Of a DNA stretch of 64,000 nucleotides, positions 1-64,000 are shown one piece after another. The notes under the pieces were generated by a model. The model made no database searches. It worked only from the letters and a program-made list of their open reading frames with translations, and was not told the DNA's origin. This DNA is from Pseudovirgaria hyperparasitica (taxonomy: Eukaryota; Ascomycota; Dothideomycetes; Acrospermales; Acrospermaceae). The translations under genes were made by a program, and so were the position numbers. Position 1 is the first letter of the stretch, and every line of letters starts with the position of its first letter. The stretch covers positions 46,671-110,670 of the forward strand of contig NW_022985581.1 in assembly GCF_010093815.1 (NCBI RefSeq), written 5' to 3'.

Positions 1-892
1 TCGCGGGCGGGATGTTGTTGAGGCACGAAGAGGGCGTCAAAATTCCAGAAACCCGACTCCACGAATCTGTGATATTTATTAGGCGTTTTCTTCCAAGATA
101 AATAGATTGCACCACTGCTAACTTATCTGTAGGCATTTCTACGAAGCCCTGGTTGAAGAAGAGATTCCGGAACTCAGTTCGGACCTTGTTTAGGGGATGA
201 AGCGCGCCGGCATTCTGTGAAGCTCCTTGGGCGTTAAAATTGTATGGTTTGAAGTTGGCGGTCTCCCATGCACCACTAGCCAGCATATCGGCCGTCAAGT
301 CTGTTACTTCGACGGGAATTTCCTTCGCATACTTGGGGCCCTTATTTACAGTATACGTTATGATCTTGACAATGCTGACTAGCTTGCGCTTCTGAAGCTC
401 TTTCAGCTCTTTTGGATCTTCCACAGTCTTTGTCTCCTGTATCTTTGCTAGCTTCTGCTGGGCTATATCCTGTACGGTGTCGGCGACTGGTACGAGGTTG
501 TTACCGTCCTTTTTGACCCATCTCGCTTTGAAAGCATTGCCTTGTCCTACTTTCGCAGTGAGATCCCCTACTATACTTGGCAGTTGCTTTATCTCAATTT
601 GTCCTTGTTTCTTGACAGCGTCCCAGACTTTGTACTCGTGACTCCCTTCTCTTGCAATCATAGTACCCTCTTCGGTGAGTATGACTTGCTCGGTGTCGTT
701 GGTCTCATATTTTATCATATACCGAGAACTCAAGCGATCCAGGGTGGCTTTTATTTCTGGTTGCGAGACATCGGGAAAGGCTTCATCTGTCTTCAGGGAG
801 GGGTTTTGGTCGAGCTGCTCGAGAACTTCAAGGGCCAGATCGCGGGTGCCGCTATTCGATGCCACCGGTACGGGGCCACGAGTACCTGGCAT
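1..892 (-). CDS. FRS2: Cytosolic phenylalanyl-tRNA synthetase alpha subunit, 5' part (truncated by window edge)
   Basis: Charges tRNA-Phe with phenylalanine as the catalytic subunit of the cytosolic alpha2beta2 enzyme. Exons 123..892 and <1..66, with an intron at 67..122 (donor GTTAGC, acceptor CACAG, branch CTAAT). The N-terminal winged-helix part is followed by the family stretches [13 protein letters not shown] and [18 protein letters not shown]. Across the splice the protein reads [20 protein letters not shown] then PQQHPAR, which matches the class II core of yeast Frs2. The remaining catalytic domain lies beyond position 1. The start was taken as the ATG at 892 (MPGTRGPVP); an upstream in-frame extension has no ATG in reach. 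Identity is firm, the exact start less so. Confidence 0.93.
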
Positions 893-1420
893 AATCGTGA
901 TTGCGCCCGATTGCGATACTGGAGGAATCAGATGCTGTGCGCCGAGACTGAATCGAGGAAGAATAAGTCGGAGTCAAGGTGTGAACTATGAGTCGATGCG
1001 GGGATCTTTGGTGCAGCCACAGTGTGGCGTCAAAATCTGCTGCCTTGGTGCCTTGCTTTGCAAGCTTAAAAGACCCATATCATATTCAACTTCCTGGCCA
1101 CCTCAGGTTTTCTGACTCAGGCACAACGATATATCGTCACTTGACCACGGTGAAGGCGGAAATACTCAGCCGCAGCGTTCAACATCGGGTGACTGACTCG
1201 CTCGTCATTCCTCTTGACTCATGGCATCGAGAATGTGTACATCCCTTCTCCAGCAACACCTGGTCATTCGCCAGGAAGTCAAACTTTAGATGTCCTTTTA
1301 GAGCCATCGGCCCGTGTATCCATCTGAGTCTTATAGAGGTCAAATCGCGTGCCAGCCCCGCACGACTCGCGGGGTCCTGATCAAGGCTAACAGGCATGAC
1401 TTTTGTTATCTATTACTTCT
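893..1420. other. Intergenic, 5' flank of FRS2
   Basis: 528 bp upstream of FRS2 (minus) and of the small plus-strand gene at 1421. The open frames here overlap each other and FRS2 antisense and show no family motif. No RNA gene or repeat was seen. Confidence 0.5.
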
Positions 1421-1800
1421 ATGCCCCGAGTGCTACAGTTCACTCCAAAACGTGTTTCCCGCAAGGATTTCGACGCGGGTCATGAAATTGACATGCTCGA
1501 GCGTGGAGCAGACGAGGACGAATACAATTCGAATACGCACGAGGTCGATCTGCGCCAATACTGCACTAGGAAAATCAGACTCCTCGCAGATTGCCAAGAC
1601 GGTAGGTTTTCATCGAATTGGATAGGTTGCTTGTGTTAGATTGAGTTCTGTGTATACATCTAACTGTTACTGAAACGACATCAACACATGTAGAAACACC
1701 CGGATATATCGACCGTCTACCGGGTATCCCCACTTGTGATCTCAAAGGCGCCACACGAGGCCTGCAGGGTTCATACGAGCAGTTTCATTCGAATTGTTAG
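1421..1800 (+). CDS. Small spliced hypothetical protein (95 aa)
   Basis: I do not recognise this protein. Exons 1421..1601 and 1694..1800 join in phase across an intron at 1602..1693 (donor GTAGGT, acceptor ATGTAG, a CTAAC just inside). The product begins MPRVLQFTPKRVSRKDFDAG and has an acidic middle (DMLERGADEDEY), three or four cysteines and no signal peptide or membrane segment. The second exon adds PGYIDRLPGIPTCDLKGATR and ends in TAG. Reading through the intron would instead stop early. The hydrophilic composition, clean splice signals and free-standing position between two convincing genes favour a real gene, but without homology the call stays tentative. Confidence 0.42.
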
Positions 1801-2642
1801 GCTGACTAGCTATACATACAATCTTCAAGATACCCTGGTGCGGCGGTGGGCCCTCAGATCGCACAAGATTGCGTTTGCCCTGGGCTGTTCTGGAGAGTCC
1901 TTTGGCCCGCATCGCTCCACACCACTTCGGCTTCAAGTAGCTGTGCCGCAACGCCTATCGCGACCTTTTAAGATCTACCAAAAATACTAATGTCATGCAT
2001 ACGCAAGCCCCTCAGTGGCCCAGACGTGGATCGTTAACATGGATCAGTCCAAAGCCTTACAGGGCGTATGTTGCGGACATTTCTTATTGACCACGTTTCG
2101 TTTGCGCATAGCGCGCGCAGATACACTGCTCCCGACTTAGTGGTACCAGCAGCCACTATCACTGGAGGCTTGGACCTACACGACTCCGATGGCTGTCACG
2201 GCCGTGAATGGTCACGGTTTGCCTTGAGACTGGCATGGAGTTATACGCTCTAGAGATCAGGAGAACGACCCAGCCATCCAGTCGTGCCACCCAATCGGAA
2301 CGACAGATCCTTCTGTAAGTGATGGACCGCACACTATAGACAATACCTACGGCTGTATGCCCATTGGCTCTGGGGCAAGGAATCACACGTATAGTCGGAT
2401 CGTGGCTTGGTCTATTTCAGGGTGATCACATCATAAGAATATGTGGGTAGGGCTGTATCCCGAAGTATGATGATGGTCCAGACTATCTTTACTGTGTTGG
2501 ACGCCTCGTGTCCGATACTTGATAATTAATAGGCTGCCTCCTCAGTACATTCCTTTTATACTCTGTGTCTCTTTTCTGAATCCACTTCCCATCTTCTTTC
2601 TCATAATTGTCTTAATCGGAATCTCGTCCACTGTCAGAAAGG
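1801..2642. other. Intergenic, upstream of the P450 gene
   Basis: 842 bp without a supportable gene. The frames at 2068-2386 and 2519-2749 carry no family motif. Presumed promoter of the P450 gene that follows. Confidence 0.5.
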
Positions 2643-4214
2643 ATGCTTGGTTTACTGGCTGGGATATTTGTCCTGGCTCGCATACTCTATGCCATATTCT
2701 ACAAAAGCTATATATGGGAGACGAAATCTTCAGGTGGGGAGAAATATGAGCAGATAACTGCTGTTCATCCTCGTCATCCGTTGTTATTAGGTTTCGACTT
2801 CGCTCTATCAAACCTTCGAGCAAATCAAAGAAATGCCTATCTCGAACACGCTCAGACCGCTTTCCGAATTCTGGGGAATACCTGGACCACAAGATCCCTG
2901 GGAACATCGATGATTGAGTCGATCGAACCCGAGAATTTAAAAGCAGTATTTCATGCAGACTTTCCCACGTGGCAGCAGGGCAATTTCCGGATCAAAACAT
3001 TCAGACCTCTGCTCGGATATGGGATTCTCTCTGCGAATGGTCGAGCCTGGGAGCACTCACGAGCGTTGATCAAATCCGCTTTCAAGAGCTATACAGCGGA
3101 TTCCACTATCTACGAAAAGCATATTCAAAATCTAGTCGCTAGTCTACCAAGATCATCTGCAGAGGTCGTAGACCTGCAACCGTACTTCCTAAGGCTTACC
3201 ATGGACATCTCAACGGACGTTTTGTTCGGAACCTCAGTGTTCAGTCTCCTGCCGGGGTCTGCGGACTTTGCTGATGCTTACGAGATTGTGAAAGATAACA
3301 TCTTCAAAGACATGCAGGTATATCCACTCGGCTGGCTTCGAGACCACCGGGAAGCCAGGGCAGCGACTAAGGTTGTCCACGATTTCGTTGACGGATTCAT
3401 AGAGAAGGCCCTGGCTTCTGCGGACGCTATCAACGAAGAAGAGGACCAAGGCCGTCGCTACAAATTTCTCAGGCAAATGGCGACAGAGCTCGAAGACAGG
3501 ACTAAGCTGCGAATGGAGCTCCTCAGCCTCCTCCTCGCCGGTCGCGATACCACAGCAGCTCTCGTATCCAACATGCTCTACATTCTTGCACAACGCGAGG
3601 ATATCAGGCGAAAAGTCCAGGCCGAGGTGGCTTCGCTTTCCGGTCGCTTCCCGCGTATTGATGACCTGAAGCGCCTGCAATACCTCAATTGCACGGTCAA
3701 AGAATGTTCGTCCCCCTGCTGAACCACTGCCCTACACCCCTTGTCGCATCAATATCAGGTCACAAGACTAACAGCCACAACAGCCCTCCGCCTTCATCCT
3801 GTGACGCCTATCAACTCCCGCACCGCCGCCACCGACACAACTCTGCCTACTGGCGGCGGTGTGTCCGGCACATCCCCAGTCTTTGTGCCCGCAGGCACAC
3901 AGTTTGTGACCAGCGTACACGCCCTGCACCGGCGTGAAGACCTCTGGGGGCCCGATGCCGCGGCTTTCAAGCCGGAGCGGTGGGCAAACAATACGCCTGC
4001 CCCCTGGCACTATATGCCGTTTCTGGGCGGCCCAAGACAGTGTCCTGGACAGGGGCTCGCACTGAATATTACTCTATTTACGGTAGCGAGGCTACTGCAA
4101 ATATACGAGGACATATTGCCTGCCCGTAGCGAGCCGTGGCAGGGCGCTATTGCGGTGACTTGCTGGAATGCGAATGGAGCCAAAGTGAGACTTGTGCCTA
4201 AAGATAGGACGTAG
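2643..4214 (+). CDS. Cytochrome P450, CYP52-like (fatty acid/alkane hydroxylase type)
   Basis: Haem-thiolate monooxygenase, probably ER-anchored. Exons 2643..3705 and 3784..4214 (497 aa). The intron at 3706..3783 splits the ExxR codon run, and splicing restores KESLRLHP. The N-terminus has one hydrophobic anchor (residues 1-20). Other landmarks are the I-helix AGRDTT at 299-304, ESLR at 354-357, the PERF-like FKPERW, and the haem loop FLGGPRQCPGQ with the ligand at Cys441. Phrases such as GNTW, FHADFPTW and GYGILSANGRAWEHSR resemble CYP52/CYP539-type omega-hydroxylases of fatty acids and n-alkanes. The substrate is inferred only. The donor GTTCGT is unusual, but phase and motif both require it. 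Convergent with the PP2C gene. Confidence 0.88.
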
Positions 4215-4623
4215 GAGGCAGAGATGTCACGCGCATATGTCATGGTTTTGTTTGCCTTTTCTGGAAAATGTGGGTATACTGGGTGTTGGTTGTTGGGTAG
4301 GACAAACCCCTGTCAACAGATGTCGGTGAGTCTGACAGTGCTCGTGGCAGGGTTGCAGACATGGTACCCGAGCCCTCCTTTTATCTGTTGCTGTGGTGCT
4401 GGACACAATTTTTGCTTATGTCTGTATCACTTTTGATTTCTTGCTTTTGTAACAAGTGACGCGCAATCGACGTATACATATACAATATTGATCAGACTCG
4501 ATTAATCCAAATGAACACCGTTCAACGCCAGGCTTGATTTAATTTAAAACACTCGGAGATGCCGACGCTGCCAAAGAAGCATTATTGATAAGCTCGTGGC
4601 AATGTCAGACAACCAATGGCTTA
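4215..4623. other. Convergent 3' intergenic region
   Basis: 409 bp between the ends of the P450 and PP2C genes. No gene or repeat seen. Confidence 0.5.
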
Positions 4624-6099
4624 TCATTTTTTGATATCGCCGAAGAACACGACTTGCACCGTCACATCGTCTCTAACATATCTGCTGATCGGGCTGTATG
4701 TGCCGATCACGCCGCAGAACAGTGCCCTTCTACTACCTCCAAATGCGTTCTTGACTAGATGCGTGGCTGCGTTGCTGTCTTCAACCACAAAATGTTCAGG
4801 TGTTGCTCTCCAAGTAATGAACCTCGAGTCTTCATCTTCTCTTTCGAATGCTGGCCTTCTCTCGAATTTTGATCTTGGTAGTTTAGTTGGACCTGATGGG
4901 TCAATTTTCCCTTGCTTGACCGCTGCCGCCCATCGAGAGACACATTCTACTGCATCTTCAGAAGTAATGTGATCCCATAGGCCATCTGAAGCAAGAATAA
5001 TAAAGTCGCCGTTGCCAACTGTTGTCGAGGTAACTTCTGGCTCTGCAGTAAAATAAGGCGGGGTCTTGTTCTTCTCGATACTTTTTTGAGCCCAGAACTG
5101 TTCAAATGAGGTAGTCTGCTCAGCGTTTGTCCACTTGCCTCGCGAGTCTCCAAATGCACGAGACAATGCCCAGCCGAGTAAGCGACCATTTTTCGGATTG
5201 ATCATTTCCGGCTCGTTTGGGTGAAGTTCAGTGAGACGTTTAATTTCGTCAGGATTGAAACCATTCTGATCCACGGACAAGGGCTCGCATGTATGTACAG
5301 TACTGTTAGGTTTGCTACGTCCAAGTACTGCGCGAGAGTCTCCAGTGCATGCGGTATGGAGTGTAGATGTGCTAGGCTCGTATGCAGAAAAGATGGCACA
5401 CGAGCCAGCAATCGCAGGGGCAAGAGCGGATATTGATTCAGAGAACGTGGCAGACGTATTAGGAGCTATAGCACGTCGAGCGTATGCAAATATGTCATCG
5501 TCGAGATGTGTGAACGCCTGCTTGATAGCCGATACAGTCTTCGACAGAGGGGACGACTCTGGAAGGGCGTTCAGATGTGTCGATACATAGGGGATTAAGG
5601 ACTCTCGAAGGACAGCAGACGTCGCCCAACCACTTCGGGGAACAACGTTAGCTATGCACACATAGAGATTGAAGATGTATTCGAGTTCTTACGCATGTCC
5701 GTCATATACACCCCAGTAGTACCAAGGATCCTTGCCAATTCCTCGTGCTGGGCCATGTGACAAGTTGTCTTCTACTGGGCTGTTGCTGGCAAGTCTGACA
5801 GTATAAAAAGAGCCACCGGTCCCTATCGCAAAGGTGGATTGGTTTTCCTCTGCAGAGAGCTTCGCCGTGGCCTCCTTCAGGTCGAGTGCGGGTACGACCG
5901 CTGGAATCGGAGCTGGTGCGAGTATAGAGGGATTGCTGCTCTTTGTGTAGATATAAGCAAGGGCACCTGCTGATATACCTCCTATTATGATAGACCCTAG
6001 GCCTATTTCTGCGTGTACAGGTTGAAGATGCTGAGGTCTAGGTGGGTATTTGAAACGTAGATTTCGACGGAGGGCGCGAGCGACAGGTCTATTGAACAT
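4624..6099 (-). CDS. Mitochondrial PP2C-type protein phosphatase (pyruvate dehydrogenase phosphatase family, Ptc5-like)
   Basis: Metal-dependent Ser/Thr phosphatase, likely dephosphorylating pyruvate dehydrogenase E1-alpha in mitochondria. Exons 5693..6099 and 4624..5632 (471 aa), intron 5633..5692 with donor GTAAGA. The N-terminus is Arg-rich without acidic residues (MFNRPVARALRRNLRFK), a good presequence. One membrane segment follows near residues 35-52 (GSIIIGGISAGALAYIY). PP2C motifs in order: SNSPVEDN (metal Asp), YDGHAGW formed across the splice, GSCAIFSAY, ACTGDSRAVLG, ASDGLWDHIT, RDDVTVQVVFF. Length and anchor fit yeast Ptc5 better than the short cytosolic PP2Cs. The target is inferred from the family. 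Confidence 0.9.
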
Positions 6100-6438
6100 G
6101 ACGATTGATATGCCTTTTGGAAGCGTGGAGGCTGTCTCAGTATCGGGTTTATACTCCGTGAGACTTTTTGCGATCTTGGATGGGTTGGAAGATTGAAAGA
6201 CGCCACTGAGGTGATATCGTCAGTCTGGCCTACTGAAGTCGCGACGTCAACGCCGGAGTCAGGGTCCGAGGGTCCGAGGGTCCGGGCGCGACAGTTTGTA
6301 CCTGCATGACTCGCGTATGTAGACGTGCATATTGTTTCGAATTGTTTGTAAATTGTTTGTACATGCTACAAATCTATGAATCCGGGTATATCATAATCAC
6401 GCCCCCAATAACTCCAGACATGCAGAATATCGAGCCTG

Positions 6439-7172
6439 TTAGGCCATGACTCGCCTGACTTCTTCGCTGTCTATGTGTACGACCCTCACGCCTTGTTTCT
6501 CTATCTCGGCATAACAGTTTTCCAACCTTTCCTGGTCCACAGCTTTCGTTCCCTCTCTGATGATGTATGTCTCGAATCCCTCCTTTACACTATCCAGTGC
6601 TGTATACTTGACGCAATAGTCCGCAGCTAGACCCACGCAGTACACATGGGTGACCCCTTTCGCTCTCAGCAAGTCTGCAGCCTCACTCTTCGCTACGCCA
6701 AATGGATCGCAGAACACACTGTACATTTCCAATCGAGCATCCTGGCCCTTCCTTACCACTTGAACGTTGGACACATCAAGCTCTGATACGAACTGGTTGC
6801 CAAGGGTGCCTTGAATGCAATGGTCTGGCCAGACACGCGAGACCTGTGTTTGGGACGGGTTGAGCGGATTTGTGATTGTAATAGTGCTTTCAAAGGGTAC
6901 GTTGTTGGGTGGTGCATGCTGTGAGGCGAAGGAGATGTGGTTTGGAGGATGATCATCTTTTGTTGCGATGCGCAAGGCGAATGAAGGTGAGGAGAGGAGG
7001 GTATTGATAAGGGGAATGATGGTGCGGCCATCTGACACTTGAAGAGCACCGGACTGAGACTTAAAGTTAGAGACGGCTGTACTGGGGTGATGTGTGCACA
7101 AACTGGTGGGCAGAAGTCTTCTTGCATATCGATGACAAGTAGAGCTGGGACAAATGCATTTGAGGATGCCAT
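6439..7172 (-). CDS. PNC1: Nicotinamidase
   Basis: Hydrolyses nicotinamide to nicotinate for the NAD+ salvage pathway and relieves sirtuin inhibition. Exons 7104..7172 and 6439..7059 (229 aa). The 44-bp intron (7060..7103, donor GTTTGT, branch CTAAC) is among the shortest here. The isochorismatase fold is complete: VIDMQEDF with the catalytic Asp15, a Lys57 region ATKDDHPPNH whose Asp58, His60 and His64 bind metal, and GLAADYCVKYTA with the nucleophilic Cys. The start at 7172 (MASSNAF) puts the catalytic Asp at the usual distance; an upstream in-frame start at 7214 would add 14 residues. Divergent from the ASNSD1-like gene, sharing a 368-bp promoter region. Confidence 0.93.
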
Positions 7173-7540
7173 TATAGAAGTGAAGATTGCAGTGTTCAAA
7201 GGGAGTGAGAACAAGTGGTGGCTTGATATTAATACTAGTGTTCCTCTGATATCAGCGCCTCTGTTTGTGAGTACGAGGATAGTTACATGTTAGTGTGAAT
7301 GATGTATCGAAGAAGTGAATGAAGTCAAGGTTCCGCGTCTATCGATAGCCCAGTCCCACTATCATTCATAGAGGCGTCTATGTGGGGTATTTCCTGTACC
7401 GACGCGAAATATCTCAGAACATCCGAATGCTTTCAACGACCCACAGCTCAATGTTCGCGTCGCCTTGCACTCAATGTAATTAATTGTATATTCTCATCAC
7501 CTCATCGACTCCTCCACGCCCGCCCCCGCCCTCTCCTTTG
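7173..7540. promoter_or_regulatory. Shared divergent promoter region
   Basis: 368 bp between the starts of nicotinamidase (minus) and the ASNSD1-like gene (plus). It must hold both promoters. No specific binding site is claimed. Confidence 0.45.
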
Positions 7541-9341
7541 ATGTGTGGCATCTTTGTTTCTTTGAGCGCTACAGCTCCTCCCGCAAAACCTAATGCTGAC
7601 ATCAGTGAGTTGTTGCGCCGGCGCGGTCCAGACAGCGTGGAAGATCATGTGGTGACTATACCGAACGAAAATTTTACACTGTACGCGTATTTCTTGACAA
7701 CAGTTCTCTCACTTCGGGGATCCGATATCGTGGCCCAGCCACTCGTCGACAGGGCTTCTGGGTCTGTTCTCTGCTGGAATGGAGAAGCGTGGAGCATACG
7801 TGATGAGATAGTGGCCGAGAGTGACACAACCAAAGTATTCCAGTCCCTTTTAGCAGCAAGTCTGGCAAATGCGAGAGCTCGAGCAACCACTGATGATCAC
7901 AACGATGCCATATTGGGCGTCCTGTCGTCTGTACGCGGGCCTTATGCACTGGTATTCTACGACGCTGCCAGTGGCCGCCTGTACTTCGGTCGAGACTGCC
8001 TTGGTCGCCGATCTCTGCTCTATTGTTCTGACACTGTAGGTGAGATTACAATATCTAGCTTGACCGACAGTCAATTTTCAGGCCGCTTTCATGAAGTCGA
8101 AGCCGACGGCCTTCGTGTCATAGATTTATCAAGACCGTCAAAGGAGTTTGTCATTAACCGTATTCCATATGACCACAAGTCAGACTCGCCGCAGGTTGTG
8201 GTTCTATACCCACACAAATGCATCATATGCTAACATATATGTCAGAAACTTCCATTCGGACCCCTCAACAAGGCTCACCCAACTGCAGATCAAACTCTCT
8301 CTGCTCTCACGATCGCGTCAGCCCCGGTACACGATCTGGAGCGTGTCTTACGTCAATCTTTGAGTTTGCGTGTGCAGAAGATTAAGGCCGGTCCTTCTGT
8401 CGAGGCTGATACAGGCCAGTGTATTCTAGCGATTTTGTTTTCAGGGGGGCTTGATTGCTCTGTAATTGCCAGAATGACTCATGATTTACTGGATGAATCA
8501 GAGCCTGTCGATCTCCTCAATGTAGCATTCCACAATCCTCGGACTCATAAACCTGCCGAGCCGGGTCAGGAACTCACCAAAACATCATACGAGCTGTGTC
8601 CTGACCGCCTCACTGGCCGAAAAACATTTGCTGAACTACAGCGTGTATGTCCGAGCCGCACCTGGCGTTTTGTGGCCATCAATATCCCATACGAAGATAC
8701 ACTATCTCATCGCGAGCTGGTGAAGAAGCTCATGCAGCCACATAATACCGAGATGGATCTATCGATCTCTTACGCTCTATACTTTGCGTCCAGAGGTATT
8801 GGCACCGCGTACAACTCTAACGGTTCCGTCATACAAGACTATTCGACCTCTGCGCGGGTACTCCTCTCGGGACTGGGCGCCGATGAGTTATTCGGAGGAT
8901 ATCAGCGTCACGCGACAGCGTATTCTCGATCAGGCTTTCCAGGGCTACTGGATGAGCTTGAGCTGGATGTCAATCGCCTCGGTAAACGCAATCTTGGCCG
9001 CGATGATAGAGTTATATCGCATTGGGGCAAGGAAGCTAGGTTTCCCTATCTTGACGAAGACGTAATGAGTTGGGCTCTTTCGGCTCCAATATGGCAGAAG
9101 TGTGGATTTGGTCTTCCGGAGAGCCCATCGTCGGAAGATCAAGCCCTGGAGCCTGGAAAATTGGTATTACGGCTTCTTGCAGCGAGACTAGGCATGACCG
9201 GCGTTGCATCTGAGAAGAAGCGGGCGGTAGGCTCTACTTGCTGTTGGATCAAAGACAAAGCTGATCAGGCAGATTCAATTCGGTGCAAGGACGGCGAAGA
9301 TGGAGAACAACAAAAGCAAAGGCACCCATGTGCTGTCATGA
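7541..9341 (+). CDS. Asparagine synthetase domain-containing protein (ASNSD1 / YML096W family)
   Basis: Predicted glutamine-dependent amidotransferase fused to an asparagine-synthetase ATPase; the physiological product of this family is not established. Exons 7541..8194, 8246..9226 and 9273..9341 (567 aa), introns 8195..8245 and 9227..9272. Cys2 of the N-terminal MCGIF is the class II glutaminase nucleophile, followed by LRRRGPD and LCWNGE. The second half has the PP-loop SGGLDCSV, LLSGLGADELFGGY and SHWGKEARFPYLDEDV. The last exon ends with a basic tail, IQFGARTAKMENNKSKGTHV, typical of ASNSD1 and absent from ordinary asparagine synthetase. An ATG 57 nt upstream lies outside the conserved Cys2 start, so 7541 was chosen. 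Confidence 0.9.
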
Positions 9342-10629
9342 AAGCCACTCAACTCTGTAAGTGCCCATATGTCTCATAGGTCTCGGCGTTTGGTGGTTAG
9401 CGATGATGACGGGCGAAATTCGCCAGCAGATACTTGTGAGGTAAAAGTTCATCTCATGACGGTGTGTATGTTCCTGCACTCTGTGTTTTCGACTCTCGTC
9501 AGTCAACCGGGTGAGGGAAATCCGCTGTTGTGGGAATTGACATACCTATGATCCAGAAAAGGCAAGTCTGAGCTACATCCTAATCAAACGGCAGCGGATT
9601 TGACCGTGATTGTCATGAAGATGCAAATAATTAGTTTTGTTTGCCTGTGTTGACTGACACGTAAACTTCGAATGTGTCACAGAAGCAACGAAACCATGCC
9701 ATCCATGTGCGGCCTATCACTGCAAGTCACTGCAAGACACTGCAACTAGCAGATACCAGAATGAGCTGGAGGCTCCTATCATGATGAGGTACTTCAAGAC
9801 CTTCCTTTCGCGTAAGTGTTGTACTAGTAAAGTATGCCTAGTAATGTCTGATTTTGTTATAGGAAGCGAAGTGTTTGAGATGCACAATACCTAGCTGGTT
9901 CCCGTTTGTATGGAACCTTCATTACCTACTTACCTTAAAGCTCACGCGAGATGGGAGTATATCTAGGTGTGACCCTGGTGTTGCCATTGATAGCCTCCAG
10001 TATAAGTGCCAGAAGCACAACAGTAAGCTCAGCATGGTCCCTTGATCATGCAACATTCGCCTAATTTCTCTCATCAAAGTGCAATGTATCCGACCTTCAC
10101 TGCTGCTCTGACCATTGCTGACTATCCCCAAATACCAGACAGAGTCCTTGGGGATATTGCCAGTGGCACGAAATCAAGTGTCTGGTCAAATGCACTACCT
10201 ATGGAGGCGCATTGGAAAACGAAGGGTCACACTACTTTGTTTGATCGGAAGTTTGTTGTTCAGATGGTCGAGGGAAGTGGTCTATAGGTATAAGCAACAT
10301 ACGTGCGATACCTTCAGATAGCCAAATGCGCCATCTTCAAGCCTCTCCATCGTCTTCTTCTTGCCTCTATCACATGCTCGTACACGTTCTATCATGGCGT
10401 GCTGATATGTACCGGTATTTTAGCGTGTCGACCCCGACTTCCATTACTAGCTCCGATTCCTATCTTATCTCCTTGAACTACTACTCTACTAGGTAATAGT
10501 TCGTGATACAGCGACAGTCTCAAATCATCTGAATGGCGACGCTCCCGCGGCCTTTGCGACTGTCTTCTTCCCCTCAGACACAACTTCAACCTCCTTGAAG
10601 ACCACAGACCCTATCAACGGTCTCCCACC
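9342..10629. other. Intergenic, 1.3 kb
   Basis: No gene supported. The short frames at 9922-10321 on both strands lie antisense to each other without motifs. Includes the promoter of the DUF4202 gene. Confidence 0.5.
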
Positions 10630-11220
10630 ATGTCCCAACGACTCGAAAAAGCCCTTGCGGCAATCGATGCTGCCCACTCAAACGACCCGACCAAGACGAT
10701 CATCAACGGCGAAGCAGTCCCATACGAGCTACTTTACGCACAGAAGATGACCAAGTACCTGCACCAGCTAAGCTCTACGCCCTCGGAAGAGCTCCAACTC
10801 GCGATCCGCGCACAGCACTTCCGCCGATGGGAAGTCCCGCGCTCATCCTACCCAATGACGAAGATAGGCTACCACAGTTGGCGGACATACCTCAAGAAAC
10901 GACAAGCCGAGCTTGTGGCGCCGATCTGTCGCGATGCGGAATACAGCAAGGAGTCGGTGGAGCGCATCGAGGCTCTGATCAAGAAGGAGGGCTTGAACAA
11001 GGGCGAGGAAGAGGTGCAGATTCTGGAAGATGTGGCGTGCTTGGTGTTTCTGGACGATCAGTTTGATGAGTTTGAGAAGGAGCATGATGAGGACAAGATT
11101 GTGGGCATTCTGCGGAAGACGTGGGGGAAGATGGGGTCGCTGGGAAGAAGCGCGGCGTTGGAGATGCAGATGAGTGGGAGGGCGAAGGAGTTGGTTGGGA
11201 AGGCGCTTGAGGGGAATTGA
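10630..11220 (+). CDS. DUF4202 family protein
   Basis: Single-exon gene of 196 aa; the family has no assigned reaction. The protein starts MSQRLEKALAAIDAAHSNDP. It carries the family core IRAQHFRRWEVPRSSYPM, GYHSWRTYLKKRQAEL, VQILEDVACLVFLDDQFDEF and a closing KTWGKMG. Conserved His/Glu/Asp residues (HFRRWE, LEDVACLVFL..QF) recall an HD-like helical fold, but that is inference. No signal peptide or membrane segment, so probably cytosolic. The ATG sits in a good context (CACCATGTC). Strong codon bias to G/C at third positions in the second half suggests good expression. Confidence 0.85.
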   Translation: MSQRLEKALAAIDAAHSNDPTKTIINGEAVPYELLYAQKMTKYLHQLSSTPSEELQLAIRAQHFRRWEVPRSSYPMTKIGYHSWRTYLKKRQAELVAPICRDAEYSKESVERIEALIKKEGLNKGEEEVQILEDVACLVFLDDQFDEFEKEHDEDKIVGILRKTWGKMGSLGRSAALEMQMSGRAKELVGKALEGN

Positions 11221-11518
11221 TGGTTTGGTAAGGATAGCATCATGAGGGATCAGAGTAACATTGACGGTTGAAGCTTCTCTCAACCTGACTGATGGTGTGA
11301 ATATGCGATGTCAGCCAATCCATCGAACATGTGTCAGTCCCAGGATAGCGGTTAAATCCAGTTCTAGAGTTATCACTAAAATGATCCAGCCGACGAATAC
11401 TACGAGTAGTTGCCAATATATACTCTATTCATTACGTGGTTAGTGACAGACCACTGCAAGCTCTTACCAGCATCGACCTGGCCAAGCGAACAGAAATGAC
11501 CAACCAGCAGAACTAATA

Positions 11519-13071
11519 TCAAAAGCTCAAAACTTGCGTAAAGAATGGACTCGCTTCCGGAAGCCTCTTGCACAAGAAATCCGGCGCGTACGACTCCAAC
11601 TTCTCCGTCTCGTAGTTCCCCGTCGCCACCGCAACGACTCTGCACCCGGTCTCCTTCGCACACTGGATGTCTAGCGGCGTGTCCCCGACGATGGTGACAT
11701 CCGAAGGCGCGACTGGGATCCCGTGTCGAGCCTGCATCTTCCGTATTGAGTCCAGCACCAGCGCGGACCGGTGCTCGTGCGCGTCACCAAAGGACGAGAT
11801 CTCTAGGTCGAAGATATCTGTGGGGAGACCTGCGGCAGAGATCTTGAGCAGTGCATTCTCGCGCGAATTGCCGGTCAGCAGACCGATTGAGACTCGTCGG
11901 CCGAATTTGTCGCGCTGTTGGGGAAGCCACTTGAGTGCCTCGGACACTTGCGGGCAGGCAATTGAGGTGAAGCCCTTTCCAAGTGATTCTCGGAGGTACG
12001 AGGGGTGCAGCTCGAAAAACTTGGTCATCAATGGCTGGATCTCATCCTCGCCGAAGCCGTGGTAGCTTAAGATGGCGCGCAGCAGTGATCTATCGGTCAC
12101 ACCATGGAGGTTGATATCCGTGTTTTCGTTGTTGATGTCTTTGCCTGTGATGTCACTGACGCAGCGATAGTAAGCGTCGATACTCAGGTCTTCAGAGCGG
12201 CAGAGCGTGCCGTCGACGTCGAAGAGAACGAACATGTCTGCCTCGGCAGCGTGTGGCCAGGCGAGGACACGGAGGAGCTCTCTCGATCCAGTGAATGAGG
12301 TGCGGCCGTGAAGGAAGCGATGATTGTCGACGATGTAGCACTGGCCGGGCTCGAGTGAAACAGCAAAGGCGTGCTTGTAGACTATATCGCTGAGCTTCTT
12401 GAAGTTCTCAACGAGAGATGCTGACATCTGAATGCCGTCGTCGAACCGGAAACGTACTATATCAGTTTTCTCGTCGTAGATGGGCCTTGGCTGAAAGGTG
12501 CCGTTGTCAGCTTTGAAGCTAGAGTATTTAGCACAGGTGATGAGGCTGTATAGGAGCGGCTCATGTTGGCGAATGTAGTCGAGAGCTTGGCGTGTATCTA
12601 CGAGCGCTGATTCGCCCCCAGTTTCGGATTTGACCTTCAGTGTAGTCATGAGCACTGGATTGGGACTTAGCTAAGCTACGACGTCATAATTCGAAGGTAC
12701 AAAGGAGTACTGACAACGTGGGGGTTCATCCCATCCACTACGATCGGTGTGGAAGAATAGTTCTAAGTACCAGCGTTAGTCACTCAGAGGCGTTAGTTAG
12801 ATGGTCGGTCGAATCTACCTTGATTGCTATACCCTTTGCCTTCTAGGCCTGGAGCACAACGGATGTTACTGACTCCTCTTCCACCTGCCAGCTCATTGCG
12901 AGGCCGAGCAATTGTGCCCAAATTCTCTCCGAGAGCAACGAGTTTGTCTTCATCACAATTTTGGAGAAAGACCATTCCATCGCGATAGAATGCCTTTCTG
13001 ATTCCGTCAAGATCAAGTGTGTCATGAAAATCAGGGGTATAGAACCCTCGGAGGCAGTCCTTGACGTCCAT
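11519..13071 (-). CDS. Fusion protein: TauD/TfdA Fe(II)/2-oxoglutarate dioxygenase + HAD phosphohydrolase
   Basis: Two enzyme domains in one 478-aa chain. Exons 12819..13071, 12715..12762 and 11519..12654; introns 12763..12818 and 12655..12714 (the second donor could lie 3 nt away). Splicing restores NQELFFHTDRSGWDEPP. The dioxygenase half has the iron facial triad His89-x-Asp91 and His216 in DNHRFLHGR, with Arg residues downstream for 2-oxoglutarate. A HAD domain starts about 25 residues later: FDVDGT (nucleophile Asp246), LLTGN near 361 and VGDTPLDIQCAK near 424. It resembles phosphoglycolate-phosphatase-type HADs. The linker contains no stop or splice signal, so the fusion is real within this reading frame. 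The substrate is unknown. Divergent from the sugar porter at 14741. Confidence 0.85.
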
Positions 13072-14740
13072 TGTTGTGCTTATATACAAGATATTGAATG
13101 TCAGGGTTTTAGTAATACCCTAGGAATTATGAAAGGGGATAATGTTACTGATAACTGGGATATATACCGGAGCCTTTGACCATCCGTCCCATATTATATA
13201 CTCTGCACCTAAATGGGATGTCCAACTTGTTGAAATCCAATGGAAAGGTGGCCAACGAGCAAACCACCTTCTTCATCCGTTCGACCATCCGACTATTACG
13301 TTGAGGCGTTCGAGCTCGCTACTTGCTTTGCCCGATCGCCATAGCCCGTCCTATTCTGCATTACCAGGGTAGACGAGGGTATTGTCTTGAAAATCCAATG
13401 AACTGCCAGGATATCGTACTGCCGTGCGCCATTGATAGGTTTTCTCTGAGCGAGATCCAGTTGGCGATAGAGCTTATGCTAGTGAGCAGGTAATTTTCCC
13501 GTTTGTATGGTCTTAGAATGAGATTCGCGGGACTATACGACGAAAACATTCGTCATAGTCGTTCACTTCGTCTAAAGATCAAGAGAAGCGCAACCGATCG
13601 GACGGAATGTACCCCACGTCCCGGACGAAGTTCAGCTAACGATTGACCTGCACATGCAGCTTGATTTCGAGGGGGGAAACAGACCATCATAGCCCATCAA
13701 AGAGCCATCATGAGCCTGTAACCACCCGGTTGGGGCAGCACTATTCCATACTAGAACTTGCTCCTGAGGTCTTAATAGCCCATCCGTTCCCGAAGACCTA
13801 GTCGTCATAGTCATGATGTCGATTTGCAGGGTCACTCATAATAGCTTGTACAAATGCCGATAATAGCATGCCTGGAATAGAGCTAAATGTAGACCGGGGG
13901 CGAACGTTTCGAGCGGGCCGTTCTGTACCCCCTTTCCTGTGGTTCATCTTCGCGCTGGTCTCAACGGTTATGCCGAATTAGGTGATCTGTAGCGAATGAA
14001 CAGAGCTCGGAGTGGATGCCAAAGTCCTGCTGGATGTGTCAGCTATATCTGAATTTCGAGGTCTCATAGTCGAAAGATATGCAAAGTGCTTTGCAGATGT
14101 CGTATACCTTCCATAGTAGAGCGATAATAATGTAAGATTTATGTCTCAGTGCAGGGAAAGTACATGTGGCGGCACCGTCAAGACGACCGTAGTATACGAT
14201 TTAGGAAGGCATTGCGTGATTTTCGTCAATAATTCGCGAATATTACATTATTGTGCCGAAGTATGAGGTTGAAAAGTAGAATAATGGGCGTTGGCAAACA
14301 GGACAAACTGACGGATGGCTGCAAACTTAGCACCGGTAGCTCAGGGACGGGCCTACGCCACAAGCGAGAACAATTCGGAACCTACCCAAATGCCCTGTCC
14401 AGCCGTGATCGATATTTGTTCCACGTTGTTGGATTAGGGTGGTCGCTGGGTGTTGAGTCGGAAGCCGCTTACGGCATAGAACTACTAGACGAGGCGGCGC
14501 TGATCAGATGCGACATGAACAGATCCTCTCCTTTTTCCGTAACGCTCGCTCTTAAGATCATCTCTTTAGCGAAAGAACCCCACAGCAGAATGCAACGTCT
14601 CATCGAGACACCGAGTTTGGTGAGAACCGTAATGGTAACTGTAGCTAGCTTAGATGGTAAATGTAAGCCCTATTAGTACGACTGGATACCGCAGAAATGT
14701 GTCCCACGAGAGGTCTTTTTCCATATATTAAAATCTTAGT
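13072..14740. promoter_or_regulatory. Long bidirectional intergenic region between the dioxygenase-HAD fusion and the sugar porter
   Basis: 1.67 kb between two divergent gene starts. No gene is supported; a 141-codon plus-strand frame near 14251 lacks an ATG at its start and any motif. The length suggests regulated promoters, but I name no binding site. Confidence 0.4.
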
Positions 14741-16472
14741 ATGGCCAATAATGCAAATTTTCGCACTCTGGCCGTGGGGGCCCATGTTTCGCTGGCCGGT
14801 TTCCTCTATGGACTTGACACAGGTGTGCATGGCGAAGGCAGCCGCTGTGATGCTCTATAGCAGCCTTTCTGACAACTGGTAGGTTCTATAGGCCCAATCA
14901 CCGAGATGGATCAATTCAGAAACTCAATAGCAAACCTGTCCTCCGGTCAGCAGGGTATCTTTGTTGCATCTATCCTACTTGCCTCATCGGTCTCATCGTT
15001 GCTGAGTGGTCATGTCGCAGACATTGTCTCTCGTCGATATGGCATACTCATTGGCGGATTGTTGAGTTTGACTGGCACACTTCTCTCATCCGTATCTCAA
15101 AACTTCGCCTCTCTAATCGTTGCTCGTCTGATCACTGGATTCGGATTAGGTCAGGCTATTGCAGTCACTACTGTATACTTGATTGAGATAGCGCCCAAGA
15201 GCATACGAGGGGTGACGGCATGTATGCTGCAGACCAATGTTGTGGTCGGTATCACCGTAGGCTACTTTGTCTCTTTCGGCTCGCAGGAGTTGCAGAGCAC
15301 TCTCGCGTGGCGAACGCCTTTCATACTTCAAGCATGTTTCGCACTCGTCCTGACTATCGGCATGTTCTTTCTTCCGTATTCCCCGAGATGGCTTGTCCAG
15401 AAGGGCCGCATTGAAGAAGCAAGGGTCGTTTTGGCACGGTATCGAAGTCATGAAGTCGTAGAAGCAGAGCTAGAAGAGGTACAGGCTGGCCTATCGTCAC
15501 ATAGTCTTGAGAAGACAGCTGGCTGGTTAGAGATGTTCGAAAAGAGATATCGTGGTCGTACCATGTTAGGTATTTTCTTAATGGGTTGCCAACAGCTTAC
15601 AGGTGTAAGTTGGATACTGAAAGTTTTCTCACGCTATAGTTCACACGCAACAGATCGACGTCGTGCTGTACTACGCTCCCATCCTGTTCCAACAGGCTGG
15701 TTTCGATTCTGAGAGAGCTTCTTTCCTCGCTTCGGGAGTAAGTGGCATTGTCATGCTAGTTGCTACAGTCCCAGCTCAGATATGGATTGATCGGTGGGGT
15801 CGGCGTAAGCCCTTGATCATCGGCGGGTCTTTGATGGCCGCTTGCTTCATTGTTATTGGAGTGATTTACGCTAGATATGGCACACGTGTTGAGAAAGGAG
15901 TTCGCTTGGAGTCGAGGGTCGGTCAATGGTAAGAACCTGTGTCCTCGGGCATCACTTCTCCTTGCCAACAGAGCATTGCGGTTTCTATCGCAACAGCTAA
16001 TGCGATTCTAGGGTAGTCACAGTGTTGACCTACGTATTTGTAGCAAACTTCTCCTGGTCATGGGCAGTGGTAAGAATGCCCAAGTTCGAGGAATTCATTG
16101 CGATTTAGCTGACATAATACCTGATAGGTCGGCAAGATCTATGCGTGTGAGATTATTCCCACGCGACTCAGGGCCAAAGTGTCGGCGGTTGAATTACTGA
16201 CGAATTGGTTGGTGAACTTCGCGGTAGCATTGACAGCACCGCTTTTCTTACGCAGCTCACCCAGCGGACCCTACTTTCTCTACGGTGGTGCTACATTAGT
16301 TGCCGCAGCCGTGTGTATCGGCATGCCGGAAACCAAAGGTCGGAGTCTCGAGGAAATCGAGTTTGAGTTTGAGAATGGATCCCTTTGGAGGCGCATCACA
16401 TTGCAGAGTAACAAAAATAGGAGCACGCTGGTCGCGAATGAATCAATTGAACGCGACTTGTCGGAAAGATGA
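14741..16472 (+). CDS. MFS sugar transporter (sugar porter family)
   Basis: Plasma-membrane proton-coupled sugar or polyol carrier with 12 predicted helices, 493 aa. Exons 14741..14822, 14883..15604, 15654..15928, 16012..16069 and 16128..16472. Family signatures: AGFLYGLDTG formed with exon 2, DIVSRRYGIL after TM2, YSPRWLVQKGR after TM6, QQLTGIDVVLYYAP across the exon 2/3 junction, DRWGRRKP, and PETKGRSLEE at the end. The usual PESPR is PYSPR here. The N-terminal cytosolic part is very short (about 15 residues). Lies divergent from the dioxygenase-HAD fusion and 521 bp before a Zn2Cys6 factor in the same direction. The substrate cannot be told from sequence alone. Confidence 0.9.
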
Positions 16473-16993
16473 ATGCGAGCAAATAGAATGAATGGTACTA
16501 AACCTGTAAGCAGGAGTTGCATCGACGCAGTAGTGGTGGTGCCGCACGTCTAATGACTACAATCGACGGTGTTAGATGATAGTCAAGTCATCAACGATAT
16601 AAGAGGCAGACTTCAGACCGATGTTGTAGGGGTAAAGGGGTAAAGACATGGGATGATGTATGGATGAAACGATATCACCTCAGTGCTGCACTCAATCTAT
16701 GGAGCCCCTAAGCCCTGCTCCCTAGCTTCTGTATGTCTGTCCTAATGATAGTCTATGGAGTCACTGTGTGTCTATATCCGGCTTAGTCTGTACACTGTCA
16801 GCGAGTTGTCACCCTCAAATATTATCTTACCGGTAACATTACTCTGTGACATCGCGTGCAATCCCTCCTCTTCCCAACATGAGCATTTGAATTATTCAAA
16901 GAAGCAGAAAGGTGGAACATAACAACACGTCCAATACAACGCACATGCAGCCCGTTCCATCACCAGCAGCGCGTCATTGGCGCCCAGAGCGCC
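16473..16993. other. Intergenic between the sugar porter and the Zn2Cys6 factor
   Basis: 521 bp, nothing recognised beyond a presumed promoter for the downstream regulator. Confidence 0.45.
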
Positions 16994-19160
16994 ATGCAAG
17001 AGACATCAGAATCGCAGTCACCGCCGCAAAGTCTGGCTGCTGTTAGGCGAAGGAATAAGAAGGGCTCAGCATGTACTCATTGTCGTCAACTGAAGGTATC
17101 GTCCTTTTCTGGTTATCTATGCTAGCTCTGGACTGCTGCTGATGGTCGCAGCTTAAGTGTGATGCTGCAGATACATTTCCAGCCGCCTGCACCAGATGCG
17201 GAAAGGTAGGAAGGCAGTGCTCGATAGACCCAACTTTCAAGAGAACTGCAAACAAGGAGTATGTCAATTTTACTTATCTTTTAAGCCTCGTGTATAATAC
17301 GTGGTGTGCCTAATGTCACTGCAGACGACTGGATTCTCTTGAGAAAGAGCTTAAGCATATGCGCAATGAACTTCGATTGAAGCACGCGACTCCAACAGGC
17401 TCGTCGCCTTCTATTCCTCCAAATGCAAGCACCGAATTTTCTACAGCGCCTCAGCCAGCTCAGCTTGACGTATCGTCTACGACAATCAAACACTCTAGCC
17501 AGATTGTCAGCGAGACAATAGACGAGGTTGAACTGCCGTCAAACGTGATCCTCAAGCTCATACACGAGTAGGTCTATAGTCTACAGATACTCAAATCATA
17601 GTCTGACCGATTCAGATACTTCGAGCACTTTCATCCTTATTTTCCTGTCCTACCAGATCTTACTGCCTTTCTAACAAGATACAATTCAAACAAACTTCTC
17701 CTGTGGTCAGTCCTAGCCATTGCTTCCCGAGAATCACGCGATTTCCCATCTCTATACCCGACGTTAGTAGATCCTGTGCGCCGACTCGCTGCGGACCTGT
17801 ATGCCTCACAGAGTCGTAGTTTTGAGACCGTTCAAGCACTCCTCCTTCTCTGCGTGTGGCCGTTTCCTTTCCAGCAGACCATAAATGACCCTTCTCCTAT
17901 GTACGTGGGTCTTGCCACCCAAATTGCCTACCAGCTCGGCCTTCATCGCCCTTCTCGTAGAGCAGATTTTGCGGAAGGAAGAATGCCCCAGTCTGATCCT
18001 GGGGATTTTGCGGTAAAGAAAGTGTGGTTCGGGTGCTGCATTGTCAATCAAGCGTAAGTGATGGAATCATAGTTTGGTTAAAGATCGTAAACATTTAATC
18101 AACATGCTGTAGCGTAACATCAAAACTTGGAACCCCATCCACAATTCGGCCAGGCTTCGCTGTACTTTCAGAAGTCGCTGAGGGACGCTCTTCCATCATT
18201 CCCGAACCCCTTTTGAGCCAGCTTCACCTTGCACACTTATCCAACAAAGCTTTTCAAGCTCTGGGTGACTACGAATATTCTGCTAGCGGGGCACTCCCCG
18301 ATTGTCTCACCACAGTTCGATCTTTCGAATCAGAATTCATTGAAACATTCGAACGTTTCAGACATAGTTGGTCACCCCACAGTGAGATCATATATCAGTC
18401 TCAACTCCTTCACTTGTACTCTTTCGGACTGGACAGCGGTACGATGACCAGTCAGACTGCGCGTGCAGACGTATCCGTAAACTCAATTTACGGCAGAGCC
18501 TGTAATGCTGTCTTACGGTTGATACACCTTGTACAATCACATTCGCATGCAAGCAATTACTGGCCGGCTTTCGTCAAAAACTCGTTGTTCTATTGTCTGA
18601 TCTTCGCTCTTCCATTAGCAAATCTAGAAGACCATGGCTCAGACCAGAGGAACGAATTAATACAGGCCATCAAAGAAGGTAATATTTTGATGAAAAGCTG
18701 GTCTATGTTCGACCGTGATCACTTTTCGCGCGTTTCCTCTCATGTCGACTACCTTGTCCGCGCTTTGGAGAAAGCAGATCGAGGTCAGATTCCTACGCCT
18801 CCCACTATCGCTGGGCATGCGATTGCGGCAACAAGGGAAGGCGGTAAGAGAAAGAGGCTTGGCTTATCAGTAAGGTCTCGTATGGCAGCGAATGTCATCT
18901 ATGAGACTATCTGGGCTGGAAAGCATGCTGCACTTGACGAAGAGCAAGCCCGTCAGACACGACCAGTAGTACCCCCAGTCGTGCACCCGTCAAATGGCAG
19001 CATCATCAAGCAAGCCCCTGTCGAAGTTCCCGCGGCGGCAGACTTTCAGCTCGACGGCTTCAATCCAGGCTTTGATGAGTTTGCTTTTACAGACGGATGG
19101 GGTGATTCAGGATTTCTCGACATTCTTGCAGATTGGCAGAGTCTTTTGGGAAACGAATGA
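16994..19160 (+). CDS. Zn2Cys6 transcription factor, Leu3-like class
   Basis: Nuclear DNA-binding regulator of 645 aa. Exons 16994..17095, 17152..17258, 17325..17567, 17616..18053 and 18113..19160. All five join in phase. The zinc cluster crosses the first intron: ACTHCRQLK joined to LKCDAAD, then CTRCGKVGRQC. The linker CSIDPTFKRTANKE and a short coiled coil RLDSLEKELKHM resemble the Leu3 group. The fungal regulatory middle-homology region follows (EYFEHFHPYFPVLP, YVGLATQIAYQLGLHR, KKVWFGCCI). The acidic/aromatic C-terminus (FDEFAFTDGWGDSGFLDILADW) is a plausible activation domain. Downstream of and collinear with the sugar porter, so it may control it and the dioxygenase-HAD fusion; this is inferred from position only. 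Confidence 0.9.
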
Positions 19161-19715
19161 CGCTATTCACGGTCTCTATACTTCCTCCGTATCATTCATA
19201 ACAAGGGACATACCGATTGTATAAGACATGTCCATACTAGACCACAATTGGACCACGACTTTCGAAAAAAGCCCTGGCATATCTCGAACAGGCATCGGAG
19301 AGGGCATATCGCTTCTCACAGTGCTTATCGAAGGAGCATATAACTGGAGCTAAACCTAACGCAAGTGCTCGGCACTACCCGAGGAGACCGGAACAGGTGA
19401 AAGATAGGCTATTCAGGCCTGTAGAGACAGCCTTCTATCAGGCGGTCTAGACAGAAAGAGAATTTATGGGAACCTTGATGCCTGACTGCCTTGATACCTA
19501 AGATAACACATCACGTGTGAAAGTGCGTCTCCACTTCCCCACCCAGCTAGTGCGAGAAACCTGTAAAGACTAATTACCACTCGCCTCTTGTCCTCATCAT
19601 CATCACATCCCCGATGCCCTGACATCTACTCTTCCATACGTATCAAAGTAGGTTTGAACTCTTTCCTTGTTACGCTGGCACTGTTTACTGTAAGCACGGT
19701 AACTTGTCCATTATC
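19161..19715. other. Intergenic, promoter of the amino-acid transporter
   Basis: 555 bp; nothing specific seen. Confidence 0.45.
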
Positions 19716-21476
19716 ATGTCGCACACTCCAGACAGCCAGCAGCAGTATCAACGTGAGGCCGACATCATTGACCGACATCTGCCTGAAGGGTATACTGCAC
19801 AGCCTGATGCTGTTGACTATGCTTACCGTGGATCACGTTCAAATACACAAAGCCCGGGACCCCAGGAGCTCAATAATGCTTCCGGAGAATCATCCTTGAG
19901 ATTGCAAGGGGGCGATATTCACCGTGACTTGTACAAAATCAAAGCGCGCGCTGCAACTCCACGGAGAGCCCAGACTTTCTCTCATGCTGCTAGCCCACGG
20001 CTGGGACCTATCAATCAACCGTCTGTGCAGGATCAACTGGAGCCAGGTGGTTTTCGGAGGCAATATGTACAGCAACGGCAGGGCCTTTCGCGTCTGTCTA
20101 GTGTCGCTACTAACCCAGTCACGAAGAACTTCGTCTCATTTCTGGAGCTATATGGCAGCTTTGCTGGAGAAGACCTTGCAGATACCGATTCGGAGTCCGA
20201 TGAAGAGTCGGCCGTGGACGAGGCTGATTCCCCAAGCGAGACACGACCATTGCTGAGACGTCAGAAAAGTTCCAAAAGATTCAAGAGAGAAGGGGATGCT
20301 GGCGATGTCAAGACATTTTTCACCCTGTTGAAGGCTTTTGTTGGTACTGGCATCATGTTTCTCCCCAAAGCGTTTCGAAACGGCGGAATTCTCTTCTCGA
20401 GCATCACATTGATCGCTGTTTCTATCATCACAAGCATTTGCTTTCGGCTGCTGCTTCAATGTAGGAAGCGGTTTGGTGGAGGTTACGGCGAGCTTGGAGA
20501 ATCGATCGTCGGTCCAGCATTCCGAAAGTTGATCCTCGCATCCATCACGCTATCGCAGCTTGGTTTCGTCTGCGCAGGTCTTATTTTCACTGCCGAAAAC
20601 TTGTTCTCCTTCCTCAACGCAGTCACGAAAGGAAAATCGACACCGCTTGGGATTAATGCTCTAATAGCTATACAACTTGTGCTACTTATCCCACTCGCGC
20701 TTATCCGGAACATTTCAAAACTTGGTCCTGCAGCCCTCTTGGCTGATGTTTTCATCTTGATCGGCCTCACGTATATCTGGTACTTTGATATTGCCCACTT
20801 GGCACAACATGGCATGCATCCGACCGTGGAACTATTCAATCCATCTAGCTTCACTCTTACAATTGGCTCCGCAATTTTCACTTTCGAAGGGATTGGACTG
20901 ATCTTGCCAATACAATCCAGTATGAAGAATCCTGAGCACTTCAGCTACCTGCTGTATCTCGTCATGCTTATCATCACCGTCATCTTCACCTCCGTCGGTG
21001 TGCTGTGTTACGCTACTTTTGGAGACCAAACAAAGATTCAAATCATATCCAACTTCCCGCAGACTGATAAGCTTGTCAATGCTGTTCAATTCCTATACTC
21101 GATGGCGGTTCTTGTAGGTGGACCAGTCCAACTTTTTCCCGCGGTGCGCATTATTGAGCAGAAGATCTTTGGCGATCGTGCCTCTGGGAAGAAAAGCGCA
21201 ACTGTCAAGTGGAAAAAGAATGCACTTCGGTCTGGGATGATCAGTATCTGCGCAGTTGTTGCGTTGCTTGGTGCTACGGACTTGGACAAGTTCGTTGCAT
21301 TGATAGGAAGCTTCGCGTGCGTACCGCTGGTGTATATCTACCCAGCTTATCTACATTACAAGGGTGTGGCTTCAAGCCGCCATGAGCGATACTTAGACAT
21401 CGGCCTGATGACGCTCGGTGTAGTAGCAATGGCTTATACTACAATAGTGACGGTCGCCCAGTGGATTGGGGCATGA
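19716..21476 (+). CDS. Vacuolar amino-acid transporter, AVT3/AVT4-like (AAAP family)
   Basis: Exports neutral amino acids from the vacuole by family analogy. Single exon, 586 aa. About 200 residues of hydrophilic N-terminus, rich in Ser, Asp and Glu (DTDSESDEESAVDEADS) and ending ETRPLLRRQKSSKRFKR, precede 11 or so membrane helices. The family entry motif is KTFFTLLKAFVGTGIMFLPKAF, followed by GYGELGESIVGP and FEGIGLILPIQSSM. The long N-terminal tail with LL and basic sorting-type motifs is typical of AVT3/4 rather than AVT1. The true ATG is at 19716 (MSHTPDSQQQ); the four codons before it start with TTG. Confidence 0.9.
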   Translation: MSHTPDSQQQYQREADIIDRHLPEGYTAQPDAVDYAYRGSRSNTQSPGPQELNNASGESSLRLQGGDIHRDLYKIKARAATPRRAQTFSHAASPRLGPINQPSVQDQLEPGGFRRQYVQQRQGLSRLSSVATNPVTKNFVSFLELYGSFAGEDLADTDSESDEESAVDEADSPSETRPLLRRQKSSKRFKREGDAGDVKTFFTLLKAFVGTGIMFLPKAFRNGGILFSSITLIAVSIITSICFRLLLQCRKRFGGGYGELGESIVGPAFRKLILASITLSQLGFVCAGLIFTAENLFSFLNAVTKGKSTPLGINALIAIQLVLLIPLALIRNISKLGPAALLADVFILIGLTYIWYFDIAHLAQHGMHPTVELFNPSSFTLTIGSAIFTFEGIGLILPIQSSMKNPEHFSYLLYLVMLIITVIFTSVGVLCYATFGDQTKIQIISNFPQTDKLVNAVQFLYSMAVLVGGPVQLFPAVRIIEQKIFGDRASGKKSATVKWKKNALRSGMISICAVVALLGATDLDKFVALIGSFACVPLVYIYPAYLHYKGVASSRHERYLDIGLMTLGVVAMAYTTIVTVAQWIGA

Positions 21477-22256
21477 TCAAGCCCGATCGCGCTCATCTAG
21501 CCATAGAAAGAGCTGCTGGCTCTTTGTAGTCACGTCGAGTTGGGGGGGACAAGGAGACATTGTGCCTACGCGCACCAAAAGCATCGGCTTTTCTTCTTGT
21601 CGGACGACGGAGTCATCGAGGAGAATCTTATTCTTTCAATGTAAACACTGGGTGCTGCTTCTATGAAATTGGGGCTCAGCACCCGGGTCCTGACCAAATG
21701 GAGTGGTACACCAAGTAGTCGAAGATCCCATGAAGCTAAAGAGCCTGATATGTGTAATATATGGATCGCTGACAACGTTTGTCATCGACTATTTGAGTGT
21801 GAATGTGCACTCTCGGGTCATTTACCGTCCGTGATGTCGATCCCAAGCCGTCCAGCAAATCCATGCGTCTAAGCGTCTGCATTTCCCCCTTAGCAGCACG
21901 ACAGCCAGCTGCCAACCGTAAGCAATTGCGCCACACTACGCCTTCGTCAAACTTTACTGTATTGAGTTTAGATTGGACGCGGGCAACGGGAGGCGGTCGC
22001 TCGACGTCTGAGTATTGCGACCTAATAGATAATTAAAGGCAGAGCTTAAAAGGTTCGCGTCGGTAAGTATGGTGGGAGAGGATGGTGACAATTGTGACTT
22101 TCTTGCGACGTTCGTGCTTTTGTGCCCTTGGAGTCTTTTGCGAGTCCAGTACTACCTTCTAGACTCATAATTGCTGTCGACCGCCAACAAATTGGCTATC
22201 AGTCAGGTCGCGCTGGGAGTTGTTCTGCAATACGCACGCGCTCGTCTTCAGGTGAA
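21477..22256. other. Intergenic, 780 bp
   Basis: No supported gene. Short overlapping frames at 21566-22036 on both strands have no motif. Confidence 0.45.
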
Positions 22257-23888
22257 ATGGCTCTGCGGCCCGACTCGTCGGGTCTACAGCAGACCGTAAA
22301 TACTACATCGCCAGCACAGTCGAGCGCTGCTAACCTTTGACCAGCCTTCTGAACGCTACCATGACGTGCCACCAGAAGCATATCATTCGCAATATGGCCA
22401 CGCTCCAGAAGTAGCGCCGCAGGAGAGCTATGCGTATGCTCTTTCGTCCCGAGATACCCTTCCACTACAACAACACCAATACCAGAGCCAAGACCAATAC
22501 AGTCGGTATCAATACACTGAAATCTCGGGTCAAGCTGCGCCACACAGAGCAGAGCTACCTAACACTTTGGGGTTAGAGTCTGCTACTTATGCTAAAGACG
22601 GTCCGGTCCATGAGATATCTGCGAAGCAGGACGACACGCCTGGGCTATATGGTACTCTACCTCCGAGAACATATTGCGGTCTTAAGAAACGGACGCTCAT
22701 CATCGTGACTGTACTTGTGATAGTGGTCGTTGTGGGTGCTGTCGTGGGTGCCGTAGCTGGAGTCTTGTCATCGCGAGGGAAGGACCCAGGCTCAGAATCT
22801 AACAGCGTGCGCTCATCTTGAACATCAAAGAAACCCTTTACTGATATCTTACGTAGGGAAACGGTCAATCTGGCGCAGGGACTCCGAACAGCACGGCTCT
22901 CAAGCCCGGGGACAGTTTCCGAGCCCTAGCAGCGACCTCCTGTGGAGGTGGTGATGATGCCCCTGCGAATGTGTACCTCACGTATCAGGACAAAGACGGT
23001 GGAATTAATATTAATTCATCACCAGAACGCTTGGGAGGAGATTGGCAGGAATGGGAAAACATCGTCAACGGCGATCAGGTAAAGGCAAACACGCCCTTGT
23101 CCGTGACATGCTGGACAAACGATCAGATCCACATACGGATCACCTATGTGCGAGCGTTAGATTCTGCTCTCACACAGGCGCGGGCAGAGTGTAATCTGGA
23201 CGATTCCGGATGCCAATGGACTCTGGACGAAGCGTCCGAAGACGTTAAACTCCCAAATGCGAAGCAGTTCGGAATGAACTATCAGGCTGTTGATGGAACA
23301 GTAAATGATACATTACAGCTGTACACCATCTTAGACAACAGGCCGGCCCTCATCGGAAACGATTCATCTGGCCTTTGGCTTGTCCCTCAACAATTCACCT
23401 CAGACGACGCAGAAACGAGTGACGACTCACCAATTGCGGCAGCTGCCACCGATCTTGAGTCCCATGCGTTTTGGTTTAACACGGACGGAGGACTGCGCAC
23501 AAACAACGCTGAGAATGCGGACGGCTCTGGGACCATCGCATATCTCACGGACAAGACGTTCACGGACGAACCGCAGATTGAGAGCGTTCCAGGGTCTCTA
23601 ACCGCCTTCTGGGACTCTTCACAGTCTGCGTTCAAGATATACTGGCTGGAAGATGAACATCCTGTCGAGCTCACAGAGCCCTGGGGTGATGTTAACGGTG
23701 CTCAGGCCTCGAAGACGAGTGACGATGCTTGGATGGCACCAGACGCTGCTGTTGGACCTGTTGCAGCCACATATGGAAATGGCACTGCAAGACTGTTCTA
23801 TCTGGTGTCCGGTCAGATTGCGGAGTTTGTTCGACACAACGGCACCTGGAGTAAGAACGACAATCTACCGAGTACGTCGTATACTTGA
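22257..23888 (+). CDS. Type II membrane protein with fungal fucose-specific-lectin-like beta-propeller domain
   Basis: Predicted cell-surface or endomembrane lectin-like protein of 510 aa. Exons 22257..22295 (a 13-codon first exon, MALRPDSSGLQQT), 22345..22806 and 22857..23888. A Gln/Tyr/Pro-rich cytosolic N-terminus is followed by a single Val-rich helix (LIIVTVLVIVVVVGAVVGAV) and an extracytoplasmic domain. The domain has repeated aspartate/tryptophan blades (NVYLTYQDKDGG, LYTILDNRPALIG, AFWFNTDGG, LTAFWDSSQSAFKIYWLED, ARLFYLVSGQIAEFVRHNG) as in the six-bladed AAL-type lectins. Whether the fucose pockets are intact cannot be judged here. Two N-glycosylation-type sequons (NDT, NGT) are visible. 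Confidence 0.78.
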
Positions 23889-24751
23889 ACTGGAAGGGGA
23901 ATGTCAAGTCGATATTACGATAAGCAATCTTTAGAGTCAGGTGACTCTAGTGACTACGATTTCCTACGACCTTGAGAACACTTCCGTAACTACGATACAC
24001 CCACCATGCCACGCCCGTCTTTCAACCTAACCCCAATCCTAAGAACATATCAAACGCCGTATAAAGGATGTCAGTGTATATGCATGAGCTTCGATACCCT
24101 CAGGATCCTCTTGATCTCGGCGTCGTCGGTTCCCGTTATTATTACCTCACTTCCAAGGCCTCAACAGATCAACATAAATACGTCTTCTAATAGGGCCGGG
24201 CAGTATAGTCGGATCGAGCATCAGCAGCATGCAAGGCGGCCCAAAGACTCTGCGGATCATAGGTCTTGATTAGTAGGCTAAGTACTGCTATAATCAGCCT
24301 GTTAGCAGCATCTAGAACGACGTTGGTAGGTGTTGATTACTCTTGTGCGTCACTGCTTGTTACGAGCTGTCGGGTCGTATTTGGGTCATGTCTACTTCGT
24401 ATTGAGCCACTTGTTATCAGAAAGTAGCGTCCACCTTTGTAAGGTGAACACTCTGAAGATTCATCTGTGGCACAATACCCCCTGATAATCATCTTTAAAG
24501 ACTGACAACGAATTGTGTGCTGAAATAGACAATGTCCAAGGAAATGCCAAATCTTCTATCCAGAATGTATCATCAACTCTTATTTAGATGCTGAAAGCCT
24601 AGTGCTCCAGCTGGTACGTACAGAGGAGGCTATGATAGCAACGTCTTCAGGTATGCTTCTTGACCTCTGAATATATATGTACCTCTTCTTGATCCCTAAT
24701 TAGAATGACCGGTTCCACTTCTGTGTGAAGTATGGCAGGAAGGATATCTAT
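23889..24751. other. Convergent intergenic region, 863 bp
   Basis: Between the lectin-like gene (plus) and the GPI-anchored glycoprotein gene (minus). Nothing recognised. Confidence 0.45.
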
Positions 24752-25684
24752 CTACCATACTGCAATCGACACAGCCGTAAGTGCTAACGTCGTGATCCAG
24801 TAGACGCATTGAGTGATACCGCTTCGCGCAGCTGCAGAGTCATCGTCTGTGGATGTATTCGATGGATAAGCAGGCAGTTCTGGCTGCCGGCTGCCGGCTG
24901 ATATGTTGCTTGGTGCTAGACAGAACGCCTTTGTGTATCCACCCGAGACCGTCGAGCTTCCATTGAGTGGCACGTCCAAACTTATTACTGCTACATGTGC
25001 CTGACGCACGAATGTATCGTATGCCACCACAATCTGAGCTGTGTCTAAATCGGGGCCCTCTAGCCGAACGCTCTGGAATCGAGTCGCCAGATACCCGTCT
25101 GGCATGTTCATATCGGGCAGGTTCGGAATCGTGCATATGTCGTTCCCATCCGTGAGATTGACCGGATCTCCGATGGAAATATGGTTTGGCAGCGTCATCC
25201 CGCATGCCGTCGCAATCTCGCTCTGACGGTATGCATTTTGGCACGAGCCAGGTGGAGGGGAGAAATTATTCAGCACCTCCAGGCATTCCTCGCTCAGCAC
25301 TCCCTGACAACTTTCGTTACTGTCCATAGGATTCGTACTTGTTGCATTCACCAGGCCGAAATCATAAATGCAGGCCTGCGCTGAAGGTCTGTCAGTCACA
25401 TTGGGAGGCGTAGAGATGGACTCTGGCCAGCTGAGAAAGGCGTAGGAGTACACCGCGCCACGTGTATCGTTCGATTCGACAGCCACACTGTAGTATAGTG
25501 GGAATGTGACGTCTTCTGATGTGCCGAAGGAAAATTTGAAGGAGCCCGTAGCATTGAAGGAGCCTTGGGAGATGTCAATGCTGTCAAATCCGCATGCGGA
25601 ATAAGGTGGTCCGGTTGCATTCTGTGCTTGAGCGAGGTACAACAGAAGGGCTGCTGGGAGCCACGGCAGTTGAAGAAAATGCAT
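24752..25684 (-). CDS. Secreted GPI-anchored glycoprotein, unknown function
   Basis: Single exon, 310 aa, family not recognised. An N-terminal signal peptide (MHFLQLPWLPAALLLYLAQA, cut near residue 20) and a C-terminal hydrophobic tail (CVYWITTLALTAVSIAV) after a Ser/Asp-rich stretch point to a GPI anchor. About ten N-glycosylation sequons (NATG, NVTD, NATS, NESC, NLTD, NGSS, NISA, NTST) and eight or more cysteines suggest a disulphide-bonded wall or surface protein. The ATG at 25684 directly precedes the signal sequence. Divergent from ELP4, with a 1.07-kb region between. Confidence 0.75.
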   Translation of the reverse strand: MHFLQLPWLPAALLLYLAQAQNATGPPYSACGFDSIDISQGSFNATGSFKFSFGTSEDVTFPLYYSVAVESNDTRGAVYSYAFLSWPESISTPPNVTDRPSAQACIYDFGLVNATSTNPMDSNESCQGVLSEECLEVLNNFSPPPGSCQNAYRQSEIATACGMTLPNHISIGDPVNLTDGNDICTIPNLPDMNMPDGYLATRFQSVRLEGPDLDTAQIVVAYDTFVRQAHVAVISLDVPLNGSSTVSGGYTKAFCLAPSNISAGSRQPELPAYPSNTSTDDDSAAARSGITQCVYWITTLALTAVSIAVW

Positions 25685-26752
25685 TATTATCTGGTATACT
25701 AGTAGTTAGCATACATGTCTGCAGTGAGGGTCTCTCTTTGTTATAACATATCTGATGTTCGTTTATCACCCAGATCGGCGATGATCCATGACTGGGCTAG
25801 CTAATTACTTGTAGTATGGCTCTGCAATTATCCATGTAGTTCCAACAATCCAACAGCTGCACGTCAGTATCTGACATTTGCCCCATAATATCACGGACAG
25901 TTATCGCTGTGCCACAAGCGGGCACTGTTAGCGAACACAGCTCTTAGTTGTCCAACAGCTTACAATAATCGATACATAGTCCGCAGATAGTCTTTGTTTA
26001 CATGTTTGATGTATGAGGTCATATCGTCCGTATGCAGTAGCATGCGTGATCGCTGATTCCGCTCATTTGTTCCTCGATACAGACCTCGCTATCTACAGGT
26101 CTGAAGCCTGAAGGGAACATCATCACCAAACTAGTTAAAGTTTGACGTACGCTATCTGATGACATGCATCCATCAGCATTTCAGTGTGCTGCGATATGCA
26201 GCTATGTCAAACTCAGTACAAACATGGTCGAGGCTGAACACTTATCAAAAACAGTTGCTTGATGTGTTCTCGGTGCATAATAAATTGCATGTGTATAGGA
26301 CTTCATGTTGGAATGATGGCGGCCGCGCTGTTTTCCATTATTCTTTCAAGAATACTTGAAGTCGAATTCAGGCTGTAAATCGATGATTCAACTCATCGTT
26401 CATGGATGCGTCATTCTTCAATCTAAGCACAAGTGTGATCAGCATCGCGCAGAGAATGAATGAGTTCATGATGGGCAACGGTCACATGCAAACGTTCGAT
26501 ATGGTGTTGCCGCGAGCAGACTGCATAATTGATCGAAAAAGCAATCAATTCACTTTCGTATGAATACTCAATACTAAGTGTCCCGAAAGATAGCAACCAT
26601 TAAAGCAGGTCTGGAGGAAGTCAAAAAGGGTCAGCCGATTGTCTGATCTTATATCAAGCGAGCCCCCAAAAAGCTTTGACCACCAGGTCATAGTGGATGT
26701 CGACGTCCTACCAACACAGGTTTTTAATGATTTCCTCACGTACTACACATCA
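25685..26752. other. Divergent intergenic region, 1.07 kb
   Basis: Contains the promoters of the GPI-protein gene and ELP4. Fairly AT-rich, no gene or repeat supported. Confidence 0.45.
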
Positions 26753-28044
26753 ATGTCTTTCCGCAAACGCAACGTCGCTGTCTCACGTGCTCCATCTGTA
26801 CCCAGTATATCACCACCTGAACCACTCCTAGCAGCCAAGGATGCGTGGCCAAACCCAACAATACCCGGCGTGCGTCCTTCACCCATCGACGGTCGTCCTA
26901 CGACGTCAACAGGTATTCTATCACTCGACGCGCTCCTTGCTGGCCACGCAGGCCTCGCGCTAGGTAATTCGCTGCTCATCGAAGAGAATGGCACCACAGA
27001 CTTTGCAGGGACCTTATTGAGACTTGTGGCGGCTGAGGGCGTCACGCAAGAGCACAAGGTTATAGTTGTTGGCGTAGGAGAGTCATGGGGAAGGGAGCTG
27101 CCCGGGTTGGTCGATGTTTCCGATGAGAGTGGAAATTCGAGCAAGAATATGGAGAGGAGAGAAGAGGACAAAGAGAGAATGAAGATCGCGTGGCGGTATG
27201 AGAGACTAGGAGAATTCGGGGCTGAGAAGAGCAGAGGTGCGTCGTGTCTCTGCTATTCAATGTACATAAAACCACTGCGAACATATCAATCGTACCAGGC
27301 TAGCATCATGCTGACCACTTCAATCAAGGCCCAACCCCACAAGATCGCCTGCCATCATCGATATCCCCAGGATCTCCAGCACCAACATCACAAAGCGTAT
27401 TCACACACACCTTCGACCTTGCCAAACGCCTCATAATGCCCTCTCCAAGCCCAATAAGCTACATCTCCATCCACTCTACATCTGAAAACCCCTTTCCAGC
27501 AATTCTCTCCGCCATCCACTCACAGATCCTGACCTCTCCCAATTCTGTGCACCGCATCCTCATCCCAACGCTCTTTTCCCCTTTCCTTTATCCCCCTGCC
27601 GCTGCACAGCCAACCCACGTCCTCCCCTTCATACACGCCCTCCGCGCCCTCCTCCGCCGGCACGCAAACACAATTCTCGTCACCACACTCCCGCTCAGCC
27701 TACACTCGCGACGAACAGGTCTCACGCGCGCCATCGAAACACTCTGCGACGGCGTCATCGAACTAAGCCCCTTCCCGTCACATACGCATGCCGAGACACT
27801 GGCTAGCAGCGGTGCGGCGACAAAGGAGGAGGACAAGCCGCAGGGAATGCTGAAGGTGCATCGGCTACCGGTCTTTCATGAGAGAGGAGGGGGCGGGAAC
27901 GTGAATCTAGGTGAGGATTTGGCGTTCACGCTTAGCCGGCGGAAGTTCTTGATCAAGCCTTTTAGTCTGCCACCAGTGGAGGGTGATCTGGAGGCCCAAC
28001 AGGGAGCAGGTGCGGATCTACAGGCGAAGGGTATGGAGTTCTGA
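26753..28044 (+). CDS. ELP4: Elongator complex subunit 4
   Basis: RecA-like subunit of the Elp4-6 hexameric ring, needed for wobble-uridine tRNA modification by Elongator. Exons 26753..27236 and 27329..28044 (399 aa). The first in-frame acceptor choice would create a TAG, so the acceptor CAATCAAG at 27328 with branch CTGAC was taken; it joins KSRG to PTPQDRLPSSISPGS. Landmarks: RPSPIDGRPTTSTGILSLDALL, NSLLIEENGTTDFAGTLLRL, IAWRYERLGEF, VFTHTFDLAKRL, and a C-terminal LAFTLSRRKFLIKPFSLPPVEG that is diagnostic for Elp4/PAXNEB. No classical Walker lysine is present, as is usual for this subunit. Convergent with the hexokinase-like gene, 256 bp apart. Confidence 0.9.
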
Positions 28045-28300
28045 AAAGGTGTAGAGACCGCCACACGGCGGATAAGGGCCTCCTACATGAATCTGGGCGC
28101 GATAATAGGGTATTTCGAATGCTATATGCCCAATATGGTCCTCCTAGATGCTCCGATGAAAGTCCGGTCCAAGCCGCATTCTCTGACAAACAGAAAGATC
28201 CACGATTCTGAAATCTAGATTTGTCAAACACATGCTCAACAACGTTCTACTTCCTCTCGAACATGTCTTCCAAACATACCAATATCTAGAACAAAGCCCT

Positions 28301-29992
28301 TCAAGTCCTACTAACCATCATTCCAGCGAGCACTGCAGCGCCAATAATCCCTCCATCACTTGCAGCCTTCAGCACGACTCTCTTTCCTTTATTTCGCGCC
28401 GAACCGTTCCGCACAAGCTGGTCCAGCCAATGTTGGCAAGTGCTTCTATACAGCGGGTAGCCAGCCATGGTCTTTCCCGTAAAGGCAACTACCATATCGC
28501 ACTTTGGTTCTCCAGGTCCGGGATTTCCCTCCCGGGAAAAGCGATCGCCATTAAAGTCGTCCAAGGCTAGTTCCTCGACACATCCTAGTAGGCCTATGAC
28601 TGCTGCTGCCACGAGAGCTGAAGCACGTGCTTGAACAGCGAGGGCAATACGACTCAGGAGTACGGCATGGTGAGGTGACCATGCAAATGCAGGATGTGAA
28701 GGCGGGAAGGTCGAGTTCAGAACGCTGGTAAGGAGTACGGGGTCTGCATCAGCGACGGAGGTTGCAAGAAAGTTGGTGGATATGGCGTTCTTTTCGAGTA
28801 GCGTAGGCGGAAATTCAAATTTGCTTGTTGCGTGCCTAGTGGTAATGTCGATGAAGGCGAGGCGAACCATCTCGCCAAGGTAACGTCCAGCGGTCATATA
28901 TTCAAATGGTTGAAAGCCAGGGACTTCAGAGTTTCTACTAAGATCATCATCCCAAGACGTGATGACACCTAACTTTTTCATCGGTTCGTCAGCGCCCCGA
29001 ATAGTCCATTCGGTGTTGATAACGATCTTGGAGTCTTCGTAGTCGAAGTTCTTGGGGAGAGGTGCCGCTCTTCTCTTATCGTCATGTAGATACTTCAATT
29101 TCATCGGTATAGTGGCATTGCATCCGGTGCCTACAATAAGTCCCATGGTTGTCTTGCTATTTGTTGTTGTTCTCGTAGCGTAGGCAAGAGCGCTGAACGT
29201 AGCTACGGTATCATTCGTGATGGCAGCGATCTTCAGGCGGGGAAGCCTATGTATCTTCGATACTCCGGTTCCATTACTGTGGATGACGACGTTCCCGTTG
29301 GCGTCAGCACAGTGCCGAGAATAACCGTCGAGAAGAAGGTCTCCTAGGCTAAGTCCTTGTTTGATAGCGAAGCCTTTGCCCATACCCATCAATATACCCT
29401 CATTCATTGATGTTTGTCTGAAGTAATTGTCAGGACCTGCCTCGATCATAGCAGGATAGTGGTGGATAGGTCAGACAGGCAGTACATACGCTAAGGGGAA
29501 ACTGAAAGTGATACCAAGTGGAAGTTCTTTACCGAACAAGTTCTCATCCGAAGCATCGCTGAGGGCATCCGTCAGGACTTCGGCTATGCAGTCACCAATC
29601 CAAGAGAACAGGTCTTCGGCCTGATCCATCTTTAGGTGATCAACAATAGGCCATGTCTTATCATGTGACTTTATAATCTTGGCCGTCGATACATCTTCGG
29701 CCTCAGCAATGCGCTGAAGTGGTATGTTGCCCAGGAGCTCGATGATACCAACACGTAGATTCGTGCCACCAACATCGATAGCAAGATAGCGACCAGATTC
29801 CAGACCAGTCGGAAGAACAGTGACAGGGGTGGCCAGAAAATGTTCCGTGGAGGTTTTTGCCAGGTCTCGGTACGTTGCAGTGAATTCAGTGCTAAGCTCG
29901 TGCAAATGTGTTGTATTCAGAAACCAGGTCAGCGGTCTGACGGCCTCGTCGAGTGCAGTCTGGTCGTACGTGATGGCCTGGGGGTCAGCCAT
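28301..29992 (-). CDS. Hexokinase-family sugar kinase (possibly N-acetylglucosamine kinase type)
   Basis: ATP-dependent hexose kinase of 539 aa. Exons 29490..29992 and 28301..29417. The intron at 29418..29489 (donor GTATGT, acceptor TTCAG) restores FSFPLAQTSMNEG, the sugar-binding loop. Other motifs: LAIDVGGTNLRVG (phosphate 1), TNDTVATF (catalytic Asp), GLIVGTGCNAT (phosphate 2), INTEW and FEYMTAGRYLGEMVRL. Differences from standard hexokinases are GMGKGF instead of WTKGF, VATF instead of TGTL, and a long acidic-loop insertion. All catalytic residues are kept, so it is probably active but with altered specificity. Fungal GlcNAc kinases and regulatory XprF-like proteins show similar drift; I cannot choose between them. 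Confidence 0.82.
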
Positions 29993-31101
29993 GGCAGCGT
30001 GCTCTATGACTAGACCTAGATAGAACAAAGAATAGTCGCGAACACTAGACAGCCACTCCGGAGAGATTTGCGATACCTCGTGCAGTACTGAGGCTATTAG
30101 ATATGTACCTCCAGTGAAAAGAGTCTATTATGCAAGGCGGAAAGATTATTGCCCGACTCGGGCACCAGCTACTAGGTATCCTACTTTGTGCGGCACTTGG
30201 AGTCGGTACCAGCGAGGGACGAGCTGTGGACGATAGTAGAGACGAGAAGCAGCGCGATCAAGGAGATCTGTGGCGTGTGTATCTGGTGTATCTCCTCGCA
30301 AGCCGTTGTTGTATTCAGGCGGTATCAGGTTGGTTGCATCCACAAGGGTCCTTTAGGTCCGTCTCTGGGCAAGGATAAGAATCCCGTCCCCGTCCCAGTC
30401 CATTACAATAGTGCGCCGTTCTGGTCTGAGTGAGGTCAATAATAGGTGGACCACGCGCTGGGCGGCTAAGTGACATGCCCAGTCACCACTACTACGGCCT
30501 CATCAACTGTGCGTTGACTGTCTTGTGCTTTGGTGTTTTGGAGTGGTAGACTTGACACAAGCACGGACGATCTATGGTTGTATGGCGTCGCCGTTGTGGT
30601 AAAAGAGTAATTAGCGAAGTAGCATAGTTCGTCCATGGTTATTCCATTCTGCCTGACTAGAGATGGGGACGTGGCTGTTTGCCTAAGCGTATTTCAGCAG
30701 CGCCTTCGAACTGGCGGGGCGGAGATGGGAGCGGCCAGGACAGTGAGGGAGAGCGTCCAAGACTTGGAGAGGATGAATGATGGATGGAGAGAGCGCGCAC
30801 AGGAAAGCTGGTGAAGTCACAAGTCACATCCAACCATGAATGCATGTGGTGGTGGAAGCTACATACTGGAAGATACAAGACGAAGCTATCCGGATCCAAG
30901 GCTCAAGGTTTATATGCGCGCATGGATGCTGCAGCCATTCGTCGTTAATCCATCATACCTCGCGTCGCCCTCGTTTCTGCTTCTACATCTCCAAGTCTCG
31001 AATTCCTCTACTCAGCAAACCATTGCGCTACCCCTTCGAATTCTATAATTACTCTGTTCTCGTCTTTCGCCTAGCCGCAAACCCGCACTAGACGTTCGAA
31101 C
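29993..31101. other. Divergent intergenic region, 1.1 kb
   Basis: Between the hexokinase-like gene (minus) and the GILT-like gene (plus). Nothing recognised apart from presumed promoters. Confidence 0.45.
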
Positions 31102-31936
31102 ATGAACGAGAAGCAAGCTTCTTTACCGCAGCCGGCGGCTTCAGCGATCAGCCCAAGAAGGTCATCTCGTGGTCGTTACCATGTCGCCACGTTCGGCATA
31201 ATAGCCATCTTCTTCCTCTTTACCAGACATATATATCACTGGAACATCTCAAGCTATCGCTCGAGTGTCCGCAGCTGTCATGGAACCTTTCAGCCAGAGC
31301 CACGCATTACAGCTCGGAAGGTTGCTCTCGAGGCACATGTAATGTAACTTCTATCTCCAATACCAGCATGTCCAGCTATCTTCGTCACTAATTTCGCATA
31401 GGTCAAAATGCCCCGACGCTCGAGACTGTCTCCAAAAACTCATCCTCCCTGTTATGGCAAATGTGTCTGACAAGGTAGACTTCACTCTCTCCTTCATAGG
31501 AAAGGTCACAAATCACGACGATGGAGTTGAATGCATGCATGGGCAGACTGAATGCTTAGGTAACATTATCGAGTTATGTGCTGCCGATGTCTACCCTGAT
31601 CCTAAAAGCTACCTCCCCTTCACGAATTGCCTATCACAACGATACAGGGACATTCCGAATGAAAGTCTACTGAAGGACTGTACTATGGAGTACGGCCTAG
31701 ACTTTGACAAGATCAACCACTGCATGAGTAAGGATGACGGCGCCTATGCAATGGGATTGTTGAGGGACAGCGTTCAAAGGAGCAAGGATAACGGTGTCAA
31801 GACTAGCTGCACAATACGACTAGAAGGCAAGACTAGATGTGTAAGAGACGGTGGCAAGTGGAAAGATTGCGAGGGAGGTAATAAGCCCAAGGACCTAATC
31901 GAAGAGATCGAAGAGCTATATAATAGCTCGTCTTAG
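31102..31936 (+). CDS. GILT-like (gamma-interferon-inducible lysosomal thiol reductase family) protein
   Basis: Membrane-anchored luminal protein of the GILT family, 258 aa. Exons 31102..31343 and 31402..31936; the intron splits an ATG codon. A short N-terminal tail precedes one hydrophobic anchor (HVATFGIIAIFFLFTRHIYHW). The GILT signature C-x2-G-x2-E-C-x2-N-x4-C is exact as CMHGQTECLGNIIELC. The redox centre is unusual: CPDARDC (Cys84...Cys90), so the second Cys of the expected CxxC is Ala87. Further Cys follow near the end (CTIR, CVRD, CEGG). Known animal GILTs reduce lysosomal disulphides; the fungal role is unknown and this copy may not be a reductase. Confidence 0.82.
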
Positions 31937-32092
31937 AGACGTATATACGTATAGGTCGGTTCTCTTACAAGCATATTACTGGCGTTCGAACAGGTAGCGG
32001 TGGCATGGGGCTCGGCGAAGCAAATTTGCATGTCGGAGGCTTCGTAGCCGCAAGGGTATATTCATTCATCCACAGACAAATCTCGTTCCATC

Positions 32093-32956
32093 TTACTGAA
32101 ATTCGCCAAACTCGCCATCGTCAAATCCCAATTCTTTGGCTTCCTTGTTCGGGTCCGTCGACGCACTTCCATATTGCATATTCCGACTCCTCCTCCTCCT
32201 CTCACTTTTGACAGCGCTCGCGCTGGGTGGTGGTGGTATCAACGGGAATGCTCCACCACCACTCGTAAGCGGCGGCTTCGATGTGAACTTTGACAGACCT
32301 TGATCCTCACCACCACCAGTCGCCGTCATCGTACTCGATCCTGTATTCCTCCCTCTTCTCCCTCCAATCTCTACTTTGATTGTCTCTCCCTCTTTCAAAC
32401 TGTAATCGCGCTTCACGTCACTTTTCTGCTCTCCTGGCCCTCTACTTGACCCGGGCTCAGCTGCGCCCTTCTTCTGCAGCCCAAGCACCCTCTGCGCATC
32501 TTGCAGCGCAATGCTGAAATCCACTGCTTCAGCTCGTTCCTCGAATCCCAGCCCCAGCACTGCCTTCCTCCCATCGCCGACTACTCGGATCGCAAAGAAG
32601 CGCGACGAGTCAACCGCCGGCTCTACTGCGCCTTCGTCTGTATACGGCACCGCGGCGAACAGATTCCCGCTACTCGCTTCTTCAAGTAATACGTTCACTG
32701 TGACTTTCTCTTCTTGTGCATGATCTGCCGTGCTAGCGCTGGCTTGTGTGGGGATTGCAGTCTCGACAATGCGTAATCGTGCAGTGAAGATCTCTTGCGC
32801 TGTAGGATTGCCCACAGCTGTCCATTGCGAAGCTGAGTGCCCTTTTGTGCTGCGCAGAGGTGGGATTTGGTAGATGTGGGCGCGGGGGCAGATGTAGAGG
32901 ACGCGTTGGATGGCGGTTGCGGGAAGGGCTGCACCTGTTAGTGGGTCCGTATCCAT
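32093..32956 (-). CDS. NECAP-family adaptin-ear-binding coat-associated protein
   Basis: Endocytic accessory protein that binds AP-2 through a PHear domain (DUF1681). Single exon, 287 aa. The N-terminal domain reads IQRVLYICPRAHIYQIPP, GHSASQWTAV, FTARLRIVE, SSRFFAIRVVGDGRKAVLGLGF and AVDFSIALQDAQ, all NECAP landmarks. The C-terminal half is disordered, with KEGETIKVEIG, Gly/Pro-rich runs and a final DDGEFGEFQ, close to the acidic FxxF/WxxF-type motifs that bind adaptin ears. Start at the ATG at 32956. Tail-to-tail with the GILT-like gene, 156 bp apart. Confidence 0.9.
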   Translation of the reverse strand: MDTDPLTGAALPATAIQRVLYICPRAHIYQIPPLRSTKGHSASQWTAVGNPTAQEIFTARLRIVETAIPTQASASTADHAQEEKVTVNVLLEEASSGNLFAAVPYTDEGAVEPAVDSSRFFAIRVVGDGRKAVLGLGFEERAEAVDFSIALQDAQRVLGLQKKGAAEPGSSRGPGEQKSDVKRDYSLKEGETIKVEIGGRRGRNTGSSTMTATGGGEDQGLSKFTSKPPLTSGGGAFPLIPPPPSASAVKSERRRRSRNMQYGSASTDPNKEAKELGFDDGEFGEFQ

Positions 32957-33565
32957 GGCGTGAATGTGATGGTGTGAAGAGAGGGAAGATGTTCAGCCAA
33001 GGTGACTACCGAGCTTCGATTGAGATCTGAAGTCTTTTCGGTGGTTGGGGGTGACTGTGGCGGGCGGTGGTGCTGCTATCCAGATATCTCTGAGGGGGCT
33101 GCGGGCGTCGACGTATTACTAGGTAGCTACTTGGCCCGACGCTACGTGTTGACTTAAAGACAAGAATGAGCCAGTTGTTAGCCTACAACATGGCATGATC
33201 TATAATCAACAGCTTTTCTGGAGTTTTTATCACATTTCCAGGGATACTCATAACTCCTGATATGTTTAGATGGAGATGGGCATTGTCGATATGTGGATCA
33301 AGAAACAAAAGGGTAGAGTGATGCTTAATGAATGCTTGGGGTATAGATCATAAAAAGAGGGGCACAGAAAGGCATTATTGCTGGCGCGTCCAGATGGACA
33401 TACCATAATTACTTGATTGTTGTTGCTACATGCTAATCAAGCGCATTCACTATTATCATCTGTTTGTCGATGAGACTCTATTCCTTCTTCCGTTGATGTA
33501 AATGTATCGAGCGTCTATACTACTCTATATCTCTAATCTATCAAGCATGTTACGGTCATGTCACC
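32957..33565. other. Intergenic, 609 bp
   Basis: Promoter of the NECAP gene and 3' flank of the polyol phosphatase gene. Nothing else recognised. Confidence 0.45.
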
Positions 33566-34530
33566 TTACACACCAGCTTCGCCTGCCTTGTATTGCTTGA
33601 ATCCGTCCTGGGCCGCGTCCTTTACTGTCACCTTGCCTTCACTGTCCGTATGTGTTAGCATAAGCATACACGTGGTCGAGGGATACCTACACAATCTCCT
33701 TGACTTTGGCCGCAATAGACTTGAAGTCTGCAAATACGGTAAAGGGGATCTCTTCGCGCACACAGTAATTGATAAGATCCTTGCCCTTCTTTGCGAACAA
33801 CAGATCACTTTCACGCGCAGCAGAAAGATCCGACACACCGTCCCCAGCGTAGAACATGATGGGTCGGATGTCGTCAGGTAGCTGGCCGTACGGACGCAGA
33901 GTAAGGGACTTGTCATGACCAAATCCGCTCTCGTCATGGAATTGGATATCCCAACCATTCTCCTCGTCAATTTTCTTTCCTGGTCGGGCCTTAACGTCGT
34001 TTGCTACAACTTCGATCTTCTCCGAATCGGGTCCGATAAGGTTCTTCAAGAGCGCACGAATGACGGGGACCATACCAGACGAGAGTACGACGACTGGGAC
34101 ATTGTTCTCAAGAGTCCACTCGAAGAAGTCCTTGAAGCCAGGGTCGAGCTTGATGTTCTTGACTAGCAAGTCAATACACTCCGGAAATGGGGCTGTGACA
34201 CTGTCCAGCATCTCCTGGAACGAATCTCTGAAGGTGATCTTCCCTTCGAGGGTGTCGATGTTGCCCTGACGGCGCTTCTCGACTCCATAGCCAATATTAT
34301 CAGTCTGTCCACATTAGACATTGATGCAATTGTACAATTGATCAATACCGATTACCATATAGTCATTGCCTGTGAAAGGTTAGATTGTCAAAAGTCTACG
34401 GCGCATTTGAGATGCTATGATGCTGGCAAGGCCACTGACTGTCCTGTAACGTGATCGTTCCATCGAAGTCTGTGAAAAAGATTGCTTTTGGGTTTGTCTT
34501 CATAGCCGGAAGATCTTGAATGGACCCCAT
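33566..34530 (-). CDS. PYP1: HAD phosphatase, polyol-phosphate phosphatase (Pyp1/YNL010W) family
   Basis: Predicted to dephosphorylate polyol phosphates such as sorbitol- or ribitol-phosphate, by similarity to yeast Pyp1. Four exons: 34440..34530, a 14-nt micro-exon 34356..34369, 33691..34304 and 33566..33641 (264 aa); all phases close. The micro-exon supplies SNDYM between TITLQD and TDNIGYGVEKRR, as in the yeast protein. HAD motifs: FTDFDGT (nucleophile), VVLSSGM, and AGDGVSDLSAA. Also DPGFKDFFEW and FAKKGKDLINYC match the family. The last intron (33642..33690) hides a TAG, and the true tail is EGKVTVKDAAQDGFKQY. Soluble, probably cytosolic. Confidence 0.88.
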
Positions 34531-34836
34531 GATGGTTATATATAATTATTGACGCAGAAATTCAGTTTTATCTGGTCTTAGATAATGGAGCCAACGACAG
34601 AACTTCACTAAGCACTAATAATGATGTTTGAGGGCTGAGTTTGCATTTGGATGACCGTGAACTTCAATGAAGAGGCAAGCCAAGCCAACCCAACCCACCA
34701 GCTGGGCAAAATCTACCCAAGTACCGGCAGTACTAATTAGTGGGCGGATCGGATGCCGTTCCGTAGCTCGGTTGTTGCAAAAGTCTGGTCCAACACCGCA
34801 ATTCATTTTCGCCGTAGTGTATAGAACGAGCAAGTC

Positions 34837-36332
34837 ATGCGGCCCTTGGTCCAGTATGGCTCTCGTTCCACCAAGAATCTCAGTTGCTTCTCCATAGTGA
34901 CAGGGCGAGCGCCACTGGCACACTTGAATCCCGCTCGCGCGACGAATCCTCCACCATCTCTTCGACGCCAATTTAGAGCTCTCTCATCACGGCCGCAGAT
35001 ACCAACGCCACTTGCAGCACTCTGGCAACGATGTCCCACTGATGCGCAGAACTTTCGCGCCTTCCACGCCTCTACGCGTGCTCTCGACGCCGACAGTAAG
35101 AAGCAGGAGGTGGAGCCAAAATTAGCAGAGGAAGCATTAGAATCTGATCGGGACAGCACCAGGGAAACCACTCGTGACTCGCCGATAGACGCTCCCATCT
35201 CATCAATTACCCCTAGCGCTACCTCTCCAGCCTCTGAAGAGAGTCTTCCTTCTAGTAGAGATCAGCAAAGATGGGATTCGTCGAAACGCCTAGCCCAGCT
35301 CATGGAGGAAGCTCAAGAACGAATTGCCATCCTTACACACAAGGTCAACAATTACACTGGAACAGACTACTCTGGTATACAAGAGCTCCGTCAGCAGATA
35401 AAGGAGCAAGGTAGGCTTAGATGAACTCAGGGCAGGTCCGCAGAAGCTGATTGGGCCGTTCAGAGGACGAAGTCAAAGCCAGGAGAGCCGCAATCGTTGG
35501 AGCAAAGCACGCCCTTGATGCAGCATTTGCTCAAAAAGCTACGTCGCAAAAGGAAGTGGTCGGACTGCTTGAGCGCAAGCATTCGTGGTCAGACTCAGAT
35601 CTGGAGCGATATATGTCGTTGGTGAGATCTGAGCACTTAAACGACCAAGCTGTTCAAAATGCAAAGGACAAGGTATCTCAAGCAGAGCGAGATCTAGAGG
35701 AGGCGCGAGCCCAATTGGAAAAGGTCGAGAGGAAGCAGTATCACGAGGAACAGATATGGAGTGATACAATTCGACGAAACAGCACGTGGGTTACCTTTGG
35801 CCTTATGGGTTTCAACGTACTAGTACTCCTCGCTTCAATTGCCTTGCTTGAGCCTTGGAGACGGAAAAGATTAGTCCGTGAGATTCGATCTGCTCTCGAA
35901 GAACACCGACCAGTCTTGATATCCACCAATGCAGAACTACCAGCCCATACACCTGACACCCCAGTGGATTCAGTCGTTGAATCATCGAATGTTACTGTGG
36001 AAGAAGTCTGCGGTGTAGAGATAGACTCCAGAGGAGCAGAGGCCGATACTGATAGAAACATCCAGACGAGCCCGATCATCGAACCCAAAGCTGATCCCGA
36101 GCCAACGCCAGATACGGGAGAAGACGAACCGCAAGTAATTCTCAATGATGCAGCAACAGCTCGTACACCGTACGACCGAGTGGAAGAGCTCAAGTCCTTT
36201 GTTGCAGATCTCTTCAGTGAAGGTACTGTCACTATACGGCAGGTAGATATTACAACCTGGGTCTTAGAAGGCTTCACGGTGGGTGCTGCTGTGGTCGGTC
36301 TCCTTGTTGTACTCATGAGATCTACATCCTAA
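34837..36332 (+). CDS. SHE9: Mitochondrial inner-membrane morphology protein She9/Mdm33
   Basis: Inner-membrane protein needed for normal mitochondrial shape, thought to act in inner-membrane fission. Exons 34837..35410 and 35464..36332 (480 aa), joining KEQ to EDEVKARR. The Arg/Ser-rich N-terminus (about 80 residues, with FRAFHASTRALDAD) is a presequence with a likely cleavage site. It is followed by coiled coils (SSKRLAQLMEEAQERIAILT, KVSQAERDLEEARAQLEKVE). The hallmark is STWVTFGLMGFNVLVLLASIALLEPWRRKRLVREI, with TM1, and a second TM at the extreme C-terminus (GFTVGAAVVGLLVVLM). Both tails of the coiled coil should face the matrix. Confidence 0.92.
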
Positions 36333-37317
36333 ACTAGTATCTATAAGCACCTTGTACATACCAAGAACACTCACTGTATTCTAGCTCTCAAAATTGACGT
36401 ATTATTTCACGGACCCTTTTTACTCCAATTGTCACACAATTAGGCACGATCATCCCTTTATACCTCAGAACAAAGCGATTTAGGTTTTGCTAGCACTCAC
36501 ACCCGTATGAGTGTGGCGCATGCGTGCTATGGGAATCGTGGGCTGGATGGCTTCGAGATTGCAATTCTGCAAGTAATCAACAGCTACGAATTCAAAATAA
36601 TCTCGAGATTCACGATTCACGATTCACGGTGCAGATGTGGCTCATTCTGTTCACAAGGTGAAGTTCTGCTTGAAGATACCTGATCTGATCAATGCCGGCC
36701 TTGATGATGTTCATGCATGGCATCAGATCATCTTAATGAAGTTACATACCCTCAGATCAGATGCTGCTAGGATCAGCTTGCAAAAGTAGCCCACCAACTG
36801 AGCATCTCCCTAAGTCTGCTGTCTGAGCACATATGAATCTCTCACTGCCTGGACTATGCCACTGGAGCTGGAGGATGGGTTATGCTTGGTGCTGGCGTAT
36901 GAGTAATACGATTGTGAGTGCCCCTTTATGCAAGCTGGTCTATAAGGATATTCGTCTTCTACTGGGTAAGATCTGCCGACTACCCTACTCAGAGCATACT
37001 TCTAGCATAATCGCAGCGGTTTTCATAGCTCTAGATAAGACACTTATAGATCTCGATGCACTCCATTTCGGTAGAAAGACCACTTTCATTGTTCTTAAGT
37101 TAACAAATCTTTCTTAACTTTTTCATAGGTTCCACCTAGATCTCCGATCTTTTCCACATCTGCATCCATGCTTGGAAGACCCTTGAAAGTGATGGCAAAC
37201 GTACATCCAATCTTTGGAAATACCTTGCCGAGGTAATCCTTCACAGGTCAGTGATGTGAAGTTCACTGACATGCCTCATTAGGGTTTTATTGATGGCATT
37301 GCATTACATTCGTACCC
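36333..37317. other. Convergent intergenic region with a small tandem repeat
   Basis: 985 bp between SHE9 (plus) and the aldehyde dehydrogenase (minus). Around 36609-36630 the 8-mer GATTCACG recurs three times in a row. A frame at 36833-37117 has no motif. Nothing else recognised. Confidence 0.5.
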
Positions 37318-38869
37318 TCATTTTGGATATTGCTTGATGTGGTAGCTCTTGAGCTTCACAAACTGGTCGAAGCCAAACTTGCTAAGGGTTTGGCCCTTAC
37401 CAGAATTCTTCCATCCAATCCAAGCGAGGTCCTATAGTTTGTCAGTTGACGTACTTAGGCTGAGAGAGCAGTGCGTAGAACTTGAAGACAGGGCTTGGGG
37501 ACAACAGAACAGTATATACTTACTGGGCTTGGAAAATCGGCACGATTAACAAAGACCGTTCCAGCTTCTACTTCCTCAGCGATCTCATTGCCCTTGTCGG
37601 TATCTTTGGTCCAGATGCTGGCGGTAAGACCAAACTGACTATCATTCATGAGCTTGATAGCTTCCTGATCACCTTTCACCTTCATGACAGGTATCACAGG
37701 TCCAAAGGTCTCCTCGGTCATCACCACCATGCTGTGGTCAACATTGGTGAGAAGGATGGGTGCGACATAATTGCCATCCCCTGGTGGGCTCGTGAATGTC
37801 TCGTTTTCAGGGGTCATGTCTTTTGCGCCCTTCTCTAATGCGTCTTTGACATGCATACGAATGGTCTCGACCGATCTCTTCGATACAACAGGCCCAATAT
37901 TGGTGTTTTTGTCGAATGGATCTCCCAATTTGTAGCCTTTTAACACTTCTTGCACAGCCGACACAAATTGGTCATGGATTTTTTCGTCGACATATATCCT
38001 TTCGAGGCTGCAACAACTCTGTCCAGAATTGAAGATTGCTCCGTCAACGATCTCGTCAGCAGCCCATGCCACATCGACATCCGATCTAACATATGCCGGG
38101 TCTTTCCCACCCAGTTCGAGGCCCACCCGGACTGCAACTCGGTCGCTAGCAGCCCGTTGTACAGCCAATCCGCCGGCAACCGAGCCAGTGAAACATACCA
38201 ATTGAATTGCAGGTGCACGTATAAGTGTCTCTATCTGAGTAAACGACCCACTGTGGAAATATTGTATGATGTTGTCAGGTAGCCCGGCCTTCTTGAAGAT
38301 AACGGCAATTTGCTCCACGACGGTTGGCGTTTGAGGGGATGGCTTGAGGATGATAGAGTTCCCGGAAAGTAGCGCCGGGATTATGGAATTTATGAGGATC
38401 AGGTAGGGATACTACCAAAATAAGCCCATCTGTACTGACTAGATAGCAAGATGGAAAGACCTACATTCCAAGCGAATAGCACCAATACAGGACCTATTGG
38501 CACTTTCTTAATGTATCGCTTAAACCCCTTCTCGGGCTCCCCATCTGTATCACTCAAAGCCTCGTCGCTGATCTTCAGGAGGTATCTACCACGAGCAACA
38601 GCAGTGCTAACTTCTTTGGCGGTATACGCGATGGGCCTACCCATCTGTTCAGTCAACTCTTTCGCCAGCTCATCTTGCTTTCCCTCTAGCAACGCAAGGG
38701 CAGTCCTGACAATAGTTTGTCTCTCTTTAAGTGGCGTCTTACGCCATGACTGGAAGGCTTCAGTCGCAAGCTCAGGAATTGCCTCGATATCAGCATCACT
38801 TAAGCCACTACGTGTAGCGACGGGCTTGTTCGTGACAGGAGAGATGGTTGTGATTGTCTCAACAGACAT
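37318..38869 (-). CDS. NAD(P)-dependent aldehyde dehydrogenase (ALDH superfamily)
   Basis: Oxidises an aldehyde to the acid; the substrate is not predictable here. Exons 38465..38869, 37524..38411 and 37318..37431 (468 aa), all phase 0. Exon 1 ends VPIGPVLVLFAWN and exon 2 opens YPYLILINSIIPALLSGNS. Then come KPSPQTP, FTGSVAGG (cofactor loop), LELGGKDPAYV (catalytic Glu), GQSCCSLERIYV (catalytic Cys), and EETFGPVIPV. The third exon supplies DLAWIGWKNSGKGQTLSKFG. The N-terminus starts MSVETITTISPVTNKPV without targeting signal, so cytosolic. The closest ALDH class appears GabD/SSADH-like, but the double Cys and short C-terminus leave this open. Confidence 0.9.
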
Positions 38870-40835
38870 AGTTGCTGAAGCAAAAGGTATGCTTGATTTA
38901 TGTCGTCGCTCGGGATGCAGATTTGCTCGTGATTGAATATCGATGTCTCAAGCCAAGATTGCGGAGGTGAGTGTGAATTGTTGACACTGACGTAACTTTC
39001 AATTGGAAGGTGCCATCAGCAGCTGGAGGGTCTCCCGGTCCTGCCCCGCAGTACCCCCTCCCTGAAGCTGCAAAGCTCAAAGACATGACTAGTAGTACGC
39101 CGTTAATGATCACATATGCGCTGATAATATCTCGACTAACGTGCATCCTAAGATTTCCTCTTCGTGCTCAAAAGGGTTCGTCACAACCTAAAGTCGAACA
39201 ACAAAGTAAGCATAAGTCGACTTATTCACTTGATCAAAACTATAGACGACACCTATACCGACACCTTCTTATCATGTGACACTACTGCAGTAAGCACCAC
39301 GCAATACTAATGGCGGCAGCATGTTGATCGAGAGCAGAACACGAACCCGAGCGCAACCCACGACACGATAAGATGCAAGAAGAGCATGGAATCACATTGG
39401 CACAGCACCAGTCCAACATAATCATGAAGACGATGACTGTGCCTGTGACTGGTGTCTGTTAGAAAACACGAAGCGGTTGTCGGCCAGATCATGTATTCAT
39501 CCATGTGATTATTCTACACAAGGCTATTATCCATTGCTGCCTGCCCATGTCAGACATTCTCTTTCGCTTAGAGAGTCCAAAGTACAAACGAAACGGTTAG
39601 CGATGGCCACTAATCATTGTCTTCACCTTCTACGTTCCGACATTCGAAGGTAACTGGACCAGTGTCAACACCCCTTACGATATGGAAAGACTTGTTGTAA
39701 CAACAAAATAGACCTTCTCCTGGCGTTATTAATGGAAATGTATCTTTTGGGCAGGCACTAGAACAATATGGAAGTTTCCAATGCAGGAGGACATAGCAGG
39801 GGAGCACAGACGCGGTTCGCCGCATGATCTACATGATTTCTCACACAAATTCCGGGCAAAAGGAAACGACACCATCGACTCTGGCCACCGGCGAAGACAG
39901 AGGCAGAGAAAGGTACGCGAGCGATGCTCCACTTGGTCACGATATGAACAGTGGTATGAGCAGGGATAGGACCAGTCGCTAATATGCATGGATGTGATTA
40001 GTAGCGGCTTGATGGCAACGGCGTGCAAAGCGCGTTGTAGTGGCTCAGCGTAATTGTAATATGTACATAGTACATAGTAATGCCTTCTATGCCTGTGCAT
40101 ATCTTAGCTACGAAAGACACGGCGCTTGTAATGTGGCATGAACCAGGGCTGCGGCTCCTTCATGACACGCAGTGAGAATGAGTGGCACAGACTAATTATG
40201 ATCTAGGTAGCTCTACGTTGGTGCAAGAGACTCTTGCGGGGAAGTGCAGAAGGAGGGGGGGAGGGGGACAGGGAGTGAGAATACACGAATGCACGCAGCA
40301 CCACACACATAGATGACCAGACCATAATAACACTCCTTGCATGCTATGGAGAAAGATTGACCTCCAGCTGGCCCGCTACGTCTGAATGGCCTGAAATAAA
40401 TGGTGGGTGTTGATGATAATGATGCTCTGGAAGACTCAACCTAGCCCGGTACCCCATATTATGTGTCCCATGCCATGTACCCTGGGTACTCCATGATCCA
40501 ATCCCTCGCGTTATTATTGTTATGCCCCTAAGGTTTGTTACATCTTCTATATCTGCTATTGCCAGGCACTCAGATCTGAAGACTGAACCAAGCCAGCAAG
40601 ACTGCTCATTTTCAAAACACCAAACTTCCCTCCTGGACTCTCCCAACCTCTATATACAGCCCTATCCATCGAGCTCGTAGGATAGTATTGTCGGTACAAA
40701 GTACATCTACGGTACATCCATTTCGTTCGTGGGATATTTCCAGCTCCACCCCCGCCTCCTACCCACATAGCGTCCCGAGTCAGCGCTTGGACAAGCCGTG
40801 GCTGAGACTAATCCATCCATACTCATGCCGTTCGC
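38870..40835. promoter_or_regulatory. Long divergent region upstream of xlnR, with TATA-like box and CreA-type site pair
   Basis: 1.97 kb between the aldehyde dehydrogenase and xlnR starts. Visible elements: a purine tract of A/G with long G runs near 40249-40275, preceded by a GCGGGG (SYGGRG, CreA-type) near 40233; a TATATA in a pyrimidine context at about 40650-40657, some 185 bp before the xlnR ATG; and two abutting SYGGRG sites on the minus strand (see next entry). No coding sequence supported. Confidence 0.5.
40744..40755 (-). promoter_or_regulatory. Two abutting CreA-type SYGGRG motifs
   Basis: On the minus strand GCGGGG and GTGGAG follow each other without a gap, 81-92 bp before the xlnR start codon. 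Paired SYGGRG sites are the usual in vivo targets of the glucose repressor CreA/CRE1, and xlnR-type activators are known to be glucose-repressed. The motif is short, so chance occurrence is possible. Confidence 0.45.
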
Positions 40836-43800
40836 ATGCTCTCTTCAACTGCTCACCATGACTTTCCCCCGGCCCTCGGCCACATTCATATTCCGTCCTC
40901 AGGCCCAGGTTCACTCGGCCATGACCATGTGGATGGACATGCATACTTCGCTCCACTCCATATGGCTCATGCCGGCTTCGATGTCCCTGCACACTCCTCT
41001 CAGCACTCTTACCAATTCGAACAGCATCAGAAACACCCAAGACCCATTGAAAATGCCTTCGTAAAGCATCGCCAATACCCATACTACCTAGAGTTGGGGT
41101 CAGGACCTGGGCTTTTAGCAGCAGCAGGGCCTCAGACTCTCGGAAATGTAATCATGACACAGGCCCGAGCTGGAAGAGCCATGGCCGCAGCCTCTGTACG
41201 TCGCCGGATATCCCGAGCTTGCGATCAGTGCAACCAACTTCGAACGAAATGTGATGGCAAATCCCCATGCGCTCATTGTGTTGGTAGGTCAAGCCTTGTT
41301 CCCAAATCCCTGGTCAGAGCGAGAGGAAACAGCGAGCGCGGTAAATGTGCTAATCCCTTGGAAGAGTTCGTTTTGACGTGCGAATATGTTCGCGAACGAA
41401 AGAAGCGCGGGAAAGCGTCACGAAAGGACATTGCTATTCAACAGGCGGCAGCCGTAAATGCTACCGTGTCTACGTCTGGTTCAAAACACGATGGAACATT
41501 CCAAACGAGTCCCCGTGCGACAGCATGCTCTTCGTCCGTTGACCAAGACGGCGACGAGGTTGCCTTTCGTGACAGTTCTGCCGCTCCAGAGCAAGACCGC
41601 GACTTACCTTCACAACTTCTACATCAAAGCAGGTCACGAGGTCCTTCCAATGACCATGACCGATCGTACAACGTAACTTCGCCTGTGTCTCGATCAGTCA
41701 GTCTATCAGGAGCTGACAGTATTCCTGTGGGTGGTATGCTACAACGTCACCATCATCATCCCCAATCTCATCAGATGTCCAACGTAGACCCTCGACTATC
41801 GAACGATGTTTCGATGGCACTAAACGGGTACGGTCATCTTGAAGACTTTTCTGGGAGTATGATGAGTTCACATGCAGCTGTCAACGAAGGGCACAATGAT
41901 CAATCCACTACTGGATTTATCACCAATTCGGTTATGCGCAAAGAACACACCCATGTGTATCCAGAAGATCCATATATCATCAGTCCTTCGAGAGAGATAC
42001 AACACCAGAACGTCTTCCAATTGCCACCAGGCGAATCGCCAATATCGACAAGCTTTCTCAAGAGCGCCTCTACAGGGGGGTCTCCCGCCTGGTACAATAT
42101 AGGCTCCCCATCTACAGGAATGTACGGAAATACAACCCACATTCCGACTCAAGGCCTTCGATACCCGGTCCTCCAACCTCTCTTGCCTCACCTCAATGGT
42201 CTACTACCAACTTCAATATCCTGTGATCTGCTAGAGCTGTACTTTCAAAGCTCGTCGTGCGCATTCATTCGGCCCTTATCCCCATATGTACTTGGTTACG
42301 TCTTACGCAAGCGATCCTTCCTTCGTCAGATGAATCCCCGAGCATGCAGTCCAGCTTTACTTGCAAGCATACTGTGGATAGGAGCGCAGACCAGCGAGTC
42401 CCCATTTCTTACCACTCCACCGTCAGCTCGTGGCAAGATCTGCCAGAAGCTGCTTGAGCTCACCATCAGTCTACTCAGGCCCCTCATTCATTCTCCGGTT
42501 GCTACGAATGACACTGCTCCCAGCTACGCTGCAAACACGGTCGTCAATGGGGTCGCATTAGGCGGCTTTGGGGTTGCCATGTCTGGTCAATCTAGCGAGA
42601 TAAATGGCTCTCCAGGTGCTGCTGGTAACTTGGACGACGTTATAACTTATATGCATTTGGCAATTGTAGTCTCTGCAAGTGAATACAAGGCAGCCAGTCT
42701 TCGATGGTGGAATGCAGCATGGTCCTTAGCACGTGAGCTAAAACTCGGACGCGAGCTTCCTCCAAATACCGTCGTGGTACATGACTTACACCCTGAACAG
42801 CGTGAAGATGATGTACCTGGCGGTATCGAAATCGATGTATCTGATATAGGACATATCCAGGATCAACCGGGATGCTATTCTGAAGAGGAGCGTGAAGAGC
42901 GACGAAGAATCTGGTGGCTTCTCTACATCATGGACAGACATCTGGCTTTATGCTACAATCGGCCCCTTTTCCTCCTAGACTTAGAGTGTGATGGATTGTT
43001 ACAGCCAGTCGATGACTGTGTGTGGCAAAGTGGAGAGTTCTACATCCCAGAATCCAGCTCGACAGATCCAAATTCAAACTATCTTAGACAACGAGGACCG
43101 ACATTTCACTGTACTGGACACAGTATCTTCGGATATTTCTTGCCCCTCATGACAATATTAGGGGGCATAGTCGATCTTAATCATGCCCGCAATCATCCTC
43201 GATTCGGACTAAGAAATCGCAACGGCCGTGAATGGGACGAACAGGCCGCTGAGATAACACAACAGCTTGAAGCATATGAGCACAGCCTTCAGCACTTCGA
43301 GGAACGATTCTGTGGTAGCCTCAAGCACGACGAAGCTGCGAACGGTAGCAGTCATAATGCCGAAGTGCACAGTCCCTCTACTCATTCTATTCACTCCTCC
43401 AGCTCCAGGACTACCGACCAAATATTGCAAACCAAGATTGTCGTCGTCTATGGCACCCATGTCATGCACACACTTCATATACTGCTTAATGGCAAATGGG
43501 ACCCAATCTCACTCCTTGACGACAACGACCTGTGGATCTCATCACAAGCATTTGTAACAGCTACGGGCCACGCGGTCGATGCGGCAAAGGCCATACGCAA
43601 CATATTGGACTGTGACCCAGATCTAAGTTTCATGCCTTTCTTCTTCGGAATCTATCTACTGCAAGGGAGCTTCTTACTACTTCTGATTGCAGATAAGTTA
43701 CAGGAAGGGGCAACTCCCAGTATTGTTGAGGCTTGCGAAACTATCGTCCGCGCTCATGAAGTGTGTGTCGTTACACTTAATACAGAATATCAGGTGTGTC

Positions 43801-44046
43801 ATCCAATTCACTTGTCACCTGAGCATGCTTCCATATTGCATCTCTTCATTGGAGGCAACTGTGCGATCGGCACATCTCTTGTTCTATCATTGCTGACTTT
43901 TGACGTAGAGGAATTTCCGAAAAGTCATGCGGTCCGCTTTGATGCAGGTTCGCGGGCTAGGCGACTCAGGGGAACAACAGTTGCGGCGACGCGAGGTCTT
44001 AGCTTTGTACCGTTGGACAGGTGATGGAAGTGGACTCGCGCTATGA
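40836..44046 (+). CDS. xlnR: Xylanolytic/cellulolytic transcriptional activator XlnR (XLR1/XYR1)
   Basis: Master Zn2Cys6 activator of xylanase, cellulase and pentose-use genes. Exons 40836..41283, 41365..43793 and 43909..44046 (1004 aa). The zinc cluster is [15 protein letters not shown] then CAHC (Cys129, 132, 139, 145, 148), joined over the first intron (81 bp) to [17 protein letters not shown], giving the sixth Cys at 155. The middle carries [50 protein letters not shown] and [21 protein letters not shown]. The second intron (43794..43908) must be removed to reach the conserved end [11 protein letters not shown]...[20 protein letters not shown]. Both introns leave an open frame if read through. 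Slightly longer than Aspergillus XlnR, mostly in the N-terminal and linker parts. Confidence 0.94.
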
Positions 44047-45961
44047 TCGAAACCATGGCTATATTACCATCATATGGAAACGTCATCATGCTCCTACAGT
44101 CATGATATATTAACGATAGATACACTGCATATTCATGCGGTAAATGAGTGATAGTGATACGATTTCGGATGGATCCGGTAGGCCCCCAGAAGCGCAAATG
44201 ATGGGCCTAATCAGGCCGGTGCATTTTCTCATTCTCATTGTCTACTACTAGATCCTTCTTTCACTCTCATGTACTATAGTGTTCGATATACCCAGGGTGG
44301 GTTGTCGTTAGTGTGAACGCAAGCTGAGCACACCTGTACCAATATCAATAGCATGGTGGCATGGATGTTATGGCATATACATGGGTGCGAATGTTTGTTG
44401 GCTGATTCTGCGTCTTTTGTCGAATAACAACAGTCTGCCAAAGATATGAAACTGGTCCACGGAAACAGTCTAGGAGAGTTGAACGTGAAGAATTATATTC
44501 GAATATCGGTTTGCACCCTGTAAACATGAACTCCGGAATCTGCAATGAGATCAAAATATGGGCGTGGAAACGATCAACGACTCTAGACTATAACTCGAGC
44601 AGCAGTAATTTTAAACATATCCAACGGTCCGCGACCCGCTCTAGGCCAACCCAATGCATATAATAGCTTAAGAGATGTGACTTACTTCACCTCCAATAGT
44701 AGTGGCGTATAATGTTTTGCTGACCGCAACGACCCGTTACCTATAACCACCCCCCCCAACCCTATCGTGCCTGTGAAGATCTCGGCATTCTATGACTCAG
44801 CCAATAGCTATGGTACATTTCTCCAACTAAGGGTAAATTAACCTGGTACCGATCTCTTCTGGAAACAGAGGACCCACCAAAGAGTGCTTTCCTCGTGGCA
44901 TTCGTTGCCATCGCCAGGACCTACCACCCGCTCGCCCTAGACTCAACTTGACACTCCCGGGCATGGGGATGTACAGCTGGAATTTAGCCTAAAATCGCAT
45001 ACTGCTCATGGGACAGCCAGGGCACCCAAAGCAGCGAGATGACTAGATCCATAGAGGACCGCCAATATCCAGTACCAGTTCTCTTCGCATGAGTTACGAG
45101 TCACAGCCTAGAAAAAGGCTTGCAGAGTGCCAGTATGACGGCTGTAACAGGCATATGCATCCATCCTGATAAGAGATTGTTCACCCCTGAATAACATTCT
45201 AGCATCTAGAGGTGGGAGCAGTAACAATTTGCTGGTGCCCTAGGAGCAATCACAGGATGAGGATGTGCGAACCGCTCCCGTTGTTCTCACCAGTTGCAGG
45301 CCTTTGTCCTGTCGCGCAATAGGGCTTTGCCAGGCAGCTGCTATATTTTGTTTCATATTAAGTCACGTCCGGTCAGCACAGCGTGCGTCCAGTGGATCTT
45401 CTTATATTCCGTGGTACAGGGTGCCTTTCGATCGCCAACCTGAGAAGGTTGTCTACTTCGTATCAAAACTCAGGAGCCGTCAGAACTCGTCAGCTCCTAC
45501 CTGTACCTTGTTCGCCCAATACAAGTGAACCCGTATGACGGAGCACATCTGACAAGATCTATATGCCAATACTTGCGCAACTAGCTTACAGTACAACGCA
45601 GGATCGATGCAAACTGTGCTAATTGAGGCTGCGACCGGGCAGAGCTATCCTTGAGGGTGATAGTGCGTTCAAACTTGATGGAATTGTAAGCGCGTTTCGT
45701 GCTAAGGCAACTGTTGCACTTTCATTGGGGCATCAATTCGGGTGCTTTTACCGAGTATATCGGGTGCACCGTCTTCAAGCATGTACAGGCCGGATCTACG
45801 ATCTACTGACTTACAAGCCTTTTCACTTTACAACTCGGCGTGGCGCTCCTATTTGCATTTCGGCGCCATTGATTTCTCAAGGCTTCTGTCGATTGAATAG
45901 TTCAAGCAGGTGGACCCTGTTCTGGTGATGGGCTATCAGCTGAAAGCATTGTATTGTAGTA
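44047..45961. other. Convergent gene-free stretch, 1.9 kb
   Basis: Between xlnR (plus) and the MATE transporter gene (minus). The short frames at 45265-45528 and 45623-45928 have no motif and no splice partner that I can support. Nothing else recognised. Confidence 0.5.
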
Positions 45962-48080
45962 TTAGCCTTGGCTGTTGCGTTTCTTTGCTTCTTGCACAGC
46001 TCGATCCCAGCTCGTTCGCCAAATGAAGATGTTGTTGATTAGCGCGACAACGGCCAACCCAATGGCTGGTCCAGCCCAGAGACCGTGAAGCTCCCAGCCA
46101 AGACCAAAAGCGGTACCAAATGATATTGGTAGCCCAACGATGTAATACGCAAACAAGCTTACGTATCCACCAATCTCTTGTCGCCCTAGGCCGCGTAGTA
46201 TACCATTGCAATTGGTAGCAATAGAATCAACTACAGTTGTGTCAGTTCCGAGATCGCTTAACCACATATGATCTGATAATCGACTTACAGAGTTGGAATG
46301 CCGCACATATCGGCAGTACACCGGCGACAAGATCAATAACCTCTGGGTCTGACGTGAATAGCCTCGGAATGTACGCCTTCAGACTGCTTAACAAGGTTGT
46401 ATTCAGTACTCCCACGAAGACAGCAGCTACCATGGCGACTTTTGCAGCCATCCTTGCAGGCTCTGCAAGTGTTGCACCAATAAGATTGGCTATACGTGTA
46501 CTGGCGGCGATGCTCATCGGGAATGGGATTTGAAAGGTGAGTGCTGCGACTGTGCTGAGGATGCTTTGCGCAGCTAGATGGCTCGTAGAGAACCAACTCG
46601 CAGACAGAGTTAGTATTTCGAAGGCCAAGAATTCCGCGAGAACCATGACTAATCCCGGTAGAGCAAGCTTGATCATCGGCCACCAATTTCGAAAGGCACG
46701 CTTAGAGAACCCTCCCCAGCATTCCATGCCGTGGACGAAATAAACGTAGATGAAGAGACAGAGAGGGAGGAGGTTCTCGGTGACAGCGACAGCAATTGGC
46801 GCCCCAACGAAACCCCACCCGAACACCTAGGTATCAATTAGCAAATGTGTGTGAATACATGTCTGTGACTAAACCAACCCAGACGAATAAGTAATTCATC
46901 AAAGCATTCGTGGGTGCACAAATGAGTAAAACATATGTTGTGGCTGAGAATAACCCTTGCGCCTGTACATAACGCTTTCCACTCTCAAATGCTGCATAGC
47001 CGGGGGCTCCGATCAAAAGAATCTTGAGATACAGTCCAGCGAGGCGTGCGGTTTCCTTCTCTGGTACTATAGCTTCGAGAATCTGTGTACCGAGAAGCCA
47101 TATTATCGCGATTGGGATTGTGATTGTCCAAAGAAAATACACCATGCGCTGTAGCTGCAAGCCAACTAACTTTTTGTGACCAGAACCATACGCCTGAGCA
47201 GCCAGGGTATCTAAGCTAGTCGCGAGCCTAGGTATGTGAGAATTATTTTGCAAATCGAATTGTGAACTTACCCTTGGTACACGGCGTAGCCGGTAATGTT
47301 AGCGGTCATACTGGCGAGTGACACAGCGCCAAGCTCTACCTTCCCGATGTGGCCAACTGTGAAAATGCTCGCGACAGTCAGCGAGTATTGCAGTAGGAAC
47401 GTGAGAATCAGCGATCTCGAATATCTCGCCAGGACCTTAGACTCCCTCTGCCACGTCGTCTGAATCTTGCCTGCAAGTACCGCACTCTCCCAAGTCCGGT
47501 CGATCAAGCTGGGATTGTCGATACCTCCATAGGGTCTTGAAGGGTCACCAATCAGTGGTGTATCTTCGTTCACTGCTCTGTTTAGGTACTCGTGCTCGGC
47601 TCGTCTACTTTCCTCATCTGGAACACTCTGCACCTTCCTCAGACGACCAAAGGACAGTTGTGATTTGAGCTTTTGTGCCATAGTACTATCGCTGGATCGT
47701 CTGGGATGTTTTGGTGGTATTATATTGTTGTCCCTAAGCAGACTTCTTTCTTCATTCCTCGCTACTTCTCTCTCTGCTTTCGATAGATGTACATGTTCGA
47801 GCTTGTTCGCGGTAATAGTAGAGCGGGGGCCTGTCGCGATATAACTAGGTCGTCGATACGATTCGGCCAAACAATGCCCCAGCGGTTGGTTGATGGAGTC
47901 TGTATCAGAATCTCCGTCCCCATCAAGGTCCCCTGTATCATACTGGTCGGAGATGTCCTGTGCTATGCTAGCTGCAGCAATTGGCGATGAGGAGAGATAG
48001 GTGTGTAGCTGGGAAGTGTGTGAAGCACTGTTGCCGCGCGCACGAACAGGAGGTGGCTCTGACATGGTGACTTGTGGCAT
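45962..48080 (-). CDS. MATE-family multidrug/metabolite efflux transporter
   Basis: Cation-driven exporter of small organic molecules. Exons 47272..48080, 46879..47227, 46289..46826 and 45962..46230 (654 aa). All phases close; introns are 44, 52 and 58 bp. A hydrophilic N-terminus of about 220 residues (Ser/Asp-rich, RRSSDSTMAQKLKSQLSFGRLRK) precedes 12 membrane helices. MATE landmarks: TVGHIGKVELGAVSLASM, ATSLDTLAAQAYGSGHKKLVG, FESGKRYVQAQG, GFVGAPIAVAVTENLLP, and in the second half LSTVAALTFQIPFPMSIAAS, TRIANLIGATLAE, SIATNCNGILRGLGRQEIGG. The first in-frame ATG is at 48080 (MPQVTMSEPP); an ATG five codons later (48065) is an equal alternative. Confidence 0.9.
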
Positions 48081-48883
48081 GGACCTCGTCAATCAATGGC
48101 TATGGTGGTTCGAGAGACGAAAGAGTGATTGTGTCGAGGGCAATAAGCTCGTGAAGTGACTCCGACTGAGTGGAATCCATTTAGACGATGGATCGGGTAT
48201 CGTGGTGCGGTTATAGTGCGGTGGAGCTACCAGGGAATGGTCTGTTGGTGGGGCTGGACTAGGACGGGATGATGTAGGATGAGGTGGTTCAGGCTGGCTG
48301 CAAAGATAAATCGACTTCCAACGAAGGTATATGTATATATTTATATATGAGCCGGGTATAATGATGCTAATATTATGGATGCTGCGCTGGGGTTTCGTGC
48401 GGGGCTGTGGGAGGCACAGGTAATTATCCATGAATGGATCCTGGGCCCGTACCATTCATAGCTAATAGGTTATCCGATTGTCCAGGGAAGCAACCTCAAA
48501 CAACGCCGTGGAGGTCAGTCACAGGAGTTTCTCCATCTATTCACATTGTCTCATGATGGTTGGGTTCTAGCTCACGCAACGACGACGACGGAACCCTTGT
48601 TACCGTTACGCCCATGCTGACAGTCCCACTAGTGACTTTTTCAGTGTCCTTGTTCGGTAAAGGCTCATTCTGAATCATAATGTTTAATCCCAGTGGCGAA
48701 GTACTACACCCTCGATTCCTGGCTCGAATCTCGGATACTGTACAATGGCTCAAATAATGATAGGGGCTCTGTGCCGATCAGAGATGCAGGTGAAGATGCT
48801 GTATTTAAGAGATAGTAGCGCTCATTCCTGTTTCATTCGTTATATCTCTCGATTTTTAATTCTCGCCAGTCACGTGACCCATC
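48081..48883. promoter_or_regulatory. Divergent promoter region of the MATE and ABC-F genes
   Basis: 803 bp between two divergent starts. A pyrimidine/purine-skewed stretch lies close to the MATE ATG. A TATATATTTATATATGA segment near 48330 is TATA-like but far upstream. No factor site claimed. Confidence 0.4.
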
Positions 48884-51257
48884 ATGATCGCGTCAACATC
48901 AACTATTGTTGCTACATGCCAACAGACGAGGTTTCATCTCCTAGCAGACAGAAGATCATCCGAGGTATGTTCAACGAAATGGGTACTATACTCATCTGCT
49001 GAAGCGCACAGGTGGCCATACAGAAGCTCAACCTTTCCATTATCCCAAAATGCGCCTCTGTTGGGACTCGTGCCAAGACTGCGAAAATCAAGGACAAATC
49101 GGCCCCGGCTCTTGACATATTGGTTGATGCAGACTTGAAATTAAAATCCGGAGTCCACTATGGTCTTTTGGGTCGCAATGGAACCGGCAAATCCACTTTG
49201 CTGCACGCAATGGCTGCAAAGCTTATCCCAGGGTTATCTTCCGCCACGAAGATAGCTTTGCTACAACAATATGTGTCGGACAGGCAGACGAAATCAGGGC
49301 CATCCGCACGGATCACTTTTAATGGATCCACAGGCCCATCCATGCAGCACAACGCCTTAGAATACGTGATCCAGAGCAATACGACCAAGATCGATATCGA
49401 ATCGAAGCTAGACACGCTCCGGGCTGCGGAGGAAGGGCTAGACGAGCGGTCCCAGCTCAAAGCATATCATATGCTACGCTATCACGAACTGCAAGCTGCT
49501 CTTACAGAATCACGTAAGAATGCTACTCTTAGGAGTGGCTCTCGAGGCTCGGAAGCTCGAAAGGAACTTCTCGCTCTGGAAAAGACTGTCGCAGAATATG
49601 GTAAGGAGATTGATTCTGAAGAACCATCCCTTCACTCAGTCGAATGCCAGCATGAACTCGAAAAAGCGGCCGAGAGAATAGCAGAACTTCAATCCCAGCT
49701 TGACGAGATAAAGACTGCTGATATTGATAGCAAAGCGCTCGATATGTTAACTGCACTCGGGTTTTCCAACAAGGAACTTCAGACTCCGGTCGTGAACCTA
49801 TCGGGTGGGTGGCAAATGCGATGCCTTCTGGCCAGCGTGCTCCTCCAGGACGCTGATATCATAATTCTGGATGAACCAACTAACTTCCTGGATATGCTTG
49901 GTATCATCTGGTTACAAAGGTATTTGATCAGTATACGGTTTCGGTCAACGCGTACGTTTGTGATTGTATCGCATGATCGAGATTTTATGGATAGCATATG
50001 TGAAGAGGTGATTGTCCTCAAGGATCAATCTCTACTATACTTCGATGGTAATATAACCGAGTACGAACATGATCTTAGGTCGAGGAGAAAGTATCTCACG
50101 TCCATGAATGATGCCCAGGATCGCCAGAAAGCGCACATGTCGAAGACAATTTCTCAAAACATAAGAGCCGGAAAAAAGTCTGGTGATGACAATAAACTAC
50201 GACAGGCGGCTTCACGGCAGAAGCGACTCGATGAGAGATCTGGTATGCAAGTCAATGCTAAAGGTGGTCGGTTCAAGTTGAATCGTGATCTTGCGGGTAT
50301 GTATTCCATGTGTGAGGATGTATCACGATACTCAGCATGTTACTAGGATACCATCTAAGCAATCGACGAGAAATCGATATCCCGCCGGAAGAAAGGACAA
50401 CGAGCATATTACTACCTCAACCACGTGAACTTCGGTTTCCTGGGCCACTGGTGTCCCTTCAGAATGTTTCATTCTCTTACACGTCGAACAAAGATTTCAT
50501 TCTTCGTGATATTAACCTCAATATACATATCGGTTCACGTACTGGAGTAATAGGCCTCAATGGTTCGGGTAAAACCACCCTGATTCGACTCATTACAAAT
50601 CGAATCAAGCCAAAATCAGGCACAAGCACTTACCATCCTCGCCTCAAGATCGGACACTACTCCCAGCCCATAGTTGAAGAGCTACGTGCTGAAGGACAGA
50701 ATTGCCCCGAGCTGACGTCACTCGCGAAACTGGCATCTGTGTCTGCCGAGGTAATGGATGAAAGTGATATGCGTGCACTGCTTGGTTCGTTCGGATTGCC
50801 TGGGCGTCTTGCCTCTGAGGTCCCCGTTGCAAATCTGTCTGGAGGGCAACTGGTAATACGTCATGACTTTTCTGTGATCTGCACAGGCTGATCAGTCCAT
50901 TAGGTGCGACTTGCCCTTGCATGCATCGTTTGGGACCATCCACATTTACTGGTCCTAGATGAAGTTACAACTCATCTGGATCTTTATACAGTCAAAGCTT
51001 TAAGCAAAGCACTACAGTCTTTCAGTGGCGCGGTGATACTAGTCACTCACGATCGTTTTATGATGAAAGCGGTGATTGAAGGTGACAAATCCCTAGGCTC
51101 GAGTGATATTGATGACATGTCCAGCGACGATGAGGGAAAACCGCGAACAGCTCGTGCTACTTATGCCCTCAAGAATGCAAATTTGATGATACAAGAGTCT
51201 GGGGTCTGGCAATTTGAGCAGAGCCTAGGACCGCGACTAGATAAGCTATTCGTGTAA
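48884..51257 (+). CDS. ABC-F family ATPase (soluble twin-NBD translation-type factor)
   Basis: Two ATP-binding cassettes without membrane segments, as in ribosome-associated ABC-F proteins (Gcn20/Arb1 group). Exons 48884..48964, 49012..50296, 50347..50852 and 50904..51257 (741 aa). NBD1: GRNGTGKST at 81-89, long charged coiled-coil insert, LSGGW at 290-294, Walker B IILDEPTNFLD. NBD2: GLNGSGKTT, NLSGGQLVRLAL formed over the third splice, and Walker B LVLDEVTTHLD. The usual DEPTNHLD is altered in both cassettes (His to Phe in NBD1; Pro to Val and Asn to Thr in NBD2). The first exon (MIASTSTIVATCQQTRFHL) matches the short leader of a filamentous-fungal ABC-F subgroup. The exact orthologue is not assigned. 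Confidence 0.87.
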
Positions 51258-51636
51258 TATGTTAAATAAGTCCAGAAATATAACCTTAAAAGTATTATAT
51301 ATACAGACGATACATATTATAAGTCCCTAGTACTAAGCAGCAGCTATTATATAGTACCAGGTAGCAGCATATAGCACCAGGCAGCAGCTCCATCGCTTGA
51401 ACAGTAAGTACCATTGATAAAGGACCTCAAGAAACTCTACCACCTAACCACCAGGTCAGGATTAGTGAAGCGCTGTGCTGCGAACCATTCTCGTAAGCAC
51501 GACAAAATAGCGAGGGTAGGGTAGACCGATGATTTGAATTCGCGAATTGGAATAGGAATAACGGTCATTATAGTTCAAGCTCTAGACCTTATGTACTAGG
51601 CCATTTAAATTTAAAAATACTTGTATTTGCTCATTT
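51258..51636. other. Convergent intergenic region with an imperfect short repeat
   Basis: 379 bp between the ABC-F and APH-like genes. At about 51337-51390 the unit TA(G)CACCAGG..AGCAGC recurs imperfectly two to three times (AGCAGC, ATAGTACCAGG, AGCAGC, ATAGCACCAGG, CAGCAGC). Function unknown. Confidence 0.45.
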
Positions 51637-52512
51637 TCAGATGAGTAGTTCTTCTAGTAACGCTTGTCCGTGTGGTTTTAGATCCGGAAATTTGGAAATC
51701 GAGTAGAAATCAAGCCAAAACCCGCGTGCATCTTCGTGTGGTGCCATATGTTTGCGTAAGATCGTCTTCCATTCTTTGTCTTCCGATCCAAGACCAATTC
51801 CAGCGGCAGTATATTCCCACCATACGGGGAAGTACCCACTTGCCTCCCAATCCAAAATACCTGTGAGATTGCCGTTCTCCACCATGATGTTACCACTGTT
51901 TAAGTCCCCATGAGTAAAAGTGAAAGGGCCTGTAGAAGGCATTCGTTGTCGCAAACGCTGACAAGCCTTCTCGGGTACTCCTCTCAGAGCTTTTTTTAAT
52001 TCAGCCCAGAGGTCATCATCGGAGGCGAAGGGGCCATGAGGGATGCCATAGTCGGGTGGAAAGAGGAAAGCCGAGTATAGCGGCTTCATATCCACACTCG
52101 CCAAGTGATGGGAATGGAGCTGCCGAAGCTGTTGGAGAGACTCGGCTGTTTGTACTGCGATACGTTCTTTGTCATCTCTTGAGAGCTTGCTCCACATTGC
52201 TTGTAACGTAGTCCCAGGGACGCGATGCATGACTGTAAAATGTCGTCCATTGCTTTCAGTCCATTCTTCAACGATGCTAGGCACCGGGATTGTAGTCTTC
52301 TCTTGTATTAGACGAATATTAGGAGCTTCATTATCCGGTGGCTGGTTTGATCTCTCCTTCAGGATCAATTTAGACCCTACGGACCAGACACCACGGTCGC
52401 TGACTCCGTAGACCAGCTTCACATGGCTCTCATAGCGACAAGAATGCTGACGTGTTGAAGACCAGCTACAGGCGCAGCAGGGAATGTCAGTACCTATACC
52501 GGTACTAGTCAT
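51637..52512 (-). CDS. Aminoglycoside-phosphotransferase-fold small-molecule kinase
   Basis: Protein-kinase-like fold enzyme of the APH/choline-kinase superfamily, 291 aa, single exon. Landmarks are NEAPNIRLIQEKTTIPVPSIVEEW, FTVMHRVPGTTLQAMW, the catalytic loop FTHGDLNSGNIMV (His-x-Asp...Asn), and the metal motif GILDWEASGYFPVWWEY. The Lys of the ATP pocket is probably in LILKERSN. Many paralogues of this family exist in fungi with unknown substrates; antibiotic resistance is not implied. It is the last gene before the AT-rich transposon block, 330 bp away. The Cys-rich first 20 residues are odd, and an unrecognised 5' exon cannot be excluded. Confidence 0.78.
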   Translation of the reverse strand: MTSTGIGTDIPCCACSWSSTRQHSCRYESHVKLVYGVSDRGVWSVGSKLILKERSNQPPDNEAPNIRLIQEKTTIPVPSIVEEWTESNGRHFTVMHRVPGTTLQAMWSKLSRDDKERIAVQTAESLQQLRQLHSHHLASVDMKPLYSAFLFPPDYGIPHGPFASDDDLWAELKKALRGVPEKACQRLRQRMPSTGPFTFTHGDLNSGNIMVENGNLTGILDWEASGYFPVWWEYTAAGIGLGSEDKEWKTILRKHMAPHEDARGFWLDFYSISKFPDLKPHGQALLEELLI

Positions 52513-52838
52513 CGAGACTTAAAGACAAGGGAACTGTATAGAAAGGGCATTCGGGAATCTCGCTGCAGCTAATCACAGTGTTCTAGGTCGTCCCTTGGTC
52601 CTACTAGGTTACGTCTATCCATTTGTCCATAGTTAGTTACATGAGAAAGCTTATACTAGGTCTAATCTATTCTTATATAAGATTCTTTTTAATATACTTC
52701 TAAAGAACTTATAGTTTAGGTTCTAAAAGAGAGTAGATAGATCTATATAGAGGTTATTAGCTCTCTTTAAGATTAATAGTAAGGTTAGTAGATTAGTATT
52801 AGAATAACTTAGAGAAGTTAATTAGTAATATAATATAT

Positions 52839-52844
<6 letters not shown>
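52513..52844. other. Transition into the AT-rich block
   Basis: Composition changes abruptly near 52640, from balanced sequence to TA-rich sequence almost free of CA and TG. No gene seen. Confidence 0.5.
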
Positions 52845-52875
<31 letters not shown>

Positions 52876-52876
52876 T
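52845..52876. repeat. (TAA)n simple-repeat tail of LINE copy A
   Basis: Uninterrupted run of ATA/TAA trinucleotides, about ten units. It marks the 3' end of copy A, because homology with copy B stops here. Confidence 0.8.
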
Positions 52877-53094
52877 TAGTAAACTAGGTAGAGTACCACT
52901 CTATAGACGCATGCCTTCTCTAGTCTAAGCTACTATATAAGAAGAAACCTATAAATAGGAAAAACTCCCTTATATCTATAACTACGCTCTATCTATCCTC
53001 TCGTTCTTTATATATATATAGCCCTAGGGGCTATCTATAGGCCTATAGCCTATATTATAATAGTTTACCCTTAGGTAGCACGTATAGATACGGA

Positions 53095-53129
53095 GATTAT
53101 TAGTTAAGGGCTACCCTTAACTAATAATC
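53095..53129. repeat. 35-bp palindrome (copy 1)
   Basis: Two 16-bp arms around a CTA loop. The arm TTATTAGTTAAGGG is followed by its exact reverse complement. It lies about 220 bp inside the 3' end of LINE copy A, and the homologous site in copy B carries copy 3. Confidence 0.9.
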
Positions 53130-56100
53130 GCGGTTCTCCCGGGGTTCTTCCGATGTATACTAGGGTTCTTCTAGTATATATCGGGCTTCTTCCGGTATAT
53201 ATACGTAGGTCTACTAGAACTAGGGGAGAGGAAGGTATATAAGTATCTATCGGGCGATATTCTTAGAGTACTTATTAAGCTATCGCGTGATGTTAGAGGT
53301 CCTCGTTATATAGATAAGGGCTTATCTTAGGGTATAGAGACTAGAGTACGTCGCGAGGTAGTAGTATATTATACCTCTCCGGCCGTAGTCCTTATACTAG
53401 AGAGATATATCTAGGACGCCTCTCTAGTAGAGGTAATATAGGAGACCTATAGCGCCTATTTAGGCTTAGAGGAGTATAGATACTTAGGCCTTCGTTAGCC
53501 CTTTATATATCTATTTACTTAGTTTCTTCTAAGGCCCTTAGATCTATTCTAGATACCTATCCTATTAGAAGGCCTACTAGGCTTTAAGTACCTCTCTCTA
53601 TTTATTCTAGATCTATAACTATATAACGCGGCTAAGCTTCTTAGGGCTCTATTAGCTTAGGATAGTATCCGGGTTATTTTAAACCTTCTATATAGTCTAG
53701 CTCGAGTCCGCCTCTATATAGTATTTATATTATACTCGAGTTTATTCTATAGTAGAGAGGGCCTAGTAATACGCGCGGATACGTGTACGTAGTATAGCGA
53801 AGGTATATACCCTATCTCCTCTATATTCTTATACTTATTATTTAGTAAAGTATATAAGTCTCTATATCTAGTAGAAGTCCTATATACTCGTTATATTTAT
53901 CTCGCGTTAGAGGAGCGTCGTGTTAGTAGCTTTATATATACCGGAGATAAGGCGGAGTATACGGTTTTATATAGACTTAAGCTTTACCCGCCGAGCTTAT
54001 ATAAGGGCCGTATACTAGTACTTATATCTATATATAAAGGCTAGGCGTACTAGAGAGATATATAGCTATCTTGCCTTATCCCGGGCTATTCTCTACGTGG
54101 ATACCGTAATCTAGTATATAGCGGTTTCTATCTAGAGGGCTCTAGAGACGGCGTGTACCACCTATAGTCTCTATTTTAGCTTATTATTAATTATAACGCT
54201 AAGTGCTCGTATACTCTATGCTAGTAGTTCTATAAAGGCGTCGATTTAGGGGCGACGTGCCCTCTCCCTAGTAGCCTATCCTCTATAGTAGTTAATAAAG
54301 TATATAAGCTAGTATTTTTTAGGTGCGAATTTTACTCCGTGGCGCTTTATCTACTAGACGTATTTCTCGTGGTCTCGTTTAAGTCGTGTATATATTCTAC
54401 TAGTACTACTATCGACCGCGAGGAGGTATATATTATCCGTGTATCCAACTACCTCTATATATTCTATTCTCTAAAGGAGGTCTACTATAAAGAAGAGGAA
54501 GAGGATTAGAGAGATAGTACTCCCTTACGGGATGCCGTATACCGTCTCCTTATATTTACTTTGGTATCCGGGGATATATATTTAAGTAGTCCTTTACGTA
54601 AGGAAGGACTATATAAATTATATAATCTACTTAGGTATTCGCCTTATCCGGAGGTTATAGATAAGTCTTATATAGTTTACCTTATTAAACGCCCCTACTA
54701 TATCTAGGGAGAGTAGCGTAACGACTTATCCTTATTTCTATATAGTCTAGATAACCTTAAGGATATATTAAATGGCCGTGATTAGAGAGCTTTCTACCTT
54801 CGCCTTCTAGTTTACTAGGAGAAGGCCGTGTACCTATACTACTATACTTATCTTCTTAGTAATCGTGGCTTCTAGTACCTTACTAAGGTAGGAGAGAAGG
54901 GCGATCGGCCTCTATCCCTTCGGCGTGTTTAGGCTCTTCCCTAGTTTTAGAAGTATAACCGTGTATATAGTTCGGAAGCTCTATAGGTAGTATCCTATAC
55001 GGGCGCACGCTTAGAATATATGGCCTATAATTAGTAAGGTCGCCTATATGGTCCTCTTAAGGCATTAATTCGGAATTCTATCTAGCCCGGGCGCTTTATC
55101 ATTCGGGAGTATCTTAATAGCGCCGAGTATATTATCGTCCGTGATTTCCCTAGGGATACTTACGGCTTCCGGGTATTCTATACCGTTAATATCTAATAGA
55201 TCTACGGGTTCTAGGAGAGGGAATATAACCTCTTATAGGATCTCTATTTTCTCGAGGCTCGTGAAGTATATCTTTTCTTAATATATAAGGGGGGGTATAA
55301 GTGGTATAGGTGTCGGGAAGGCGGTACTTTTAGCCTATTTTACTATATACTATAGTCTAGTAGTATTACGTGTATATCTATCCGTGACTATATACTACTA
55401 TTTATATCGCTTATTACGGAGGACCTTATCTTATTATCTTCTCGCCTCTCTCTATTCATCCTACGCTTTAGGTATACGGTTATAGTATACGCGTGTATAT
55501 AATCTCCGGACTTCTCGCCTATACTCTTATACTTAAGGTATACTTTTCGGGTCTAGGGGTCTATATATTCGGTACGGCACGTGTTTATCTCTTACTCCCT
55601 AGTATGCCTATAGAAGTATATTCACGGCCTGGTTAATGGCCGGGCCATTAGATACGTCGACTATAGACGGGTCTAGGATCGTCGATTCTAGGTCCTTTAG
55701 GTACTTTTCCTAGTTAGTATCCTTCTATAGCTATCGCCCTTGTTAGTCTTAAGGGGTAGATATATCTATTACGGTCTCTATATATTCGTGGTCGGAGTCT
55801 ATCTATATAAGGCTTAGACGGTAGTATTAAGTCCTATTATAAATATATCTAGTGGCTAGGGTAAGGTCGAGTATAGATCCGCCCTTATCTTATTTATGTT
55901 TTCGCTAGGTAATCTATTCTACTAGTATAAGAAGGTATAGAAAGCCGTGGTATCAGGTACATAGTTCTCTAGCTCGAAGCTCTTCGCGGGTAACGGTTAG
56001 TCTACCCTACTAGCTATAATAGAGATTAAAGTCTCCTAGGAGGATATATTATCCTAGCTCGGTAGTACCCTTAAGTATATCATCCACCTAAAGCGATCGG

Positions 56101-57884
56101 TTCTAATTATATATATTATATATATAGAGGGGTCTAATATTCGTCTAGAGGTATAGTATTATCCGGAGGTTATCCCGTTTAGTATATAACCATAATAAGA
56201 GTAGAATAGACTTATGGATATGGAAGAGGACTCTCCTCTCCGGTCCTAGGGGGTGTATTATATAATATCCTAGGTATGTTATTAGTTTATTCGTCTAGTA
56301 GTATTTATATAGCTCCTATATAGCGAGTATTATAGCTCCGGTCTCCTTAAGGAGTGTCGCCTAGTTCTTACGTTTATACTATATATTTACCTATATAATT
56401 AGGAGTGTATCTTAGTCTCTTATTAGGTGCTAGGGAATATATAGGCCTATATATTTATTTCTCTAAGACGCGACTATCCTCGTACGGCGGCGGCCTTAGT
56501 AATTCCTTAGGGCTATCCTATTATTAGCTTTCTCGGGATAGTTTACTATTTCTAACCGCTTCCTTATAAGGAGGTAGTCTATAGTAGTAGTATTATAGTA
56601 AAGAGAGGAATAGTAGTAGGTCGCATCGTTTATAGCTACCTTACTCCCTTTATCCGGATTAAGTAGATATATTTAGTAACCTATTTACGTTTCGCGCACG
56701 TAGCCGACTACGACAGGTACTTACCGTTATAGTTAGAGTACTTTGCCGTATCCCTATCCCTCTAGCCCTCTCCTCGTGTTCCGTAGGGGTACTTCTAGAT
56801 ACTATATTCTTATTAATACTATCTATACCTAGTCTTTTAGAAGTACCGCTATGCCGTATACCCGTATCCCTAATAGTTAAAGTACTATATTATCGCCTAT
56901 GCTCTATCCCATAGTTCCGCTATAAGAAGCTCCCCTTCCGCTAGAAATCCCTCTTATATAATTTAATACGTGAGGGCGGGGTCCTTAAGCTCTACTATTA
57001 TAGTAGAGTATGCCTTCGATCTAGTTTTAATCCCTTATATATTCTTCTACTATACTCTTATAATCTTAATCCCTAGGTATTTTCGCTTATTTAACTATTC
57101 TATCCGTATAATATCCTCTTCTCTAATAATCTATCCGCTTATAGATATAGAGTATATCTATATCGGGTATATAGCCGCTCTAATAGAGGCGCCTAGAAAG
57201 ATACTACTAATCGCGTTCGGATCACGCGAGATAGTCTACTATACGATATTTATTATCGTGGTAAGTACTACTCCTCCTAGCGTGAGTTTAGCGGCGACGA
57301 CGTTTAACTATATTCCCTTTTATTTATTAATCTTACTTACTATATCCTTTAGGGATACTTACTAGACCTATGCTAGGGTATCCTTATTCTAGATTGCGAC
57401 ACGTATACTATACGCTACGTCGCCGGTCTAGGGGGCCCGTAGTATAGCCTCCGGTGTTACTACTATTTATACCTATATACTAGGGCGCTTACCTTAAGTA
57501 AGTTCCTCCTAGATTCTACGTAGGCTAGCCTCTATTCGGTCGAGCCTACCCTCCGGTCCTTCTAGTTATATCTTCTTCTCCTCCTCCGTAATTCCCTTTA
57601 GATTCTAGATAAGGTTCTAGAATATATATAGGAGGGTCTTCTAGCCCTCTCCGGCTTCCTTCTCTATACGTACTATCTAATAGTTAATACGATCTAGGAG
57701 GGTTTCCCCTCTTAGGGTCCCCTTTATTCCGTCTATCTATAGCGGCGTGCACCTTTAGGTATGTTCTACGTTTTAGATAGATATATAGTTACCCTCGGTA
57801 ATATCGCTATATAGCCTTTTCTATTATACCGGTGGGGGTATATCCGGTATATACCGGGGTATATTAGTACCTAAGGCCGCCATA

Positions 57885-57917
57885 TTTATTAGTTAAGGGC
57901 TACCCTTAACTAATAAA
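57885..57917. repeat. 33-bp palindrome (copy 2)
   Basis: Same arms and CTA loop as copy 1, identical over the 31-bp core, 4.79 kb away near the 5' end of LINE copy A. Confidence 0.9.
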
Positions 57918-57920
57918 AGG

Positions 57921-58889
57921 GGGTTGGCGTATCGGCGTTCTAGTAGCGTGGTCCGTGCCTCTATCTCCGTGAGGATTTTAAGAGGGTATATATATATCTT
58001 TACACGGCGATAACGTCTTAGTTTCGACGCTACATATACATGCGTATAGTAGTAGTTAGTATACTCGGTATACTCTATCGATTAAGGTGTGTATCTTACT
58101 ATATTACCCCGAATGGACCAAGTTAGCCTCTTAGAGATGTAAAAGAAGTTTTTGTTAGAAAGGATATAATCCTAACGAAGATACTTAGGAACCTATAATA
58201 AACATTAGTAAAGTAGCGATGTTAATATAAACTATATTTTATTTCTTAATTAGGAATAAATACTAAGCTAAAACTTATATATATAGTATATAGTAATATA
58301 ACGCACTTAGTAATATAAAAATTACTTATTTTAGGTGGTGTCTTATAGAGTAATTAAACTTTGAAATTTACTCTATTTTCTCTAGATACTCTATATCTTA
58401 GAATTAAGTTCTAGAGATAATAACCTAAATATAAAGTATTTTTATAATTACTTTTAGGCGTATTCTAGGGTAATCTAGAGATTCTTTTCCTTCTATAGAT
58501 AAAGAGTATAAGTATAACTTAGACGCTAGGTACTTAGAAGTCTCTACTCTAAGCTAGGTAGAATTACCCTCTATATTTTAATAATTCTAATTCCTTAATA
58601 AGGAAATTAGAGTAAATAAATAGAGTAATTCTACCTTTCTAGTAGCTATATAAGTTAATACCTATAAGTAATACTTTTAATTTTCTATAGGGCCCTCTAG
58701 AGAATCTAATTATCTATAGTAGAACCTTATTATTCTCTATTACTAGAGTAAGGTAAGTAGGGACTTATTATAGGCCAAGAGCATCTATTTTAAACTCTAG
58801 AAGTATTCTAGAAAGGGAGAGAGAGATATAGGGACGTCTAATATAAATAGAACGCCCTAGGGTTATCTTTAAAGCTTAAAGTATAGATA
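57921..58889. other. Unclassified RIP-mutated repeat remnant between the LINE copies
   Basis: The first 200 bp retain G/C and CpG; the rest is strongly TA-rich. A segment near 58125-58165 resembles one near 61965-62010 in the same orientation (both contain CTTAGAG and AAGAAGTTTTT), so both may belong to one older repeat interrupted by later insertions. No coding motif read. Confidence 0.4.
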
Positions 58890-60568
58890 AAAAAGGTCTT
58901 AATTTATAAAAGAATTATATACTATACTAAATATATAAGCCTCTAGATATAAGAGATATACCTTAAATATATAAAAGTAGAAGGGAAGCCTAGAGACTAT
59001 ATATATATATATATACTATATCTAGATAACTAAGGTATAGAAGAAATAGAAAGAGGTAATCTAATCTTATAATAGAACCCTCTATAATAAATAATATAAA
59101 TACTAGTATATAATTACTAATAAATATACATAATAGGCTATAGAGCTATAGTATATAGTAAAGTAGACTAAGAGCGCGGACGTGCCGACGCTACTACTAC
59201 TAATGCCTCCCCTAATATACTAGGGAAGAATATATACTATAAGCCCTAAAAAGATAGAGATTCTCTAAGAAGTTATATTTCCCCCCCTAGAGCTAGTAGA
59301 CCTATTAGATATTAATAATAATATATATCTAGATATAGTTAATATCTCTATAGAGATTATAGAAGAAGATATACTTAATACTATTAAAGTACTTCTAAAT
59401 AATAAAGTATCTAGACTAGATAGAATACTAAATAGATACCTTAAATATACTATATAGGTAATCTTACTACTTATTAGTCTTATCTTCTAGATATATACTA
59501 AGAACGGGTACTACCCCTAAAGCTTCTAGACTATCTATACTATTATACTTCTAAAGCTAGAGAAGAACTCTAACTCTCTAAAAGGATAGAGACTAATTAC
59601 CCTTCTCTTCTATTTTAGTAAGATACTTAAAGCTATAATCGCGAAGAAGATAAGTACTATAGTATAAGAATATAATCTTCTTCTAGTAAACTAGAAGGTA
59701 AAGACTAGAAGCTCTCTAATTACTACTATCTAATATATTCTTAAAGTTATCTAGACTATATAGAAGTAGGGACGCGTAGTAATATTACTTTCTCTTAATA
59801 TAGCTAGTATATTTAATAAGATAAACTATATAAGACTTATCTATAATCTATAGAAGAGATATATATCTAAATAGATTATAAAGTTTATATAGTCCTTTCT
59901 CGCTAAAAGAATTATCTAGATATATATCTCTAGATATTAAAGTAAATATAAGAAGATAATATATAGTATTCTATAAGGAAGTACTATCTCTCTAATCCTC
60001 TTTCTCTTCTTTACTATAGACCTTCTATAGAGGATATAATATATAGAGGTAGTAGAGTACGCTAATAATATATATCTTCTAGCTATTAATAATAATACTA
60101 GTTTAATATATAAACGCCTTAAATAAGACTACGAGAGATATATCTAGTAGGTAAAGCGCTATAGAGTAAAGTTTACCCCTAAGAAATACTAACTTATATA
60201 CTTTATTAACCGCTATAGGAAATAGGCTACTAGAGAAGGAGAGCGACGCCCTAGAATAGATACTTTTACTAAACTACTAATATAGAGTATATATATACTT
60301 AGTATTATAATTAATAATAAACTTAAATAGAGTCTATAGATTATATATATAGTATCTAGGGCCCTTAAGATAGAAGCCGCTATATACTAGATTACGGCCT
60401 CTATATAGAGAACTACCTAGAATAAGACGTGCTAGCTATATATCTCTATAGTATAACCCGCCTTTATATATAGATATAAGTACTAGTATATAGCCCTTAT
60501 ATAGGCTAGGTAAATAAAGCTTAAGTCTATATAGAACTATATACTCTATCTTATATCTAGTATATATA

Positions 60569-60708
60569 TGTTAGGCACGTGCCTGCTAGTTGATTATACA
60601 TGTATATAGTAGTCGTATATAAGTAGTGTGCTCTACCCTTGAAGTAGTAGCTTTAAGATTCGGTCCTTTTAGTATAGTTGGTTGGTGCGTAGAGCCCGTC
60701 TCCTTACA
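60569..60708 (+). mobile_element. Solo LTR (140 bp) inserted in LINE copy B
   Basis: Begins TGTTAGGCACGTGCC and ends CTCCTTACA, so it has TG...CA ends. It is flanked on both sides by ATATA, a 5-bp target duplication. LINE copy A lacks it at the matching site, which proves insertion. It contains a TATATAAG promoter-like box near 60628 and normal CA/TG dinucleotides, so it escaped RIP. Near its 3' end TCCTTTTAGTATAGTTGG fits the tRNA A-box. Strand is assigned from the TATA orientation. Confidence 0.75.
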
Positions 60709-61518
60709 ATATAAAGCTACTAATATAGTACTACTATAATATAAGATAAATATAATAAATATATAGAACTTCTACTTAATATAGAGAGTAATATACTTTA
60801 TTAAATAATAAGTATAGAAATATATAGAATATACTAAATATATCTTTACTATACTATATATATAAGTTAGTATCTACTATTAAGTACTACTATATATAGA
60901 CTAGACTTAACTATAGTATAAGAGTCTAATAGAGATAGACTTAAACTAAATTATATAAGAGATTAGAGATAACCTAGATATCTCTCTAGACTAGTAGAAT
61001 CCTTAGAAGCTTATATAAGCTATATAGTTATAGACCTAGAATAAATAGAAGGAAGTTCTCTAGATCTATTAGATATTCTAATAGAATAGATATCTAGAAT
61101 AGATTTAGAGACTATAGAAGAAACTAAGTAGATAGATATATAAGAGGCTTATAAAAGTCTAAGTATCTATCCTTCTCTAAACCCGAATAGAAGCTATAGA
61201 ATTTCTATACTATTTATACTAGAGAGGTATCCTAGATATATCTCTATAGTATAAAGTATATAGCTAGAGAGATATAATATAGTACTATCTTATAATATAC
61301 CCGGACCTCTATATATAGAGATAATTACTTATCTATATAATAAGGACCTCTAATATTATATAGTAGCTTAATAAGTACCCTAAGAAGATCGCCTAGTAAA
61401 TACTTATATATCTCTCTCTCCTCTAATACTAATAGATCTAGATATATATACTAGATATAACTAGATATATACTAGATAGACCCTAGTATACGCTAGAAGA
61501 ACCCTAGAAGAACTCTAA

Positions 61519-61550
61519 TTATTAGTTAAAGGGTAACCCTTAACTAATAA
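61519..61550. repeat. 32-bp palindrome (copy 3)
   Basis: Arms TTATTAGTTAA / TTAACTAATAA around AGGGTAACCC, at the position in LINE copy B that corresponds to copy 1 in copy A. Slightly degraded at the centre. Confidence 0.85.
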
Positions 61551-61786
61551 CCCCTATACTCTATATATACTATCTAAGAATAAAAATAATAGTACTATAG
61601 ATTATAGATCTATAGATATTTCTAATAGCTATATACTTAAGATAATATAGAGACTTTATAAGATATAGTTATAGAGAGAAGGGAGTTTTTCCTTTTATAA
61701 AGGTTTCTTCTTATATAATAGCTTAGACTAGAGAAGGTATATATCTATAGAGTAAACTACTCTATCTAGTTATATAATAATAATAT

Positions 61787-61800
61787 TATTATTATTATAC
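61787..61800. repeat. (ATT)n tail of LINE copy B
   Basis: TAATAATAATATTATTATTATTA run at about 61777-61800 closes copy B and corresponds to the tail of copy A in inverse orientation. Boundaries approximate. Confidence 0.6.
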
Positions 61801-62041
61801 TTACTATTCTAAAGAGTTCTTAAGTATATATATATATAGTATCTCTATATATTAGTACTATTATATATTATATACTATATATATATATATATTAAAGATT
61901 ATTATACTTAGTATACTCTATTAATTAATATATATAGATTACTATATCGCCATAAATTAACTAGTTTTAGTCCCTTAGAGTATAAGAAGTTTTTTCTTAA
62001 TTTTAGTATATTCTATATACAAGTATAGTTATAATAGGCCA

Positions 62042-62126
62042 GGTGGCGTAGTGGTAGTATACTACGTTACTAGAAGCGTTTATCATCTAACGTCGTGGGT
62101 TTAAATCCTATAATAGCTACCTTTTT
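62042..62126 (+). ncRNA. tRNA-like element with Pol III A and B boxes and T-run terminator
   Basis: GGTGGCGTAGTGGTAG holds an A-box-like sequence; GGGTTTAAATCC about 45 bp on is a good B box. AGCTACC can pair with GGTGGCG except at one position, giving an acceptor-like stem, and TTTTT follows at once. The anticodon arm cannot be drawn convincingly, so this is a degraded tRNA or the head of a tRNA-derived short element rather than a working tRNA gene. Confidence 0.4.
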
Positions 62127-64000
62127 ATACACTAGTTTTCGCACGCTCTATTAAAAAGTATACGGGGCTAAGCGAGCATGTAACGTGAAGGTTACCGTTA
62201 TATAACTACTTAGTCCTAAGCGACTATTAGGTAATGTAAAAATAACTATACCGTTATTATATAATAAGAATTACCTAATATAGCTACCTACTAAGCTATC
62301 TTAAGTAGTAGAGCGACGCCTAGAGCGGCTAGACCCATAACTAGCTTAGCTCGAATTATAGAATTTTCACTATATACCGGGGCCTTATCTACTCTAATCC
62401 GGCTTAGCTCGCGCTTACTCCGGCTCGGTAACCACGAAATAGACGGTAATACCTAATTAAGTATCCCGCCTACCTATAGACGATTATATAGCCCCAAAGA
62501 ATAATTTCCGAATTCGGCCTAGCTAGGGTTAGTACTAAGGCATGGACCTATTAGATATATACCCCCTCCGGCATTAGTTATCTTAATTAATAACTACTAC
62601 CCGGCGTAAAGCTATATTCCTATGGATAGGAAAAAACACGGTAATATAGGAATAAAAGACTAGGCCTAGCCTAGCGACCTACCTAATCATAAGAAAGGTA
62701 ATACCTACTATAGTTAGTTAGGGCGTTATTAAGAGCCGGTACTAATATAGTAATAAAAGCCTAATATAAGGATAAGAAGTAAGTTTATCACCTAATAGGA
62801 TTCGAGGACTTAGACTAGGCTAGGTTAGGTTAGTAATAGGGTCTAGTTAGGGAGCCAATCATAGGAGGTTTTCTTATATACATAGTAGCTAATACTAGAG
62901 GAGGCCTGAGCCTATGGAGCATATATATGGCTATATATATAGTTCTTCCTAGTTAAACACTAATATTATTATTATTATTATAGTTATAATATAAAGTAGT
63001 ACTACTACTACTCTAACTAACTAGCTATATAGTAATAGTACTATCTACTTAGAGAAACCCTTAAAGTTAGTACTAGTCTTAGTATTATTAGTATATTTCT
63101 CTATCTTCTTTATAAGGTTATAAAGTTTATAGATATAGTAGTATATAGTCTTAGTATTCTTAGAGTTAACTACCTAGATAATAGTCTAAAGATTAGACTT
63201 CTTTATAAGATAGTATAGTATAACTAGTCTAGAGATTATCTTTATAGTAAATAACTAGTATAAGTAGAAGGGTCTACTAATATATATAGAAGTAGTAGTA
63301 GACTAATAAAAGTATAAGACTTTACTAGTATAGATAGAGATCTTAGCTAGCTTTTCTAATTATTAGTTAGAGATCTTTATTATAGTATAATAAAAAGAGA
63401 TATAACTTACTTTTATCTACTATAAAGAAATACCTTAACTACTTATTATCTATACTATAATTAGTATATCTACTATAACTAAATAATATCTAGATACTAG
63501 AGAGAGAAATATAGTAGAACTTAAAGTAGTATTTATTCTTATAATAGATTATATATATCTTTATAGTAATCTTAGAGTAGATATAGATAAGAGCTAGATA
63601 TCTAAAGTAAGAATAGCTAAGATTAACCTTATAACGCCTAGTAGATATAATATTAAGCTATACTCTTATTAGAATAAACTTCTTAATCTTAGTATTATTC
63701 CTAGTATAGAAATACTCTAGATTTTTAATAGTAAGATATATCTTAAAGTTCTTATAGCTATTAGCTATATAGAGTTAGATAGTCTTCTTACTATAATAGT
63801 AGAATAACTTATAAAGAATCTCTTTACTATACTTACTATTAATATCTTTATAAGAGCTCTCTATCTTAGATAAGATATAGTAGTTATTATTATAGGATTT
63901 TAGTGTAAACTTAACCTCTACTATATCTAATAAGTTTATATAAGGTATTTCCTTATTAGGAATAGCTTAATATTAGTAATCGATATTACTAATATTATCT
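62127..64000. other. Unclassified RIP-mutated repeat remnants to the window end
   Basis: 62.13-62.95 kb keeps moderate G/C and some CA/TG and looks like a separate, less mutated element; a TATATATATAG box near 62930 and an ATT run near 62965 are visible. 62.97-64.0 kb is extremely TA-rich with no readable frame. No family assigned. Confidence 0.4.

Follow-up and report, generated by a model that had tools for sequence, protein, structure and literature searches.

A predicted TauD dioxygenase-HAD hydrolase fusion gene in Pseudovirgaria hyperparasitica and a recurrent TauD-NUDIX gene pairing among its actinobacterial relatives

The stretch of DNA analysed here (the window) covers 64,000 nucleotides of contig NW_022985581.1 (positions 46,671 to 110,670, forward strand) in the Pseudovirgaria hyperparasitica assembly GCF_010093815.1, which comprises 35.0 Mb in 59 contigs. 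A gene on its minus strand, running from 13071 to 11519, is predicted to encode in three exons a protein of 478 aa with an N-terminal TauD-family dioxygenase domain and a C-terminal HAD hydrolase domain. The splicing of this gene was inferred from sequence. The parts of the gene and its neighbours are as follows.

12819..13071, minus strand: exon 1, opening with the start codon at 13071 and encoding residues 1-84, with the N-terminal stretch of the TauD domain
12763..12818, minus strand: inferred intron 1, 56 nt, GTAGAT...ACTTAG, with CTAAC-like branch sequences
12715..12762, minus strand: exon 2, 48 nt, ELFFHTDRSGWDEPPR, with the HTD motif that supplies the Fe(II) ligands H89 and D91
12655..12714, minus strand: inferred intron 2, 60 nt, GTCAGT...ATCCAG
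11519..12654, minus strand: exon 3, remainder of the TauD domain (H216, R229), linker, start of the HAD domain at residue 241/242, and the TGA stop codon at 11519-11521
11522..12235, minus strand: HAD hydrolase domain within exon 3, residues 241-478
10507-11220: frame of a DUF4202 gene, downstream of the fusion gene and tail to tail with it
14873..16472, plus strand: multi-exon gene for a Sugar_tr-family MFS transporter, upstream of the fusion gene and divergent from it, a possible partner
16883..19160, plus strand: multi-exon gene for a fungal transcription factor of the Zn(2)Cys(6) type (Zn_clus 5.3e-9 on a hand-spliced segment, Fungal_trans 3.9e-15), a possible partner

The frame closes at codon 93 if intron 1 is retained and at codon 115 if intron 2 is. 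Mechanical generation of open two-intron GT-AG models gave 135, of which 64 retained the HTD motif, and the model chosen is the one whose product, LFFHTDRSGWDEPPRLLMTT, aligns with TauD relatives. The donor of intron 2 (GTCAGT) is not the strongest one. A one-intron model without exon 2 is also open (462 aa) and loses the HTD motif. Since the 48 nt of exon 2 are a multiple of three, its skipping would leave the frame intact but delete H89 and D91, and an isoform with a dead oxygenase might arise in this way.

From residue 101 onward, the TauD and HAD domains lie within one exon with no intervening stop, joined by a linker of ~10 residues (PHAAEAD). A strict consensus scan (donor, branch and acceptor, 45-160 nt) found no intron within exon 3. 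The codon-position GC pattern runs unbroken across the junction, with third-position GC at 0.54 in the TauD half and higher, at 0.72, in the HAD half. The preliminary description had proposed a single spliced frame that passes from one domain to the other without a stop or splice site, and this holds for the 478-aa model. An artefact of the gene model was rejected because the retained introns give early stops and the spliced frame carries both motif sets.

Both domains were recognized by Pfam far beyond chance. TauD (PF02668) matched residues 16-230 (4e-26, 92.9 bits against a cut-off of 27), and the region of residues 243-468 matched HAD_2 (4e-12, 47 bits against 23.8) and Hydrolase_like (1.6e-11, 44.4 bits against 22). 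The TauD half has the facial triad H89/D91/H216 and the 2-oxoglutarate arginine R229; in a 10-row alignment with bacterial TauD relatives, H89, H216 and R229 were invariant, and the position of D91 held D in eight rows and E in two. The HAD half carries DVDGT from residue 246, LLTGN from 359 and GDTPLD from 424, so that motifs I (DxD), II (T/S), III (K/R) and IV (D...D) are filled by D246 and D248, T361, R396, and D425 and D429, respectively. In a 24-row HAD alignment, whose rows were picked for similarity, D248, D425 and D429 were conserved in all rows and D246, T361 and R396 in 23, with Arg replacing Lys in motif III in 23 of the 24. The Fe(II) triad and the full HAD set reported in the preliminary description were recovered at their places, the observation of a predicted fused TauD-HAD gene is confirmed, and both halves look catalytically intact.

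Among solved structures, the closest relative of the HAD half was 2HCF (E 1.7e-18, nearly full length), a stand-alone protein of 234 aa named solely as a haloacid dehalogenase-like hydrolase. The nearest to the TauD half were gamma-butyrobetaine dioxygenase (BBOX, 2.5e-7) and TmpA (3.8e-7). Predicted structures of the HAD half alone (mean pLDDT 42) and of a bacterial short TauD with three rows (pLDDT 45.6) were too poor for use.

Among the 25 NCBIfam matches listed of 31, no model reached its cut-off. TmpA and the gamma-butyrobetaine and trimethyllysine dioxygenases are the nearest named TauD-family enzymes by sequence among the matches listed, with scores of 51.6 bits against 400 (TmpA equivalog, NF049936), 54.4 against 414.75 (TIGR02409) and 62.9 against 268.3 (TIGR02410). 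The models of these enzymes span ~360 residues and include an N-terminal part that the fusion's TauD domain (~240 aa) does not have. Phosphonatase (phosphonoacetaldehyde hydrolase, PhnX; TIGR01422) scored 14.1 bits against 220, and the PhnX-like model 29.2 against 218.9. PhnZ belongs to the HD family, and no HD (PhnZ-type) domain was found in the fusion protein among Pfam matches up to E 1. Membership in the phosphonatase or carnitine pathways was rejected on these scores, and the phosphonate or amino-carbon chemistry that the preliminary description had offered as an example is not borne out.

Elsewhere in the P. hyperparasitica genome, a family search with exon-wise matches found at least 16 further places that pass the TauD cut-off, and at least eight further ones for HAD_2. 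No second copy of the fusion was found by DNA and protein searches of the genome, of which the protein search was not sensitive, because it also missed other TauD genes found by the family search. Among the loci from this family search, the best own-genome scores were 32 bits for the fusion's TauD half and 27.7 bits for its HAD half, compared with up to 79 and 92.8 bits, respectively, for bacterial relatives at the same database size, the bacterial set having been picked for similarity from many genomes. The higher bacterial scores fit bacterial-type subfamilies for both halves, and we offer only as a suggestion that the halves may have been acquired by horizontal transfer.

The two halves were found together nowhere else in the bacterial, plasmid, phage and viral collections searched, which are ill suited to finding fungal orthologues. 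Of 72,556 plasmid records, 34 matched the fusion, and none of these covered 80% of the query or spanned both halves; seven records matched in the TauD half, of which those of Amycolatopsis AA4 and Spirosoma were examined, and one record matching in the HAD half (L003) was examined. No relative of the fusion protein was found in phages, and none in viral contigs in one scan with the whole protein and one with the TauD alignment. A whole-protein search of 296 actinobacterial genomes gave matches at 1e-12 in 27 genomes, each essentially within one half, and no match across both. A scan of genome contigs with the TauD alignment gave three loci, and the later bacterial searches used TauD queries.

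The closest TauD relatives found are short actinobacterial proteins that are 27-31% identical to the fusion's TauD domain. We examined 36 TauD relative loci (L002, L004-L007, L079-L086 and L153-L175), drawn from plasmids, genome contigs and actinobacterial samples of 249, 394 and 297 genomes; the samples were searched at strict E-values, which leave weaker TauD relatives outside the set. A homologue of the Amycolatopsis AA4 NUDIX gene lay 0.15 to 2.0 kb from the TauD gene in 32 of the 36 loci; two NUDIX queries (from L002 and L085) were used, and the higher-scoring of them gave 113 to 313 bits. Two gene orders occurred, with domain names taken from Pfam and the TPR match under its cut-off. In type A (21 loci: L002, L005, L006, L079-L082 and L153-L166; for example L002:4089-6705), which occurs in the orders of Amycolatopsis and Nonomuraea, the TauD gene is divergent from a NUDIX-HTH pair. 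In type B (11 loci: L084-L086 and L167-L174, with L171 shortened), the order is TauD, TPR-like, PP2C-like, NUDIX, and this predicted four-gene set is conserved in actinobacteria. Four loci lacked a NUDIX gene: in L083 the TauD is a fragment, in L175 it lies at the edge of a contig, L007 falls outside the branch in trees, and L004 (Spirosoma) has its TauD relative within a glycan cluster.

As a control, 23 other TauD loci with 6 kb flanks were inspected, and none had a NUDIX gene; these loci were searched for in nine genomes and present in seven, with 11 of the 23 from a single genome (G002). Flanks of 1.5 kb gave a NUDIX gene in 5 of 7 branch loci and 0 of the 23 others, and were too short because the type B gap is ~2 kb, so 6 kb flanks were used instead. 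One control locus (L114/L190), again without a NUDIX gene, holds a TauD gene just outside the branch that scores 57.8 bits to the fusion's TauD domain, about as much as the lowest-scoring type B members. It should be noted that the loci share descent, so the 32 are not independent events; the recurrence is better gauged by the two gene orders. This TauD branch is recurrently paired with a predicted phosphohydrolase gene, and this linkage is the most useful new lead from the analysis.

The fork that unites the fusion's TauD domain with types A and B and the Spirosoma protein had a support of 90/84, below the starred level, in a tree of 35 chosen rows (L139, L140, L144, L145, L146, L151 and L152 left out), and of 82/53 in another tree that omits ten distant bacterial rows. 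Groupings of the fusion with type A, with type B or with both were not rejected (p-AU 0.12 to 0.27). The TauD proteins of the fungus's own genome did not form one group.

The NUDIX partner gave weak MutT-type NCBIfam matches (41-43 bits against cut-offs of 98-148). The AA4 locus lies ~3 kb from 7-deazaguanine synthesis genes, which are adjoined by a nucleoside deoxyribosyltransferase gene; this setting was seen at one locus only. Separately, the PADLOC model PDC-S07 was matched by the NUDIX proteins of L084 (46.4 bits) and L002 (60.8 bits).

No HAD relative was found in 35 of the 36 TauD loci, the sole exception being L167, where a separate HAD gene (L167:2808-3479) adjoins the NUDIX end of the type B operon. 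Conversely, no TauD gene lay beside the HAD relatives in nine loci with flanks of ~2-6 kb, or in 22 loci with flanks of at most 1.5 kb. One of the nine, L003, had a weak NUDIX match (46 bits).

A keyword search of open-licence PMC papers returned no report of a dioxygenase-HAD fusion, which agrees with the earlier statement that no characterised enzyme is known to have this order of domains; the accessible part of PMC3475032 contains nothing on HAD. According to these literature searches, TauD plus HAD joins two known families in a new combination, and the enzyme itself is not of a new kind. Among characterised proteins, the nearest in kind, from the portions of their descriptions available, are fungal PhoF and the fungal HAD-like terpene cyclases. 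PhoF of Fonsecaea multimorphosa is described in the available text of PMC10574752 as a PhnY-PhnZ fusion of a 2OG/Fe(II) dioxygenase with a phosphate-releasing domain, and it provides, along with TmpA/TmpB, a precedent for oxidation coupled to phosphate release. PhoF is likewise fungal and likewise joins a 2OG/Fe(II) dioxygenase to a second, phosphate-releasing catalytic domain; compared by description, it differs in that its second domain is of the PhnZ type, whereas the protein described here has a HAD domain and no HD domain. In the terpene cyclases AacA and AstC, as presented in the accessible part of PMC13244436, a fungal HAD domain is also fused to a second enzyme, with transfer of an intermediate, but the partner is a terpene cyclase and there is no Fe/2OG chemistry. 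LipL, in the part of PMC6384614 available, oxidises UMP with loss of phosphate. LipL and Cpr19 are UMP dioxygenases that carry out Fe(II)/2OG oxidation on a phosphorylated compound; going by their descriptions, they differ from the fusion in that phosphate leaves without a phosphatase domain. The actinobacterial NUDIX-linked TauD proteins may belong to the same short branch as the fusion (fork support 90/84) and have a phosphohydrolase partner; they differ in that the genes are separate and the partner is NUDIX rather than a fused HAD domain.

We give an even chance to the reading that the protein is a bifunctional enzyme, performing hydroxylation and phosphomonoester hydrolysis on one metabolite. 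The N-terminal domain would act as an Fe(II)/2-oxoglutarate dioxygenase of the compact (~240 aa) TauD branch and hydroxylate a small organic substrate at a carbon atom. The C-terminal HAD domain would act as a phosphomonoesterase, forming an aspartyl-phosphate on D246 and then releasing phosphate. Both steps would take place on the same metabolite, phosphorylated at some stage, to give an oxidised, dephosphorylated product, and the fusion would hold the two activities together as gene linkage with NUDIX may do in the bacterial relatives. The gene structure with its inferred splicing, the domain identities, the catalytic residues and the bacterial NUDIX linkage come from sequence. From them we infer the activity of each half, the common substrate and the order of the steps.

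Sequential action of the two domains is plausible and is our leading hypothesis; the repeated occurrence of this TauD branch beside a NUDIX phosphohydrolase gene supports it indirectly. The predicted fungal fusion is a covalent form of the TauD-phosphohydrolase pairing, with HAD as the partner. Several observations count against the bifunctional reading: the bacterial partner is a NUDIX rather than a HAD protein, so the partner type is not maintained; the HAD relatives examined have no TauD gene beside them; the Spirosoma and L114/L190 loci have no NUDIX gene; and the TauD grouping falls short of full support (90/84). If the halves are coupled, the substrate is narrowed to metabolites that are both oxidisable and phosphorylated, with a single protein to screen, and the bacterial NUDIX linkage would open a further, genetically tractable way into this chemistry.

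The main rival explanation is that the HAD half is an active independent phosphatase (for house-cleaning or salvage) or a structural or dimerisation module, and that the fusion merely co-regulates two halves with separate substrates. HAD domains are often promiscuous, and the bacterial HAD relatives do not lie beside TauD genes (0/9 loci), both of which favour this explanation. A further point in its favour is AstC, which, in the available part of PMC13244436, has no phosphatase activity and uses its HAD-like domain to co-regulate product selectivity. Against it, every HAD catalytic position is kept, which argues against a purely structural role, and the TauD branch recurs beside a phosphohydrolase. 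We consider this explanation rather unlikely on the whole.

A narrower form of the shared-metabolite reading, with overlapping probability, places the protein in nucleotide or sugar-phosphate chemistry. The TauD domain would oxidise a phosphorylated nucleoside or sugar, as LipL does UMP, and the HAD domain (NUDIX in bacteria) would act on the phosphate. The NUDIX partner in 32/36 loci, its weak MutT-type matches, the 7-deazaguanine and nucleoside deoxyribosyltransferase genes near the AA4 locus and the LipL precedent (from the portion of PMC6384614 available) all point this way, but no substrate-specific model scored over its cut-off, the 7-deazaguanine genes were seen at one locus only and the likeness to LipL is one of described chemistry. 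It is a tentative proposal and an unlikely one at present. We regard as equally speculative the broader proposal of a so far unrecognised two-enzyme module of compact TauD and phosphohydrolase, with the fusion as its eukaryotic version on a single chain and the TauD-NUDIX pair, in its two gene orders, as its version in Actinobacteria; all of these would oxidise and dephosphorylate the same nucleotide-like or other phosphorylated metabolite.

Phosphonate catabolism appears quite improbable. The TauD domain would hydroxylate an aminoalkylphosphonate and the HAD domain would break the C-P bond, making the protein a HAD analogue of fungal PhoF; to our knowledge, no HAD phosphatase chemistry on a 1-hydroxyphosphonate has been described, which counts against this. 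The nearness of the TauD half to BBOX and TmpA among solved structures and the existence in fungi of a 2OG dioxygenase-PhnZ fusion (PhoF, in the accessible part of PMC10574752) speak for it. However, the TmpA, phosphonatase and PhnX-like models score far under their cut-offs, the HD domain is absent, and BBOX, whose chemistry does not involve phosphonates, matches as well as TmpA does. We rate this reading lower because no phosphonate-specific model fits and the PhnZ partner of PhoF is missing. Finally, the absence of a working fusion, either through two products made via an internal start at M241, which sits at the domain boundary directly before the HAD core, or through a recent accidental join of genes, is highly improbable given that no stop codon ends the TauD half, the coding pattern carries on without a break and the two active-site sets are complete.

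Around the fungal gene, no NUDIX domain was found among the Pfam matches of the neighbouring frames scanned. By adjacency alone, the transporter, the regulator and the fusion enzyme would fit a small catabolic cluster. Elsewhere in the window, a second HAD-superfamily gene (PF12710, 5.4e-16) lies at 33687-34313 and an APH-family phosphotransferase domain (PF01636) at 51637-52518. An asparagine-synthase-like gene lies at 7484-9379, and the glutamine amidotransferase domain at its N terminus is encoded in a neighbouring frame.
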